From contig NZ_BAOL01000011.1 of assembly GCF_000350145.1 (NCBI RefSeq), positions 1-48,062 of the forward strand: a stretch of DNA of 48,062 bases, in the 5' to 3' direction. The notes beneath the pieces were generated by a model. The model searched no databases. It saw only the letters and a program-made list of their open reading frames with translations, and was not told the origin of the DNA. The translations under genes were made by a program, and so were the position numbers. This DNA comes from Ilumatobacter nonamiensis YM16-303 (GTDB lineage: Bacteria > Actinomycetota > Acidimicrobiia > Acidimicrobiales > Ilumatobacteraceae). Shown here piece by piece: positions 1-48,062 of the stretch; the stretch's first letter is position 1, and each line of letters begins with the position of its first letter.

Positions 1-61
1 GGGGGGGGGGGCGCTGGCGCTTCTTCACCGTCGCGGGTTCAAAGCTGCTGTCACGATCACC

Positions 62-87
62 CGGCCCGGTCGATATCGACCGGGCCG
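62..87. terminator. 26-bp perfect palindrome, possible bidirectional terminator
   Basis: The half-site CGGCCCGGTCGAT is followed directly by its exact reverse complement. Outer arms GATCAC (55-60) and GTGATC (94-99) could extend the pairing with an asymmetric bulge, and 92-103 (CGGTGATCACCG) is a second perfect palindrome. There is no T tract. It could end transcription from the unseen gene on the left or from the minus-strand operon on the right. It could also be a protein-binding site. Confidence 0.4.
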
Positions 88-386
88 ACCTCGGTGATCA
101 CCGATTTCGACCCGGCCCCGTTACGCGAGTTGGCACCATCACATGTTCGAGGTCAAGCGCTTCGCACCAGCAGGCCGCCATGGTGTCGAGGTCGACGCCC
201 ACAGTTCGGGCGACGCCTGCTGCCTCGAGGTCAACGTGAGCGATCGCGCAGACCCGGCCAGATCGGCGCTGGGCGCACATCGCACCGGGTGCGCGCCCTC
301 GGCGCATTCGTACGTCTGCTCGCGCTCGTCAGAGTCGCGCAATCGGGATCATTCCGAAACTCTTTCGGCTCCGGACCAACGGCTCC

Positions 387-403
387 GCCGAGCGCCACTC
401 GGC
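387..403 (-). terminator. Short hairpin after the Tat protein gene
   Basis: GCCGAG (387-392) and CTCGGC (398-403) form a 6-bp stem with a 5-nt loop. It lies about 20 nt past the stop of the minus-strand gene at 424. No T tract follows, as is common in high-GC actinobacteria, so this is only a plausible terminator. Confidence 0.3.
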
Positions 404-423
404 ACCAGACGAAGTGACCGGCC

Positions 424-1227
424 TCAGTCGGCGGGCGGAGACGTCGTGGTCGTGGGAGCCGTCGTCGTCGTGGTGGTGGTGGTCGTCGTCGGCGCCGTGG
501 TGGTGGTCGTCGTATCGACAACTTCGGGCACCGAACTGGACGTCGTCGTGACCTCCGTCGGCTCGGTGGCCGGCGTCGTCTCCGTCGACTGGTCGGACGA
601 GCGGCTCGACGCACCGGTCTTCTCGTCTTCCTTGTCCTTCTTCTCTTCGTCCTTCTTCTCTTCGTCCTCGTCGAGCACGAGGTCGCTCGTCTTGACCGCC
701 GTTGCGAAACATCCTCCGCCGGCCGGCGGGTTGTCCAGCGGCGAGCACCACACGATCATGACGTGGGACTGACCTTCGGTGTTGGCCAGACTTCCGCCCG
801 AGAAAGAAGTGCAGTCGTTCCTCCGCTTCTTGCCCACGACAGCGAGGATCTTGCCAACGGCCGGGTCGATCGACACCGAACCGTTCGTGATGTCGGTCCC
901 GTCGACTTCGAATCCGGAGAACACCGTGCCGCCGCCCGGGACGCGCTCACCGACGCGGAAGCCGGCCGGAACGTTCGCCTTGGCAACGTCGGCGCAGGTG
1001 GATCCACCGCTCCGTCCCGAGGCCACGGCGCACACTTGGCCGCCCTGGGCCTCGAGCTTGAAGATCCAGTAGCTCTTGCACTCCTGCTCGACCTCGGTTC
1101 CCGAGGCTGCCCGCGCCGTCGATGACAGGATCATCGGGGTCGTCCAGACGACTGCACCGGCAACGGCTGCCTTCTGCACCGCTGCCCGCCGCGAAAAGCG
1201 GCGATCTTCATTCTGTTCGTTGTTCAC
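424..1227 (-). CDS. Tat-exported protein with charged and Thr-rich tail, function unknown
   Basis: This 267-residue protein has a twin-arginine signal at its start (SRRAAVQK, residues 12-19), then a hydrophobic stretch and an Ala-x-Ala cleavage site near residue 40 (STARAAS). The mature part (about 41-175) contains several Cys that could form disulfides outside the cell. It is followed by an Asp/Glu/Lys-rich stretch (about 180-205) and a Thr/Pro/Val-rich tail with long Thr runs (about 233-262). Such tails are typical of cell-wall-spanning or O-glycosylated linkers. The GTG start is preceded by GAGGGAG. It is the last gene of the minus-strand PqqD/nucleotidyltransferase/kinase operon and lies 12 nt after a small open frame. 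I recognise no domain. Its position makes it a candidate substrate or effector of that operon, but this is inference. Confidence 0.8.
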   Translation of the reverse strand: MNNEQNEDRRFSRRAAVQKAAVAGAVVWTTPMILSSTARAASGTEVEQECKSYWIFKLEAQGGQVCAVASGRSGGSTCADVAKANVPAGFRVGERVPGGGTVFSGFEVDGTDITNGSVSIDPAVGKILAVVGKKRRNDCTSFSGGSLANTEGQSHVMIVWCSPLDNPPAGGGCFATAVKTSDLVLDEDEEKKDEEKKDKEDEKTGASSRSSDQSTETTPATEPTEVTTTSSSVPEVVDTTTTTTAPTTTTTTTTTTAPTTTTSPPAD

Positions 1228-1239
1228 GTCCTACTCCCT

Positions 1240-1326
1240 CTACGTCCGGGCAACGGGAGACCCGCCCACGTCTTGGCAGTACTCTACAGGTTCGACCCCC
1301 TCGATGTCCATGATTTCGCCACTCAT
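1240..1326 (-). CDS. Possible 28-residue peptide coupled to the kinase gene
   Basis: An ATG at 1326 overlaps the TGA of the HPr-kinase-like gene (ATGA). It opens a 28-codon frame ending in TAG at 1240-1242, 12 nt before the GTG of the Tat protein gene. The peptide starts MSGEIMDIEGVEPVEYC, is acidic, has one Cys, and ends GGSPVART. The position and stop/start overlap fit a translated gene, and a PqqD-like protein in the same operon could act as a leader-binding domain for such a peptide. Against this, an open frame of this length is not rare by chance at this GC content, and the sequence does not match a family I know. It lacks the lasso leader motif seen at 40965-41081. Confidence 0.35.
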   Translation of the reverse strand: MSGEIMDIEGVEPVEYCQDVGGSPVART

Positions 1327-2249
1327 CGTGACGGGCGACCACTTTCGACGCCCGAAACTGATCGTGCTTCCCGTCCGACGTCCGGTTTGCCGGGCGGTGA
1401 CATTCCAACACGCCCGGCCAGAAGGTCTCTGACCTGGTCGTCGAAACGATCGAGTGGTCCGCGATGCCATTCCAGGGTCTGAGCCCCGCGCACGGCCGAG
1501 GCCATCAGCTCCAGCAACTCCGTCCCGTACCGGTCAGGGTCGAAACACGCTTCGATGAGCCGCACCACACCATGGGAACGGGGAAGCGGTCGAATCTCGC
1601 CGGGAACCGCACCACCGGCGCCGAGAAATATCACCAGTTCAGGTGGTCCAGCTGCCGACACGGTGTTCACGCCCAGCGCCGACGCGGCGCACTGCCTCGT
1701 ATCCGGGAGAGCGAACGGAGCGGGCGGGATCGGCGCCTCCTCGGAAGCGATGCCGAGAAGCGACCAGCTTCCCGAGCGCACTCCGATGGGCTTCAGCGAG
1801 CCGGTGCAGGTCCGATCCGCCGAGACCGCTACGACGTCGTCGGTGAGCAAGCGCCACCCTGCCCGAGCAAGAGCAAGCGTCGTGGTCGACTTTCCGGCAC
1901 CCGACTCTCCGACGACCCAGATCGACCGCCCAGCACGGTCGGCGACCGCCCCCGCGTGCAGGAGGGGGCCTGTCGAGCGCTCGACGACCGCTCGGTTCAC
2001 GTGCCAGAACAACATCGACAGAACCCATCCGGGCAGTCCCGATGCAAGCTCGTCGCCGTCCTGGCTGAGTGTCGCGACGCTCGGGTCATCGAGCGTGACG
2101 TCGAATCGCACCGGGGAGGTGACCGGCGCGCGCGAGTCGACGAACACCTCCGCAAGGTGTCTGCGGAGGCCGGGATCGGACGCATGGATCTCGTACTCCA
2201 GGTCGAGCAATCTGCCGGCGATCGGCTTCGGACGCGACAACGACGTCAC
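1323..2249 (-). CDS. HPr-kinase-like P-loop protein of the first cassette
   Basis: This 308-residue protein belongs to the HPr kinase/phosphorylase-like group found in peptide-modifying clusters. The P-loop GESGAGKST is at about 114-122, preceded by the usual LLHAGAVA segment. The acidic motif LLTDDVVAV follows, where HPr kinases bind metal and phosphate. The open frame extends to 2510, but the GTG at 2249 overlaps the nucleotidyltransferase stop by 4 nt (GTGA) and leaves a family-like N-terminus, so I chose it. Family members phosphorylate Ser or Thr, and relatives in lasso clusters phosphorylate the peptide. The substrate here is unknown. No lasso cyclase or B2 protease accompanies this copy. 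A paralogue sits in the lasso cluster at 37933-38871. Confidence 0.82.
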   Translation of the reverse strand: MTSLSRPKPIAGRLLDLEYEIHASDPGLRRHLAEVFVDSRAPVTSPVRFDVTLDDPSVATLSQDGDELASGLPGWVLSMLFWHVNRAVVERSTGPLLHAGAVADRAGRSIWVVGESGAGKSTTTLALARAGWRLLTDDVVAVSADRTCTGSLKPIGVRSGSWSLLGIASEEAPIPPAPFALPDTRQCAASALGVNTVSAAGPPELVIFLGAGGAVPGEIRPLPRSHGVVRLIEACFDPDRYGTELLELMASAVRGAQTLEWHRGPLDRFDDQVRDLLAGRVGMSPPGKPDVGREARSVSGVESGRPSR

Positions 2250-3370
2250 GGCTTCGCCGATCGCCGCATTCCGACCTCTCGCCTCACCGTGTGGAGAAAG
2301 TGCCGGACGCGGTCGCGACGGCTCGAATGACGTGCCGACACGTATCTCTTGGTCGGCAGCGACAGGTCGCGCAGGTACTCGGTCCGTTCTCGCCATCCAG
2401 CGAGCGTGGTCACGCTGAGCGCTGCCCGTACCGCCCATGATGAGTCGGGGTCGCGGTGAGCGGCGATCAGGCCCGCGTCGACGATGCTCGGTGCAACTTG
2501 TGTGCTCCACGCTGGATCGAGTGTCTCGGGCCAGACCGTGGCGCGCAACACGGTGTCGACAGCGCTGTCGAGCAGCGCTTCCACCCCCCAGCCGGCTGCT
2601 CGTTCACGAACCTCGCCGATGTCGATCGTCGGGAGCAGCCGGACGAGGTCTCCGACCGTGGCCAATCGGGCAGGCGGCGGAGCGAGTTCGGCATGCAGGC
2701 AGGCGTGCAGGAAACGGTGTTCCCGGTCGAGTGCATCGATCTCGGTGGACCCGACGAGAAACGGACTCCGCACCGCCCAGAGTTCGTCGACCGGGATGCG
2801 ATGGCCGACCGGGCCTTCGGCGATCGTGCGGTGGACATCGAACTCGATGTCGCCGACCCACGTGATGCTCTTCCCGTACCGACGGTCGAAGCCCGCCCGC
2901 GGCTCGGGATAACGACGCCGAAAACCGTCAGCCCGGAGGATGTCGAACACTTTGGGGAGATCGCTCGACCGGACGAGCACGTCGATGTCACCGAACTCGC
3001 GCAATTCCGGTCGCAGATGATCGAGGTGGGCAGACGCCGGCCCCTTCAGACTGCGAAGTTCGATCCCAGCGGTCGCCAATTCGTCGTGGAGCCAGATCAA
3101 CCGCGATTCCAGGTGGACGCAACGCGCCATGGCGCCACGCCAACGATCCACCAATGGCGCCACCCGCGACTCGTCGACCACGAGCACACCGTCACGCGCC
3201 GCCCACGCGAGCGCGGGGATCACCCGTCCTCTCGCCGCCGTGTCGACCAGCGCGAGCCACTGCGAATCCGTCCACGCCGATGTGTCGACGGTCGTCGTCG
3301 GGAGGCCGAGTGCATCGGCAGCGATCAGACGTCCGAGCAGAACCCGGTGCGCGAGCACCTCAGTACTCAC
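2246..3370 (-). CDS. Nucleotidyltransferase-like protein (PF14907-type) of the first cassette
   Basis: This 374-residue protein has the nucleotidyltransferase-fold signature of the 'uncharacterised nucleotidyltransferase' family. LKG is at 108-110, followed by DHLRPELREFGDIDVLV ending near 133, where the Asp pair should bind metal. A partly helical C-terminal half follows. Relatives occur beside HPr-kinase-like genes in lasso clusters, where they are proposed to act on a phosphorylated peptide. The gene overlaps the upstream PqqD-like gene by 11 nt and the downstream kinase gene by 4 nt, so the three are almost certainly co-translated. The exact reaction and acceptor cannot be read from the sequence. 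The paralogue at 43065-44255 has the same core motif. Confidence 0.8.
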   Translation of the reverse strand: MSTEVLAHRVLLGRLIAADALGLPTTTVDTSAWTDSQWLALVDTAARGRVIPALAWAARDGVLVVDESRVAPLVDRWRGAMARCVHLESRLIWLHDELATAGIELRSLKGPASAHLDHLRPELREFGDIDVLVRSSDLPKVFDILRADGFRRRYPEPRAGFDRRYGKSITWVGDIEFDVHRTIAEGPVGHRIPVDELWAVRSPFLVGSTEIDALDREHRFLHACLHAELAPPPARLATVGDLVRLLPTIDIGEVRERAAGWGVEALLDSAVDTVLRATVWPETLDPAWSTQVAPSIVDAGLIAAHRDPDSSWAVRAALSVTTLAGWRERTEYLRDLSLPTKRYVSARHSSRRDRVRHFLHTVRREVGMRRSAKP

Positions 3371-3611
3371 GAACCAGCAGACCCTCGGCGACCAACTGAT
3401 CGATCACCCCGCGAGCATCCTCCACCGCGTCGGGCTCGTCGGTGAACATTTTTGCCACGTCGGCGAGGACGTCCGACTCGGGACGTCCGCTTCCGATCAG
3501 CCGATAGACGATGCCCGCCGCACCGAGCAGCTCGACCTCGCGAGCCGTCGAGCCGTCGAACAACACGATCCAGTCGTCGAGATCTCGCGACGGGGTCACG
3601 GGGCGGACCAT
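3360..3611 (-). CDS. PqqD-like peptide-recognition protein, minus arm
   Basis: This 83-residue protein matches the PqqD/RRE fold in size and pattern. An N-terminal strand pair (WIVLFDGSTAREVELLG) is followed by an aliphatic helix (AAGIVYRLI) and two helices ending LVAEGLLVREY. Such proteins bind leader peptides and present them to modifying enzymes. It is the first gene of the minus-strand arm and overlaps the nucleotidyltransferase gene. It is divergent from a second PqqD-like gene, with only 86 bp between them. No PQQ synthesis genes and no lasso cyclase are nearby, so its partner peptide is unknown. The family call is fairly safe; the role is inferred from the fold. Confidence 0.75.
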   Translation of the reverse strand: MVRPVTPSRDLDDWIVLFDGSTAREVELLGAAGIVYRLIGSGRPESDVLADVAKMFTDEPDAVEDARGVIDQLVAEGLLVREY

Positions 3612-3697
3612 GTGACGCTCCCCGCCTTATGCTCGTGCACGAATCGGGCACGCATTCCGATCGCCCAACCACGTGCTCCGACCATCACCGATCCATC
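3612..3697. promoter_or_regulatory. Divergent promoter region between two PqqD-like genes
   Basis: These 86 bp separate the starts of two PqqD-like genes on opposite strands and must hold promoters for both arms of the cassette. I could not assign convincing -35/-10 boxes, so the call rests on gene orientation. Confidence 0.5.
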
Positions 3698-3991
3698 ATG
3701 ACATCTCGCCGACGATCCGACTCGTTTCCACGGCTCCGGGACGATCTCGGCGCCGTTGCGGTCGACGGCGACATCGTCGTCTACGACGCTACGGCCGAGA
3801 CCGCACACGTACTCTCCGGTGGGGCGGTCGCAGTGTGGTTGGCCCTGGAGAACGAAACCGGACCGCGCGATGTCACCGCTCGGGTGGCGGAGATCGTCGG
3901 CGAGGATCCCCGCGTCATCGCCGACGAAGTGGATGACGCGGTCCGATCGTTCCGCGAGCGCGGCTTCCTCGTGGCGGACAGCGGGGCATGA
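3698..3991 (+). CDS. PqqD-like peptide-recognition protein, plus arm
   Basis: This is a 97-residue PqqD-like protein. Strands DLGAVAVDGDIVVYDATAE and TAHVLSGGAVAVWLAL are followed by helices containing the acidic segment VIADEVDDAVRSF and the closing RERGFLVAD, which is the usual layout of PqqD/RRE proteins. The ATG at 3698 gives a family-length product; upstream in-frame starts would add unrelated residues. Its TGA overlaps an ATG at 3988 (ATGA) that opens the interrupted frame leading into the 4075 gene. With the protein at 3360-3611 it forms a divergent pair, so each arm may have its own recognition domain. Confidence 0.75.
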   Translation: MTSRRRSDSFPRLRDDLGAVAVDGDIVVYDATAETAHVLSGGAVAVWLALENETGPRDVTARVAEIVGEDPRVIADEVDDAVRSFRERGFLVADSGA

Positions 3992-4053
3992 GCCGGAAGC
4001 CCGACGGCGCCGGAGAGGCCGTTCGGTTTCTCGACGAGCCACCGAATCCTTGA
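3988..4053 (+). other. Short coupled frame in line with the 4075 gene
   Basis: An ATG at 3988 overlaps the TGA of the PqqD-like gene. The frame runs 21 codons (MSRKPDGAGEAVRFLDEPPN...) to a TGA at 4051-4053. It is in the same reading frame as the gene starting at GTG 4075, so the two could once have been one gene interrupted by a nonsense codon. It could instead be a tiny leader peptide, or chance. The overlap with the upstream gene favours 3988 as an original start. Confidence 0.35.
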
Positions 4054-4074
4054 GGCGGCGCTCCCGCCAGCCCC

Positions 4075-4851
4075 GTGTGGGCCGGTTCGTACGTCTACAG
4101 CGATGGCAGGTGGCGGATCGGACTGTGCGCCGACGACCAAGAGCTGATCGACGCCATCGTCCGCTCGGTTCCCGGCTCGGTGACGGAAACCGAGGACCCG
4201 CCTCCGGGCTACTCGTTGATCGCCCATCCCGGCCTCCTGCCGCCGGCCGGCGGGCCAGGATCGCCGCGTGAGCTCGCCTCGCTCCGCCGCGGTTCCACGA
4301 CGCTCCTGCGAAGCCGCGACCCGGTGCGGCTCGCACGGTCGCTGGCGCTCCACCTTCGCTCGCACCCCGCAGCCACCGACCAGCGGGTTCGGCTTCGGTC
4401 GGCCGCCGTCGTGCGCGACGATTCCGTCGTCCTCGTCCCCGCAGAGGTGCTGTGGCAGGCGGGCCTCGAGTCGCGCCTCGCCCGTGCGGGCATCGCCCCC
4501 GTGGACTCACCCGTCATCGAGATCGACGCCGTCGAGCGCGGCAAAGGATTCGCGTGGATCCCCCGCGCGTGGCCAGGCGGAGGAACGCCACCGGGAGCGG
4601 TCGACGTCGACCAACAGCGCCTACCGATTCGCCGTTGGCTTCTCGACCCCGTCGGCTTTGACGCTCACGACATCGGGAGCGCCAGCGGTTTGGTCGCCGC
4701 AGCGTGTACCCGGATCGATCCCGGTTCGGGCGCTCATCCACACGATGCCCTCGAAGCGGTCGCTCACCTGCGAACGGTCGTGATGCCGCTCCCGCTGCAA
4801 CTCACGGCGAGCGACACGATGGCCGTGATCTCTCAGGCGCTCGAGACCTGA
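4075..4851 (+). CDS. Unknown protein resembling an HPr-kinase fold without a P-loop
   Basis: This 258-residue protein is not clearly recognisable. The stretch SAAVVRDDSVVLVPAEVLWQ, followed by RLARAGIAPVDSPVIEID, tracks the order of an HPr-kinase-like core: an 'H/S-x-A-x-V-x-R-D...VLVPG' strand, a helix, then 'AG...SDE...ID'. The Gly-x4-Gly-Lys-Ser/Thr loop is absent and replaced by AEVLWQAGLE. If the alignment is right, this is a catalytically dead relative of the kinase at 1323-2249 and may be a scaffold or regulator. The GTG at 4075 is the first in-frame start after the TGA at 4051-4053. An AGGCGG lies 17 nt upstream, which is too far for a strong ribosome site. It sits downstream of the plus-arm PqqD-like gene, probably in the same transcript. 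Confidence 0.65.
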   Translation: MWAGSYVYSDGRWRIGLCADDQELIDAIVRSVPGSVTETEDPPPGYSLIAHPGLLPPAGGPGSPRELASLRRGSTTLLRSRDPVRLARSLALHLRSHPAATDQRVRLRSAAVVRDDSVVLVPAEVLWQAGLESRLARAGIAPVDSPVIEIDAVERGKGFAWIPRAWPGGGTPPGAVDVDQQRLPIRRWLLDPVGFDAHDIGSASGLVAAACTRIDPGSGAHPHDALEAVAHLRTVVMPLPLQLTASDTMAVISQALET

Positions 4852-4924
4852 CGGCGTCCGGAAGGTCGACTCGACCGAACCGAACCGACGTCACCTCCGG
4901 CCGTCGTTCGCGTACCATTTGATC

Positions 4925-6451
4925 ATGGCGCCGGGCGGACGATCAGCACGAGGCTTTCTCATCCGGTCATCCCGATGGACCCCATCTCGACGACACGGTA
5001 CAGCCGTCGCGATGCTCGGGCTCACGGTCGCGGCCTGCGCCGGCAGCGACCCCGACATTGACAGCGCTCGCGCGCCGGAAGTGCCGACATCAGACCAAAC
5101 TGCACCCGTCGACACCGCAGAGACCGTCGACTCGGAAGGGACCACCGAGGCGGACGACGGCCAAACGACGGAGACCACTTCACTGTGGGATAGGTACCAG
5201 AATGGTTCGACGCCCGCCGATCCGCCGCCGTCGCCGATCAGTTCCGCGGCGTCGTGTGAGCCGGGTGGATCGCCGGCACCGTCGAGCGACTTCGAGTCGG
5301 TGACGCTCGAGGATCTCGGCGAGACCGACGGCGTCAGAGTCCACGCGGCGGAGTATCCGCTGCCCGATTACGAGGGCAACCCGTGGTCACAGTGGGGAGA
5401 GGGCGTCGCACTCCCCGATGGTCGCTACGTCTCCGCCGTCGGAGACCACCTGGGGCAGGACGGCACCACGTGGTTCTACGAATACGACCCCGCCACCGAT
5501 GAACTCACGCGCACGGTGGAGGTGTCGGAGTTCCTGGATCACGAAGACGGGGACTGGGGGTTTGGCAAGATCCACGCCCCGATGGTCCTGGACGCGGACT
5601 GCTCGATCGTGACCGCGACGTACTGGGGATCCCGGCGCGGCATCGAAGACTCGTCGTACGAGGGCGACCACCTCGTCCGTTACGACCCCATCACGCGGGA
5701 AGTCCACGATCTCGGGATCCCGGTCGAAGGGTTCGGTATCCCGTCGCTCTCGATCAGCCCCGACCGTCGATACATCTACGGTGAGGCCGTCGACCCCTCG
5801 ACCGACGCCGCGACCGAAGCCGACACGGGCGTGTTCTTCATCGCAGATGCCGCAACGGGCGAGGTGACACACCTGGACGACCGTGACGAGCACGTCGGTT
5901 TCCGCGACGTGCTCGTGACCTCCGACGGAGAAGCCCTGTACGCGATGAACGACGGATCTCTCGGCGCGGTCCGACCCGACGGCGCCGAACGCGTCATCGA
6001 CGCGGTACTACCGGGCGGGGGCTGGCTGCGCAGCGCCACGCCGACCCGCGGTCAGGGCGCTGTCTACGGCGTCACTCGCGATCCAGATGCCCTGTTCGAA
6101 TATTCGACCTCGGGGGAGTCGATCGACATGGGTGAACTCGAGGGATACGTCGCATCCATCGCGCTCTCACCCGACGGCGAAACGGTCTTCTACGTTCCGG
6201 GAGCCCACGGCAACGGCCCGGAACTCGGCGGGACCCCGCTGATCGCCGTCGACACGGCGTCGGGAGAACGCACGGTCCTCGCCCGTCTGAACGACGTCAT
6301 CGAACCCGCACTCGGGGTCGTGGCGGGTGGATCGTTCAGCGTGGTCGCCGCTCCGAGCGGCGACCGCATCTACGTCGGCCTCAATGGCGGACGGTCAGGA
6401 TCCGACGAGGAGTTCGGCACGGTCGTACTCGCGGCGATCGACCTGTCGTGA
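4925..6451 (+). CDS. Secreted lipoprotein, predicted beta-propeller
   Basis: The protein (about 508 residues from ATG 4925; a TTG lies two codons earlier) starts with basic residues and a hydrophobic stretch ending LTVAAC, a lipobox, so it should be anchored to the outer face of the membrane. An acidic, low-complexity linker (about 40-120) follows. The rest contains repeated propeller-type segments such as SISPDRRYIYGEA, VTSDGEALYAMN and ALSPDGETVFYVPG. These resemble YVTN/NHL or WD40-like blades. The role is unknown; such proteins often bind ligands or glycans. Its stop overlaps the ATG of the next gene (ATGA), so both lipoproteins are probably made together. A location beside a glycan locus suggests a surface role. 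Confidence 0.75.
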   Translation: MAPGGRSARGFLIRSSRWTPSRRHGTAVAMLGLTVAACAGSDPDIDSARAPEVPTSDQTAPVDTAETVDSEGTTEADDGQTTETTSLWDRYQNGSTPADPPPSPISSAASCEPGGSPAPSSDFESVTLEDLGETDGVRVHAAEYPLPDYEGNPWSQWGEGVALPDGRYVSAVGDHLGQDGTTWFYEYDPATDELTRTVEVSEFLDHEDGDWGFGKIHAPMVLDADCSIVTATYWGSRRGIEDSSYEGDHLVRYDPITREVHDLGIPVEGFGIPSLSISPDRRYIYGEAVDPSTDAATEADTGVFFIADAATGEVTHLDDRDEHVGFRDVLVTSDGEALYAMNDGSLGAVRPDGAERVIDAVLPGGGWLRSATPTRGQGAVYGVTRDPDALFEYSTSGESIDMGELEGYVASIALSPDGETVFYVPGAHGNGPELGGTPLIAVDTASGERTVLARLNDVIEPALGVVAGGSFSVVAAPSGDRIYVGLNGGRSGSDEEFGTVVLAAIDLS

Positions 6452-8220
6452 TGAGGTCGACCCGCCGACCCCGCGCGACACAGTTGTGGGTCGCGTCGAT
6501 CTCGGCTGCGACGTTGACGATCACCGCGTGCGGCGGCAGCGAATCGGGCCAGTCGTCGGTCGACGCAGGGCAATCCGACGCGAATCGCCCGGACGACCCC
6601 ACGTTGAGTGGCTCGACGCCATCGAAGGTGCTCGTACCACAGTCGACGTCACCGCGCCCGGGCACACCTTCCCTTCCGTGGAGCAACGAACCCGACTCTG
6701 CGTCCGCCGCCCTCGGCAACACCAGTGTTTGCTGGTCCACTCCGCCGATGAACGGGACCGACGAGATCTCCTTCGTCAATGCCACCGAGGACTATGGGCT
6801 CGTCGAACCGCTCACCGGGATGTACGGACATGCCATCGCGGCAGGTGATCCCAATGGGGACGGCTGGACCGACCTCTTCGTCGGCACCTTCGCCGACCGA
6901 CCCGTCGAGGACTATCAGGTTCGCGGTGCCGAGGGCCCCTCCCCCGACAAGCTCCTCCTCGGTGGCCCCGACGGCTTCCGCGTCGATGAGTCATTCCCTG
7001 GCCAACTCGCTCGATCGAGCGGCGCGACCTTCGCCGACCTCGACCGCGACGGCGACCTCGACCTGATCGTCTCACGCAACCCCCGCGGCGACAGCGAGGT
7101 CGGAAGCCGACCCACCACCATCTTTGAGCGCGATCGCGACGGTTGGTCCATCTCGACCGAATTGGCCCACGATGTGGGCGGACGCTCCATTGCGGCCGTC
7201 GACTTCGACCGCGATGGGCTTCCCGACCTCGCGATTGCCGGCGACCGCTTCGGCGCTGGACCGACGCGTTTCTACCGCAACCTCGGAGAGATGAAGTTCG
7301 AGGACACCACGGCGACGTGGGGCATTCCGAGCGACGTCGAAACTCTCGCGTTGTCGACGATCGATCTCGACGGCGATGGCTGGCTCGACGTCGTGTTCAG
7401 CGGCGATCCCCGGGTGCTGATGGGCCGGGGACCAGGAGAGTTCGAGATCGTCGACGCGCCGGCCCTCGAGTGGGAGATCTACGGCGAGGAGGACGACCCC
7501 GCCGGGATCGCGGTCGGCGACCTCGACAACGATGGTCGGCCGGACCTCGTGGTCGGCCAGCACTTCAACTCGACCCTCGAGTTCGGCGAGCGGGTTCCGG
7601 TCCGGATTTTCCTCAACCGCTCGGAGCCCGGCGAACTCGAGCTGATCGACGTGACCGACGAAGCGGGCTCGCTTCCGCTTCCCACCAAGTCGCCGCATGT
7701 CACGATCGTGGACCTCGACAATGACGGCAACCAGGACATCGCCACCTCGGCAGCCTCGCCCGAGGCAACACCGGTCGTGTTGCGCAACGTCGGCTTCGAC
7801 GACGGCATCCCCGTCTTCGAAGCGTCATCCGAGGTCAGCGACCGCTACTGGGTCACCGGGGTCACGGCGGACTTCGACGGAGACGGACGAGTTGACGTAG
7901 TCAACGTCGCGTGGGAGCCGACCAGCCCGACCGTTGCCTCTCGAAGCACCGGACCGTCCGGGGCGTCGCTTGAGCTGGACGTGTCAGCGATCGACGGTCT
8001 CGAAGTCGGTGCTGCGATCTCCGTCGGTGCACCAGGTTCCTCGAGTCCGATCGGCCGGGCTTGGGTGGCGAGCACGAGCGGATACGCAGCGGGGCCTGGC
8101 CGGGTGATTCATCTCGGTCTCGGGGGGTTCCGTGGCGACATCGATGTCACCGTCGAACACGTCGATGGAACGACCACCACGTTCTCGGCGGAAGAGGGCT
8201 CGGTTCGGGCCTGCCCGTAG
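6451..8220 (+). CDS. FG-GAP/VCBS-repeat lipoprotein with UnbV/ASPIC-like C-terminus
   Basis: The protein (589 residues from ATG 6451; a GTG lies one codon earlier) has a lipoprotein signal ending LTITAC. The mature part has seven calcium-binding repeats of the Dx(D/N)xDGxxD type: DPNGDGWTD, DLDRDGDLD, DFDRDGLPD, DLDGDGWLD, DLDNDGRPD, DLDNDGNQD and DFDGDGRVD. Seven such repeats fit a complete integrin-alpha-like propeller. The C-terminal part (HLGLGGFRGDIDVTVEHVDG) resembles the ASPIC/UnbV domain that often closes CRTAC1-like proteins. Expected location is the cell surface; ligand unknown. It is co-translated with the preceding propeller lipoprotein. Confidence 0.85.
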   Translation: MRSTRRPRATQLWVASISAATLTITACGGSESGQSSVDAGQSDANRPDDPTLSGSTPSKVLVPQSTSPRPGTPSLPWSNEPDSASAALGNTSVCWSTPPMNGTDEISFVNATEDYGLVEPLTGMYGHAIAAGDPNGDGWTDLFVGTFADRPVEDYQVRGAEGPSPDKLLLGGPDGFRVDESFPGQLARSSGATFADLDRDGDLDLIVSRNPRGDSEVGSRPTTIFERDRDGWSISTELAHDVGGRSIAAVDFDRDGLPDLAIAGDRFGAGPTRFYRNLGEMKFEDTTATWGIPSDVETLALSTIDLDGDGWLDVVFSGDPRVLMGRGPGEFEIVDAPALEWEIYGEEDDPAGIAVGDLDNDGRPDLVVGQHFNSTLEFGERVPVRIFLNRSEPGELELIDVTDEAGSLPLPTKSPHVTIVDLDNDGNQDIATSAASPEATPVVLRNVGFDDGIPVFEASSEVSDRYWVTGVTADFDGDGRVDVVNVAWEPTSPTVASRSTGPSGASLELDVSAIDGLEVGAAISVGAPGSSSPIGRAWVASTSGYAAGPGRVIHLGLGGFRGDIDVTVEHVDGTTTTFSAEEGSVRACP

Positions 8221-8227
8221 CCGCGGT

Positions 8228-9439
8228 TCAGATCGACCGGAAGCTTCGGGGTCCGGCGGCGGCGACGGCCTCGTAGAGCGTCTTCATCCCGCCCGCCGAC
8301 GACTCGATCCTGAACTCACGCTCGAATCGCCGCCGCCCGCAGCGGCCGAGGCGCTGACGCAACGGTTCATCGTCGATCAGCCTCCTGATAGCCACCGTGA
8401 ACGAATCGGGCTCACCCGGGCTGCACAACACAGCGCTGACGTCCTCTTCGACCACTTCTCGAACGGGTCCGATGTCACTGGCGACGACCGGGACCCCGAT
8501 CGCCATCGCTTCGATCACCGAGCCCGGCAGGCCTTCGTAGCGCGATGAGAGCACGAAGACGTCTGACGCATCGAGGACGTCTGCGATGTCCCCGCGATGA
8601 CCGAGCAACTTGACGTGATCGGGACGATCGAGCGACTCGATCGCCTCTTCGATCGCACTCGTGGCCGTGCCGGCTCGGCCGGCGACGATCAGCCAGATGT
8701 CGTCGCGCGCCCGGAGCAACGGCTCGAGTGCGCGGATCAGGGTGACCTGGTCCTTCGACCGCTCCTGTCGCCCGACATTGGCAACGACGATGTCGTCGGC
8801 CGGGATTCCGAGCGACGCGCGAACGTTTGCTCCCACGTTCGGATCGAGCAACGGGAGAGGGTCCGGTCGTCCGCGCTTGACCACCGAGATCGCATCCCGC
8901 CGGACGCGCAGATGCTCGATCGCATCGTCACGCGCCGCCTCGGACACGGCGTGGTACGCGTCGACCCCCAACTTGCCGGAGATCGCATCGATCAACTGCA
9001 CCACCCTCAGTTTCGCCGGTGTGACGCCGCTCGTCGCTCGACGCTCGGCGGAGTAGGACGTGCTCACGAGGCTCGTCATGAGCGGCACATGCTTTCCGAC
9101 GAGAGCGCGACGCGCGAGCAGGTTGGACTCGTACAACATGGAATGAACGACGTCGGGACGGACCTCGTCGACGAGGCGTCGCAAAGCGCGGACTCGCCCG
9201 CTCGAGGGGAGCAGCCTGACATCGACCCCTCGGTCTCGAAGCATTGGTGCGAGGCCTTCATCACCACGCGAGCGGAGGATCGCGATGGTGAAGTCGACGC
9301 CATTCCCCCGGAGCGCGAGTACGAGATCGGCCAGAGATCGCTCGGTCCCACCTTCGACCAGCGCGTCGATGACCGCGAGCACGCGCAACTCCCGCTCCCC
9401 GCCGCGTACGCCCGGCTGGAGCTTCCCGTCGGCGCGCAT
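8228..9439 (-). CDS. Glycosyltransferase family 4-like
   Basis: This 403-residue GT-B enzyme has an N-terminal acceptor domain that begins RVLAVIDALVEGGTERSLADL, with the Gly-Gly-Thr-Glu loop typical of GT4. The C-terminal donor domain has VVANVGRQERSKDQVTLIRAL and the E-x7-E motif region SSRYEGLPGSVIEAMAIG. It transfers a sugar from an activated donor to a growing glycan at the inner membrane face; donor and linkage cannot be told. The frame extends to 9652, but the ATG at 9439 gives the family-typical start. It is divergent from the GT2 gene at 9658 and convergent with the lipoprotein gene, only 7 bp away. Confidence 0.87.
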   Translation of the reverse strand: MRADGKLQPGVRGGERELRVLAVIDALVEGGTERSLADLVLALRGNGVDFTIAILRSRGDEGLAPMLRDRGVDVRLLPSSGRVRALRRLVDEVRPDVVHSMLYESNLLARRALVGKHVPLMTSLVSTSYSAERRATSGVTPAKLRVVQLIDAISGKLGVDAYHAVSEAARDDAIEHLRVRRDAISVVKRGRPDPLPLLDPNVGANVRASLGIPADDIVVANVGRQERSKDQVTLIRALEPLLRARDDIWLIVAGRAGTATSAIEEAIESLDRPDHVKLLGHRGDIADVLDASDVFVLSSRYEGLPGSVIEAMAIGVPVVASDIGPVREVVEEDVSAVLCSPGEPDSFTVAIRRLIDDEPLRQRLGRCGRRRFEREFRIESSAGGMKTLYEAVAAAGPRSFRSI

Positions 9440-9657
9440 GGTCGGCACCGTATCCCACGACCGCCGCCGACCGGGACCCAGTCGCGCCGGTGAGACCTCC
9501 GGTCGCGCAGCGATGCACGCCGGCCACCGGAGCACTGAACGGTGATGCGCGCCAGGAAGCGGGGATCTGGAAGTATTCGAACGATGGGCCGGATCGTGAC
9601 CACCCGCTTGTTCGTCGAGGTGACACAGCCGGCGACACTCCGAACGGGCCATCGCTC
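9440..9657. promoter_or_regulatory. Divergent intergenic region between two glycosyltransferase genes
   Basis: About 218 bp between the GT4 gene on the minus strand and the GT2 gene on the plus strand. It should contain promoters for both. Open frames running through it are upstream extensions of the two genes and lack family sequence. No clear operator or hairpin was seen. Confidence 0.4.
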
Positions 9658-10539
9658 ATGACACCTCGGATCCACTCGATCGTCGTCACATATCGTCGTC
9701 CCACCGTGCTGCGAGCCACGCTCGCCGCGATCGACGCTCAGCAGGTCCGACCCGACCACATTGTCGTCGTGGACAACGACTCGGCCGGCGAGGCGACGAG
9801 TGACCTCGACGAACCCGAGAACGTGACGTATCTGCGCGCGGCAGAGAATCTCGGACCGGCCGGCGGCATCGCCGTGGGCATGCACCGCGTCCTGGAGAAT
9901 GCGGATGACGAGGACCTCGTCTTGCTCATCGACGACGACGACCCACCGCCGTCATCCGACTCCATCGCAAGGGTTCTGGCGATCATGGCCGACGCGGGCC
10001 CCGATGTCGCCGCCGCCGGCCTCGTCGGAGCCCGGTTCGATCGACGACGAGCGCTGACTCGACGGGTTCCCGACCGAGAACTCGTCGGACGCGTCGACGT
10101 GGACTACATCGCCGGCGGCCAGTTCCCGATGTACCGCGTCGGGGCGATCCGCGACGTCGGAGTCTTCGATGCCCAGCTCTTCTTCGGCTTCGAGGAACTC
10201 GAATTCGGACTGCGGCTCCGATCGGCCGGCTATCGACTGCTGGTCGATGGTGACGCGATGCTGGCGCTTCGTCGAGCACACGGTAGAACCGGCATCGGCG
10301 CCCGGGCACAGGCCACACCACGGCCGCCGTGGCGTCGCTACTACAGCTCGCGGAACATCGTGGAGATCAGCCGACGCTATGGGTTGCGCGGGGCCGTCGT
10401 ATTGTCCGTCCTGCACGCCGGGCCCATGGCGGCAGTCCGCGGCTTGCTGCGCTTCCGGGACACGCGGTTGGCCGCTGCTGCCCTTCGTGGTACTGCCGAC
10501 GGAGTCCGGGGTCGGTTGGGCCGCGTGGACGTTCCGTGA
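9658..10539 (+). CDS. Glycosyltransferase family 2, GlfT/rhamnosyl type
   Basis: This 293-residue GT-A enzyme begins IHSIVVTYRRPTVLRATLAAI with the conserved VVVDNDS loop. It has an acidic metal-binding stretch (LLIDDDDPP, about residue 90) and a later acceptor-site region GGQFPMYRVGAIRDVG followed by FFGFEELEFGLRLR. The pattern, with a TYRR start and a 'DNDS..G' loop, is like galactofuranosyl or rhamnosyl transferases of actinobacteria. The ATG at 9658 is the first fitting start. Its stop overlaps the GTG of the following GT4 gene by 4 nt, so the two are translationally coupled and probably act on the same glycan. Confidence 0.85.
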   Translation: MTPRIHSIVVTYRRPTVLRATLAAIDAQQVRPDHIVVVDNDSAGEATSDLDEPENVTYLRAAENLGPAGGIAVGMHRVLENADDEDLVLLIDDDDPPPSSDSIARVLAIMADAGPDVAAAGLVGARFDRRRALTRRVPDRELVGRVDVDYIAGGQFPMYRVGAIRDVGVFDAQLFFGFEELEFGLRLRSAGYRLLVDGDAMLALRRAHGRTGIGARAQATPRPPWRRYYSSRNIVEISRRYGLRGAVVLSVLHAGPMAAVRGLLRFRDTRLAAAALRGTADGVRGRLGRVDVP

Positions 10540-11654
10540 CTCCGACCCGACCGGAATCCACCACATCCTCGCGTGCGATCCGGGTGACGTTGGTGCTCGC
10601 GTCCGCCAACCGCCGGGGAGCGGAGATGCAGGGCGAGGCGCTCAGCAGGGAACTGCGCGCGCTCGGTGTCTCGATCCGCGTCGTGGCGTTGACTGCGTCC
10701 GCATCGGCCGACGCGGCGCTCGACGTACGGGTGCTCGGTCGACGCGCGCTCGCGCCCCTCACGCTCCGCCGCCTCGCTCAGGAGACCCGGTCCACCGATC
10801 TGGCGATCGGCTACGGATCAACAACGCTGCCGGCGCTTTCACTGGTCAGCGCGGCGACACGCCGACCGTTCATCTATCGCAGCATCGGGAATCCGGCGGA
10901 CTGGGCCCGCGGCTCTCTGCATCGCGCCAGAACCCGTGCACTCTTCACCCGCCCCGTCCATGTCGCGGCCCTCTTCGACCGGGCTTCCGCTTCACTCGGC
11001 TCGCTCTACGGTGTGGCTCCAGAACGACGTTCCGTGATTCCGAACGCACGCAGTTCGCGACACTTCGTCCCGCCCAGCGCGGAGGAGCGCGGCGCAGCTC
11101 GGCGGGCCCTCGGTGTGAGCTCTGACGGCCCGGTCATCGCGTTCATCGGAGCACTTGCCGACGAGAAGCGTCCGCAGGTGGCGCTCGACGTGTTCGACCA
11201 TGTCGAGGGCGCCACGCTCGTCGTCGCCGGCGACGGACCTCAACGGACCGCGCTCGAGGCCGGCGTGGCCCGTCGGGGTCGAGCGAGTCGAGTGCGTCTC
11301 CTCGGCGCGATCCCGGATGTCCGTCCGGTTCTCGCCGCGGCCGATGTGCTCCTCATCACGAGTTCGACCGAAGGCATGCCCGGATCGGCCATCGAGGCAG
11401 CACTGATGGGCGTCCCCTCGGTGGCACCCGACGTCGGAGCCGTTCGTGAGGTGGTGTCCGAGGGTGGACGCGTCGTTGCCCAGGACGCTGTCGCACAGGA
11501 ATACGCACACGCTATTGCTGATGTGTCGGCCGAGCGGGATCGGTTAGGCGACGTCGCCCGAGCGCATGTGATGGCCAACTTCACGTGGGACGTCGTCGCG
11601 CCGGTTTGGCTCGGCCTGATCGAGCGCATCGCCGAGAGGTCGCCGACCGACTGA
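10536..11654 (+). CDS. Glycosyltransferase family 4-like
   Basis: This 372-residue GT-B enzyme has an N-terminal domain that opens VTLVLASANRRGAEMQGEAL. The donor domain contains VIAFIGALADEKRPQVALDV and the motif STEGMPGSAIEAALMGVPSV with its two conserved Glu. The GTG at 10536 overlaps the upstream GT2 stop. The longer frame to 10329 lies within that gene and is rejected. It is likely a cytoplasmic, membrane-associated transferase of the same repeat unit. Gene order GT2, GT4, ABC exporter, GT2 suggests a block that builds and exports one lipid-linked product. Confidence 0.86.
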   Translation: MTPTRPESTTSSRAIRVTLVLASANRRGAEMQGEALSRELRALGVSIRVVALTASASADAALDVRVLGRRALAPLTLRRLAQETRSTDLAIGYGSTTLPALSLVSAATRRPFIYRSIGNPADWARGSLHRARTRALFTRPVHVAALFDRASASLGSLYGVAPERRSVIPNARSSRHFVPPSAEERGAARRALGVSSDGPVIAFIGALADEKRPQVALDVFDHVEGATLVVAGDGPQRTALEAGVARRGRASRVRLLGAIPDVRPVLAAADVLLITSSTEGMPGSAIEAALMGVPSVAPDVGAVREVVSEGGRVVAQDAVAQEYAHAIADVSAERDRLGDVARAHVMANFTWDVVAPVWLGLIERIAERSPTD

Positions 11655-11703
11655 TCGAACCTCGTGCTGGCGCTCGAGCAAGCTCACCGTAAGCTGCGGC
11701 CCG

Positions 11704-13440
11704 ATGATGCGGCGGCTCGTACAGATCTATCGTGGCGAGCGTCGACTGCTCTCGATCATCGCAGCCGCCAGCCTGTGCTCCGCCGTGACCGAGGCGCTCG
11801 CATTGGCGTCGATCGCCGCTCTCGTCCAGGCTGCCGCCGAGGGACAGTCGAGCTACACCGGTGACATCGGCGCACTCGACGTCGACATCTCCCTCGGCGA
11901 GCTCGCCGCGATTGCCGGAGTCCTGCTCATCCTTGCCCTCGTCACCCAGGTGGTCACCGCCTACCTCTCCTCGCGGCTCGTCACGGGATACCGGCTCCGG
12001 ACGCGACTGGCCGTCGTCGCCGCGTTCCAGGCGGCCGACTGGAGCGCACAAGCCGGAGAGCGGGAAGGATGGCTCCGCACCTTGACCACGGAGAACGTCG
12101 AACAGTCCGCCTCGGGGCTCCGGTACCTGTCCGACTGGCTGAAGGGTTCGATCGGCGCGGGAATCTTCCTCATCGGGGCGATCCTGATCAATCCGTTCGC
12201 CGTGCTGGCGATCGTCGGCGTGCTCGGTCTGGTGATGCTGCTGATCCGACCGCTCAACAAGCTGGGCCGTCGCCTCGCCCGGGAGGTCGCGGACTACAAC
12301 ATCCAGGTCGGTGAGGAACTCGCGACCCTGACGATGGCGGCGCGTGAGCTCAAGATGTACGGCGTGGTTTCCGAAGCCGGCGCCAGCTACCGGCGCACTG
12401 CGCGCCTCCAGCGCAGCGCCCTCCTCCGCGCCAACCTCGTCGGCAGCCTCGGAGCGCCGATCTTCCGGACCGCCGCGGCACTCCTGATCGTCGGGCTGAT
12501 CGCATACGCGGCACTGCGCGGCGGAACCGAGGTCGCCGCGATCGGGCTCATCGCGGTGCTCCTCTATCGCAGTTCCAACTATGGAACGGTCCTCGTCGGC
12601 GTTCATCAGAAGTTGGTGCAGGTCGTGCCATCCCTCGACCAGCTCCAGGAGGGACTCGAGAAGCTGCGTGCCGGCTCGCGCACGCCGGGCACCCTCGACC
12701 CCGGGCGCGTCGAACGCGTGATGGCGCAAGACGTGACGTTCACCTATCCCGGTCAATCGGAATCCGCGCTCTCCAACGTCACGTTCGAGATCCGTCGTGG
12801 CGAGGTCGTCGGGATCGTGGGCCCGTCCGGAGCAGGAAAGTCCACGCTGGCCGACATCTTGGTCGGCCTCCGCCAACCGACGGCCGGGACGGTCCTCGTC
12901 GGCGAACTGCCGCTGCGTGAGATCGACCCAGCGGCCCTGCCGCGCTGCGTCTGCCTCGTCTCCCAATCAACGCCGCTCATCCACGGTTCGCTCCGCGAGA
13001 ACGTTCGCTTCTTCCGAGACGTCGACGACGAAACCGTCCTCGGAGCGCTCGCCGACGCCGGTCTCGTCGACCTCGTCGATGATCTCGACCACGGGCTCGA
13101 CACCCTCGTCGGCCCGGGTGCTCGGGCGCTGTCGGGAGGTCAGGCGCAACGCCTCGGTATCGCCAGGGCGTTGGCCAGCCGCCCGGCGATCGTCGTCTTG
13201 GACGAGCCGACGAGTGCTCTCGACGCAGTGTCCGAACAGGTCATCACCGAGACGATCGACGGTCTGCGTGACGAGTACGGTGTCGGGGTGATCGCCCATC
13301 GTCTCAGCACCCTGCGCAACTGTGACCGCATCATCGTCGTGGAGGACGGACGCGTCAGCGACACCGGAACCTTCGCCGAGCTCGAGCGCTCGAGTGAGTT
13401 CCTCCGCCACGCTATGGCCGTCGGTCGGCTGGAAGACTGA
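11704..13440 (+). CDS. ABC exporter, fused membrane and ATPase domains
   Basis: This 578-residue half-transporter has a six-helix membrane domain in about the first 300 residues (for example IIAAASLCSAVTEALALASI and IAGVLLILALVTQVVTAYL). The ATPase domain follows: P-loop GPSGAGKST near 372-380, signature LSGGQ near 476-480, Walker B IVVLDEP near 497, and switch His in VIAHRLS. It should work as a homodimer. The setting among glycosyltransferases suggests export or flipping of a lipid-linked glycan (MsbA/PglK-like), but substrate specificity cannot be read from sequence. It lies in the plus-strand block 9658-14310. The lasso exporter at 41202-42998 is a different type. Confidence 0.87.
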   Translation: MMRRLVQIYRGERRLLSIIAAASLCSAVTEALALASIAALVQAAAEGQSSYTGDIGALDVDISLGELAAIAGVLLILALVTQVVTAYLSSRLVTGYRLRTRLAVVAAFQAADWSAQAGEREGWLRTLTTENVEQSASGLRYLSDWLKGSIGAGIFLIGAILINPFAVLAIVGVLGLVMLLIRPLNKLGRRLAREVADYNIQVGEELATLTMAARELKMYGVVSEAGASYRRTARLQRSALLRANLVGSLGAPIFRTAAALLIVGLIAYAALRGGTEVAAIGLIAVLLYRSSNYGTVLVGVHQKLVQVVPSLDQLQEGLEKLRAGSRTPGTLDPGRVERVMAQDVTFTYPGQSESALSNVTFEIRRGEVVGIVGPSGAGKSTLADILVGLRQPTAGTVLVGELPLREIDPAALPRCVCLVSQSTPLIHGSLRENVRFFRDVDDETVLGALADAGLVDLVDDLDHGLDTLVGPGARALSGGQAQRLGIARALASRPAIVVLDEPTSALDAVSEQVITETIDGLRDEYGVGVIAHRLSTLRNCDRIIVVEDGRVSDTGTFAELERSSEFLRHAMAVGRLED

Positions 13441-13455
13441 CGACAGGGATCCACG

Positions 13456-14310
13456 ATGAGTCCCGACAGCGCCGGTCCGACGATCGACGTCGTCATCCCG
13501 ATGCACAACGGCGCAGCGACGATCGAGCGCACGCTTTCGGCAGTGCTCGAACAAGGCGTCGATGGTCTCCGTGTGATCGTCGTCGATGACGGCTCGACGG
13601 ACGACAGCAGCGACCTGGTAGCTGCCATCGACGATCCCCGAGTCCAGTTGGAACATCAGGAACGGAAAGGCGTGTCGGCGGCTCGCAACCGAGGAGCGCA
13701 ACTCGGCACGGGTGACACGTTGATCTTCCTCGACAGCGACGACGTTCCCTGCCCGGGATGGGCCACGATGCTCGTCCCGTGTCCAGGGCTCGGCCTCGTC
13801 CGCTGCGGTGCGACATCAGTCTTTACCGATGGACGCCGAGAGCCGCTCAATGCCATGGGCGGACCGTTTCTCGCGGGCCTCTTCGCTGTCGATCGATCCT
13901 TGTTCGAGGAGGTGGGCGGATACGACGAACGGCTGGCGTACTCCGAGAACACCGATCTCGGATTTCGGCTCGAACGGGCGCTCTCCGAGAAGGGACTGGC
14001 CCCCTACATCGTGGATGGCTTCTTCGTCGACGTTCGTCGGGATGACGGGCCACGCGAGATCCGGTACGGCAATTCCGTCATTCGTGACGCCGCCGAACGA
14101 GTTTTGGACAAGCACGCGGGCCACATCACCGACAATGCCACGGCGCGATTCTCGGCAGTTGCCGGGGTCCAGAACATCGCGCTCGGCGAACGACGTCGGG
14201 CGCGGGTTCATCTGCGGCGTGCCGTGCAACTCGCACCACGCAACTGGCGCTACCGGGCGCGGCTGGTTCAGTCATATCTCCCGCAACGTCAGACGATCCG
14301 TTCCAGCTGA
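13456..14310 (+). CDS. Glycosyltransferase family 2
   Basis: This 284-residue GT-A enzyme starts TIDVVIPMHNGAATIERTL with VIVVDDGSTDDSSD. The metal-binding DxD region is LIFLDSDDVPCPGW, and the acceptor helix region is AYSENTDLGFRLER. It adds one sugar from a nucleotide donor; specificity is unknown. An ATG start at 13456 follows a GGGA. The gene ends inside the convergent kinase-like gene by 22 bp, so the two transcripts would overlap at their ends. It closes the plus-strand glycosyltransferase/ABC block. Confidence 0.87.
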   Translation: MSPDSAGPTIDVVIPMHNGAATIERTLSAVLEQGVDGLRVIVVDDGSTDDSSDLVAAIDDPRVQLEHQERKGVSAARNRGAQLGTGDTLIFLDSDDVPCPGWATMLVPCPGLGLVRCGATSVFTDGRREPLNAMGGPFLAGLFAVDRSLFEEVGGYDERLAYSENTDLGFRLERALSEKGLAPYIVDGFFVDVRRDDGPREIRYGNSVIRDAAERVLDKHAGHITDNATARFSAVAGVQNIALGERRRARVHLRRAVQLAPRNWRYRARLVQSYLPQRQTIRSS

Positions 14311-15281
14311 CCGGACCGATTCCGCGCGATTCTGACCCTGCCCCGGCACGCCCGCCGTGCAAATTTCCAGCTCTCCGCGAGCTCACCGCGACGCGCGTAC
14401 TTGATCGACCACACCAACGCCCGATCCGCGGCGAACACAGCGATGAGACGACGGTGCTCGGTTCCTCGCGGGTCGAAGGGGCCAGCCTCGGCATACCCTC
14501 GGAGAAACTCATCGGTCAACTCCCGGAGCGCGCTCTCCCGATTCCGCCACGTAGCGCGACCGCCACTCCGGCCGAAGTGATGTCCCACCTGGCCGAGGAA
14601 ATGAGCGATGTCGCTGTGTGCACTGGTGTCCTGCGCACGGAGCGGGGGATCGAGAACAACGATGCCGTCTGCCGCCGTGCGAATGTTGTTGGGCGCGAAG
14701 TCTTCGGCCGACATGACGGGCTCGACGAGCCCGAGAGAGCGCCTGATCCATCGCTTGGAGAGCACGAGTCGGCGGGCGAGCGGCGCCAACGCGGCCGAAG
14801 CTTGATCCGGGTCCGCGGGCGAGGACCGGTGAATCAGGCCAAGTGCGGTACCGCACAACTCCATCGGAGTACGGAGCGAGGACACGTTCTGCGTAGCGCA
14901 CGACCGAAGCAGATCGTGGAGGTCAGAGCCAGACTCGTACTCCATCACCAGCGCCGGTGGTGTGGTGAGGCAGCCGACCGGTCGGGCTGCCCGAATCGTC
15001 TCCATCCCAGCTGCCGCGAAGACTCGCTGGTACCGCTCGAGGCCCTCGTAGGCAGCGAGAATTGTCGGACCGATCGACTCGGCGACGACCTTGATGATCA
15101 GATCGCCGTGCGACGAACGGTCGGTGGAGCACCGAACGATGGAGCAATTGCGACGCGCCGTCGAGGACACGACTCGGCAGCGAACGTCCCGGAGGGCAGG
15201 AATCTGCTGAACGGCCTTGACGATCTCGGCGGCCTGGCCGAGGCCTGGACTCCCTTGTTCCGCACGCGCTTCGACCGCCAC
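14289..15281 (-). CDS. Aminoglycoside-phosphotransferase-like kinase
   Basis: This 330-residue protein has the APH/choline-kinase plan. A small N-lobe carries a Lys in LIIKVVAES. The hinge is ALVMEYESGSDLHDLL. A 'LGLIHRSS' helix follows, then the catalytic loop SAEDFAPNNIRTAADGIVVLD. The usual His-Gly-Asp is replaced by Ala-Glu-Asp, while the catalytic Asp, the Asn and the metal-binding Asp are kept, so activity is likely but the active site is unusual. Relatives in polysaccharide loci are thought to phosphorylate sugars or lipid-linked intermediates. The frame extends to 15500 over the next gene; GTG 15281, after the upstream gene's stop, is my choice, though its ribosome site is weak. Confidence 0.68.
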   Translation of the reverse strand: MAVEARAEQGSPGLGQAAEIVKAVQQIPALRDVRCRVVSSTARRNCSIVRCSTDRSSHGDLIIKVVAESIGPTILAAYEGLERYQRVFAAAGMETIRAARPVGCLTTPPALVMEYESGSDLHDLLRSCATQNVSSLRTPMELCGTALGLIHRSSPADPDQASAALAPLARRLVLSKRWIRRSLGLVEPVMSAEDFAPNNIRTAADGIVVLDPPLRAQDTSAHSDIAHFLGQVGHHFGRSGGRATWRNRESALRELTDEFLRGYAEAGPFDPRGTEHRRLIAVFAADRALVWSIKYARRGELAESWKFARRACRGRVRIARNRSGQLERIV

Positions 15282-15328
15282 CTGCTGAACACTAGAGGGA
15301 ACGATGTCTCCGACCTGGCGCTTCGCGC

Positions 15329-16243
15329 TCAGCGCGCGACCCGGCGCAGGAGGTGCATCAGCAGGGAACCCCACGTGGTGAGCCCGCAGCACGCAGCCGC
15401 CACCCCACATCGCAATGCGACCCGACGTGGTCCACCGAGATGTTCGCGTGCGGTGCGCCCGAGCAACTTCAAGTAACGGAGCCGTGGTTCGGCACGCCAC
15501 CCCACCGGCTCGCGTCGCGCCGAGGCGATCAGGTCTTCCAACGCCGGTATCTCGACGTCGGCCCGCAACCGCTCGCTGGTTTCCGAATGGACCCGCCGCG
15601 CTTCGGCAGCTCGAGTCTTGGAGATGCCGCCGGGATGGTTGCGGTAGAGGAGCACGACATCGGTCACCGCGCCGAAACGATGCCCGCTCAGGAGGAGGCG
15701 AGAGTACAGGTCGTAGTCCTCCGTCAGTGGCAGGTCTCGATAGCCCTCGACCGATTGCATGGCGCGGCGTCGCACCATGGTCGATCCGTGGAAGAACGAC
15801 GGTCCATACCTCAGTCCGAGCGTCAGGGCGGCGTGGGTGGTGGCGGGAACGGACACCGGCGAAACGGGATCGGCATCACCGAAGACCTGCGACGCGCCAG
15901 CGACGAGGTCGAGGTCCGGTTCCTCATCGAAACGGCCGAGTTGAACCTCGAGCCGTCGGGGCTGCATGAGGTCGTCGGAATCGGCAATCGCGATGTATTG
16001 CCCGCCGGCGAGCCCCAGCGCACGGTTCCGGCTGGCCGCCGCTCCGATGTTGGCGTCGTTGCGCACCAAACGAATCCGTTCGTCGTCGAACCGCCTCAGG
16101 TCGTCGATGGCCCCGTCGGTCGAGCCGTCGTCGACAACGATCAGCTCGAAGTCCTCGAACGTCTGAGCCAGAACACTGGCAACCGCCTGGCGGAGTGCCC
16201 CACCTGCGTTGTAGACCGGCATCACGACACTCACCGTTGGCAC
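15329..16243 (-). CDS. Glycosyltransferase family 2
   Basis: This 304-residue GT-A enzyme begins PTVSVVMPVYNAGGALRQAV, with LIVVDDGSTD and the DxD region IAIADSDDLMQPRR. A later LTEDYDLYSRLLLSG segment likely holds the catalytic base. The GTG start at 16243 places the conserved first strand at the N-terminus. It is upstream of and co-directional with the APH-like kinase gene and downstream of the acyl carrier protein gene, separated from that by 189 bp with no evident gene. Sugar donor and acceptor are unknown. Confidence 0.87.
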   Translation of the reverse strand: MPTVSVVMPVYNAGGALRQAVASVLAQTFEDFELIVVDDGSTDGAIDDLRRFDDERIRLVRNDANIGAAASRNRALGLAGGQYIAIADSDDLMQPRRLEVQLGRFDEEPDLDLVAGASQVFGDADPVSPVSVPATTHAALTLGLRYGPSFFHGSTMVRRRAMQSVEGYRDLPLTEDYDLYSRLLLSGHRFGAVTDVVLLYRNHPGGISKTRAAEARRVHSETSERLRADVEIPALEDLIASARREPVGWRAEPRLRYLKLLGRTAREHLGGPRRVALRCGVAAACCGLTTWGSLLMHLLRRVAR

Positions 16244-16432
16244 CTCCGGAACCTACCCCATGGCCGACACTCGGACGTCGCTCACCCTCTCCGGATACCC
16301 GGAGACACAGCCGCACGCTCGAAGTGCGTGGAGAGCGAGCCGGACGGTCGCTGCGGGACAACGATTTCGACTCCGCTCCCTGACTCTCGGCTGGTCGCTC
16401 AGGCGCACGCTGTGGAAACCAGCGTCCGATTC

Positions 16433-16675
16433 CTACCCTGCGAGTTTCCGCACGACGTGACGCTGGAGCTCGCCGACGTTCGCCATGTCTGCCATCTCGG
16501 CCTGCGTGAACTCGATGCCGAACTGGTCCTCGATTGCATAGATCAGGTTGATGTGAGCGAGCGAATCCCATCGCTCGACATCGTTCGCCGTGAGTTCGTC
16601 CGTGATCACGACCTCGTCGTCGATCACATCCCGGAAGATCGCCTGCAACTCGTCGCGGATTTCGTCACCTGACAC
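16433..16675 (-). CDS. Acyl carrier protein
   Basis: This 80-residue acyl carrier protein has the phosphopantetheine site in ERWDSLAHINLIYAIEDQFG (Ser near residue 38) and helices before and after in the usual order. The GTG at 16675 overlaps the end of the FkbH-like gene, so the pair is translationally coupled. In FkbH systems the HAD enzyme loads a glyceryl unit from a glycolytic intermediate onto such a carrier protein. That makes it part of a transfer route for a C3 unit, probably to decorate the glycan, since no polyketide synthase is nearby. Longer frames to 16843 lie inside the upstream gene and are rejected. Confidence 0.86.
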   Translation of the reverse strand: MSGDEIRDELQAIFRDVIDDEVVITDELTANDVERWDSLAHINLIYAIEDQFGIEFTQAEMADMANVGELQRHVVRKLAG

Positions 16676-18551
16676 TCGAAGCCTCCTGCTTTGCGATGAA
16701 CGTGTTGGGTCGTGGGCGACCCTGCCCGGTATCGAGAACCCACGTGGTGGATCCGTCGTCTGACTCGCCGGCCGGCGCGAAGCCGAGGTTCGAGAAGACA
16801 TCGGAAACGACATCGTTTCGACCAGAAGGCACGTACTGGCCACGAATGAGCGTCACTCCGCGCCGCTCAGCCCGCTCAACCAAATCGTCCAACATCGATC
16901 TCTCCAACGACCGCCCGATCACACGACAACTCATCAAGAACGTATCGATGTCCACAGCTCCGTTCTCCACCGTGGCAATCAGCACACCCACGATTCCGTG
17001 ATCAACGAACCGGTCCACCAGTCGGACCGTCAGCGCAATCGTGGACGGTTCCGCAGCGACGGCGGCCAAGTCGCCGGCCGTGCGCCGCCGGGTGGTCAGA
17101 TTCCATTGATTCGTCTTGCCCACAAGTTGAGCCGCACGTTCGACCGTCAACGAATCGATCGGCCGCACCTCACATCTCATCTCGAGTCCGAGCAGGAACT
17201 CATCGAGACTCGCGGCGTCATCGCGCGCTGACGCCGCCGCCGCCCTGGCACGGTATTGATCGGTTCTGACCAAATCCTCCGCGGAGAGAGTCACGGCATC
17301 GAATCCGCTGTATGACGCGACCGTGCGAGCGAACCCGGATGGGTCGGCAGGCATGTGGATCACGTCGACCTGCGGGAGCTCGGAACGGACGAAGGCTCGT
17401 TCCGCCACGTTGTCGTCGACGAAGACGATCGAGTCCAGTCCAATCGACAGCTCGTCGGCGATCGCTCGAATTCCCTCTGGCTTCGGCTTCCAACTCGCCG
17501 AGAACGCCACGAAGTCCGAGAGACGCAGGCGCATGTCGTCGCGCTGCTCGAACGGAGCCCGAGCCGTCGCATCATCGTTCTTCGAACACACGGCGAGGAG
17601 AATCCCTCGTCGACGTAGATCCACGAGATGATCCTGAAGCGCCAAGTGCGCCTCCCCGACCGCTGTGCCGGCCAACTTCAGGCCCTCGACCCCGTCATCG
17701 CCGACCACACCGCCCCAGAGCGTATTGTCGAGGTCGACGACGAGACACTTCCGAGCGCGCCCCCGAGCCGACCGGATCGTCGACGCAATCTCCTGCGCAA
17801 GTCTCGGAATCGCCGAAGGCGACATCGCTTGCTTCCCGTGGAACCAGTACCGGTCGTCGTGCCACTGGCGAAGGCCGAACTCGCACGCGAGCGTGTCGAC
17901 ATCGACAAGGTGCTCGTCGTGCCCCAGCGCATCCGCGAGACCGAGGTTGAGGTCGCGAATCAACCGACGCCGACCCGACGGATGGGCGCTGTCGAGAGCA
18001 CCCAGCACGCGACCGACGGGCGGCACGAAGTTCAGATGCAACACTGTTGCGTCCGTGTGCCGACGGACGGCCGAGAGCAGAGACGTCCACCGGCTGATCT
18101 CAGAATGAACCTCGTCCGTTCCGTCTTCGGGAAGCATGCTCAGCGAGGTGGCACGAAGGTCGGGCGCAAGGACGATGACCTCCGGATCCGACGTGTACAG
18201 CTTTGACCCGGGGTCAAGCGCTTCGGTCTCGTACTGGCCGATGCCCCCGACGTGAACGACCCGGAGATCCAGGTCGGCGCCGTGACCCGCCAGCGGCAGC
18301 AGCGCGGCCAGAGGGTCCAGCGTGGACGTTCCGATCACCGCCACACGAGTCGGCGGTCGCTGAACACTCCCGGCCGTGCGGATCCGTTCGAGCAGTCGAC
18401 TTGCCGCCGTCCACGAGCGAAACGACGGATCCGTGAGAGCGATTTCGCGCAACTCCATGAGCGCTGCTCGGTCGTCACCGACGCCTTCGGCGCGCCGCGC
18501 ACGATCCATCAACGTGGCTGGCGCCGTTGCCGATTCCCCGTGACCCGCCAT
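16665..18551 (-). CDS. FkbH-like HAD-superfamily (IIIC) glyceryl transferase
   Basis: This 628-residue protein has a variable N-terminal domain (about 1-255, with an SGNH-like RVAVIGTSTLDPL start). The HAD domain then begins CLVVDLDNTLWGGVVGDDG (about 267-285), holding the nucleophile Asp and general acid Asp, with VFVDDN later. A GNAT-like C-terminal part (about 450-610) includes LVGKTNQWNLTTRR and SCRVIGRSLE. This is the full FkbH layout. Known members dephosphorylate 1,3-bisphosphoglycerate and load glycerate onto an ACP. It is coupled to the ACP gene downstream and divergent from the large GT2 gene, with a 110-bp gap upstream. In a glycan locus it probably supplies a glyceryl-type substituent. 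Confidence 0.88.
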   Translation of the reverse strand: MAGHGESATAPATLMDRARRAEGVGDDRAALMELREIALTDPSFRSWTAASRLLERIRTAGSVQRPPTRVAVIGTSTLDPLAALLPLAGHGADLDLRVVHVGGIGQYETEALDPGSKLYTSDPEVIVLAPDLRATSLSMLPEDGTDEVHSEISRWTSLLSAVRRHTDATVLHLNFVPPVGRVLGALDSAHPSGRRRLIRDLNLGLADALGHDEHLVDVDTLACEFGLRQWHDDRYWFHGKQAMSPSAIPRLAQEIASTIRSARGRARKCLVVDLDNTLWGGVVGDDGVEGLKLAGTAVGEAHLALQDHLVDLRRRGILLAVCSKNDDATARAPFEQRDDMRLRLSDFVAFSASWKPKPEGIRAIADELSIGLDSIVFVDDNVAERAFVRSELPQVDVIHMPADPSGFARTVASYSGFDAVTLSAEDLVRTDQYRARAAAASARDDAASLDEFLLGLEMRCEVRPIDSLTVERAAQLVGKTNQWNLTTRRRTAGDLAAVAAEPSTIALTVRLVDRFVDHGIVGVLIATVENGAVDIDTFLMSCRVIGRSLERSMLDDLVERAERRGVTLIRGQYVPSGRNDVVSDVFSNLGFAPAGESDDGSTTWVLDTGQGRPRPNTFIAKQEASSVR

Positions 18552-18661
18552 CGCTTCACGCTACCGTCCATCCGGGGTACTGTTTGGACTCGCGCGTCGA
18601 GCGGTTCGTGCGGACTGACAGCGGGGTGCGGCAGCGAGTGAACGAGCGGCGGAGCGGCAGA

Positions 18662-20212
18662 GTGGAGCAAGTCGATGACGGTGATGACCATGGGCGGCTT
18701 GTCACCGTCTCGTGCATCATGATCTTCCTCGACGAGGATCGATACCTGGACGAAGCGATTCGTAGCGTGGTCGAGCAGCACTTCGAGGACTGGGAACTGC
18801 TTCTCGTCGACGACGGGTCGACCGATCGATCGACCCAGATCGCGCGTCGCTGGAGCGCCCTCGATACGCGGATTCGCTACCTCGAGCATCCCGGTCACGC
18901 AAACCGAGGAATGTCCGCGTCGCGCAACCTCGGCGTGCGACACTCCCGAGGTGCGATCATCGGTTTCCTCGACGGAGACGACGTCTGGCTGGCCGGCGCT
19001 CTCTCCCATGTGGTGCGTCGCTTCGAACGCCATCCCGAAGCGGACGCCCTGTACTGCCAGACTTGGTTCTGGAACAGCTGGCGGGCCGACCAGGAGTCGT
19101 ATCATTCCGACTACGTGCAACGATGTACGCCAACACTCGAACGTGGCGTAGTTCTCGCGCCTCCGACGGTCTACAACGCGACGTACCGCGCGTGGCCGTG
19201 GGGAATGCCGGCGATCTGTGCCGTCTTCCTTCGGCGTGCCGGCCTCGAGCAGATCGGCGGGTCCGTCGACACGTTCAGGGGCATGTACGAAGACCATGTG
19301 TTGTATGCCAAGATCGGCCTGCACCTAAGGGTGCTCATCGACGACCGCGTTGTGGCCTTGTACCGAAAGCGCCCAGACTCGGTATCGGTTGTCGACCCGC
19401 CGGGCGTCCAGTCGGAGTTTCTGGCATGGCTGAATCGATACATCGAAGCGGCGTTCGAATCCGAGAACGGAACCAGCGCACGTGCGATCGCAGAAGCGGA
19501 GCCGCGACCACGACCCAGCCCCGCGACGACACGAGATCTCGCGCGCTCGACAGCCATACGGGCCTGGAGGACCCTCGCACCTACGAGGCTCCGTCGCGCA
19601 ATACGTGAGCGCAGGCACGTCGCAGTCAACACGAGGGTGTTGCAGCACTTGGGAGCTGTGAAGGTGCGCGCCGAGGACGACATCGTCGCTGTCTGGCTTC
19701 GACAGTTCCTCGGTTGGTGGCGTCATGACCTCGGAGGCTCAGTGCTCGTCCGCACCGATTCCCTCCCGACCGATCGAATACGAGAGGATGTCGTCGACAT
19801 CTTGGGACACTCACTTGTCACCGTCACCGCCCTCGACACACCTCCGACCGGACCGCACGATCACGTCGTCATCATTGCTCCCTCGACGTGTGTCGGTGCG
19901 GCCGCGGTCTTTCTGAGTGACGCAACCGACAACGTGACCGATGCCGGAACATGCATTGCGCTGTTCGCAGCGCCGGGTTCACCCCTCGCGGTCCACGACG
20001 ACCACGACGACCAACACGTCAGCACAGCAGGGTGGCACGGCGTCGAGGATTTCGGAAGTGCAAAGACGTCGAGGGCGATCCAAGCGGGGTCGCAGGTCCG
20101 CGACTTGAGTGGGGCCGACATCGATCGTCACGAGGGCGCACACTCGTTGCTCGTCGGCCTCGCCTTCACCGTGACCACACGCTCCACGGAGACCCACGTT
20201 CCAGTCGTATGA
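18662..20212 (+). CDS. Glycosyltransferase family 2 with unknown C-terminal extension
   Basis: The protein (about 516 residues from GTG 18662, which has GGAG nine bases upstream; GTG 18638 is an alternative) has an N-terminal GT2 domain: VSCIMIFLDEDRYLDEAI, LLLVDDGSTDRS and the metal site IIGFLDGDDVWL. It has an acceptor region and a MYEDHVLYAKIGLHL helix. After about residue 290 comes a linker and then roughly 190 residues with strand-helix character (VVIIAPSTCVGAAAVFLSD) that I do not recognise. It is the first of four coupled genes ending at 22816. The extension may bind the acceptor or a partner. Confidence 0.83.
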   Translation: MEQVDDGDDHGRLVTVSCIMIFLDEDRYLDEAIRSVVEQHFEDWELLLVDDGSTDRSTQIARRWSALDTRIRYLEHPGHANRGMSASRNLGVRHSRGAIIGFLDGDDVWLAGALSHVVRRFERHPEADALYCQTWFWNSWRADQESYHSDYVQRCTPTLERGVVLAPPTVYNATYRAWPWGMPAICAVFLRRAGLEQIGGSVDTFRGMYEDHVLYAKIGLHLRVLIDDRVVALYRKRPDSVSVVDPPGVQSEFLAWLNRYIEAAFESENGTSARAIAEAEPRPRPSPATTRDLARSTAIRAWRTLAPTRLRRAIRERRHVAVNTRVLQHLGAVKVRAEDDIVAVWLRQFLGWWRHDLGGSVLVRTDSLPTDRIREDVVDILGHSLVTVTALDTPPTGPHDHVVIIAPSTCVGAAAVFLSDATDNVTDAGTCIALFAAPGSPLAVHDDHDDQHVSTAGWHGVEDFGSAKTSRAIQAGSQVRDLSGADIDRHEGAHSLLVGLAFTVTTRSTETHVPVV

Positions 20213-21276
20213 TTGATGACGACCGCACCGGTGCCGACGGGCCAAACGAAGAGAACGAACAACCTGACATGACTCCTTCACCGACTCGTACCCGTGCATC
20301 GACGCGACGAGGCGTCGCGCGTACGGCGTTGGCGTGCAAGAGAGCAGCGCGCCGCCGACTCCGGGCTGCGGAATCACGAATCGACGCAGGATTCGGAGTG
20401 CTTGCATATCACCGAGTGGGCGCGCCCCGCTTCGATCCGTGGCGCATCGCTCTCACCGAGGGCGAGTTCGATGGCCAGCTCGCTGCGCTCGCACATGTAG
20501 GCCGGTTCGTACGAGTCTCCGACGAGCTGGACAGGACCAGCGTCGCGCGACTCGCTGATCGATCCCGACGCTTCGGAATCACCTTTGACGACGGCTACTC
20601 CGACAATCTTCATCAGGCGCTCCCGATCCTCGAGCGTCACGGAGCTCCCGCAACGATCTTTGTTGCGAGCGGGTATCTCGATCAACCGAGCTTCTGGTGG
20701 GATCGGCTCGCGGCCGACGTCCTCGGATCCTCAGATTCGGATGTCCAGACCAGCGCCGCCGTCGACGAAATCATCGGCGGCCAGCCCGAGTCATCGTCAG
20801 CCCGCTCCGCCGTGCTCGCTCGAGCCTGGGACCACATGTCCGTCTTGGAACACGAAGAGATCGAACCGTTGCTGACTCGCCTCGAGGAGCGAATCGGACG
20901 ATTTCCTCTCGATCGAGAGGAGCGCCCATTGTCGAGCCGGGAACTCCTCGAGCTCGCGGAACACCCGCTCATCAGCATCGGTGTGCACACGAGCCACCAC
21001 CGACGCCTGGTTGAGCTGCCCGAAGCCGACCAGCAATCCGAGATGGCCGGGTGTCTCGACGACCTGAATGGTCGGATCGGCGCATCGGACCGCTTGCTCG
21101 CGTACCCGTATGGCTCACAAAATGCGCAGACTGCACTCGTTGCAAAGCGTTCGGGTTTTCGATTCGGCTTCTCAGTCGAGCCCGGCTGGATCTCAGTCTT
21201 CGACAAACCACTTCGTCTCCCCCGCTTCGACCCGCGATCCGAGCAGCAGATCAACACGGTGCTCACTGTCGCATGA
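20209..21276 (+). CDS. Polysaccharide deacetylase (NodB/CE4 family)
   Basis: The 355-residue protein has a basic N-terminal region and then GFGVLAYHRVG. The catalytic motif is FGITFDDGYSDNLHQALPIL (TFDDG with general-base Asp), followed by APATIFVASGYL. The metal-binding motif 2 appears as ISIGVHTSHHRRL, where the HxxxH-type His are present, and the C-terminal part is RLLAYPYG. CE4 enzymes remove N- or O-acetyl groups from sugars. No signal peptide is evident, so it may act on lipid-linked intermediates inside the cell. Its ATG overlaps the upstream GT2 stop (ATGA), and its own stop overlaps the acetyltransferase start. Confidence 0.86.
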   Translation: MIDDDRTGADGPNEENEQPDMTPSPTRTRASTRRGVARTALACKRAARRRLRAAESRIDAGFGVLAYHRVGAPRFDPWRIALTEGEFDGQLAALAHVGRFVRVSDELDRTSVARLADRSRRFGITFDDGYSDNLHQALPILERHGAPATIFVASGYLDQPSFWWDRLAADVLGSSDSDVQTSAAVDEIIGGQPESSSARSAVLARAWDHMSVLEHEEIEPLLTRLEERIGRFPLDREERPLSSRELLELAEHPLISIGVHTSHHRRLVELPEADQQSEMAGCLDDLNGRIGASDRLLAYPYGSQNAQTALVAKRSGFRFGFSVEPGWISVFDKPLRLPRFDPRSEQQINTVLTVA

Positions 21277-21833
21277 GCGAGTCGATCGGTGCAACGCCGC
21301 CCTCGACCGTGCCCGTGAACAGTCTGCGCGCACTGACAGCGGCGATCCGAGATGATCGGCGGGCGCACGACAATCGTTGGTCTGCGCCCGGCTTCCAGGC
21401 CCTCGTCGCGGTCCGCGTCGGCAACTACGCTCTCGGCCTGAAGCCGGTGCCACGCAAGTTCGCAGCCGGTGTGTACCGATTTCTTCGTCGGCGCACGCGC
21501 TTGCGTTTCGGAATCGAGATCTTCGCCACGACCACCGTTGGCCGAAACGTGCGGATCGCGCACCACGGCACCATCGTCATCCACCCGCGAGCGGTACTCG
21601 GAGACCGTTGCCTGATCCGACAGGGCGTCACGATCGGCGGCCTCAACGACGAGTCATTTCGACGTGCGCCAACCATCGGCGCCGACGTGGAGGTCGGCGC
21701 AGGGGCCATGATCGTCGGCGATGTCGTCATCGGCGATCGAGCGCGGATCGGTCCCAATGCCGTCGTCACCACCAGCGTTCCTGAGGGAGCGATCGTCAGC
21801 TCACCGCGCCCGCGCATCATGCTCATGCCATGA
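21273..21833 (+). CDS. Serine-acetyltransferase-like hexapeptide-repeat enzyme
   Basis: This 186-residue protein has a left-handed beta-helix. The hexapeptide run includes IGADVEVGAGAMIVGDVVIG, the catalytic His is in RIAHHGTIVIHP, and a closing RIGPNAVVTTSVPEGAIV turn follows. It looks like the CysE-related group that often lies in polysaccharide loci and acetylates sugars rather than serine. The upstream helical part (ALVAVRVGNYALGLKPVPRK) is short compared with a metabolic CysE. ATG 21273 overlaps the deacetylase stop, and its stop overlaps the next GT2 start. Having a deacetylase and an acetyltransferase in one operon suggests controlled acetylation of the glycan. Confidence 0.86.
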   Translation: MSESIGATPPSTVPVNSLRALTAAIRDDRRAHDNRWSAPGFQALVAVRVGNYALGLKPVPRKFAAGVYRFLRRRTRLRFGIEIFATTTVGRNVRIAHHGTIVIHPRAVLGDRCLIRQGVTIGGLNDESFRRAPTIGADVEVGAGAMIVGDVVIGDRARIGPNAVVTTSVPEGAIVSSPRPRIMLMP

Positions 21834-22816
21834 CGCCGGAGCAGCGAGCGAGGGACGACGCGAAAGCCCAACAGGGTCGGCCGCTGGTCAGCGTAGGGCT
21901 TCCTGTGTACAACGGTGAGCGCTACCTCGCTCAGGCCATCGACTGCGTTCTGGATCAGACCTACCAGAATCTGGAGTTGATCATTTCCGACAACGCATCG
22001 ACGGACTCGACCGCAGAGATCTGTCAGCGGTATGCGGCGAGGGATGCTCGGGTCAGCTATTACCGGGCGCCGACGAACGGCGGGGTCGCATGGAATTTCA
22101 ATCGCGTGGTCGAGCTGGCAAACGGGCCGTACTTCAAGTGGATGGCGTGCGACGACCTCATCGAGGCAGAGTTCGTGGAACGAGGAGTCGATGGACTCGA
22201 AGACCATCCGGAAGCTGTGCTCAGCCACTCGGCGACTCGCGTGATCGGCCCTGACGGCGAACACCTCCGCCACGACCGGACGAAGATCACCGTCGCGGGT
22301 CCAGATCCGGTCCGCCGATTCCGGGACGTGATGATCGAACCACACACGTGCATGTGGCAGTTCGGCGTGATTCGATTGGATGCGCTCCGATCGCTGCCGA
22401 ATGACCCGATGGGCGGATACTCGCATGCCGACGGAGTGCTGCTCGAACGACTTGCGCTGCTCGGCACGTTTCACGAGTCATCCGAGACGCTCTTCTCCTA
22501 TCGACGGCATCCCGGCCAATCGATGGCGCAGTTCGAGAACGCCGCCGGCGGACTCGATCGACACGCCTTCGCCGTGTTCTTCGACCATGACCTCGAAGGC
22601 AAGATCGTGTTCCCGACGTGGCGTCTCCTCCGGGAGAACGCTGCGTCGGCCTGGCTCAATCCTCTACCGGTACGCCGACGCGCCGCTGCCACCGCGATGG
22701 TGCTCCGTTGGGTCGTGCGGAAGCGACGCGACCTTTTCACCGAGATCGGTACGGGCATCGGCACTGTCATCGGCCGTATCCGATCACGGATCAGCGAACT
22801 GGCGACCCGTCGCTGA
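21830..22816 (+). CDS. Glycosyltransferase family 2
   Basis: This 328-residue GT-A enzyme begins PLVSVGLPVYNGERYLAQAI with LIISDNASTDST, which differs from the DDGS loop of most GT2s here. The DxD-type site is FKWMACDDLIEAEF, and a later YSHADGVLLERLALLG holds acidic residues. The C-terminus is basic and may sit on the membrane. The ATG at 21830 overlaps the acetyltransferase stop, making this the fourth coupled gene of the 18662-22816 operon. It ends 0-1 bp from the decayed methyltransferase on the other strand. Confidence 0.86.
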   Translation: MTPEQRARDDAKAQQGRPLVSVGLPVYNGERYLAQAIDCVLDQTYQNLELIISDNASTDSTAEICQRYAARDARVSYYRAPTNGGVAWNFNRVVELANGPYFKWMACDDLIEAEFVERGVDGLEDHPEAVLSHSATRVIGPDGEHLRHDRTKITVAGPDPVRRFRDVMIEPHTCMWQFGVIRLDALRSLPNDPMGGYSHADGVLLERLALLGTFHESSETLFSYRRHPGQSMAQFENAAGGLDRHAFAVFFDHDLEGKIVFPTWRLLRENAASAWLNPLPVRRRAAATAMVLRWVVRKRRDLFTEIGTGIGTVIGRIRSRISELATRR

Positions 22817-23615
22817 TCACACGGGGCCGGCCGGATCTCCGGCTTTGGTCGCGCGCACGCAATGCACCATCGAGAACCTGGTATCGACATGCGCGAGCTC
22901 CTCCGTGTCAGGTTCTCGGCGCCAGTCCGTGGAGGAAGCAGTCGCGGACAACGCGTTGCCACACGCGACACGTTGGATGTAGGCGTCGGCGAACTCGTGA
23001 GGCACAGCGCGCTCGAGGCCCAGACCTGTGTACAGCGAGTTCCAGTCACTGCCGTCATCCTCGAACTCGACCTTCGAGATCCGGCGCAGTCAGGAGGAGC
23101 GTGCCGCCCGATTTAAGTGCTCGCTCGACGGACCTCAGAGCTGCTTGGGCGTCACCGAGGAACTGCATCGTCTCAGTCAAGATGATGCAATCGGAATTCA
23201 CCTCGGGAAGTAGGGCCGCGTTGGAGATCCCCAAGAAATCCACGTCCGCATTGCCCGCATCGATGTCGACGATGTACCACCCAGTGACCCAGGAGCCTCC
23301 GAATCTGGCCGTGTAGGCACGGTCGCCAACCTCGAGCACCGAGCCTCGAATACGACAAGCATTCTCCTCGAGAAATCACTCGAGAGACACCATCGATCGA
23401 TCGGAGACCCCGGTCGAACCGAAGTCGGACGAGACCGGACGACCTGAACGGAGGTCACCGAAGCGCGCTTTCCCCACCGCCAGAACGTAGCGTGCGCCTC
23501 TCGCGTTCGCGAGAACACGCAGCAGTGCGGCTGGGACGACGAGCGCGAGCCGTCGCCCGGCGCTCTGTTTCCAGGTCGCTCGGCCGCCCCCATTCGAAAA
23601 CGCAGTGGAGGCTTT
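22817..23615 (-). pseudogene. Decayed class I SAM methyltransferase
   Basis: Three pieces in different frames together match one methyltransferase of the kind common in glycan loci. Piece 1 (about 23615-23379) reads ARFGDLRSGRPVSSDFG and ends RSMVSLE at a TGA (23376-23378), where relatives have an aromatic residue. Piece 2 (23375-23055) continues in the same frame with SVLEVGDRAYTARFG, a truncated SAM-binding core (DCIILTETMQFLGD) and SGGTLLLTAP, then runs into a TGA. Piece 3, shifted by one base near 23060-23092, reads RRISKVEFEDDGSDW and continues to the stop at 22817. One nonsense codon plus one frameshift argue for decay, though sequencing error could explain the frameshift. The 5' limit is approximate. 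Confidence 0.72.
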
Positions 23616-23628
23616 CGTGGCAAATGCC

Positions 23629-25644
23629 TCAGGTCACCGAGTCGATTGCCGACATCAGCCTGGGACCGACCGCCGGGACTGCGGCGGGGCTGAGGTGGTT
23701 CCAGTCCCAGTACACGAAGGTGTCATCGACTTCCGGACGACAGCGTTCCGAACTGCAGAACACTCCACCGAGACCGACCATCGCGACATGTTCGTACTGT
23801 GCCGCGACCACGCGCTCGGCAGCGGTCACCGCGCCGATTCGCTCGTCGATCTCGTCGACCGAGCGATCGGGAACCTCAAACGGGCGGGCGATCGACGGCG
23901 GCTCGAAACCGACGTACTCAGGAACGTTCTCCAGGTATACGACGGGAATTCCCTGCTGCTCGAACCATCCAAAGAGATCATCGATCTCGTCTGCCCAGCG
24001 ATCGATCGATTGCATCTCGCTGAGTTCCTCGTACCAGATCTCGTCGAGGCTGTACTGTTCGTCCCGCGTATAGATCGCCGACCGGTGGGAGATGACGACC
24101 GCATCGTAGAACTGGGCGTTGATGCGGTTCTGAACATCCAGCCGCCAGTCCGCACACCCGGCCCGCGGTAGGGACCCTAACGTCATCGGACATCCCGGGA
24201 CCGTCCAGATCTCCACGTCATAACCCAGCGCGTTTCCCGCGTCCACGACGGAGTCACTCACCGCCGATCCATGCGAATCCCCAACCAGCAGAATGCGTCC
24301 CAGTGACCGATCGACCTCGAAGGTGCAGGCTTCCGGTCCCGCGTATCCGCTCCCCTCTTGATCGCATCCATTGGCACGAGCGATCGAATCGTCATTGCCG
24401 ACGTGCTCAGGGATCGTCAACCACCAACCCGAGCCCGCCCCTGCGAGCACGCCGTAGCCGACCGCGACGGGGATGGCCACACATGCTGCGCCGAACGCAA
24501 GTGCGCGCCGACCGGAGATGTCGGTCCGACGTCGATACCGCTGCTCGATTGCCGAGTACGACCACCACGAGAGCGGGATCGTGGCGACAGCTCCGATCCA
24601 CAGAAGTTCGGTCGTCTCCGGCCACATCGCCCGGATGAAGACGATCGCCGGCCAGTGCCAGAGGTACCAGCTGTAGGAGATCTCACCGAAGAACACCAGT
24701 GGGCGGACCGACAGCGAACGTCGCGCCGCACCCGACAGATGTCCGGCGACGATGAGCGCCACGGTTCCCGCCACCGGGACGACGGCGATGATCCCGGGGA
24801 ACGGTGTGGTGTCGGTGAGAACGAGCGCCGCCCACAGCACCGCGGCGAGCCCACCGACGCCGAAGCCAATCCCGGTGCGCGGACGGTCGCGAGGGAGTCG
24901 CTCGACGGCGAGTGCGACGAGGACCCCGGCACAGAACTCCCACACGCGCGTCGGCGAAGCGTAGAACGAGATCCGCTGGGCGGCTTCGCCGGAAATCGGA
25001 CCGACGTCTCCCGTGAACTGCCAGCTCATGAGCAGCGAGACGCTGGAGATGAGCACAACTCCGCCGACGAGACTTCGCTCGCGCGAGCGCTGCCCACGGG
25101 CCCTGCCGACCGCGTAGAACACGATGAGCATCGCCGGCATCACCAAGTAGAACTGCTCCTCGACGGAGAGCGACCAATAGTGGGTGAATGGGTTCAGCTC
25201 GTCGCTGGCCGCAAAGTAGCCGTCGCCCGTGAACGCGAGGAAGAAGTTCGCGACGAACAGCGACGCCGCGATCCCCGTCTCAGCTGCACGTTGCTGCGCG
25301 CCGGTCGGGCTCAGGAAGATCATGGAGCCGATGAGGGTGCACACGGTGACGACCGCGGCCACGGGCACGATCCGGCGTACCCGGCGAGCGTAGAACGAGC
25401 GCAGCTCGATCGTGCCCCGCGCACGGAGCTCGGCGAACAGTAGGCGTGAGATCACGAAGCCAGAGATGACGAAGAACACGTCGACACCGACGAACCCTCC
25501 GGGGAAGACCAGCTCGGCGTGGAACAGCACCACCAGGAGGACGGCGATGCCACGTAGGCCTTGGACGTCCTCGCGGAACTCCGGCCGCGGGATCGCCGTC
25601 TCGGAGGGGTGATCGACGAACGCGTGCTGATCGACCGACGACAT
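23629..25644 (-). CDS. Membrane O-acyltransferase (acyltransferase 3) fused to SGNH domain
   Basis: This 671-residue OafA-type protein has an acyltransferase-3 domain in about residues 20-360 with ten or so membrane helices. It starts EDVQGLRGIAVLLVVLFHAE, holding the conserved Arg and the FHAE His, and continues FVGVDVFFVISGFVISRLL. An extracytoplasmic SGNH-hydrolase-like domain (about 430-671) follows, with catalytic Ser in LLVGDSHGSAVSD (near 451) and the Asp-x-x-His pair in YWDWNHLSPAAV (near 648). Such proteins O-acetylate or otherwise acylate exported polysaccharides. ATG 25644 lies 7 bp after the SDR stop. The frame continues to 25803 but adds no family sequence. Confidence 0.92.
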   Translation of the reverse strand: MSSVDQHAFVDHPSETAIPRPEFREDVQGLRGIAVLLVVLFHAELVFPGGFVGVDVFFVISGFVISRLLFAELRARGTIELRSFYARRVRRIVPVAAVVTVCTLIGSMIFLSPTGAQQRAAETGIAASLFVANFFLAFTGDGYFAASDELNPFTHYWSLSVEEQFYLVMPAMLIVFYAVGRARGQRSRERSLVGGVVLISSVSLLMSWQFTGDVGPISGEAAQRISFYASPTRVWEFCAGVLVALAVERLPRDRPRTGIGFGVGGLAAVLWAALVLTDTTPFPGIIAVVPVAGTVALIVAGHLSGAARRSLSVRPLVFFGEISYSWYLWHWPAIVFIRAMWPETTELLWIGAVATIPLSWWSYSAIEQRYRRRTDISGRRALAFGAACVAIPVAVGYGVLAGAGSGWWLTIPEHVGNDDSIARANGCDQEGSGYAGPEACTFEVDRSLGRILLVGDSHGSAVSDSVVDAGNALGYDVEIWTVPGCPMTLGSLPRAGCADWRLDVQNRINAQFYDAVVISHRSAIYTRDEQYSLDEIWYEELSEMQSIDRWADEIDDLFGWFEQQGIPVVYLENVPEYVGFEPPSIARPFEVPDRSVDEIDERIGAVTAAERVVAAQYEHVAMVGLGGVFCSSERCRPEVDDTFVYWDWNHLSPAAVPAVGPRLMSAIDSVT

Positions 25645-25651
25645 CAGCCGA

Positions 25652-26350
25652 CTACCAATCCACTCGCTCGCGATCGCGAAAGAACCCGCCCGTCGGCCCG
25701 TCGTCGGGCAACGTGGCCGCCCACACGATCCCGGAAGCGCCGATGTCCGGCGACCGACCGTCGAAGCCGACCATCGCAGTCGCGCTCCGGCCAGGACACA
25801 CACTGTTGACGAGCACGCCGTCGAGGCGCAGCTCGTCGGACATCATCCGCGTGAGGGCATTGAGGGCCGTTTTGCTGACTCGATAGCTGGGCGCGCCGCC
25901 TTCCATGCCGGACAATGAGCCGGCGCGACTCGAAACATTGACGACTCGGGGGTGATCGCTGCGCCGGAGCAGTGGGAGCATCGTCTGGACGACGCACCAC
26001 GCCCCGAACAGGTTGATCTCGAGCGTTGAGCGCACCTCGGCGAGGTCCACGTCCATCGCACGGCGGTCGTTGTCGAAATTGGTGCCCGCGTTGTTCACCA
26101 AGATGTCGAGCCGGCCGTGGACTCGATCGATCTCGGCCGCGGCGTGCTGAACCGACGATGCGTCGGCCACGTCGAGTTCGATCGAGGACGCCTTCCAGCC
26201 GCGGTCGCGTAGCTGTCGCTCGGCCTCGGTACCGGCATCGACGCCACGGCAGCCCAGCAGCACATGGTGATCGAGTCCGGCCAACTGCCGAGCCACCTCG
26301 AACCCGATCCCCCGGTTGGCGCCGGTGACCAGGGCAACGGGCGGCGTCAC
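25652..26350 (-). CDS. Short-chain dehydrogenase/reductase
   Basis: This 232-residue SDR starts PVALVTGANRGIGFEVARQL with the TGxxxGIG dinucleotide-binding loop. It continues with ILVNNAGTN (NNAG), VVNVSSRAGSL with the catalytic Ser, and YRVSKTALNAL with the YxxxK pair. The residues after strand 2 (LLGCRGVDAG) have an Arg that may favour NADP. The GTG at 26350 overlaps the stop of the DUF4910 gene (GTGA). It probably reduces a keto-sugar or other small precursor for the glycan. Substrate cannot be read from the sequence. Confidence 0.88.
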   Translation of the reverse strand: MTPPVALVTGANRGIGFEVARQLAGLDHHVLLGCRGVDAGTEAERQLRDRGWKASSIELDVADASSVQHAAAEIDRVHGRLDILVNNAGTNFDNDRRAMDVDLAEVRSTLEINLFGAWCVVQTMLPLLRRSDHPRVVNVSSRAGSLSGMEGGAPSYRVSKTALNALTRMMSDELRLDGVLVNSVCPGRSATAMVGFDGRSPDIGASGIVWAATLPDDGPTGGFFRDRERVDW

Positions 26351-27633
26351 GCGATCTCCAGCAGGTCGGCCTCCACGAGACGGCGCACGGCTTCCGAAAT
26401 GACCGCCGGGCGCAATCCGCTCTGGTGGGCGATGTCGCACAGATCGGTCGTTCCGTCCGACGCATTCAGTACCCAGAGGTACGCCATCTCCACCGCCTGG
26501 GAGTCGATCGCACCGCCCGTCGAACGATAGAGCCCGCGTCGACCCAGTTGGACCTCGCCGTAGGGCGAAGTGTTGCGATAGGTGCGATTGGCTTCGACGG
26601 CGTCGACCACGTCGACCAGCAGGTCGACCGCCGTGTCGAGTTGGTGACCCGAGAAGAAATCGAAGTCATCGGCGGAGGTGTGGTACTCGGGATACTCACC
26701 GTGCACGCCTCGGGTCAGGCGCCCGACCGGCAGATCGAAGCCCGGTGAGCAGAACTGGCGCTCGTCGTAGCCGTACGGGCTGAAGTCGACCACACGCGAG
26801 CCTTCGACGTGACGGAGCACCTCAGCGGCGATCCGATCGATGTCGCGGTGGCCGCGTCGGCTGCGCTTGTAGGTGAAGCCCGATGGGTCACCGAGACCGG
26901 TGATGACGAGCCCGTGATCGATCCGTTGGATCGACGTGGCCTGGGCCAGCCAGCTGATCGAGCCGATCGTGCCCGGCAGGAACAGGAGGCGGTAGCTGTA
27001 CCGGCGATTGACCGAGGCCAGCCAACGCCCGACCTCCACCAGCGCGGCGATCCCGGACAGATTGTCGTTGACGAGGGACGGATGGCAGATGTGTGTCGTG
27101 ATCAACATCTCGCGGTCGATCTCGCCGGGGATGAGCAGCTCCCCCCACTCGAGCCGTCCCGGCGCAAGCGTGGAGTCGATCACGACGTGGTAGTCCCCGG
27201 CCGGAAGCGCCGCGCGCTGGTCGTGGCTGACGCAGAATCCCCACGTCGGCGAGTAGTACGAAGTGCGGTAGGGCACAGCGTCGGGCCGATCGGGCAGGGA
27301 ATGGAGATGCTCATCGAGCTCGTCGCGATCGACGACGGCATCGACCGCAACGCTGTGACTCACGACGTGCAGGTTGCTCGCGCGGAAGTCGACCAGCCTC
27401 TCATCGGAACCCTCCCGGGCAATGTAGGCGTCGCGAACCTCCCATTCGTCCGGCACGATCCAGTCCAGGACCTGCGTGCCCGACGCGACTCCCTCGCGCG
27501 TGATCGGGATCTCGGAGGCGATCCGATCGAGCGTCGATCGTGTGCCAGGGCCCATGATGCTGCGACAGATCGGGTACAGGTCCTCGATCAGCGAAATCAT
27601 TCGCTCGGAACGAGCGGAACTAGGATCGCTCAC
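26347..27633 (-). CDS. DUF4910/DUF2172 aminopeptidase-like protein
   Basis: This 428-residue protein resembles the M28-like 'DUF4910' family seen in sugar-nucleotide clusters. The N-terminal region (LYPICRSIMGPGTRSTL) is followed by a DUF2172-like insert with YRTSYYSPTWGFCVSH. The putative zinc centre is in TTHICHPSLVNDNLSG, with further ligands in YGYDERQFCSPG and EYHTSADDF. The last 40 residues (DIAHQSGLRPAVISEAV) look like a winged helix. Biochemical function is not established; a hydrolase acting on an amide-bearing sugar is one idea. The start is GTG with GGAGCACCA in front. It is first in the operon DUF4910-SDR-acyltransferase and divergent from the RmlC-like gene. Confidence 0.85.
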   Translation of the reverse strand: MSDPSSARSERMISLIEDLYPICRSIMGPGTRSTLDRIASEIPITREGVASGTQVLDWIVPDEWEVRDAYIAREGSDERLVDFRASNLHVVSHSVAVDAVVDRDELDEHLHSLPDRPDAVPYRTSYYSPTWGFCVSHDQRAALPAGDYHVVIDSTLAPGRLEWGELLIPGEIDREMLITTHICHPSLVNDNLSGIAALVEVGRWLASVNRRYSYRLLFLPGTIGSISWLAQATSIQRIDHGLVITGLGDPSGFTYKRSRRGHRDIDRIAAEVLRHVEGSRVVDFSPYGYDERQFCSPGFDLPVGRLTRGVHGEYPEYHTSADDFDFFSGHQLDTAVDLLVDVVDAVEANRTYRNTSPYGEVQLGRRGLYRSTGGAIDSQAVEMAYLWVLNASDGTTDLCDIAHQSGLRPAVISEAVRRLVEADLLEIA

Positions 27634-27674
27634 TGGTGCTCCACGATGGTCTTTGATGATCTTTTCCTCCGACG

Positions 27675-28226
27675 ATGATGGTCACCGAGACATCGATCGT
27701 CAACGTGCACCTGATCACACCGGTTGTCCACGACGACGCACGCGGCTGGTTCGCACGGACCTTCGACGAGGCGACGTGTGCCGGGGCCGGAATCGAAACG
27801 CGCTACGTGCAACAGAACCAATCGCGCTCGACTCGAGGCGTCTTGCGTGGAATGCACGTCCGCGGCGGCGCTGGCGAATGGAAGATCGTACGGTGCGCCT
27901 CCGGCAGGATCGTCGACCAGGTGGTCGACCTCCGACCCGATTCGCCGACGTTCATGCGCAGCCTGCGTGTCGACCTCGACGATCGGGCCCAGCAGCAGCT
28001 CGTCCTCCCGCCCCACGTCGCACACGGCTTCCAGGTCGTCTCCGACACTGCTGACATCGCCTACCTGCATTCGCGTGCGTACGTGCCGGGCGACGATCTC
28101 GCGTTCGCGTGGAATGATCCCGACCTCGATCTCGATTGGCCGCTCGCCGACCCGGTCGTCTCCGAGCGTGACGCAGCCGCGCCGCGCATCTCCGAAGTCG
28201 ATCTGGCCACGGCGTTCGAACGCTGA
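27675..28226 (+). CDS. rmlC-like: RmlC-like NDP-sugar 3,5-epimerase
   Basis: This 183-residue cupin matches the dTDP-4-dehydrorhamnose 3,5-epimerase family. It has HDDARGWFARTFDE, the STRGVLRGMHVR motif with the catalytic His, FMRSLRVDLD, the HGFQVVSD segment, and WNDPDLDLDWP near the end. An aromatic residue in HSRAYVPGDD sits where the catalytic Tyr is expected. It would epimerise a 4-keto-6-deoxy sugar nucleotide. Whether the nucleotide is TDP or CDP is unclear. The adjacent RfbF-like gene points to CDP. It sits alone on the plus strand between two minus-strand operons. Confidence 0.87.
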   Translation: MMVTETSIVNVHLITPVVHDDARGWFARTFDEATCAGAGIETRYVQQNQSRSTRGVLRGMHVRGGAGEWKIVRCASGRIVDQVVDLRPDSPTFMRSLRVDLDDRAQQQLVLPPHVAHGFQVVSDTADIAYLHSRAYVPGDDLAFAWNDPDLDLDWPLADPVVSERDAAAPRISEVDLATAFER

Positions 28227-28246
28227 ACGCCTCGGATCGAATCCGA

Positions 28247-29482
28247 TCACTCGGGCGTGATCTCGCGAGGTACAGGCACGGGTACGTAGAAGCGCCCGCC
28301 GCGGGCAGCGAACTCGCTCTGTTGCGCCACGATCTCGGACGCAAAGTTCCACGCCAGCAATAGCAGGTCATCGGGCTTCTCGTCGAGTAGAGCTTCGACC
28401 GGTCGAATTGGGAGATTGCACCCTGGCATTAACTTGCCCTGCTTGTGAACATTGCGATCGACGACGAACGCGATGTCGTCGGCACCGAGACCGGTGCTGT
28501 TCAGCAGCGTCGCTCCTTTTGCGGCCGCGCCGTACGCGGCCACGGTCCGACCTTGGTCGCGGAGATCGGCGATCAGAGTTCGCAGTTGGCGCTGGCAGGC
28601 GGCGACCCGGTCGGCGAACTCCGCGTAGTACTGATGAGTGGTAAGACCATCGCTGAGTTCACCTGCAAGGAACTCGCGACAGCGCTCGGTGCGCTCTTCT
28701 CGATGACCGATCGACCAGCGCAGCGTCCCTCCGTGCAACTGTGGGAAGTATTCGACGTCATTGAGGTGCAGCCCGTGGCGGCGCATCAGTGTCTCCACCG
28801 AACTGCAGGAGAAGTAGCAGAAGTGTTCGTGGTAGATCGTGTCGAACTCCACATGTTCAACGAGGTCTCGGACCCACGGGTTCTCCACCGTGAGCACTCC
28901 GTCGTCTGCGAGGAGCGCTGCAAACCCGCTGACGAGGTCGTTCAGGTCCGGTACGTGAGCCATCACGTTGTTGGCCACGATCACGTCGGCCGGACCGTGC
29001 TCACTGCGGACGCGGCGAGCGACGTTCAGACCGAAGAAGTCGACGAGCGTGGGGACACCGATCTCCTCAGCAGACCTCGCTGGCCCTGGCGATGGGTCGA
29101 TCCCCAGCACCGGCACACCGGCCTCCACGAAGTTGCGCAGGAGATATCCATCGTTGCTCGCCACCTCGACGGCAAGGCTCGATGAATCGAGGGAACGTTC
29201 CTCGAGCAGCGATGCGACATGAGCGGCCGCATGCGTACACAGAGCGTCGGAGAACGACGAGTAGTACGGGTACTCGGAGTCGAAGATCACTTCGGCGGGG
29301 AGCGCGTAGCCGAGCTGCACGAGCGCACACTCCTTGCAGAACGAGATCCCGAGAGGATAGGTCGCACTGGGTATGTCCGCGTCGAGCAGCGCATTGGCGA
29401 TCGGCGTCGACCCGAGATCCAGCACCTCGACCAACCGGTCTGAGCCACACGATCGGCAGGCTGAGACGACAGAACCGCTCAT
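28247..29482 (-). CDS. NDP-hexose C-methyltransferase (TylCIII/EvaC type)
   Basis: The 411-residue protein has all three parts of this family. The N-terminal zinc domain has CRSCGS and CKEC (residues about 8-55). The SAM-binding domain has VEVASNDGYLLRNF, VIVANNVMAHV and the catalytic segment TIYHEHFCYFS with Glu-His. The C-terminal domain has VAAYGAAAKGATLLNSTG and FVVDRNVHKQGKLMPG. These enzymes transfer a methyl group to carbon of a keto-sugar nucleotide. The ATG at 29482 overlaps the stop of the RfbF-like gene, so both are co-translated. Together with the epimerases this suggests a branched-chain deoxysugar. Confidence 0.9.
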   Translation of the reverse strand: MSGSVVSACRSCGSDRLVEVLDLGSTPIANALLDADIPSATYPLGISFCKECALVQLGYALPAEVIFDSEYPYYSSFSDALCTHAAAHVASLLEERSLDSSSLAVEVASNDGYLLRNFVEAGVPVLGIDPSPGPARSAEEIGVPTLVDFFGLNVARRVRSEHGPADVIVANNVMAHVPDLNDLVSGFAALLADDGVLTVENPWVRDLVEHVEFDTIYHEHFCYFSCSSVETLMRRHGLHLNDVEYFPQLHGGTLRWSIGHREERTERCREFLAGELSDGLTTHQYYAEFADRVAACQRQLRTLIADLRDQGRTVAAYGAAAKGATLLNSTGLGADDIAFVVDRNVHKQGKLMPGCNLPIRPVEALLDEKPDDLLLLAWNFASEIVAQQSEFAARGGRFYVPVPVPREITPE

Positions 29483-30249
29483 GATTCCCAGACGCGCCAC
29501 GGAGGCGAGCCCGAATCCCACAGCGACTCGAGCAGCAGCTTGTCCCGCAGCATGTCCATGCACTGCCAGAAACCCTCGTGCCGGTTCGCCACGAGTTGGC
29601 CGTCGGACGCCAGCTTCTCCAGCGGTTCGCGCGCCCAGTCGACGTCACCGGGGATGTACTCGAAAATCTTCGGTTCGAGGACGAAGTATCCGCCGTTGAT
29701 CCAACCTTCGTCCATTTGCGGCTTCTCATCGAAGCGTTCGACCACGTTGCCGTCCAATCGAAGCTGGCCGAAGCGCGCACGAGGATGAACCGCGGTCACC
29801 GTCGCCAGCTTCCCGTGGTCGCGATGGAAATCGGCGAGCGAGCGGAGGTCGACATTGGCGACACCGTCCCCGTACGTCATCATGAAGGGCTCGTCCCCGA
29901 GATGGTCCCGTACCTTCATGAGTCGACCGGCGGTCTGGCTGTCCAACCCGGTGTCGACCACCGTGACTCGCCACGGCGGAACGTTCGACCGGTGATGTTC
30001 GATGGCCCCGGTCGCGAAGTCGACAGTGAAGTCGTTGACCGTCGATGCAGCCTCGGTGAAGTAGCGCTTGATCTGTTCGCCCTTGTAGCCGACGCAGATC
30101 ACGAAGTCGTCGAAGCCGTAGTAGCTGTAGTGCTTCATGATGTGCCAGAGGATCGGGCGGTGTCCGATCTCAACCATCGGTTTCGGCCGGACATCGGTCT
30201 CCTCGCTCAGTCGAGTGCCCACACCGCCCGCCAGAATGACCACCTTCAT
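29479..30249 (-). CDS. rfbF-like: Glucose-1-phosphate cytidylyltransferase-like
   Basis: This 256-residue nucleotidyltransferase begins MKVVILAGGVGTRLSEETDV with RPKPMVEIG, the nucleotide-binding signature of RfbF. It continues with HIMKHYSYYGFDDFVICVGYKG, FMMTYGDGVANVD and INGGYFVLEPKIFEY. It should make CDP-glucose from CTP and glucose 1-phosphate. ATG 30249 fits the family start; the frame to 30330 adds nothing. A classical CDP-glucose 4,6-dehydratase (RfbG) is not found in this window, so the next step must come from the epimerase/dehydratase at 30390 or from elsewhere. Confidence 0.92.
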   Translation of the reverse strand: MKVVILAGGVGTRLSEETDVRPKPMVEIGHRPILWHIMKHYSYYGFDDFVICVGYKGEQIKRYFTEAASTVNDFTVDFATGAIEHHRSNVPPWRVTVVDTGLDSQTAGRLMKVRDHLGDEPFMMTYGDGVANVDLRSLADFHRDHGKLATVTAVHPRARFGQLRLDGNVVERFDEKPQMDEGWINGGYFVLEPKIFEYIPGDVDWAREPLEKLASDGQLVANRHEGFWQCMDMLRDKLLLESLWDSGSPPWRVWES

Positions 30250-30389
30250 GGCCGGGATCGTAGTGCCCCCACGCGTGCTACTGCGGATTCTCGGGACCCC
30301 GACCAGACAGGTCCGTTGCACCGCCGTCACGCTACGTTGCAGGAACGCGGTCGGCGGACGAGCGCGTCGAAACGATCAGGAGTGTCGAG
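30250..30389. promoter_or_regulatory. Divergent promoter region, rfbF-like / epimerase
   Basis: This 140-bp gap separates the minus-strand cytidylyltransferase operon from the plus-strand epimerase gene and should hold promoters for both. No firm promoter boxes or operator were identified. Confidence 0.4.
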
Positions 30390-31424
30390 ATGCGAGTGTT
30401 GATGACAGGAGCGGACGGGTACATCGGGACCCGAATGGGTGGGGTGCTGATCGACGCCGGTCACGACGTGACCGGGCTCGACACGGGTTTCCATCGCAGC
30501 GGTTGGCTGTACCACAGCCCCGAACCAAGACCGTCCGTGACGACGGGCGACACGCGCGACATCACACCCGACGATCTGCATGGCTACGACGCCGTCGTGC
30601 ACCTCGGCGAGCTCTCCAACGACCCCGTCGGCGAACTCAACCGCGATCTCACCTACCAGATCAACCACCGAGCGACGGTGCGTCTGGCGACGCTGGCCAA
30701 GGCCGCGGGAGTCCAGCGCTTCGTTCACATGTCCAGCTGCAGCGTGTACGGCGCCTCCGGCGACAGGCCGAGCTCCGAACTCGACACCCCTGCCCCCCTC
30801 ACGGCGTACGCCGAGTCGAAGGTCCTGGTCGAACGGGATGTCGGCTCACTCGCGGACGATGACTTCTCGCCGACGTTCCTCCGCAATGCAACGGCATTCG
30901 GTGCGTCACCGCGTCAGCGATTCGATCTCGTCGTCAACGATCTCGCGGCGACCGGATACCTGTACAAGGAGATTCGGATGACGAGCGACGGCTCCCCTTG
31001 GCGTCCGTTCGTCCACATTCTCGACATCGCCGGAGCAGTCGCCGGCGTTCTCACCGCTTCTCGTGACGCAGTACACGGCCAGATCTTCAATGTGGGGTCC
31101 GACGAGCAGAACTATCAGGTACGCACCATCGCGGAAACCGTCGCCGACGTCATCCCCGGATGCTCACTGACATTCGGAGAACCGTCGCCGGATCGACGCA
31201 ACTACCGCGCCAGCTTCGAGAAGATCCGTGCTCTCCTTCCGAACTTCTCGTGCCAATGGGACGTCAGGCGGGGCGTCGAGGAGCTGGTCCGGACATTTGA
31301 GGCGATCTCATTCGGCGAAGTCGACTACCGTTCCCCTCGCTACTCCCGGGTGCTGCAGGTCAAGCACCTGTTGTCGACCGGACAGATCGACGACGACCTG
31401 CGTTGGACCTACCCGGCCGATTGA
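30390..31424 (+). CDS. NAD-dependent epimerase/dehydratase (extended SDR)
   Basis: This 344-residue extended SDR has the cofactor loop MTGADGYIGTRMGG. Sequence continues with VVHLGELSNDPVGE, the catalytic Ser region FVHMSSCSVYGAS, and YAESK with the Tyr-Lys pair. Substrate-side residues include FLRNATAFGASPRQRFD and PFVHILDIAGAV. It probably converts the CDP- or TDP-sugar made by the neighbouring genes, as an epimerase or 4,6-dehydratase. It is divergent from the rfbF-like operon. A 7-bp-stem hairpin follows the stop. Confidence 0.87.
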   Translation: MRVLMTGADGYIGTRMGGVLIDAGHDVTGLDTGFHRSGWLYHSPEPRPSVTTGDTRDITPDDLHGYDAVVHLGELSNDPVGELNRDLTYQINHRATVRLATLAKAAGVQRFVHMSSCSVYGASGDRPSSELDTPAPLTAYAESKVLVERDVGSLADDDFSPTFLRNATAFGASPRQRFDLVVNDLAATGYLYKEIRMTSDGSPWRPFVHILDIAGAVAGVLTASRDAVHGQIFNVGSDEQNYQVRTIAETVADVIPGCSLTFGEPSPDRRNYRASFEKIRALLPNFSCQWDVRRGVEELVRTFEAISFGEVDYRSPRYSRVLQVKHLLSTGQIDDDLRWTYPAD

Positions 31425-31433
31425 GCAGCGGTT

Positions 31434-31455
31434 GTCGCGGTAGCGTTGCCGCGAC
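31434..31455 (+). terminator. Hairpin after the epimerase gene
   Basis: GTCGCGG (31434-31440) pairs exactly with CCGCGAC (31449-31455) around an 8-nt loop, 10 bases after the stop. There is no T run, so strength is uncertain. Confidence 0.4.
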
Positions 31456-31541
31456 GGCGAAACAATGACCGGAAGTACTCCCCACAGCCGACACGAGCCA
31501 CAGACGATGACCAATCAGGGTGCCAAGAGCGAGGAAATGCA

Positions 31542-33203
31542 ATGAGTGACGCGGGCCAATCATCGGCGGTTTCGGGGGTTCTCCGCCGCTGGTGGATCGT
31601 CGTGCTCTTCGCTGTTCTGGGAGGAATCGTCGGCGCATACCCACAACCTGCCGAGGTTGCGGAAACCGCAACGAGCTTCGTCGCAACCAATACATCGCTC
31701 TCCACCGAGGGTTCGGAGAACTCCGGGATCTCACCCGACCAGATCAATCTCCTGTCGACCGTCGGCGAGGTGCCCGAGCGAGTCGGCGACCAACTCGGCC
31801 TCACCGAGAACCCGGCGGAGATTGCGGCACAGGTCCAGGTGAACTACGACTTCGCCACCGGGGCGTTGACCGTGTCGACCGAACAGAGTTCCGCCGGGCA
31901 AGCAGAACTCCTCGCCGACACGTACGCCCAGACGATCAACTCATACCTCGTGGAGAGACAGACGAATCTCTACCAGGAGCAGCTCGCCGCCTCGCGCCAG
32001 CTTCTCGACGAGTTGCAAGAGGAACTCGACGTCGCAAGTGCCGAGGCGGCGGCGGACCCAGGCAACGTGACGGCACAGGCCGAGCGCGACGCAATCTCTC
32101 GTGAATACGGCGTGGCGTTCGAGCAGAACCGTCAGCTCGAGGGCCAGCAGACAACCCCGCTCTCGTTCACGACGCTCCAGTCCGCGCAAGCCGTACCCGT
32201 CGAGGACAGCGGTCTCGGAACACCGACCTCACGGACGGTGCGCGGAATCATGGGGTTCATCGTCGGCGGAGTCCTGGGGCTCGCTATCGCGTTTCTGCTG
32301 AGCCTGCTCGATCGTAAAGCGCGTTCCCGCGATCAGATCGAGGAGATGATGGGAATGCGCGCCCGCGTCGCAATCCCCCTCGTGCGCAAAACCGAGGGCG
32401 GCGTCGTCGTGACCGAAGGACGCCATGACGCTCTCTCCGACGCCTACCGCACGGTCCGAAACGTCGTCGGCTTCGTCCAGAGCACGCTCCCTCCCGTCGA
32501 CCGGGCCCGGGTCACCCTCGTCGTCTCGCCCGGCCCTGGCGATGGCAAGACATCGCTGTCCGCGAACCTTGCCGCAGCGTTCATCGAGACCGGGGAGCGA
32601 ACGGTCGCGATCAACACCGATTTCCGTCGCCCGCGGATGTCACAGGCGATCACTGGGATGGACCCCGCGCCGCTTCCGTTCGACTATCTCGACCTCCGAG
32701 CGATCGACACGACGACACTGCTCCATCCGACAAGACGCGACAACCTCAAGATCCTCGACCTCGCATCGATCGACGCCGCTCCCGGCGAACTCGTGCGTGC
32801 GACGATCCCACACCTGCAGGCCCTCGCCGAGGTGTCCGACGAGATCGTCGTCGACACGTCTCCGGTCGGCGCAACAGCCGAAGTGCTTGACCTCATCCCC
32901 TATGCCGACGTCATCGTGATCACCGCGAGGGTGGGCCATACCAACATCCGCTCGATCGAGCGGACGATCGCGATCCTGCGCGACATCGCCACGGCACCGC
33001 TGATCCTCGTCGTCGGAGGCGTCAGGCAGGAGCGCAATCCGTACTCCGGCTACACCTCACGCGAGGTCAACTCGACGTCCAAGTCGTTGGCGTGGTTCGA
33101 CCGTTTCCGCGGGCGGGGCGAGTCGTCACCGAAGGACGTCGAATCGGTGCCCGAGACTGCCCACGACGACACGTCCGAGGTCGAACTGCAGAGCACGGAC
33201 TAG
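31542..33203 (+). CDS. Wzz/BY-kinase-like chain-length regulator
   Basis: The 553-residue protein has the polysaccharide co-polymerase plan. A first membrane helix (about 14-34, WWIVVLFAVLGGIVGAY), a long extracytoplasmic coiled region, a second helix (about 233-255, GFIVGGVLGLAIAFLLSLL) and a cytoplasmic P-loop domain. That domain has SPGPGDGKTSLSANLA near 327, a Walker A'-like VAINTDFRRPRM and EIVVDTSPVG. It should control polymer length with the Wzy-like protein encoded next. The C-terminus lacks the usual Tyr cluster, having only two Tyr in RNPYSGYTSRE, so autokinase regulation may be reduced. ATG 31542 is preceded by GAGGA. Longer frames start upstream without homology. Confidence 0.87.
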   Translation: MSDAGQSSAVSGVLRRWWIVVLFAVLGGIVGAYPQPAEVAETATSFVATNTSLSTEGSENSGISPDQINLLSTVGEVPERVGDQLGLTENPAEIAAQVQVNYDFATGALTVSTEQSSAGQAELLADTYAQTINSYLVERQTNLYQEQLAASRQLLDELQEELDVASAEAAADPGNVTAQAERDAISREYGVAFEQNRQLEGQQTTPLSFTTLQSAQAVPVEDSGLGTPTSRTVRGIMGFIVGGVLGLAIAFLLSLLDRKARSRDQIEEMMGMRARVAIPLVRKTEGGVVVTEGRHDALSDAYRTVRNVVGFVQSTLPPVDRARVTLVVSPGPGDGKTSLSANLAAAFIETGERTVAINTDFRRPRMSQAITGMDPAPLPFDYLDLRAIDTTTLLHPTRRDNLKILDLASIDAAPGELVRATIPHLQALAEVSDEIVVDTSPVGATAEVLDLIPYADVIVITARVGHTNIRSIERTIAILRDIATAPLILVVGGVRQERNPYSGYTSREVNSTSKSLAWFDRFRGRGESSPKDVESVPETAHDDTSEVELQSTD

Positions 33204-33205
33204 CG

Positions 33206-34762
33206 ATGCAGCAGCGGGCGATCGTCGCCGCCGGGGTGGCGTACGTGCTTTTTCTCGGCTGGTCGATGACCAACGCCACGTACGACGTGTGGGGGCTCCT
33301 CGTGGCAATCCCCCCGTACATGCTCCTGGGGATCCTGTTCGTCCGGCGCGTCTTCCGTGGCGAACTCGCGTTTCTCAGAACGATCATCTATGTCGGCTTG
33401 GTGGTGAAACTCCTCGGGTCTGCAGCCAGGTATTGGATCGGCTTCGACGTCTACGGCGGATTCGACGCATTGCGCTACCACGACTATGCCGTGAAGGCGT
33501 CGACCGACGTCTGGGCGGGCACGATCAATCCGCTCGAAGTGTTCCCGGCCGGGCTCACTGCGATCGGCACGCAGTTCACCGAGGGAGCGACCGGGTTCAT
33601 CTACCTCTTCATCGGCACCAGCCTGATGAGCGGGTTCGTCGCGTTTTCCTTCTTGTCGTTCATCGGAACATGCTTCTTCATCAAAGCTGGTTGCACCGCC
33701 GTTCCCGGCCTGGCACAACGCAAGTACGCCTGGCTCTGTGTGCTCGCGCCGAGCATGATGTACTGGCCGTCGTCCATCGGCAAAGAGGCGCTGATGATGT
33801 TCGCGCTCGGCACCGCGACCTACGGCCTCGCACTCCTCTTCACCAAGCCCGCGGCCGTCGCACCCGCCGTGGTCGTGATCGGGGGGCTGATCCTGGCCGC
33901 CATGATCAGGCCACACTTCGTCGGGATGTGGCTGGCGGGAATCTTCCCCGCTCTGCTCGTCGCCTTTGCACGCGGCCGGCCGAACGCGGACGGAGGGCCG
34001 CCGAGAAAGGTCGACCGTTTGGTGATGGTGCCGATCATCGTCGTCGCCGCGATCGGACTCATCGTCGTGGCACAGATCGCCGTGAGATACCTGCAACCGT
34101 CTGACCATCTCTTGGAGGATGGACAGACCGCCGGAATCACCGACATCATCGAGGAAACAGGACGTCGCACGGAGCAGGCCGGCTCGGCGTTCGAACCACC
34201 GTCGATCAGCAACCCCACGATGTGGCCCTACGCATCGGTTCGCACGCTCACGCGTCCACTCCCGTTCGAAGTGCGCGGCGCCGCGCAACTGATGGCCGGT
34301 GGCGAGATGGCGATCTTCTTGTTGATGTGCGCGTACTCCTGGCGTCGACTGCTCAACGTGCCCAAACTGATCCTGCAATATCCGTACGTCGCATTTGCGA
34401 TGACCACCCTTTTTCTCGGTGGCCTCGCATACACCAGCTTTGCCAATTACGCAGTGCTCGCGCGACAACGATCGCTGGTGTTCCCGTTCATGCTCCTCAT
34501 CCTGTGCGTCCCGCCGATCCGGTCCTTGCGACGCCAGCCTGTCCTCCCCGAGCGTCACCGCTCGGGTGATGTGTGGGCTGCTCGCGCTGACGAGGCGATC
34601 TTCGCGGGCTCGAACGAATCCGACGATCAGAACAGCTCGATGTCGCCGAGCGACACGGCCCAGTTCGACAGGGGCGGCATGCCGCGGTCGGTGACCGCCC
34701 GCCACGTGAGTACCGGTCCCCCGCCCGGGAGGAAGTTGAAGCCCGAGGACATCTGGGGCTGA
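33206..34762 (+). CDS. Polytopic membrane protein, candidate Wzy-like polymerase
   Basis: The 518-residue protein has about ten to twelve hydrophobic segments, for example AIVAAGVAYVLFLGW, GLLVAIPPYMLLGILFV, TGFIYLFIGTSLMSGFVAF and VPIIVVAAIGLIVVAQIAV. A conserved-looking loop, MYWPSSIGKEALMMF, lies mid-protein. It starts 3 bp after the chain-length regulator, a usual place for a polymerase. No domain is certain, so the function is inferred from position and topology. The hydrophilic last 65 residues overlap the 3' end of the convergent GT4-GNAT gene by 136 bp, an unusually long antiparallel overlap. Confidence 0.75.
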   Translation: MQQRAIVAAGVAYVLFLGWSMTNATYDVWGLLVAIPPYMLLGILFVRRVFRGELAFLRTIIYVGLVVKLLGSAARYWIGFDVYGGFDALRYHDYAVKASTDVWAGTINPLEVFPAGLTAIGTQFTEGATGFIYLFIGTSLMSGFVAFSFLSFIGTCFFIKAGCTAVPGLAQRKYAWLCVLAPSMMYWPSSIGKEALMMFALGTATYGLALLFTKPAAVAPAVVVIGGLILAAMIRPHFVGMWLAGIFPALLVAFARGRPNADGGPPRKVDRLVMVPIIVVAAIGLIVVAQIAVRYLQPSDHLLEDGQTAGITDIIEETGRRTEQAGSAFEPPSISNPTMWPYASVRTLTRPLPFEVRGAAQLMAGGEMAIFLLMCAYSWRRLLNVPKLILQYPYVAFAMTTLFLGGLAYTSFANYAVLARQRSLVFPFMLLILCVPPIRSLRRQPVLPERHRSGDVWAARADEAIFAGSNESDDQNSSMSPSDTAQFDRGGMPRSVTARHVSTGPPPGRKLKPEDIWG

Positions 34763-36753
34763 CCGAGGCGGATCGCATAGTCGGCGCCGGCCTCCTTGGC
34801 CGCTCGGCCCGCGAGCCGGTCGGTCGCCCGGGCCGGTCCGAACGTCGAGACGACCGCGAGTTCGGTCGCCGAGCCGCGTCGGCGGGCACGGACGATGACG
34901 GCGGCGTCGCCATCGTCGACGACGCGATAGCCGAGCAGTTCGGTTCCGAACCTCCATGCCAGATACCGATCGTCGACGTTGGTGCGAAACTCGCGCACGT
35001 CGACCGGCTCGGGCGACCGACCGTCGGGGCCGCGGCGGTCGAGCCAGTCGAGCGGTGACTCACCGATTCCGAGCGGGAGCGACCATCGGTCGGCCGGCAC
35101 CCGTGACCGCAGGGCGGCGATCGCTCCGCCTGGTCCGACGAAACGCACCGCGGCCGGCAACCGACCGACCTCACGCCACCCCATCTTGAGGTATCCCGGT
35201 CGGCTCTGATCGTTCGGAGTGTTGAACACGAAATCGACGCCCTCGGCACGAACCGCTTCGAGGCCGTGCATGGTCAACGCGCGGAACAATCCTCGACCCT
35301 GGTAGTCCGGGTCCGTCGCGGTGTCCACCGCCCGAACGGCTCGGAGCACCGTGCCACCGCGCACGAACTCCCAGCGCATCAGGGCCCGGATGGCGACGAT
35401 CCGCTCGCCGTCCACTGCCACCCACATGGGCGACGGACCGAATCGATTCTCGTCGTGCTTCCACGCGAACAACGCGGGATAGCGCGGGTCGCCGTCGCTG
35501 CCGAGCGAGCGCTGGAGCAGAGCGATGATCTCACCGCGATCATCAGGCGTGGCCGTGCGAATGTCGAGTTCTGGACCTCGTCGCCTCGGAGCGTGACTCG
35601 CCGTCGCTGTCGGCGGCTCGTGCTGGTCGCCGTCCGAGTCGGCCGCTCCGTGGCGGGCGATCCGACGATAGGCCGCCTCGAGCTCCGCGACCGTGCGGTC
35701 GATCGAGAAGTCAGCGGAACGGCGCCGAGACGCCAGAGCCAGACGCTCGCGAAGATCGGAATCGGTCACCAGCTTCCCGATCGCGTCGGCCAACGCGGTC
35801 GAATCGCGCGGTGGGACGAGCAGCGCATCCACACCGTCGCTGAACTCCTCGGCCAGTCCCCCGACCTCGGTGGCAACCAGCGGCAATCCGAGGGCGACAG
35901 CCTCCATGACCGCGACCGGCAGCCCTTCCCACTGCGAGGCCAACATGAAGGCGTCACAGGCGCCCATCACCCGTGTGGCATCGGGCCGGAACCCGGTGAG
36001 GATCACCCGATCTCCGAGCCCGTACCGTTCGTGGATCGCCCGCACCTCCGCTTCCTGCGGTCCCTGTCCGACCGCCACGATACGAACGGGAACCTCCCAC
36101 TCAGCCAGCAGGCGCGCCGCGGCGAGGAGGTTCGGGTAGTCCTTCTGCGGGCGGAAGTTGGCGACCGTCCCCACCACGAATTCGTCAGCGCCGATGCCGA
36201 GCTCGTCACGAACCTCGGCGCGATGCACCGTTTCAGCGGCGACAGCGTCGACGTCGATGCCATGCCGGAGCGTGACCGCCAGATCGGCATCGGGCCCCTT
36301 CATCGACTCACGAACCTCGTCGGTGACGGCGAATGCCGCGTCGTCGAGGCGACTGGTCAGGCGATTCGCCGTCCTCGTCGGCGACCGATGGGTCTCCCAC
36401 CGGTTGTGCTCCGTGCTCACGAGTCCCGGCCGGATTTCCGCTGGCATGGATCTCACTGCCAGACGAGCAACGCTGCCTGGAAGTGGAGAGTGAACGTGGA
36501 CGACGTCGTAGTTTCCGTTGCGCACCAGGCGGGCCAGATTGAGCGGCCACTGCGGGTCGGAACGCCGCTTACTGACACAACGAGTTCGCACACCTGCCTC
36601 CTCCAAACGGCCGACGAGGTGATCCTTCCACGGCAACACGAACGCGCACTCGATCTCGAAATCGCTGTCGTGCGCACGGGCGGCAGCCTCGAGGAGGGTC
36701 TCCGCTCCACCCGGGCCGAGCCCCTTCACCACCCACAGAACCCGCGTTGCCAC
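34627..36753 (-). CDS. GT4 glycosyltransferase fused to a GNAT acyltransferase
   Basis: The 708-residue protein joins two domains. Residues about 1-385 are a GT4 enzyme: RVLWVVKGLGPGGAETLL, VVGTVANFRPQKDYPNLL, and SQWEGLPVAVMEAVALG with both conserved Glu. After a linker rich in Pro, Ala and Thr (about 385-410) comes a GNAT domain of about 300 residues. It starts IRTATPDDRGEIIALL, has the FAWKHDENRFGPSPMWVAV segment typical of glycan-locus acyltransferases, and the cofactor loop DYQGRGLFRALTM. It may transfer and then acylate the same sugar. GTG 36753 gives the clean GT4 start. A merge of two genes by assembly error is unlikely because the frame is continuous. Confidence 0.84.
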   Translation of the reverse strand: MATRVLWVVKGLGPGGAETLLEAAARAHDSDFEIECAFVLPWKDHLVGRLEEAGVRTRCVSKRRSDPQWPLNLARLVRNGNYDVVHVHSPLPGSVARLAVRSMPAEIRPGLVSTEHNRWETHRSPTRTANRLTSRLDDAAFAVTDEVRESMKGPDADLAVTLRHGIDVDAVAAETVHRAEVRDELGIGADEFVVGTVANFRPQKDYPNLLAAARLLAEWEVPVRIVAVGQGPQEAEVRAIHERYGLGDRVILTGFRPDATRVMGACDAFMLASQWEGLPVAVMEAVALGLPLVATEVGGLAEEFSDGVDALLVPPRDSTALADAIGKLVTDSDLRERLALASRRRSADFSIDRTVAELEAAYRRIARHGAADSDGDQHEPPTATASHAPRRRGPELDIRTATPDDRGEIIALLQRSLGSDGDPRYPALFAWKHDENRFGPSPMWVAVDGERIVAIRALMRWEFVRGGTVLRAVRAVDTATDPDYQGRGLFRALTMHGLEAVRAEGVDFVFNTPNDQSRPGYLKMGWREVGRLPAAVRFVGPGGAIAALRSRVPADRWSLPLGIGESPLDWLDRRGPDGRSPEPVDVREFRTNVDDRYLAWRFGTELLGYRVVDDGDAAVIVRARRRGSATELAVVSTFGPARATDRLAGRAAKEAGADYAIRLGQPQMSSGFNFLPGGGPVLTWRAVTDRGMPPLSNWAVSLGDIELF

Positions 36754-36846
36754 GGCATGGACCGTAGCGGTTCCCAAGCGACGCGCGGGTCTCGTCGACG
36801 GCGCCACCAGCGATGCGCTCCATGCGAGCTCAGTAGGGTGCTACGA

Positions 36847-37788
36847 GTGAGCTATGACACGTCGTCGACGACCGGTGATCCGGCGCCGCAGTCGGTCTCG
36901 TACTCGGTCATCGTCCCGACCTTCAACCGTGCTGCCACGATTGGTCGCGCGATCGAGAGCGTTCTCTCACAGGATTTCGAGAACTGGGAGTTAGTCATCG
37001 TCGACGACGGTTCCACCGACGACACGGCTGCGGTCGTCAGACCGCTCCTGAGCGACCGCCGGATCCGGTACGTCGCTCAATCGAACGCTGGCGTCGCGGC
37101 CGCTCGCAACACAGGAGCGTCGACCGCAACAGGATCCATGCTGACGTTTCTCGACAGTGACGACGAAGTGACCGCGAGTTGGCTCGCCGACTTCCATCGG
37201 CAGGTTGACCTCACCGGTGAACGAGTCGGCTTCGTGAGCTGCGGATTTCGAATCGCCGGCCGCGACTGTCCGCCGAGGTGGCGGGACGAGCTCTCCGCGT
37301 CGCCCTACAACTCGCTGTCGGGCACCTTCGCCGTGAGTAAACGGGTGTTCGACATTATCGGAGGATACGACGCCCAACTCAGACAAAGCGAGAACTGGGA
37401 GATGGTTCTGCGAGCGCTCGACTCCTGTCAGCGTGCGAGCCTGAAGATTGCAGCGACTCCGAGGTGCAACCTCATCGTGCACAGGGCGAAGAATCGCACA
37501 CAACAGCGTTCTCGGGACCTCGACCGGGCCAACGCCTACCTACATCTCCATGACAAATACGTGACCGATGGGATTCTTCACGCCCGTCGTGAGCGCTTCC
37601 TCGTCGGCGCAGCGGTCAACTTCGCTCGGAGTGGGCAACTCGCGGACAGCCGGCGATGGTTCTATCGCAACTTCCGTCGGTATCCCTCCACAAGCAATCT
37701 GGCCCGCATCGTCTGCTTCGAGATTCCCTACGTGAGAAACCGGCTCTGGAACAGCCGGAATCTCGCGATTGAGATCACCGACAACTGA
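36847..37788 (+). CDS. Glycosyltransferase family 2
   Basis: This 313-residue GT-A enzyme starts with a short acidic tail, then VSYSVIVPTFNRAATIGRAI and VIVDDGSTDD. The metal site is LTFLDSDDEVTASW, and a later segment SENWEMVLRALDS carries acidic residues. GTG 36847 is the chosen start; upstream frame sequence is antisense to the GT4-GNAT gene. It is divergent from that gene with a 93-bp gap. A small hairpin (CGCGC-TTCA-GCGCG) follows the stop near 37791-37804. It is the last glycan gene before the lasso cluster. Confidence 0.86.
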   Translation: MSYDTSSTTGDPAPQSVSYSVIVPTFNRAATIGRAIESVLSQDFENWELVIVDDGSTDDTAAVVRPLLSDRRIRYVAQSNAGVAAARNTGASTATGSMLTFLDSDDEVTASWLADFHRQVDLTGERVGFVSCGFRIAGRDCPPRWRDELSASPYNSLSGTFAVSKRVFDIIGGYDAQLRQSENWEMVLRALDSCQRASLKIAATPRCNLIVHRAKNRTQQRSRDLDRANAYLHLHDKYVTDGILHARRERFLVGAAVNFARSGQLADSRRWFYRNFRRYPSTSNLARIVCFEIPYVRNRLWNSRNLAIEITDN

Positions 37789-37790
37789 AC

Positions 37791-37804
37791 CGCGCTTCAG
37801 CGCG
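37791..37804 (+). terminator. Small hairpin between GT2 gene and lasso kinase gene
   Basis: CGCGC (37791-37795) pairs with GCGCG (37800-37804) around TTCA, 2 nt past the stop. It lies between convergent genes and could end either transcript, but the short stem makes this weak. Confidence 0.3.
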
Positions 37805-37932
37805 TGGCTCGCACGGAGCGGTCAATCCTGCCACCTCGTATCGTCCGCCGATGAGCAGCGATTTGAGCCCGTCTGGCGTCGGCGATGCGCGGCGAGTCCG
37901 GAGCAGGTCGGCGCCGATGATCCTCGAGCTCG

Positions 37933-38871
37933 TCAGGTGCCGATGAGCCCGGCAATTGCCGGTGCGATCTCGGAACTGAACGGCGGACCCCATGGCACGG
38001 TCACGTTGTGGACGGCGACCCCATTCACGATCGATCCGAGCGTCTCGAAATCACGTCCGAGGACCTGTGGATCACGCCACCCGTACACCCGCGGAAAGCG
38101 GAGCATGGCGAAGACCGCGTCCGCCGGAGCGATGGTGGAAACCGAGATCGTCGTCGAGTCATGGTCAGGCGATGGAATGACGATCGCGCCGAGTCGAAAA
38201 CTCCTCAGCGGCGCCGTCCGCGGCGCTACCGCGAGTCGGTCGTCGGCAGTTCGCCGACTGGACGCACCGCTCATGGCATCGGCGAGCCCAAACGCTTTCG
38301 TACGCAATCGCAGCTCGGGAGCACCCCCGGTGCACATCACGGGATTGCCGGACTCGACCACGAGAACGTCGTCCGTCACGAGTTCGGCACCGCTTGCACA
38401 CATCAATGCTGCGATCGTGGACTTTCCACGGCCCGACTGGCCGACGAACGCGATCGCCGTGTCGCCAATTGACACGGCGCTCGCATGGAGGACTGTCAGG
38501 CCACGGAGAGCGAGCACAAACGAGCTGACGGTTCCGGCCAACAACACGGGGAGCAGTTCATGGCGCCCGGAGCGGTCAGGACGGACAACGATCTGGGCCA
38601 GATCGCCAGAGATCTCACACTGGCCGCAGTTCCGGAATCGAAGGATGTAACCCCCGTCGGTACGGGTACCGGTATACCAGCGCGCGCCGGACGGATCATC
38701 GAGCCTGACAAGTTCATCTCCAGGGGGAAGATCCTGGGTGCTGCTCATATCCGAACCAAGACAGATGTCGACATCTGTCCGTCCGGCGGCAATCGTGGGA
38801 AGGGCGAGCTCCACCTCCGAACGAACGTGCAGGCCGCATTGAAAATAGTGGAAACGGGAGGGTGTAGTCAT
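37933..38871 (-). CDS. HPr-kinase-like lasso peptide kinase
   Basis: This 312-residue P-loop protein has LTVLHASAVSIGDTAIAFV followed by GQSGRGKST (about 143-151) and the acidic motif ELVTDDVLVVE. That is the plan of HPr kinases recruited to lasso clusters, for example PadeK of the paeninodin cluster, which phosphorylates the C-terminal Ser of the precursor. The predicted core here ends in Ser, which fits. Its ATG overlaps the B2 protease stop (ATGA), giving the operon B1-B2-kinase. The frame extends to 39153 within B2 and is rejected there. The role is well supported by context; substrate specificity is inferred. Confidence 0.86.
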   Translation of the reverse strand: MTTPSRFHYFQCGLHVRSEVELALPTIAAGRTDVDICLGSDMSSTQDLPPGDELVRLDDPSGARWYTGTRTDGGYILRFRNCGQCEISGDLAQIVVRPDRSGRHELLPVLLAGTVSSFVLALRGLTVLHASAVSIGDTAIAFVGQSGRGKSTIAALMCASGAELVTDDVLVVESGNPVMCTGGAPELRLRTKAFGLADAMSGASSRRTADDRLAVAPRTAPLRSFRLGAIVIPSPDHDSTTISVSTIAPADAVFAMLRFPRVYGWRDPQVLGRDFETLGSIVNGVAVHNVTVPWGPPFSSEIAPAIAGLIGT

Positions 38872-39371
38872 CGTTCTGCGCCGACCGGAGGCGGGCCGAA
38901 GGTTCTGTACGAAGTGATGTCTTCGAGCGGCCGTCCGTCGATCTCGAGCCAGGCATGAGCGGTGAACTGCTGCGTCTCCCCACCGATCACGCCGAGCCGG
39001 AGTGCGGGATGGAAATGCCGCAGCAGATGCCCCGCGATGAGGGAACGACGCAAGCACGGACCCCTGCTGAACGGCCAGGCGTCGGTGACCCGGCGCGTGC
39101 AGAGCATCTGCCGTTTGGTCGTCGCAGGGAGATCGTCGAGCGGCAGCGGACATGCGGTCGAATCGACAGGTGACAGGTCGAGGTGAACACCGAGGAGCGC
39201 TGCCAAGCGCCGAAGTTTCATCGTACGGATGAGCACCTCAACGACCACGATCATGCCAAAGACATGGACCGTCGTGAGTAGGTCGCGTGGGGGTTGCCCC
39301 ACGGCTCGGCGTGCCTTGCGCGCCAAATCGGTCAGGCCATTGTGCGGCGGGTGCCGACGATTTGCAGTCAC
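38868..39371 (-). CDS. Lasso peptide leader protease (B2, transglutaminase-like)
   Basis: The 167-residue protein has the B2 layout. An N-terminal helical part (LTTVHVFGMIVVVEVLIRTM) is followed by the cysteine protease fold with Cys106 in GPCLRRSLIAG, His139 in FTAHAWLEIDG and Asp151 in RPLEDITSY. That gives the expected Cys-His-Asp triad. It removes the leader peptide with help from the B1 protein encoded immediately upstream. The GTG start overlaps the B1 stop (GTGA). Its sequence is slightly more variable after strand 1 than in well-studied actinobacterial B2 proteins, but the triad is clear. Confidence 0.9.
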   Translation of the reverse strand: MTANRRHPPHNGLTDLARKARRAVGQPPRDLLTTVHVFGMIVVVEVLIRTMKLRRLAALLGVHLDLSPVDSTACPLPLDDLPATTKRQMLCTRRVTDAWPFSRGPCLRRSLIAGHLLRHFHPALRLGVIGGETQQFTAHAWLEIDGRPLEDITSYRTFGPPPVGAER

Positions 39372-39631
39372 TCATCCTCGATGAGGTTGCGTTGCCGAAG
39401 ACTGTCGAGGAATCGACCCACATCCGTCGCCGCGAGTTCTGGAGCGATCGCGTACCGGTCCGTGAGAGCAGTCACGAGCTCCGTCTCGGTCGCGCCCTGG
39501 CTGAGCAGCTCCCAGAGCGCTCGACCGCTTCCGTTCAGCTTGAGATACACGGAGCCATCGAGATCGAGGATGACCACCTCATCTCCCGCTGCGTGCCACG
39601 TCAGCTCATCTTTCCTGAGTTGCATACCCAC
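39368..39631 (-). CDS. Lasso leader-binding protein (B1, PqqD-like RRE)
   Basis: The 87-residue protein has the PqqD/RRE order of strands and helices: DEVVILDLDGSVYLKLNGSG, LWELLSQGATETELV and the final helix FLDSLRQRNLIEDE. In split lasso systems this protein binds the leader of the precursor and delivers it to B2 and the cyclase. The frame opens at GTG 39631 with an ATG two codons later (39625), either of which may be used. It heads the B1-B2-kinase operon and is divergent from the cyclase gene, with 57 bp between the two starts. Confidence 0.87.
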   Translation of the reverse strand: MGMQLRKDELTWHAAGDEVVILDLDGSVYLKLNGSGRALWELLSQGATETELVTALTDRYAIAPELAATDVGRFLDSLRQRNLIEDE

Positions 39632-39688
39632 CCACTCTTTTCAGTGACCGTTGACGGGGCCGCTTCGCGACCATCCTAGGCTCCACGC
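39632..39688. promoter_or_regulatory. Divergent promoter region, B1 / lasso cyclase
   Basis: Only 57 bp separate the starts of the B1 and cyclase genes, so both promoters must overlap here or lie within the neighbouring starts. Boxes were not assigned. A shared regulator would act on both arms of the lasso cluster. Confidence 0.4.
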
Positions 39689-40867
39689 ATGTTCGTTCGT
39701 GCGCCCGAGAACCCGTACGTCATGACTGAGTTCGACACTGTAGTCGGAGTTCTGCTCGGTCTCGAGGAATCCGAGCGGAATGAGTCGGGTGGCATTGACC
39801 CACGGGCCACGCTCGAGCGAGTCGTGTTCGAACTCATGGTGTCGTCCCGACCGCCGTATGTCGTGGCCTTCTCGGGAGGGCGCGATTCATCGCTGATTCT
39901 CGCGATCGCAACGGCGATCGCGCGGCGAGAGGGACTTGACCTGCCGACACCGGTCACCAAGGTCTTTCCACACGTGACCGAATCGAACGAGGAGAAGTGG
40001 CAGACGGCATTCCTCAAACACCTCCGGCTCCCGGATTGGGAGCGACTGGAGCTCGCCGACGAGCTCGATATCGTGGGTCCTCTCGCTACTCAGCGGTTGC
40101 TCGAGTTCGGGGTACTGTTTCCGGCGACTATTGTGGGCGATGTACCGATGCTGGAGGTTGCCCGGGGCGGCCTGATCTTGGACGGTGAGGGCGGAGACGA
40201 CATTCTTGGCTCGGAAGCACACCGCATCGGCTCGTTGGAGCGCCTGCGACGCGGATCGCTGCATGGACGGGTGCGCAAGCTGCCGAGTGTCGCGGAACGC
40301 CTCCTACCCAATCGGATACGAGCACCGCGACAAGTTGCCGGGATGAAGCCAACGCCCTGGCTCACTCCTGCTGCAGCGGCGGCGCGGAAGCAGGCGCTGG
40401 TAGATGCCGAAAAGCTGCGTCCGCTGTCGTTTGCGCGGAGCGTTCGACAGGCACGGCGCAGGCGTTCCGTCGTGATCGGCTCAGCCAATCGCGCGTATTT
40501 CGCCGATCGTTTCGATGTGCACCTTGCGAGCCCGATCCTGCACCCGGACTTCGTGGAATCGATGGCCCGATTGGGAGGGATTCTGGGCCCCGGCCAGCGC
40601 AGCGACGTTCTCCGGATGATTGCTCCCGACCTCCTTCCCGACGAAGTGGTCAGCCGCCGAAGCAAAGCAATCTTCAATCGGGCCATCATGGGTCAGCACA
40701 GCAGAGCGTTCGCTGAGAATTGGGACGGTTCGGGAGTCGATCGCTCCCTTGTGGACGTCGACGGACTCCGAAACGAACTCTTGTCCGAACGACCCAACGC
40801 AGCGGTGGCGGCTCTCGCACAGTCCGCGTGGCTTGGATCTCAGCCGGCGAACGGGGTCAAAGAATAA
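39689..40867 (+). CDS. Lasso cyclase (asparagine-synthase-like, no glutaminase domain)
   Basis: The 392-residue protein has the ATP-pyrophosphatase core of asparagine synthetases: VVAFSGGRDSSLILAIA (PP-loop near residues 58-68), then LILDGEGGDDILGSE near 165-176, and further conserved SVVIGSANRAYFADRF. Lasso cyclases use this site to adenylate the ring Asp and join it to Gly1. Typical actinobacterial cyclases are about 600 residues with an N-terminal glutaminase-like domain; here only about 55 residues precede the PP-loop, so that domain is missing. No upstream in-frame remnant was seen. It lies 97 bp before the precursor gene and divergent from the B1-B2-kinase operon. Confidence 0.88.
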   Translation: MFVRAPENPYVMTEFDTVVGVLLGLEESERNESGGIDPRATLERVVFELMVSSRPPYVVAFSGGRDSSLILAIATAIARREGLDLPTPVTKVFPHVTESNEEKWQTAFLKHLRLPDWERLELADELDIVGPLATQRLLEFGVLFPATIVGDVPMLEVARGGLILDGEGGDDILGSEAHRIGSLERLRRGSLHGRVRKLPSVAERLLPNRIRAPRQVAGMKPTPWLTPAAAAARKQALVDAEKLRPLSFARSVRQARRRRSVVIGSANRAYFADRFDVHLASPILHPDFVESMARLGGILGPGQRSDVLRMIAPDLLPDEVVSRRSKAIFNRAIMGQHSRAFAENWDGSGVDRSLVDVDGLRNELLSERPNAAVAALAQSAWLGSQPANGVKE

Positions 40868-40871
40868 ACCC

Positions 40872-40901
40872 TTGCCACGGTGGGGGATGAACCACTACCC
40901 T
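40872..40901 (+). promoter_or_regulatory. Candidate promoter of the lasso precursor gene
   Basis: TTGCCA (40872-40877) matches the -35 consensus at five of six bases. TACCCT (40896-40901), a TAnnnT -10 box, follows 18 bp later. Transcription would start near 40908 and leave a leader of about 55 nt before the start codon. This would allow separate, strong expression of the precursor, as is common in lasso clusters. Confidence 0.5.
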
Positions 40902-40950
40902 CAGTGAGGACCCGGCGGGGCGATTTGCCTGAAGTCGTCGGGCGGACAAC

Positions 40951-40957
40951 AAAGGAG
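40951..40957 (+). promoter_or_regulatory. Strong ribosome binding site of the lasso precursor
   Basis: AAAGGAG lies 7 nt before the GTG at 40965 and is a near-perfect Shine-Dalgarno sequence. It decides the start of this very short gene. Confidence 0.8.
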
Positions 40958-40964
40958 CCACAAC

Positions 40965-41081
40965 GTGGAAAAGTATGAGACACCGGAAATCATCGAGCTC
41001 GGTTCGGTCGCAGACGTGACCCAGGGCGAGGGCCTCGAAGGCAACGCAGACAACGTGTGGATCTTCAGCTGGGGTAGCTGA
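40965..41081 (+). CDS. Lasso peptide precursor, 38 residues
   Basis: A 38-codon gene too short for usual annotation. The leader (residues 1-20) carries the actinobacterial lasso motif YxxPxIxxxGxxxxxTxG as YETPEIIELGSVADVTQG, with the conserved Thr at position -2 before cleavage. The core should be GEGLEGNADNVWIFSWGS (18 residues). Gly1 can be joined to Asp9, the only acidic residue at positions 7-9, giving a nine-residue ring, a loop and a Trp/Phe-rich tail that can lock the thread. There is no Cys, so this is a class II lasso peptide. The last residue is Ser, the expected target of the linked HPr-kinase-like enzyme. It starts with GTG behind a strong ribosome site and is followed by a perfect hairpin. 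Confidence 0.93.
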   Translation: MEKYETPEIIELGSVADVTQGEGLEGNADNVWIFSWGS

Positions 41082-41105
41082 ACTTCACTGAAGGTTCTGC
41101 AATTC

Positions 41106-41147
41106 ACAAGGCATCTGGTCTGCGCACATGCGGGCCAGATGCCTTGT
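41106..41147 (+). terminator. Perfect 13-bp hairpin after the lasso precursor
   Basis: ACAAGGCATCTGG (41106-41118) pairs without mismatch with its reverse complement at 41135-41147 around a 16-nt loop. It sits 24 nt past the precursor stop and ahead of the convergent exporter gene. It is the most stable hairpin in the lasso cluster. It could be a bidirectional terminator and could also protect the short precursor mRNA. Confidence 0.7.
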
Positions 41148-41201
41148 CTGCGTTTTCGCCCAGGGTGGTTACTCACGAGCGAGCCGCTCGAGAATCCCGT
41201 C

Positions 41202-42998
41202 TCAGCTCCTGAGTCCGTATCGGTCTGCTTGGAGGTTGAAGAGATCGTGATACAGACCACCCGACCTCATCAGGTCGACGTGACTCCCCATCTCGACCAC
41301 GTCACCGTGGTCCATGACGACGACCGCATCGGCCGACCGGACTGTCGCGAAGCGATGTGAGACGAACAGTACGATCCGATCGAAACAGAGTTCGTGGAGG
41401 AGATCGAACAGATCCGCCTCGGCTTGCGGGTCCAGTGATGCCGAAGGTTCGTCAAGAATCACGATCGGAGCGTCACGGAAGAGCGCCCGAGCGATCGCGA
41501 GACGCTGCCATTGGCCGATCGACGCGTCGGTCCCTCCGGCGAAGACCTTGCCGAGACGCGTGTCGATTCCCGCAGAATTCGAGCGGATGAGGTCGTCGAC
41601 GCCCGCCTCGATCGCGGCCCGCTCGATTCCTTCCTCGTCGTCGATTCGATTGATATCCCCGAGCGCAATCGAACTTCGGATCGTCAGCATGAACTTTGCG
41701 AAGTCCTGGAAAACCGGAGCCATTTGGGCGCGTACCAACGCCGGGTCACAGACCGCGATGTCAACTCCGTCCCAGCAGACTTTTCCCCGAGTAGGCGGGA
41801 GGAGATTTCCGATCACCTTGGACAATGTTGTCTTGCCTGACCCGTTTGCCCCCACGATCGCCATCACCTGACCGCGCCGGAGTTCGAAGCTCACCGAACG
41901 AACGGCATCCTCTTGAGCGCCTGGGTACCGATATCCAAGGCCCTCAACGGTGAGCGTCGTCGGTGGAGTCGGAGGGATCGCCGTCGGTCGACGCTTTCGG
42001 ATGTTCGGGAGTTCCGCTCGAAAGCTCTCGAAGTCTCGGAGGAATGTGATTCCCTGGTGAACGTTCGTGAAGGCCGTCCCCGTCGAGCGGAGACGGCTGC
42101 TGAGCTGCTGGAGCCCGACGATCGCGACCGCGGCGTCACCGATCGAGATGACGTTTCGCCCAGCCAAGATCAATGCGAACGAGAGAGTTGCGATCATCGC
42201 CGCCGTATTCACGACGGCACCAAACGTCGTTAGCACCAACCGCTTTCGTACAAGATCACGCAGACGACCGAGTCGAATGTCCCACAGGTCGGAGTGCCAC
42301 CGGCGGAATGTACCGGCGATGTCATACGCACGGACTTCCTTTGCCATCTCCCGCGACGTGAGAACCACCTCGAGGTACACGCGCTCTCGCTGCAACTCGG
42401 TGAGATCCCGCTCCATCTGGTACTGCGCCCGGTTGTTCCTGACATTGACGAACGCGATGGGGAAGTAGCTGATGACTGCGATCGGGACGAGAACTGGTGC
42501 CACCGTGAAGAGCACCCCGATCACTCCGACCGCAACAACCAACGTCGACATCATGGTGACGAGGCCGAAGACCACCGCCGACGACTGGCCTCCGGCCGCG
42601 GCGCGGGCCCGCTCGAGCCGATCGTGAAAGTCGGAGCCTTCGTAGAACTCGAGTTCGACTTCCGTCGCAACATCAAGAACATCGTCCATGGTCCGCCGCT
42701 GTACCTTCTCACCGAGCGGGATGCGCAGTTCCGTCGTTGCCGCTTGGCTCAGCGCACTGGCCATCAGCAAACCGCCGAGGAGGATCAGGTACGGAACGAG
42801 TTCACCCGTCGCTACTCCCGTCGTACCTGCGAGAAGGTCGAGGAGCGAACGGCCGACGAGGAGTTGGCCTGCTACGGCGAGTGAGGTGATCACGGTCGCC
42901 GCGAGGATGAGTAGGAGCGTTCCCCGTCCTGCTGCCCAGACCAACGTGAACGCCAGCCTCACCGTGCCGATCGAGTTGGTCGTGTTGTCCGCTGCCAT
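41202..42998 (-). CDS. ABC exporter of the lasso cluster (D protein)
   Basis: This 598-residue half-exporter has a membrane domain in about the first 310 residues (GTLLLILAATVITSLAVAGQ, SSAVVFGLVTMMSTLVVAV, AMIATLSFALILAG). The ATPase part has P-loop GANGSGKTT near 380 and Walker B IVILDEPSASLD near 511. The signature is ASIGQWQRLAIARAL rather than LSGGQ; a 'GxWQR' variant is familiar in peptide-exporting ABC proteins. It should export the mature lasso peptide and give immunity. ATG 42998 is preferred over TTG 43007. It follows the nucleotidyltransferase gene on the same strand, 66 bp apart, and converges on the precursor gene. Confidence 0.86.
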   Translation of the reverse strand: MAADNTTNSIGTVRLAFTLVWAAGRGTLLLILAATVITSLAVAGQLLVGRSLLDLLAGTTGVATGELVPYLILLGGLLMASALSQAATTELRIPLGEKVQRRTMDDVLDVATEVELEFYEGSDFHDRLERARAAAGGQSSAVVFGLVTMMSTLVVAVGVIGVLFTVAPVLVPIAVISYFPIAFVNVRNNRAQYQMERDLTELQRERVYLEVVLTSREMAKEVRAYDIAGTFRRWHSDLWDIRLGRLRDLVRKRLVLTTFGAVVNTAAMIATLSFALILAGRNVISIGDAAVAIVGLQQLSSRLRSTGTAFTNVHQGITFLRDFESFRAELPNIRKRRPTAIPPTPPTTLTVEGLGYRYPGAQEDAVRSVSFELRRGQVMAIVGANGSGKTTLSKVIGNLLPPTRGKVCWDGVDIAVCDPALVRAQMAPVFQDFAKFMLTIRSSIALGDINRIDDEEGIERAAIEAGVDDLIRSNSAGIDTRLGKVFAGGTDASIGQWQRLAIARALFRDAPIVILDEPSASLDPQAEADLFDLLHELCFDRIVLFVSHRFATVRSADAVVVMDHGDVVEMGSHVDLMRSGGLYHDLFNLQADRYGLRS

Positions 42999-43064
42999 GT
43001 CCGCCAAAGGCTACGCCGTTCGGTGCTCTCGGGCCTCAGGAGAGGCCGTACCCGGGTTTCGTGA

Positions 43065-44255
43065 TCATTGCTCTTCCGACGAGTTGCCCGCCTCGTTGTG
43101 GGTAGCGCTCTCGCCGCCCCACCGTCGGCGGGTGACTCGCCACAACCGGTCCCACCGAGAAGAGTAGCCACCCCGGGCGAGAAACTCATCCGATGGTGAT
43201 GCCCAGTTCCGGAGCACCCGTAGCCGGTCGCGCGGAGGCATGCCGAGCGTCTTGGCAAGCTTCAGGTCGAACTTGTCGAGATCCGGGCGGTCATATGCCC
43301 GCCGCAACGCGAAGTCCAGCGGATGCCTACCCCGCACGCCGACCACGACCCGGTCGGCGCCGCACAACACCGCAGCGCGCTCCGTGATACGTCGCACCAC
43401 GTCCGCGACATTTGTCGCCTGCAAGAGCTCGGTGGCCGTACGTCGTTCCAAATTGTCGGCCGCTCGAGCGATGAGCAGGAGGTCAAGCAGCGATGACATG
43501 ATTCGATGATTGGGATACGAGATAGCCAAGTGACTCGCCGCATGCGCCATCCGTCCGCCGCGATCGAACGCGCGGAACTCGTGACCGCCGATCGTGAAGC
43601 TCTCCCACTTGTCCCAATAGTCCTCTGGGATCGGCCGGCCAACCGTGTGGAGTCGTCGGTGGAGATCGATCGAGTAGTGGTCGTTAAGCCGCCAAGTCTC
43701 ACCTTTATCCATCAACCGGATATCGAGATCTGCTCCGACGAAACCCGAATCAGCGAGAATTTGACTGGCTTGACGGAAACCGCTGTCGCCTCGGACCAGG
43801 AGATCGACGTCGGCGGATTGGCGGAGCCCAGGTTGGACGTGATCGAGATGGCCGGTCGCCGTCCCCTTCAGCACACGGAACTCGACGCCGGCGTCGTTGA
43901 AGCGCGCCCCTACGTCGACGAGCATCGATTCGAGCTGGAGGCCGTGCACGACCTGGCGCATAGAGGCGCTCTCCAGATTGCGCTGGAGACGATCCGTCTC
44001 CGCGACAATCCGTCCGGACTCGACAGCGGCGCGGAGCTGCGGCACGAGGCGGTGATAGTTGAGACGAGCGAACAACACATCCTCAGCGTCGGGAGCGACG
44101 ACGACGGGTGCGCACTCGTACTCCATATCGAGGAGGACGCGGACGAGGTCCACCCCGCGTTCGTGGAGCGCCAACTCAGGGTCGAAGAAACGCAGGGCAT
44201 CGCCAGGCGTCATCGAGTCGGTCGCGAGCGCTGTGGATGATCGGCGTCGTCGCAT
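43065..44255 (-). CDS. Nucleotidyltransferase-like tailoring enzyme of the lasso cluster
   Basis: The 396-residue protein belongs to the same family as the gene at 2246-3370. It has VLKGTATGHLDHV (from residue 128) followed by RQSADVDLLVRGD (about 145-157), where the Asp pair should bind metal. In kinase-containing lasso clusters this gene type is linked to further modification of the phosphorylated peptide. Here it is co-directional with the exporter. Start ATG 44255 is uncertain; ATG 44213 (MTPGDALRF) would remove a basic, non-conserved tail. Together with the kinase it suggests a lasso peptide modified at its C-terminal Ser. Confidence 0.8.
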   Translation of the reverse strand: MRRRRSSTALATDSMTPGDALRFFDPELALHERGVDLVRVLLDMEYECAPVVVAPDAEDVLFARLNYHRLVPQLRAAVESGRIVAETDRLQRNLESASMRQVVHGLQLESMLVDVGARFNDAGVEFRVLKGTATGHLDHVQPGLRQSADVDLLVRGDSGFRQASQILADSGFVGADLDIRLMDKGETWRLNDHYSIDLHRRLHTVGRPIPEDYWDKWESFTIGGHEFRAFDRGGRMAHAASHLAISYPNHRIMSSLLDLLLIARAADNLERRTATELLQATNVADVVRRITERAAVLCGADRVVVGVRGRHPLDFALRRAYDRPDLDKFDLKLAKTLGMPPRDRLRVLRNWASPSDEFLARGGYSSRWDRLWRVTRRRWGGESATHNEAGNSSEEQ

Positions 44256-44576
44256 GAAACGATCCTCTCAGCCGGTGACGATCGATTTGAAGATGAGCAA
44301 CACCCCGTGATCATGGCAGACACGCCGCAACGGAATGACCAGCACTTGCGGGTCGGGGGACTCGGAGGGGTGCCCGCAGTGCAGCGGACCATCATCCGAT
44401 GATCACCGAACCGCTGGCACCGCCGCACGCCGCCATCGCGCGGAAGGCATCCAATTGGAGGAGTCCTCCAACAAACTGGCAGAAGCTCAGACGACACCTG
44501 TTTGTCCACTCAATGCGCACTTGCCGTATGACCACGACCGAGCGAAGCCTCAGACGCTGCCCTAACCTGCTCACTT
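44256..44576. other. Intergenic region after the lasso cluster
   Basis: About 320 bp without a supported gene. It holds an 8-bp perfect inverted repeat with a one-base centre, TTGGAGGA-G-TCCTCCAA (44455-44471), which could be an operator or weak terminator. The upstream promoter of the nucleotidyltransferase operon and that of the epimerase gene should both lie here. No lasso-type leader was found among its short frames. Confidence 0.5.
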
Positions 44577-45512
44577 ATGCGTGTGGCGGTCACCGGCGGT
44601 GCCGGATTCATCGGTTCGAACCTCTGTGAGCACCTGCTCGCGACAGACGGCGTTCAGTCCATTGCGATCATCGACGACCTGTCCAACAGCCAGATCGAGA
44701 ACCTCGACGGGCTGAACGTCGAGTTCGTCGAAGGAACCATTCTCGATCACGATGCGCTCGATCGGACGTTCGACGGTGCCGACGCCGTCGTCCACCTCGC
44801 CGCGCTCGGGTCCGTGCCGCGCAGCGTGGCGAATCCGATCGCCTCCCATGCCGTCAACGCCACCGGCACCGTCATGGTTCTCGAGGCCGCGCGCCGCCAC
44901 GGCAACCTCCACACGATCGTTGCGGGAAGTTCCAGCGTCTACGGGGCGAATCCGACGCTGCCGAAGCACGAGGACCTCGCCACGCGTCCGCTCTCCCCCT
45001 ACGGCGGCAGCAAGCTTGCCACCGAGGCATACGCCTTGGCATGGGGTGCCAGCTACGGGCTACCAGTCCTGCCCTTCCGCTTCTTCAACGTGTTCGGGCC
45101 CAAGCAGCCCGCCGGCCATGTCTACGCCGCGGTGATTCCAGCGTTCGTCGACTCAGCGCTGCGCAGCGAACCGGTCACAGTGCACGGCGACGGCATGCAG
45201 AGCCGCGACTTCACCTATGTGGGCACCGTGACCGCAGCGATCACGCAAGCAATCCTCGACCGCACCGTCAGCGACGCGCCGGTCAACCTCGCCTTCGGGT
45301 CACGCATCACCCTCCTCGACGCGCTCGAAGAGCTCGAGGGAGTGCTCGGGCATCCGGTCGAACGGAATCACATCGAACCTCGCGCGGGCGACGTGCGCCA
45401 CAGCCAGGCCGACAACTCGCGGCTGCTCGAACTCCTTCCGAACGTCGAAGCGGTGTCATTCATCGATGGTCTTACGACCACCGTCGACTGGATGCGTACG
45501 ACGCACGCGTGA
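44577..45512 (+). CDS. UDP-glucose 4-epimerase-like extended SDR
   Basis: The 311-residue extended SDR begins VAVTGGAGFIGSNLCEHLL with the Gly-rich cofactor loop. It continues with IIDDLSNSQIENL, HLAALGSVPRSVANP, the Ser in VAGSSSVYGANP, YGGSKLATEAYA with the Tyr-Lys pair, and FRFFNVFGPKQ. It resembles GalE/WbpP-type 4-epimerases, which invert C4 of UDP-hexoses or UDP-N-acetylhexosamines. It is transcribed away from the lasso cluster and converges with the membrane-protein gene. Substrate cannot be settled without structure-based comparison. Confidence 0.88.
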   Translation: MRVAVTGGAGFIGSNLCEHLLATDGVQSIAIIDDLSNSQIENLDGLNVEFVEGTILDHDALDRTFDGADAVVHLAALGSVPRSVANPIASHAVNATGTVMVLEAARRHGNLHTIVAGSSSVYGANPTLPKHEDLATRPLSPYGGSKLATEAYALAWGASYGLPVLPFRFFNVFGPKQPAGHVYAAVIPAFVDSALRSEPVTVHGDGMQSRDFTYVGTVTAAITQAILDRTVSDAPVNLAFGSRITLLDALEELEGVLGHPVERNHIEPRAGDVRHSQADNSRLLELLPNVEAVSFIDGLTTTVDWMRTTHA

Positions 45513-45554
45513 CGCGATCTGATGTAGATACGGCTGCCGGAGCAAGACTCTCGA

Positions 45555-46238
45555 TCAACGACCGCCCGCCGCTTTCGTGATGGTCACGATGATGATCGAG
45601 CACACCAACGACGCCAACGCCACGAGCGCCAGTTCGACTAGCGACTCGCCGGTGGACTTGGCGATTCCTCCCGTGCGCACCCCGACGAGTGCGGCGAACG
45701 CGCCGACGCCAGCGACGAGCAGCGAGGTCCGAGAGCCGGGCTCGATCGGGCGGATGAGACTCACAAGCGGCAGATTGACGAAACCCCACCAGGCGAACAG
45801 CATTCCCGCCATGGCGCTGAATCGACCCGACATGCCATACATCCCGGCCAGGAAGATCGGGATCGCAGCGGCGGCATACCACGACAGATGCAGCGGCTGA
45901 CGCACCGCCAGTTCGAGTAGCAGCACCCCAATCGGCAGAAACAGCATGTTCGGGAATTGGCTGGTCTCTGGCACGCAAAGATACGTACCGGCCAACGCGA
46001 GAGCGATCGCTCCGCCGCCCACCCCGGCGACCGGCACCAACCGTCGGAACGCAGGCATGGCCGCGCCCACCAACGCGCCGGTCACGATCGCTGACACGAC
46101 GAACCACCGGTTTGCGCCGCCGCTGAAATCACCGAATTGTTGAAAGAGAGCGACGATTCCTCCAGCGATCGCTGCGCCGACCGCACCGCTCGGCCCAATG
46201 AAGTCCATGGACCGCCACCGCTCGAATTCAGTGGCCAT
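45555..46238 (-). CDS. Small polytopic membrane protein, function unknown
   Basis: This 227-residue protein has about seven hydrophobic segments, including SGAVGAAIAGGIVALFQQFG, VGGGAIALALAGTYLCV, LFLPIGVLLLELAV and SLLVAGVGAFAALVGVRTGG, ending in a short positively charged tail. ATG 46238 lies 1 nt after the stop of the aminotransferase gene, so the two are co-translated; the longer frame to 46292 lies inside that gene. I recognise no family. A transport or flippase-accessory role in glycan synthesis is possible by context only. Confidence 0.75.
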   Translation of the reverse strand: MATEFERWRSMDFIGPSGAVGAAIAGGIVALFQQFGDFSGGANRWFVVSAIVTGALVGAAMPAFRRLVPVAGVGGGAIALALAGTYLCVPETSQFPNMLFLPIGVLLLELAVRQPLHLSWYAAAAIPIFLAGMYGMSGRFSAMAGMLFAWWGFVNLPLVSLIRPIEPGSRTSLLVAGVGAFAALVGVRTGGIAKSTGESLVELALVALASLVCSIIIVTITKAAGGR

Positions 46239-46239
46239 C

Positions 46240-47379
46240 TCAGGCCGCCCCGCCCGACGTGATGACGTCGCAGACACGATCCACGTCGTCATCGGTGAGC
46301 CGCGATCCCGAAGGAAGGCTCAGGCTGCGATCGAACAGATCTTCAGCGACCGTTCCGCCGACGACCGGGTGGTCGGCATACACGGGCTGGAGGTGCATCG
46401 GCTTGAACGCGTGACGCGCCTCCACACCGGCGTCACGCAAACGTTCCAGGACCGGCGTCGGCACGAGTCCACTCTCGGGAGCGAACGCGACCGTCGTCAG
46501 CCAATGGTTCGGTGCGACGTCCGCGGGAATCGCCTGGAAGGTCGTTCCGTCGACCACTGACAGCCCGCTTTCGTACCGGGCCCGAACACTGCGCCGCGCC
46601 GCGATCCGGTCGGGCAACGTTCGCAACTGGCCACGCCCGACCGCAGCGTTGAGGTTGCCCATCCGATAGTTGAACCCGATGTCCTCGTGCTCGTACCACG
46701 GCACGGGCTGACGTGCCTGCGTGCTCAGATAGCGCGCACGAGACACGATCTCGACGTCGTCGCTGAAGATCGCTCCCCCACCGCCCGTCGTGACCATCTT
46801 GTTGCCGTTGAACGACAGGATCCCGACACGACCGTGACGCCCCGCGTGGATCCCGTTCCGGAAGGCACCGATCGCTTCGGCGGCGTCGCACACCATCGGC
46901 ACGTCGTAGTCGGCGCAGATCGCGGCGTATCGGGCGCCGTCCGCGACGGAGCCGTAGAGGTCGACGGACACCACCGCTGCAGGAAGCGACCCCGCGCCCG
47001 CACGGCGCTCGAGTTCCTCGGCGAGCAGGTTCGGATCCATGTGCCACGTGTCGGGTTCGCAGTCGACGAAACACGGACGTGCGCCGAGATGCGACGCGGC
47101 AAACGCGCTGGCCGCGAACGTCAGCGTGCCCATGAGCACGTCGTCGCCCGCCTCGACACCGACGGCCATCAACGCCAGCTCCAGCGCAGCCGTGCCGCTC
47201 GACAACGCGGCGACCGCGGGAGCTCCGGTCAACACGGCGAGCTCCTCCTCGAACGCGTCGATGTCCGGCCCTGCCGGGGCAACCCAGTTGGAGTCGAACG
47301 CGGCGATGAGCAGCTCACGCTCGTCGGGGCCGACCTCGGGAGGTGAGAGGAGGAGTTTCCAGTCGGATCCGTCGGCCAC
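46240..47379 (-). CDS. DegT/DnrJ/EryC1 sugar aminotransferase
   Basis: The 379-residue PLP enzyme has LLLSPPEVGPDERELLIAAF and the NWVAPAGPDIDAFE start of the family. It continues with ALSSGTAALELALMAVGVEAG, GTLTFAASAFAASHLG and the PLP-linked Asp in VCDAAEAIG. The Schiff-base Lys lies in SFNGNKMVTTGGGG. It should transaminate a keto-sugar nucleotide to an amino sugar; this resembles PglE/WecE-type enzymes acting on UDP- or TDP-4-keto sugars. GTG 47379 is the family-like start. It is co-translated with the membrane protein downstream and divergent from the phosphatase gene. Confidence 0.9.
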   Translation of the reverse strand: MADGSDWKLLLSPPEVGPDERELLIAAFDSNWVAPAGPDIDAFEEELAVLTGAPAVAALSSGTAALELALMAVGVEAGDDVLMGTLTFAASAFAASHLGARPCFVDCEPDTWHMDPNLLAEELERRAGAGSLPAAVVSVDLYGSVADGARYAAICADYDVPMVCDAAEAIGAFRNGIHAGRHGRVGILSFNGNKMVTTGGGGAIFSDDVEIVSRARYLSTQARQPVPWYEHEDIGFNYRMGNLNAAVGRGQLRTLPDRIAARRSVRARYESGLSVVDGTTFQAIPADVAPNHWLTTVAFAPESGLVPTPVLERLRDAGVEARHAFKPMHLQPVYADHPVVGGTVAEDLFDRSLSLPSGSRLTDDDVDRVCDVITSGGAA

Positions 47380-47459
47380 CCGGACATTCTGACAGCTCGG
47401 CGAACACATGCGGGACACGCGTTTGTACGCCGAGCGCAGGTGGGGAAGACTGTGCGCCC

Positions 47460-48062
47460 ATGGCGGGTCCCGCACACGACATCCAGATCCTGTGCGTGTG
47501 CACCCACAACCGGACTCGGTCGGTGATGATGGCCGCGCTCCTCGGGGGACATCTCGAAGCGGTGGGGATCAACGCCTCGGTGACGTCAGCGGGACTTCAC
47601 CGTGACGCAAACCCCGCCACCGACGGCGCAATTCGTCAGATGGCCTTGCGCGGCTACGACGTCCGGTGGCACGTCGGGCACCGGATCAACCGCGACGACG
47701 TCGAAGATACCGACCTCATCCTCACCGCCGAGGTTCTCCACGTGGCCGAAATCGCCGGCATCTGGCACGACACCTTCGAGCGAGCGTTCACGCTCCCCGA
47801 GTTCGTCGCCAACACGGACGAGTCACCCCAGGGCCTGACGTTGCCCGGCCTTCTGGAGCGCATCAACGTCGGACGCCCCACGGCCCTCGACTACCTGGAT
47901 GCCCGAATCGGCGAACTCCACGATCCAACCGGCGAAGGCCCCGCGCAATGGGAGGCCAGCGTGGAGCGGATCGACGATCTGACCGGGCGCGTCGCCGCGA
48001 AGCTCGCAACGCTCGATCTCGTCGGCACCGACCGCGCCATCGGGTGTCAGACACAGGATGGC
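47460..48062 (+). CDS. Low-molecular-weight protein tyrosine phosphatase, 3' end cut by window
   Basis: From ATG 47460 the frame stays open to the last base, so at least 201 residues are present and no stop is seen. The N-terminal motif ILCVCTHNRTRSVMMAALL contains the CX5R signature (Cys-Thr-His-Asn-Arg-Thr-Arg-Ser) of this family, with TSAGLHRDANP after it. The region DPTGEGPAQWEASVERID matches the late Asp-Pro loop with the general acid. In polysaccharide loci such phosphatases dephosphorylate the BY-kinase or other regulators; here the candidate partner is the Wzz/BY-kinase-like protein at 31542-33203. It is divergent from the aminotransferase, with an 80-bp gap. Confidence 0.86.
   Translation, partial: MAGPAHDIQILCVCTHNRTRSVMMAALLGGHLEAVGINASVTSAGLHRDANPATDGAIRQMALRGYDVRWHVGHRINRDDVEDTDLILTAEVLHVAEIAGIWHDTFERAFTLPEFVANTDESPQGLTLPGLLERINVGRPTALDYLDARIGELHDPTGEGPAQWEASVERIDDLTGRVAAKLATLDLVGTDRAIGCQTQDG

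Follow-up and report, generated by a model that had tools for sequence, protein, structure and literature searches.

In the pseudomycoidin system, a kinase (PsmK) is paired with an annotated nucleotidyltransferase (PsmN) for one lasso peptide (PMC9266682). The product has a (poly)phosphorylated terminal serine bearing hexoses (PMC9266682, PMC8498205), and PsmN is reported to be necessary for the presence of one or two hexoses on the phosphoserine (PMC9266682). A His-Lys-Asp-Asp set of residues is required in the lasso kinases PadeK and ThcoK (PMC9266682). In the literature searched, clusters of the lasso-kinase kind come from Firmicutes, Proteobacteria, rumen bacteria and Bradymonas (PMC9266682, PMC10368454, PMC8498205). 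A 2026 review notes that the lasso cyclases are still without a crystal structure (PMC13352647).

The stretch of DNA analysed here (the window) comprises 48,062 nucleotides of Ilumatobacter nonamiensis YM16-303 (contig NZ_BAOL01000011.1). Its open reading frames and their profile matches define a lasso cluster of seven genes at 37933-44255, in the order K, B2, B1, C, A, D and N. All the genes that a sequence-only reading had named there (A, B1, B2, C, D, a kinase and a nucleotidyltransferase) were recovered in their places:

37933..38871, minus strand: K, HPr-kinase-like lasso kinase, 312 aa (PF07475 and HprK_rel models)
38868..39371, minus strand: B2, transglutaminase-like leader peptidase, 167 aa (Transglut_core3; NF033537, lasso_biosyn_B2)
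39368..39631, minus strand: B1, PqqD-type leader-binding protein (RRE), 87 aa (PF05402, 8e-19)
39689..40867, plus strand: C, short macrolactam synthetase of 392 aa (single domain, Asn_synthase)
40965..41081, plus strand: A, precursor composed of the leader VEKYETPEIIELGSVADVTQ and then the core GEGLEGNADNVWIFSWGS, core at 41025-41078 (lasso_leader_L3)
41106..41147, plus strand: hairpin of 18-19 pairs directly 3' of A (fold z-score -4.5)
41202..43007, minus strand: D, ABC exporter (membrane and ATPase parts), 601 aa
43065..44255, minus strand: N, NTP_transf_5 nucleotidyltransferase-fold protein, 396 aa

Only C and A lie on the plus strand; K, B2, B1, D and N are on the minus strand. The start of K overlaps the stop of B2 by 4 bases, and B1 and B2 overlap likewise. 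A longer K frame of 406 aa (start 39153) extends back over B2; the ATG at 38871 is the likelier start. B2 passes the lasso B2 model NF033537 (48.2 bits, cut-off 33), while B1 lies above the Pfam cut-off for PqqD, yet under two narrow NCBIfam lasso PqqD models. The hairpin, which a pattern scan by itself recovers no better than chance and which is supported by its fold z-score, is likely to be a terminator or a 3' stabiliser.

The precursor gene starts with GTG, preceded by AAAGGAG. Its leader carries YETP (a YxxP motif), with Thr at -2 and Gln at -1, and matches the NCBIfam model lasso_leader_L3 at 29.7 bits (cut-off 19). The core of 18 residues has Gly1 and Asp9, serines only at positions 15 and 18, and a tail of 9 residues after Asp9, NVWIFSWGS, with the bulky Trp12, Phe14 and Trp16. 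As had been noted from the sequence, the core ends in Ser, Ser18 being its last residue. The features expected of a lasso precursor (YxxP, Thr at -2, Gly or Ala at 1, Asp or Glu at 7-9) are present together, and sister cores that retain Gly/Ala1 and Asp9 (GEGWEGDDD, AQGWNGNDD, ANLFGSSPD) can be aligned with this one. A is a convincing lasso precursor.

Both putative tailoring enzymes retain their motifs. K carries the residues of paeninodin-type lasso kinases intact, namely H129, K150 (in the P-loop GQSGRGKS), D167 and D168, which 66-72 of 72 relatives share; its match to Hpr_kinase_C (PF07475), confined to the P-loop half, stays below the Pfam cut-off (26.6 vs 33.3 bits). N matches NTP_transf_5 (PF14907) at 83.6 bits against a cut-off of 31.2 (2e-23). 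Its conserved residues are K130-G131, R145, D149-x-D151, D197 and H199, with the D-x-D pair and the third acid found in 51/51, 51/51 and 46/51 relatives, respectively, and Glu replacing the third in the remainder. Comparison of folds was needed for both N and C, since searches of solved structures by sequence returned no useful relative of either. The AlphaFold2 model of N (mean pLDDT 79) matches MenT1 with a Z of 17.6 (2.6 A over 180 residues), ANT(2'') with Z 12-13 and FKRP with Z about 9. The modelled fold and the D-x-D motif are taken here to favour nucleotidyl or sugar-phosphate transfer. In the N tree, the window protein sits on a long branch, within no supported set, and a plasmid search with N gave no match.

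C is Asn-synthetase-like, matching Asn_synthase (PF00733) at 40.3 bits (cut-off 21), and has no N-terminal glutaminase-like domain: full-length synthetase and cyclase models align from model position 238 onward, and the albusnodin/ikarugamycin cyclase model gives 28.1 bits against a cut-off of 300, which does not describe a full-length McjC/albusnodin-type enzyme. The loss is general among relatives, since all 69 scanned match Asn_synthase and none a glutaminase domain. Moreover, a stop codon lies at most 150 codons ahead of the SGG motif in 62 of 82 short-C frames, which leaves no space for a glutaminase domain there. The motif SGGRDS and Lys326 are conserved, and a model of mean pLDDT 94 shows an intact, well-folded synthetase part. 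Its fold corresponds to the synthetase parts of Asn synthetase, beta-lactam synthetase and TsnB9 (Z 16-19); in the AsnB and human Asn synthetase chains, the matched region begins after roughly residue 140. C may be considered a putative lasso cyclase, the missing N-terminal domain counting against this assignment. A single-domain C raises the question of whether lasso cyclases need a glutaminase-like domain, and a compact protein of 390 residues, modelled with high confidence, might prove easier to solve.

The co-occurrence of a kinase and a nucleotidyltransferase in one actinobacterial cluster had been thought uncommon. A scan for short C genes, with one genome per species, gave 69 loci, all from Actinomycetota. 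Locally built profiles were applied to the 38 related loci that span 20 kb or more, all of them actinobacterial: 37 contain K, 37 contain N, and 36 have the two together no more than 10 kb from C. The claim of rarity is therefore wrong for sequenced genomes. The K and N pair is the rule in a broad family of short-cyclase clusters. The two genes remain associated with the other five despite rearranged gene orders, across many genera and orders of Actinomycetota, and the view that they belong to the lasso cluster is borne out by their conservation as neighbours in dozens of related clusters, with catalytic motifs intact. The family occurs in cultured genera, including Amycolatopsis, Prauserella, Nocardioides, Blastococcus and Isoptericola. 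A phylum-wide genome search added few new members, and a family-level search yielded a small set for checking. A literature search of incomplete coverage found no paper on this actinobacterial cluster family. The real novelty lies in a glutaminase-less cyclase family with a near-constant K and N pair and two precursor types.

Several variants occur within the family. Two short C genes share one K, N, B2 and D in L038, L041, L043, L049, L053, L056, L059 and L070, and several such clusters encode a pair of unlike precursors (GQSSGSRLDADFAAGTLFGDLTFS and ANLFGSSPDNLTWAIPILGDNDAYS at L041, for instance). At another short-C locus (L068, 6373-7088, minus strand), six short precursors stand in tandem; their acidic cores are 10-13 residues long, and several end in Asn and not in Ser. 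Loci of Acidimicrobiia in which short C was not detected (L104-L107, L109, L110) have PqqD, mostly B2, a kinase and NTP_transf_5, and in some of them YxxP precursors occur that show no clear ring acid (L110).

The two precursor types emerge from a comparison of 86 precursors, reduced to a non-redundant set of 59 cores (<60% similarity). Fifty-seven precursors have no Lys-Asp pair at spacing 6-7; an acid is present at core positions 7-9 in 54 of these and Gly or Ala starts the core in 40, and the window precursor is of this type. The pair is carried by 29 of the 86, and among the 26 whose Lys is at position 3 or beyond, only 3 have an acid at 7-9 and only 6 start with Gly or Ala. Presence of the pair and of the acid at 7-9 are opposed (Fisher 7e-9). 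Lys stands six residues ahead of Asp in 23 cases among the 86 precursors (shuffles: mean 3.1, maximum 9, n=500) and in 17 of the 59 non-redundant cores (mean 2.4, maximum 10, n=2000); near-copies as the source of the excess can be dismissed, as it persists after this reduction. In the same core sets, the counts of Arg six residues ahead of Asp and of Lys six ahead of Glu are both 0. On the C tree the two types are clustered, with at least 6 changes on well-supported branches, and nine later cores agree with the division: six carry the pair (two are near-copies and one is doubtful), and three belong to the Asp9 type.

In the pair type, the leader Thr(-2) is fixed while Lys shifts from core position 1 to about 9. 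Such variable distances from a fixed leader, in precursors that adjoin C and lack an acid at core positions 7-9, are seen in L047, L066, L072, L035, L045, L053, L061, L029, L084 and others. By our count, a side-chain ring between Lys(i) and Asp(i+6) has 26 atoms, one to i+7 has 29 and an ordinary eight-residue lasso ring has 25; a nine-residue lasso ring has 28 (PMC13352647). Because the Lys-Asp rings are near ordinary lasso rings in size, closure through the side chain is proposed: the short-cyclase family may make two rings, one from Asp9 to the N-terminal amine and, in the sister type, one from the Lys side chain to the Asp 6 (or 7) residues later, with a free N-terminal tail. The core patterns make this conceivable, but it is put forward with considerable reserve. 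The main alternative is that sister leaders are cut directly before Lys. Against this, Thr(-2) keeps its customary spacing in all 74 precursors retrieved with a search pattern that did not require Thr. Lys side-chain ring closure in lasso peptides was not described in the literature searched, and if the Lys-Asp type is real, lasso-like rings need not be closed at the N-terminus. The cores of three precursors (L053 9687, L045 9580, L061 9277) have one Cys directly ahead of Lys (QACKYGYGAD, QNCKYGHGAD) and another close to the C-terminus, which hints that two-Cys Lys-Asp cores may also hold a disulfide.

The cluster lies in a polysaccharide-type locus (8228-37788 and 44577-47475) with genes for glycosyltransferases, a deacetylase, an SGNH acyltransferase, epimerases and a DegT aminotransferase, which is a possible source of NDP-sugars for N. 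Towards the left end of the window (1323-4851) lies another K-N-PqqD set, in which B2, C and a precursor were not recognised:

ending at 1323, left end of the window: second HPr-kinase-like gene
2246-3370: second NTP_transf_5 gene
3360-3611, minus strand: PqqD-like ORF
about 3698-3991, plus strand: PqqD-like ORF
4075-4851, plus strand: possible further kinase-like ORF

It seems reasonably probable that the window cluster makes a Gly1-Asp9 lasso that is phosphorylated at Ser18 by K, then modified by N and exported by D. B1 would bind the YxxP leader, and K would phosphorylate the terminal Ser18, probably while the precursor is still linear, as PadeK does. B2 would cleave the leader following Thr(-2)-Gln(-1), after which C would activate Asp9 with ATP and join it to the Gly1 amine, giving a 9-residue ring. 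The predicted lasso would be of class II, without Cys, the nine-residue tail presumably threaded through the ring. N would then act on the phosphate and add a nucleotide- or sugar-derived group, as reported for PsmN in pseudomycoidin, and D would export the final product. This order is modelled on paeninodin and pseudomycoidin, and we infer both the succession of steps and the chemistry of N from them.

The site of modification can be judged from the family. Ser ends 54 of 74 distinct cores and makes up 7.5% of residues elsewhere in them, these being related and not independent sequences, for which a binomial estimate exaggerates the contrast; at loci with both K and N, 40 of 51 cores end in Ser and 11 do not. 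This conserved terminal Ser supports Ser18 as the site, in line with the first-studied lasso kinases, which act on a terminal Ser (PMC9266682). The core nevertheless holds two serines, and BsfK phosphorylates Ser3 of its own peptide (PMC10368454), a non-terminal residue, which leaves room for K to modify Ser15 (or several residues) and so to place the decoration inside the tail or loop. Such a site is unlikely here, because the residue conserved in the family is the last one. By analogy with pseudomycoidin, the window cluster is best predicted to phosphorylate Ser18 and then to make an addition that depends on N. Even the assignment of K and N to the peptide could be disputed, since the second K-N-PqqD set stands without lasso genes in the same window and Acidimicrobiia carry K, N and PqqD sets in which the short cyclase was not detected. 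Such sets without cyclase or precursor, seen at 1.3-4.9 kb of the window and at several Acidimicrobiia loci, imply that the pair is also used outside lasso peptides. That K and N serve the adjacent polysaccharide locus and merely adjoin the lasso genes is nonetheless very improbable, given that they accompany the five other cluster genes through changes of gene order, that K and B2 overlap by 4 bases and that the terminal Ser is conserved.

The short cyclase invites a further objection, namely that it yields an unthreaded macrolactam or another amide and no lasso. Its missing N-terminal domain and its score far under the albusnodin/ikarugamycin cut-off speak for this, but the leader, RRE, peptidase, Gly1...Asp9 spacing and Trp12/Phe14/Trp16 are all lasso-like and the synthetase part is intact and confidently modelled, so that a product other than a lasso is held to be improbable. 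A refinement of the main pathway, compatible with it, concerns N, which may move a nucleotide (AMP or UMP) or an NDP-sugar-derived sugar phosphate to the phosphoserine, giving a phosphodiester or pyrophosphate conjugate and not a simple glycoside. The nucleotidyltransferase fold of the N model, with matches that include FKRP (CDP-ribitol phosphotransferase), points in this direction; the glycosyltransferase, epimerase and aminotransferase genes around the cluster could supply the donor, and a review treats hexose addition by PsmN itself or by a host enzyme as unsettled (PMC9266682). On the other hand, PsmN products are reported as hexosylated (PMC9266682), nucleotide-transferring enzymes match N better, and the identity of the donor does not follow from a shared fold. 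The refinement is a real possibility that falls a little short of even weight.

Window C has in common with Asn synthetase, beta-lactam synthetase and McjC-type cyclases the ATP-pyrophosphatase synthetase domain, SGG(R)DS and the conserved Lys, but, unlike all of these, C and 68 relatives are without the N-terminal glutaminase-like domain. With paeninodin (PadeK) and with ThcoK and SyanK the window cluster shares an HPr-kinase-like P-loop protein, the His-Lys-Asp-Asp residues and a core with terminal Ser, although the published PadeK, ThcoK and SyanK clusters are from Firmicutes and Proteobacteria (PMC8498205) and the K described here resembles HPr kinase models only remotely. The bsf cluster of Bradymonas sediminis FA350 likewise unites A, B1, B2, C, D, K and N (PMC10368454), but its leader has a penultimate Ile and not Thr, and BsfK acts on Ser3 and not on the terminal residue (PMC10368454). 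The pseudomycoidin cluster (psm, Bacillus pseudomycoides DSM 12442) combines lasso genes, a kinase and an annotated nucleotidyltransferase, as the window does; psm belongs to Bacillota, whereas the window cluster is actinobacterial, with a short cyclase and divergently placed C and A. The window would extend phospho-lasso and possibly glyco-lasso chemistry from Bacillota and the other characterised examples to Actinomycetota.

Follow-up and report, generated by a model that had tools for sequence, protein, structure and literature searches.

The DNA analysed here, a 48,062-nt stretch of the Ilumatobacter nonamiensis YM16-303 genome (hereafter the window), carries a 38-codon open reading frame (gene A, 40965-41081, plus strand) that starts with GTG and is translated as a leader, VEKYETPEIIELGSVADVTQ, followed by a core, GEGLEGNADNVWIFSWGS. 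A ribosome-binding-site-like stretch, AAAGGAGCC, is present a few bases 5' of the start. The partners expected of a lasso peptide precursor, B1, B2, C and D, all flank A, together with an HprK-like kinase (K) and an NTP_transf_5 protein (N), neither of which was mentioned in the initial annotation of this region. B1, B2 and K are on the minus strand, C and then A follow on the plus strand, 97 bases apart, and D and N are again on the minus strand:

37933..38871, minus strand: K, HprK-like precursor kinase, 312 aa; motif H129 G144 G147 G149 K150 S151 D167 D168, PEPCK/HprK fold in the AF2 model
38868..39371, minus strand: B2, leader peptidase; NF033537 48.2 bits (over 33), PF13471, Cys106 and His139 invariant in 59 homologues
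39368..39631, minus strand: B1, PqqD-like leader-recognition protein (RRE), 87 aa; PF05402 68.2 bits, NF033530 sub-threshold
39689..40867, plus strand: C, predicted single-domain lasso cyclase, 392 aa; FSGGRDSS 61-68, GGD 168-170, Lys326, PF00733 40.3 bits (over 21)
40965..41081, plus strand: A, lasso precursor; NF033521 29.7 bits, core pattern shared with six relatives
41106..41147, plus strand: terminator-like hairpin between the convergent genes A and D; 19-pair stem, folding z-score -4.74 over 41080-41170
41202..43007, minus strand: D, MsbA-like ABC exporter, 601 aa; PF00005 89.4 bits, best NCBIfam match TIGR02203 MsbA, below cut-off
43065..44255, minus strand: N, NTP_transf_5 protein, 396 aa, the annotated class of PsmN; PF14907 83.6 bits (over 31.2)

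The surroundings of the cluster form a polysaccharide region, with glycosyltransferases, sugar epimerases and a DegT aminotransferase. None of nine other genomes from the genus contains cyclase C, and the cluster is therefore an accessory trait. Elsewhere in the window, a second HprK-like kinase (1323-2396), an NTP_transf_5 protein (2246-3370) and a PqqD-like protein (3360-3611) are encoded side by side on the minus strand (1323-3611), accompanied by a Thr-rich, apparently secreted protein (424-1227); the 1323-3611 set is possibly a second RiPP-like cassette, without B2 or C.

Precursor, predicted ring and tailoring enzymes

The leader of A is recognised by the NCBIfam model NF033521 (lasso_leader_L3; E 4e-7, cut-off 19), while the match to Pfam Subterisin is sub-threshold. 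A strict leader pattern followed by Thr-x-[GA] occurs once in the six frames of the window and in none of 200 windows simulated with a first-order Markov model. The initial annotation had proposed a lasso-leader precursor gene here, and the reading frame, the model score and the full flanking cluster confirm it; its predicted cleavage after Thr-Gln, with Thr at -2 and Gly at core position 1, is likewise supported by the leader model and the complete cluster, which includes both B1 and the transglutaminase-like peptidase B2 expected of the lasso class. It is thus well supported that A encodes a true lasso precursor and that its cluster is intact, and as a peptide it would be a new member: the NCBIfam and Pfam models for named lasso peptides (benenodin, albusnodin, subterisin, cyanobacterial) all score below cut-off on A, so that its core is filed under none of them.

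The core begins with Gly, one of the residues (Gly, Ala, Cys or Ser) that can supply the ring amine of a lasso peptide. Of the Asp or Glu that could take part in the ring from positions 7-9, Asp9 is the only one present, since Glu2 and Glu5 lie too near. The core shares the pattern [GA][EQ]G..G..D...F.[WY]G...S/T with six diverged precursors, from Nocardioides, Tessaracoccus, Pengzhenrongella, Isoptericola and two further actinobacteria, all of which end in Ser or Thr, and the C proteins associated with these seven precursors are spread over several branches of the C tree. Within the seven cores, Asp9 never changes whereas positions 2 and 5 do, and this contrast is the best evidence for the Gly1-Asp9 ring that had been predicted from A alone. 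The six relatives also keep Phe14 and an aromatic residue one or two residues later (Trp or Tyr 16). The common pattern therefore suggests that the predicted ring, an aromatic plug and the C-terminal hydroxyl residue are conserved; Phe14 and Trp16 are likely the plugs, an assignment that we infer from their fit with the bulky residues that lock a lasso.

The ATG of K and the stop of B2 overlap by 4 bases. K falls below the cut-off of Pfam Hpr_kinase_C (26 vs 33.3). Its AF2 model (pLDDT 96.1) shows a PEPCK/HprK fold, matching PEPCK with a VIA Z of 18 and HprK in Foldseek. H129, G144, G147, G149, K150, D167 and D168 are invariant in an alignment with 33 homologues, and the spacing of the motif is exactly that of BsfK, H148-G163-G166-G168-K169-S170-D186-D187 (PMC10368454). 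In motif spacing, fold and the Ser-ending core that accompanies it, K thus conforms to the HprK-type lasso kinases of the PadeK/ThcoK class. The His-Lys-Asp-Asp residues are essential by mutation in paeninodin-type lasso kinases and, as PadeK-type kinases phosphorylate the C-terminal Ser, Ser18 is the expected site (PMC9266682). Phosphorylation of Ser18 by K is accordingly probable; an optional phosphate had already been envisaged, and both the kinase motif, which is that of enzymes acting on C-terminal Ser, and the conserved Ser/Thr end speak in its favour. K could nonetheless target another Ser, since BsfK phosphorylates Ser3 (PMC10368454) and the core also contains Ser15. In the case of pseudomycoidin, the nucleotidyltransferase PsmN leads to the addition of a hexose on phospho-Ser (PMC9266682); N, of the PF14907 class, may therefore do likewise, as a candidate PsmN-like modifier of the phospho-Ser.

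The single-domain cyclase and the proposed pathway

The initial annotation overlooked that C has no N-terminal domain. This protein has the Asn-synthetase-like macrolactam synthetase domain of the lasso class, in which SGGRDS, GGD and Lys326 show little or no variation across 67 homologues, and lacks the Ntn-like N-terminal domain that is usual, if not class-defining, for lasso cyclases. Only 61 residues precede SGGxDS, compared to 198 in McjC (sequence taken from an E. coli plasmid) and mostly about 220-290 in actinobacterial full-length cyclases, C being about 120-230 residues shorter than the full-length enzymes. With hhalign, columns 41-362 of the C family align with columns 237-583 of a profile of six full-length lasso cyclases including McjC (E 7e-21). 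Because a sequence search of the PDB with C found no true relative, folds were compared instead: the AF2 model of C, made from a 67-sequence alignment (pLDDT 94.6), is compact, and its residues 3-385 align with human ASNS from about residue 140 onward and with TsnB9 from residue 146 onward (Z 17-19). Since only the synthetase domain of these proteins is matched, the whole Ntn-type domain is missing from C.

A separately encoded N-terminal domain next to C was considered, but would find no room in the 57-base gap between B1 and C or among the identified cluster genes. McjC does not have the same architecture, given its 198 residues before SGGxDS. To our knowledge, the lasso cyclases studied biochemically all carry the N-terminal domain. 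C is predicted to be a lasso cyclase active without it, and the cluster is a new variant of the lasso system owing to this single-domain enzyme.

The locus thus very probably holds all the genes needed to make a class II lasso peptide (no cysteine) of the kinase-bearing, paeninodin-like type. The genes, the motifs, the conserved core pattern and the loss of the N-terminal domain from C are read from sequence or structure prediction, and every reaction, the threading and the phosphate are proposed from characterised relatives. In this pathway, B1 would bind the leader (YxxPxI...G...T), K would phosphorylate the C-terminal Ser18 of the precursor, where N may add a further group, and B2 would cut after Thr(-2)-Gln(-1). 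C would then adenylate Asp9 with ATP, so that the Gly1 amine could close a macrolactam of 9 residues (28 atoms) around the tail, folded beforehand, and D would export the product. The calculated monoisotopic mass of the cyclised 18-mer is 1918.85 ([M+2H]2+ 960.43), rising to 1998.81 if it carries one phosphate, compared to 1936.86 for the linear peptide.

Peptides can also be amidated (TsrC, ScdTA) or converted to nitriles (PesC) by AsnB-like enzymes of RiPP clusters (PMC13060819), and in lacking the N-terminal domain C does truly differ from known lasso cyclases. It is conceivable, if unlikely, that C is not a lasso cyclase and uses ATP to make another amide (amidation or nitrile formation at an acid, or an unthreaded branched lactam), yielding a modified but unknotted peptide. 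However, amidating AsnB enzymes need ammonia, normally supplied by a glutaminase domain that C does not have, whereas the profile of C matches lasso cyclases, the N-terminal Gly/Ala and the Asp8/9 spacing are conserved in the cores, and removal of the leader by B1 and B2 would free the amine needed for a lasso. Another reading, with a very small chance of being correct, is that of a cyclase-independent phosphopeptide pathway resembling the LPP pathways, with K, B1, N and D as main actors and C incidental. The LPP gene set (RRE, HprK-like kinase, NTP transferase, MsbA-like exporter) does occur in glycosyltransferase-rich loci, as found around A (PMC13381572). In a sample of 296 Actinomycetota genomes, B2 was over cut-off in 39, and among the 37 B2 loci fetched, 13 had a full-length cyclase or part of one while no cyclase was found within the stretch examined in 24. 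Against this, C lies directly 5' of A on the same strand, an adjacency that recurs in relatives, and LPP pathways use an SpI peptidase where the present cluster has a B2 with intact Cys and His. Finally, the shortness of C could be taken for that of a truncated remnant in a decaying cluster from which no peptide is made, a highly improbable reading, as the reading frames are intact, the active-site residues invariant and the fold of C compact at high confidence, and as the short form and its start region are common to a conserved family of 69 Actinomycetota loci, which largely refutes decay.

Relatives of the cyclase and their cores

These 69 loci, found by a scan of genome contigs and mostly located beside lasso-type precursors, include members of Acidimicrobiia, Thermoleophilia, Amycolatopsis, Prauserella, Nocardioides, Blastococcus and Isoptericola. 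The other genes of the cluster are frequent close to the short C, with K at 66, B1 at 63, B2 and D each at 59 and N at 52 of about 73 loci. C belongs to an apparently undescribed family of single-domain lasso cyclases. A search of the open-access literature, a scope that makes this weak evidence, found neither N-terminally truncated lasso cyclases nor lasso peptides closed by a Lys side chain.

Two of the sampled genomes (G000 and G555) contain short cyclases. Several arrangements differ from that around A. Some loci (L132, L133, L135, L137-L142, L144, L145, L147, L148 and others) have B1, B2 and K, often with N and D, and no cyclase of either kind within the stretch examined; three of them (L132, L133 and L135) encode a leader-like precursor whose core is rich in Pro and Gly (HGRGHPPFG.SGPPGCNPSDGCVAPGLGSQ). 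In Prauserella and Amycolatopsis (L027, L030, L032, L038, L045, L048 and L059), clusters come in pairs, in which single-domain C genes and precursors (reading ANLFG..PDNLTW... and GQSQGSRLDADFAAG...) each occur twice and a single set of B1, B2, K and D apparently serves both. The L010 locus (2394-7732) combines both kinds of cyclase: a single-domain C, which has its own precursor, and a full-length lasso cyclase of 624 aa, accompanied by B2.

Matches to the leader model beside short C genes gave 78 cores, or 57 after removal of near-duplicates, and 54 of the 78 precursors end in Ser. Most cores fall into two classes, one with Gly or Ala at position 1 and Asp at position 8 or 9, to which the Lys-free core of A belongs, and one with Lys and Asp six, sometimes seven, residues apart. 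Among position-specific signals in the 57 non-redundant cores, that of Asp at position 9 ranks first (20 vs 5.2 expected, z 6.8), and Gly and Ala at position 1 are likewise over-represented. When all residue pairs were screened at spacings of up to 12, Lys followed by Asp at +6 gave the top signal, being present in 20 of the 57 cores against 2.4 expected from shuffles, which ignore shared ancestry (z 12.5); the +7 spacing is raised as well (7 vs 2.3) and the remaining Lys-Asp spacings are at background. The Lys can occupy any core position from 1 to 18, so it is the Lys-Asp spacing that is kept and not the distance from the leader. On the cyclase tree, the classes change seven times, Lys-Asp cores being also found outside their main clade, and K splits into two sequence types that largely track the two classes.

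By atom counting, Gly1-Asp8/9 rings have 25 or 28 atoms, while Lys-Asp rings at +6 or +7 would have 26 or 29, the same as Gly1-Glu8/9 lassos, which suggests closure through the Lys side chain. Although this falls somewhat short of being probable, the single-domain family may therefore have switched its closing amine, some members joining Gly/Ala1 to Asp8/9 and others linking a Lys side chain with the Asp at +6 or +7. The products of the latter would be side-chain lassos or branched macrolactams without parallel in the literature found. This prediction concerns relatives of C and A and not the A peptide itself. Metanodin was considered as a precedent for a Lys ring and rejected, its residue 1 being Asn (PMC12670498).

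Cores with a Lys-Asp pair at +6 or +7, located at varying distances from the leader, were noted at L063, L036, L055, L040, L064, L031, L035, L018, L066, L061, L010 and other loci, the L063 cluster being from Modestobacter and that of L064 from Acidimicrobiaceae. Most of these cores have no acid at the usual ring position. Very short acidic cores of neither class (ETTVAAVDNEDGGNS, EIVVAGDETAGGS) were observed at L056, L082, L020 and L046, beside a distinct clade of single-domain C. Tandem, very short leader-type precursors, with cores such as DDGSVFDADPTN, are encoded near a single-domain C at L057 (4370-5088, minus strand).

Significance and comparison with known systems

While the core of A would be one more lasso peptide, cyclase C matters more. 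A natural minimal cyclase of 390 residues would show that the N-terminal domain is dispensable for ring closure. No structure of a lasso cyclase has been solved (PMC13352647), and a single-domain C would be a smaller target for structure determination and engineering. Moreover, if a single enzyme family serves both core classes, one could ask directly how a cyclase picks its amine.

The closest known systems are the paeninodin/pseudomycoidin-type clusters (A, K, C, B1, B2 and D, with N in pseudomycoidin), which share with the present one split B1 and B2 genes, an HprK-like kinase with His-Lys-Asp-Asp, an NTP_transf_5-type protein, an exporter and a class II core with a C-terminal Ser (PMC9266682). 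In contrast to these, the cluster described here is actinobacterial, its cyclase has no N-terminal domain, and B1-B2-K diverge from C-A. McjC, of microcin J25, and other full-length lasso cyclases resemble C in their Asn-synthetase-type domain, SGGxDS and conserved Lys, but McjC has 513 aa, with 198 before SGGxDS, compared to 392 and 61 for C. Beta-lactam synthetase, carbapenam synthetase, ASNS and TsnB9 likewise share the synthetase-domain fold (Z 14-19 over 244-319 residues) and differ by an N-terminal domain absent from the C model, the alignments starting near their residues 102-146. Lastly, the LPP phosphopeptide RiPPs of Bacillota also combine an RRE, an HprK-like kinase, an NTP transferase and an MsbA-like exporter inside polysaccharide loci, but rely on an SpI peptidase instead of B2, have no cyclase and are phosphorylated on Ser3 (PMC13381572).
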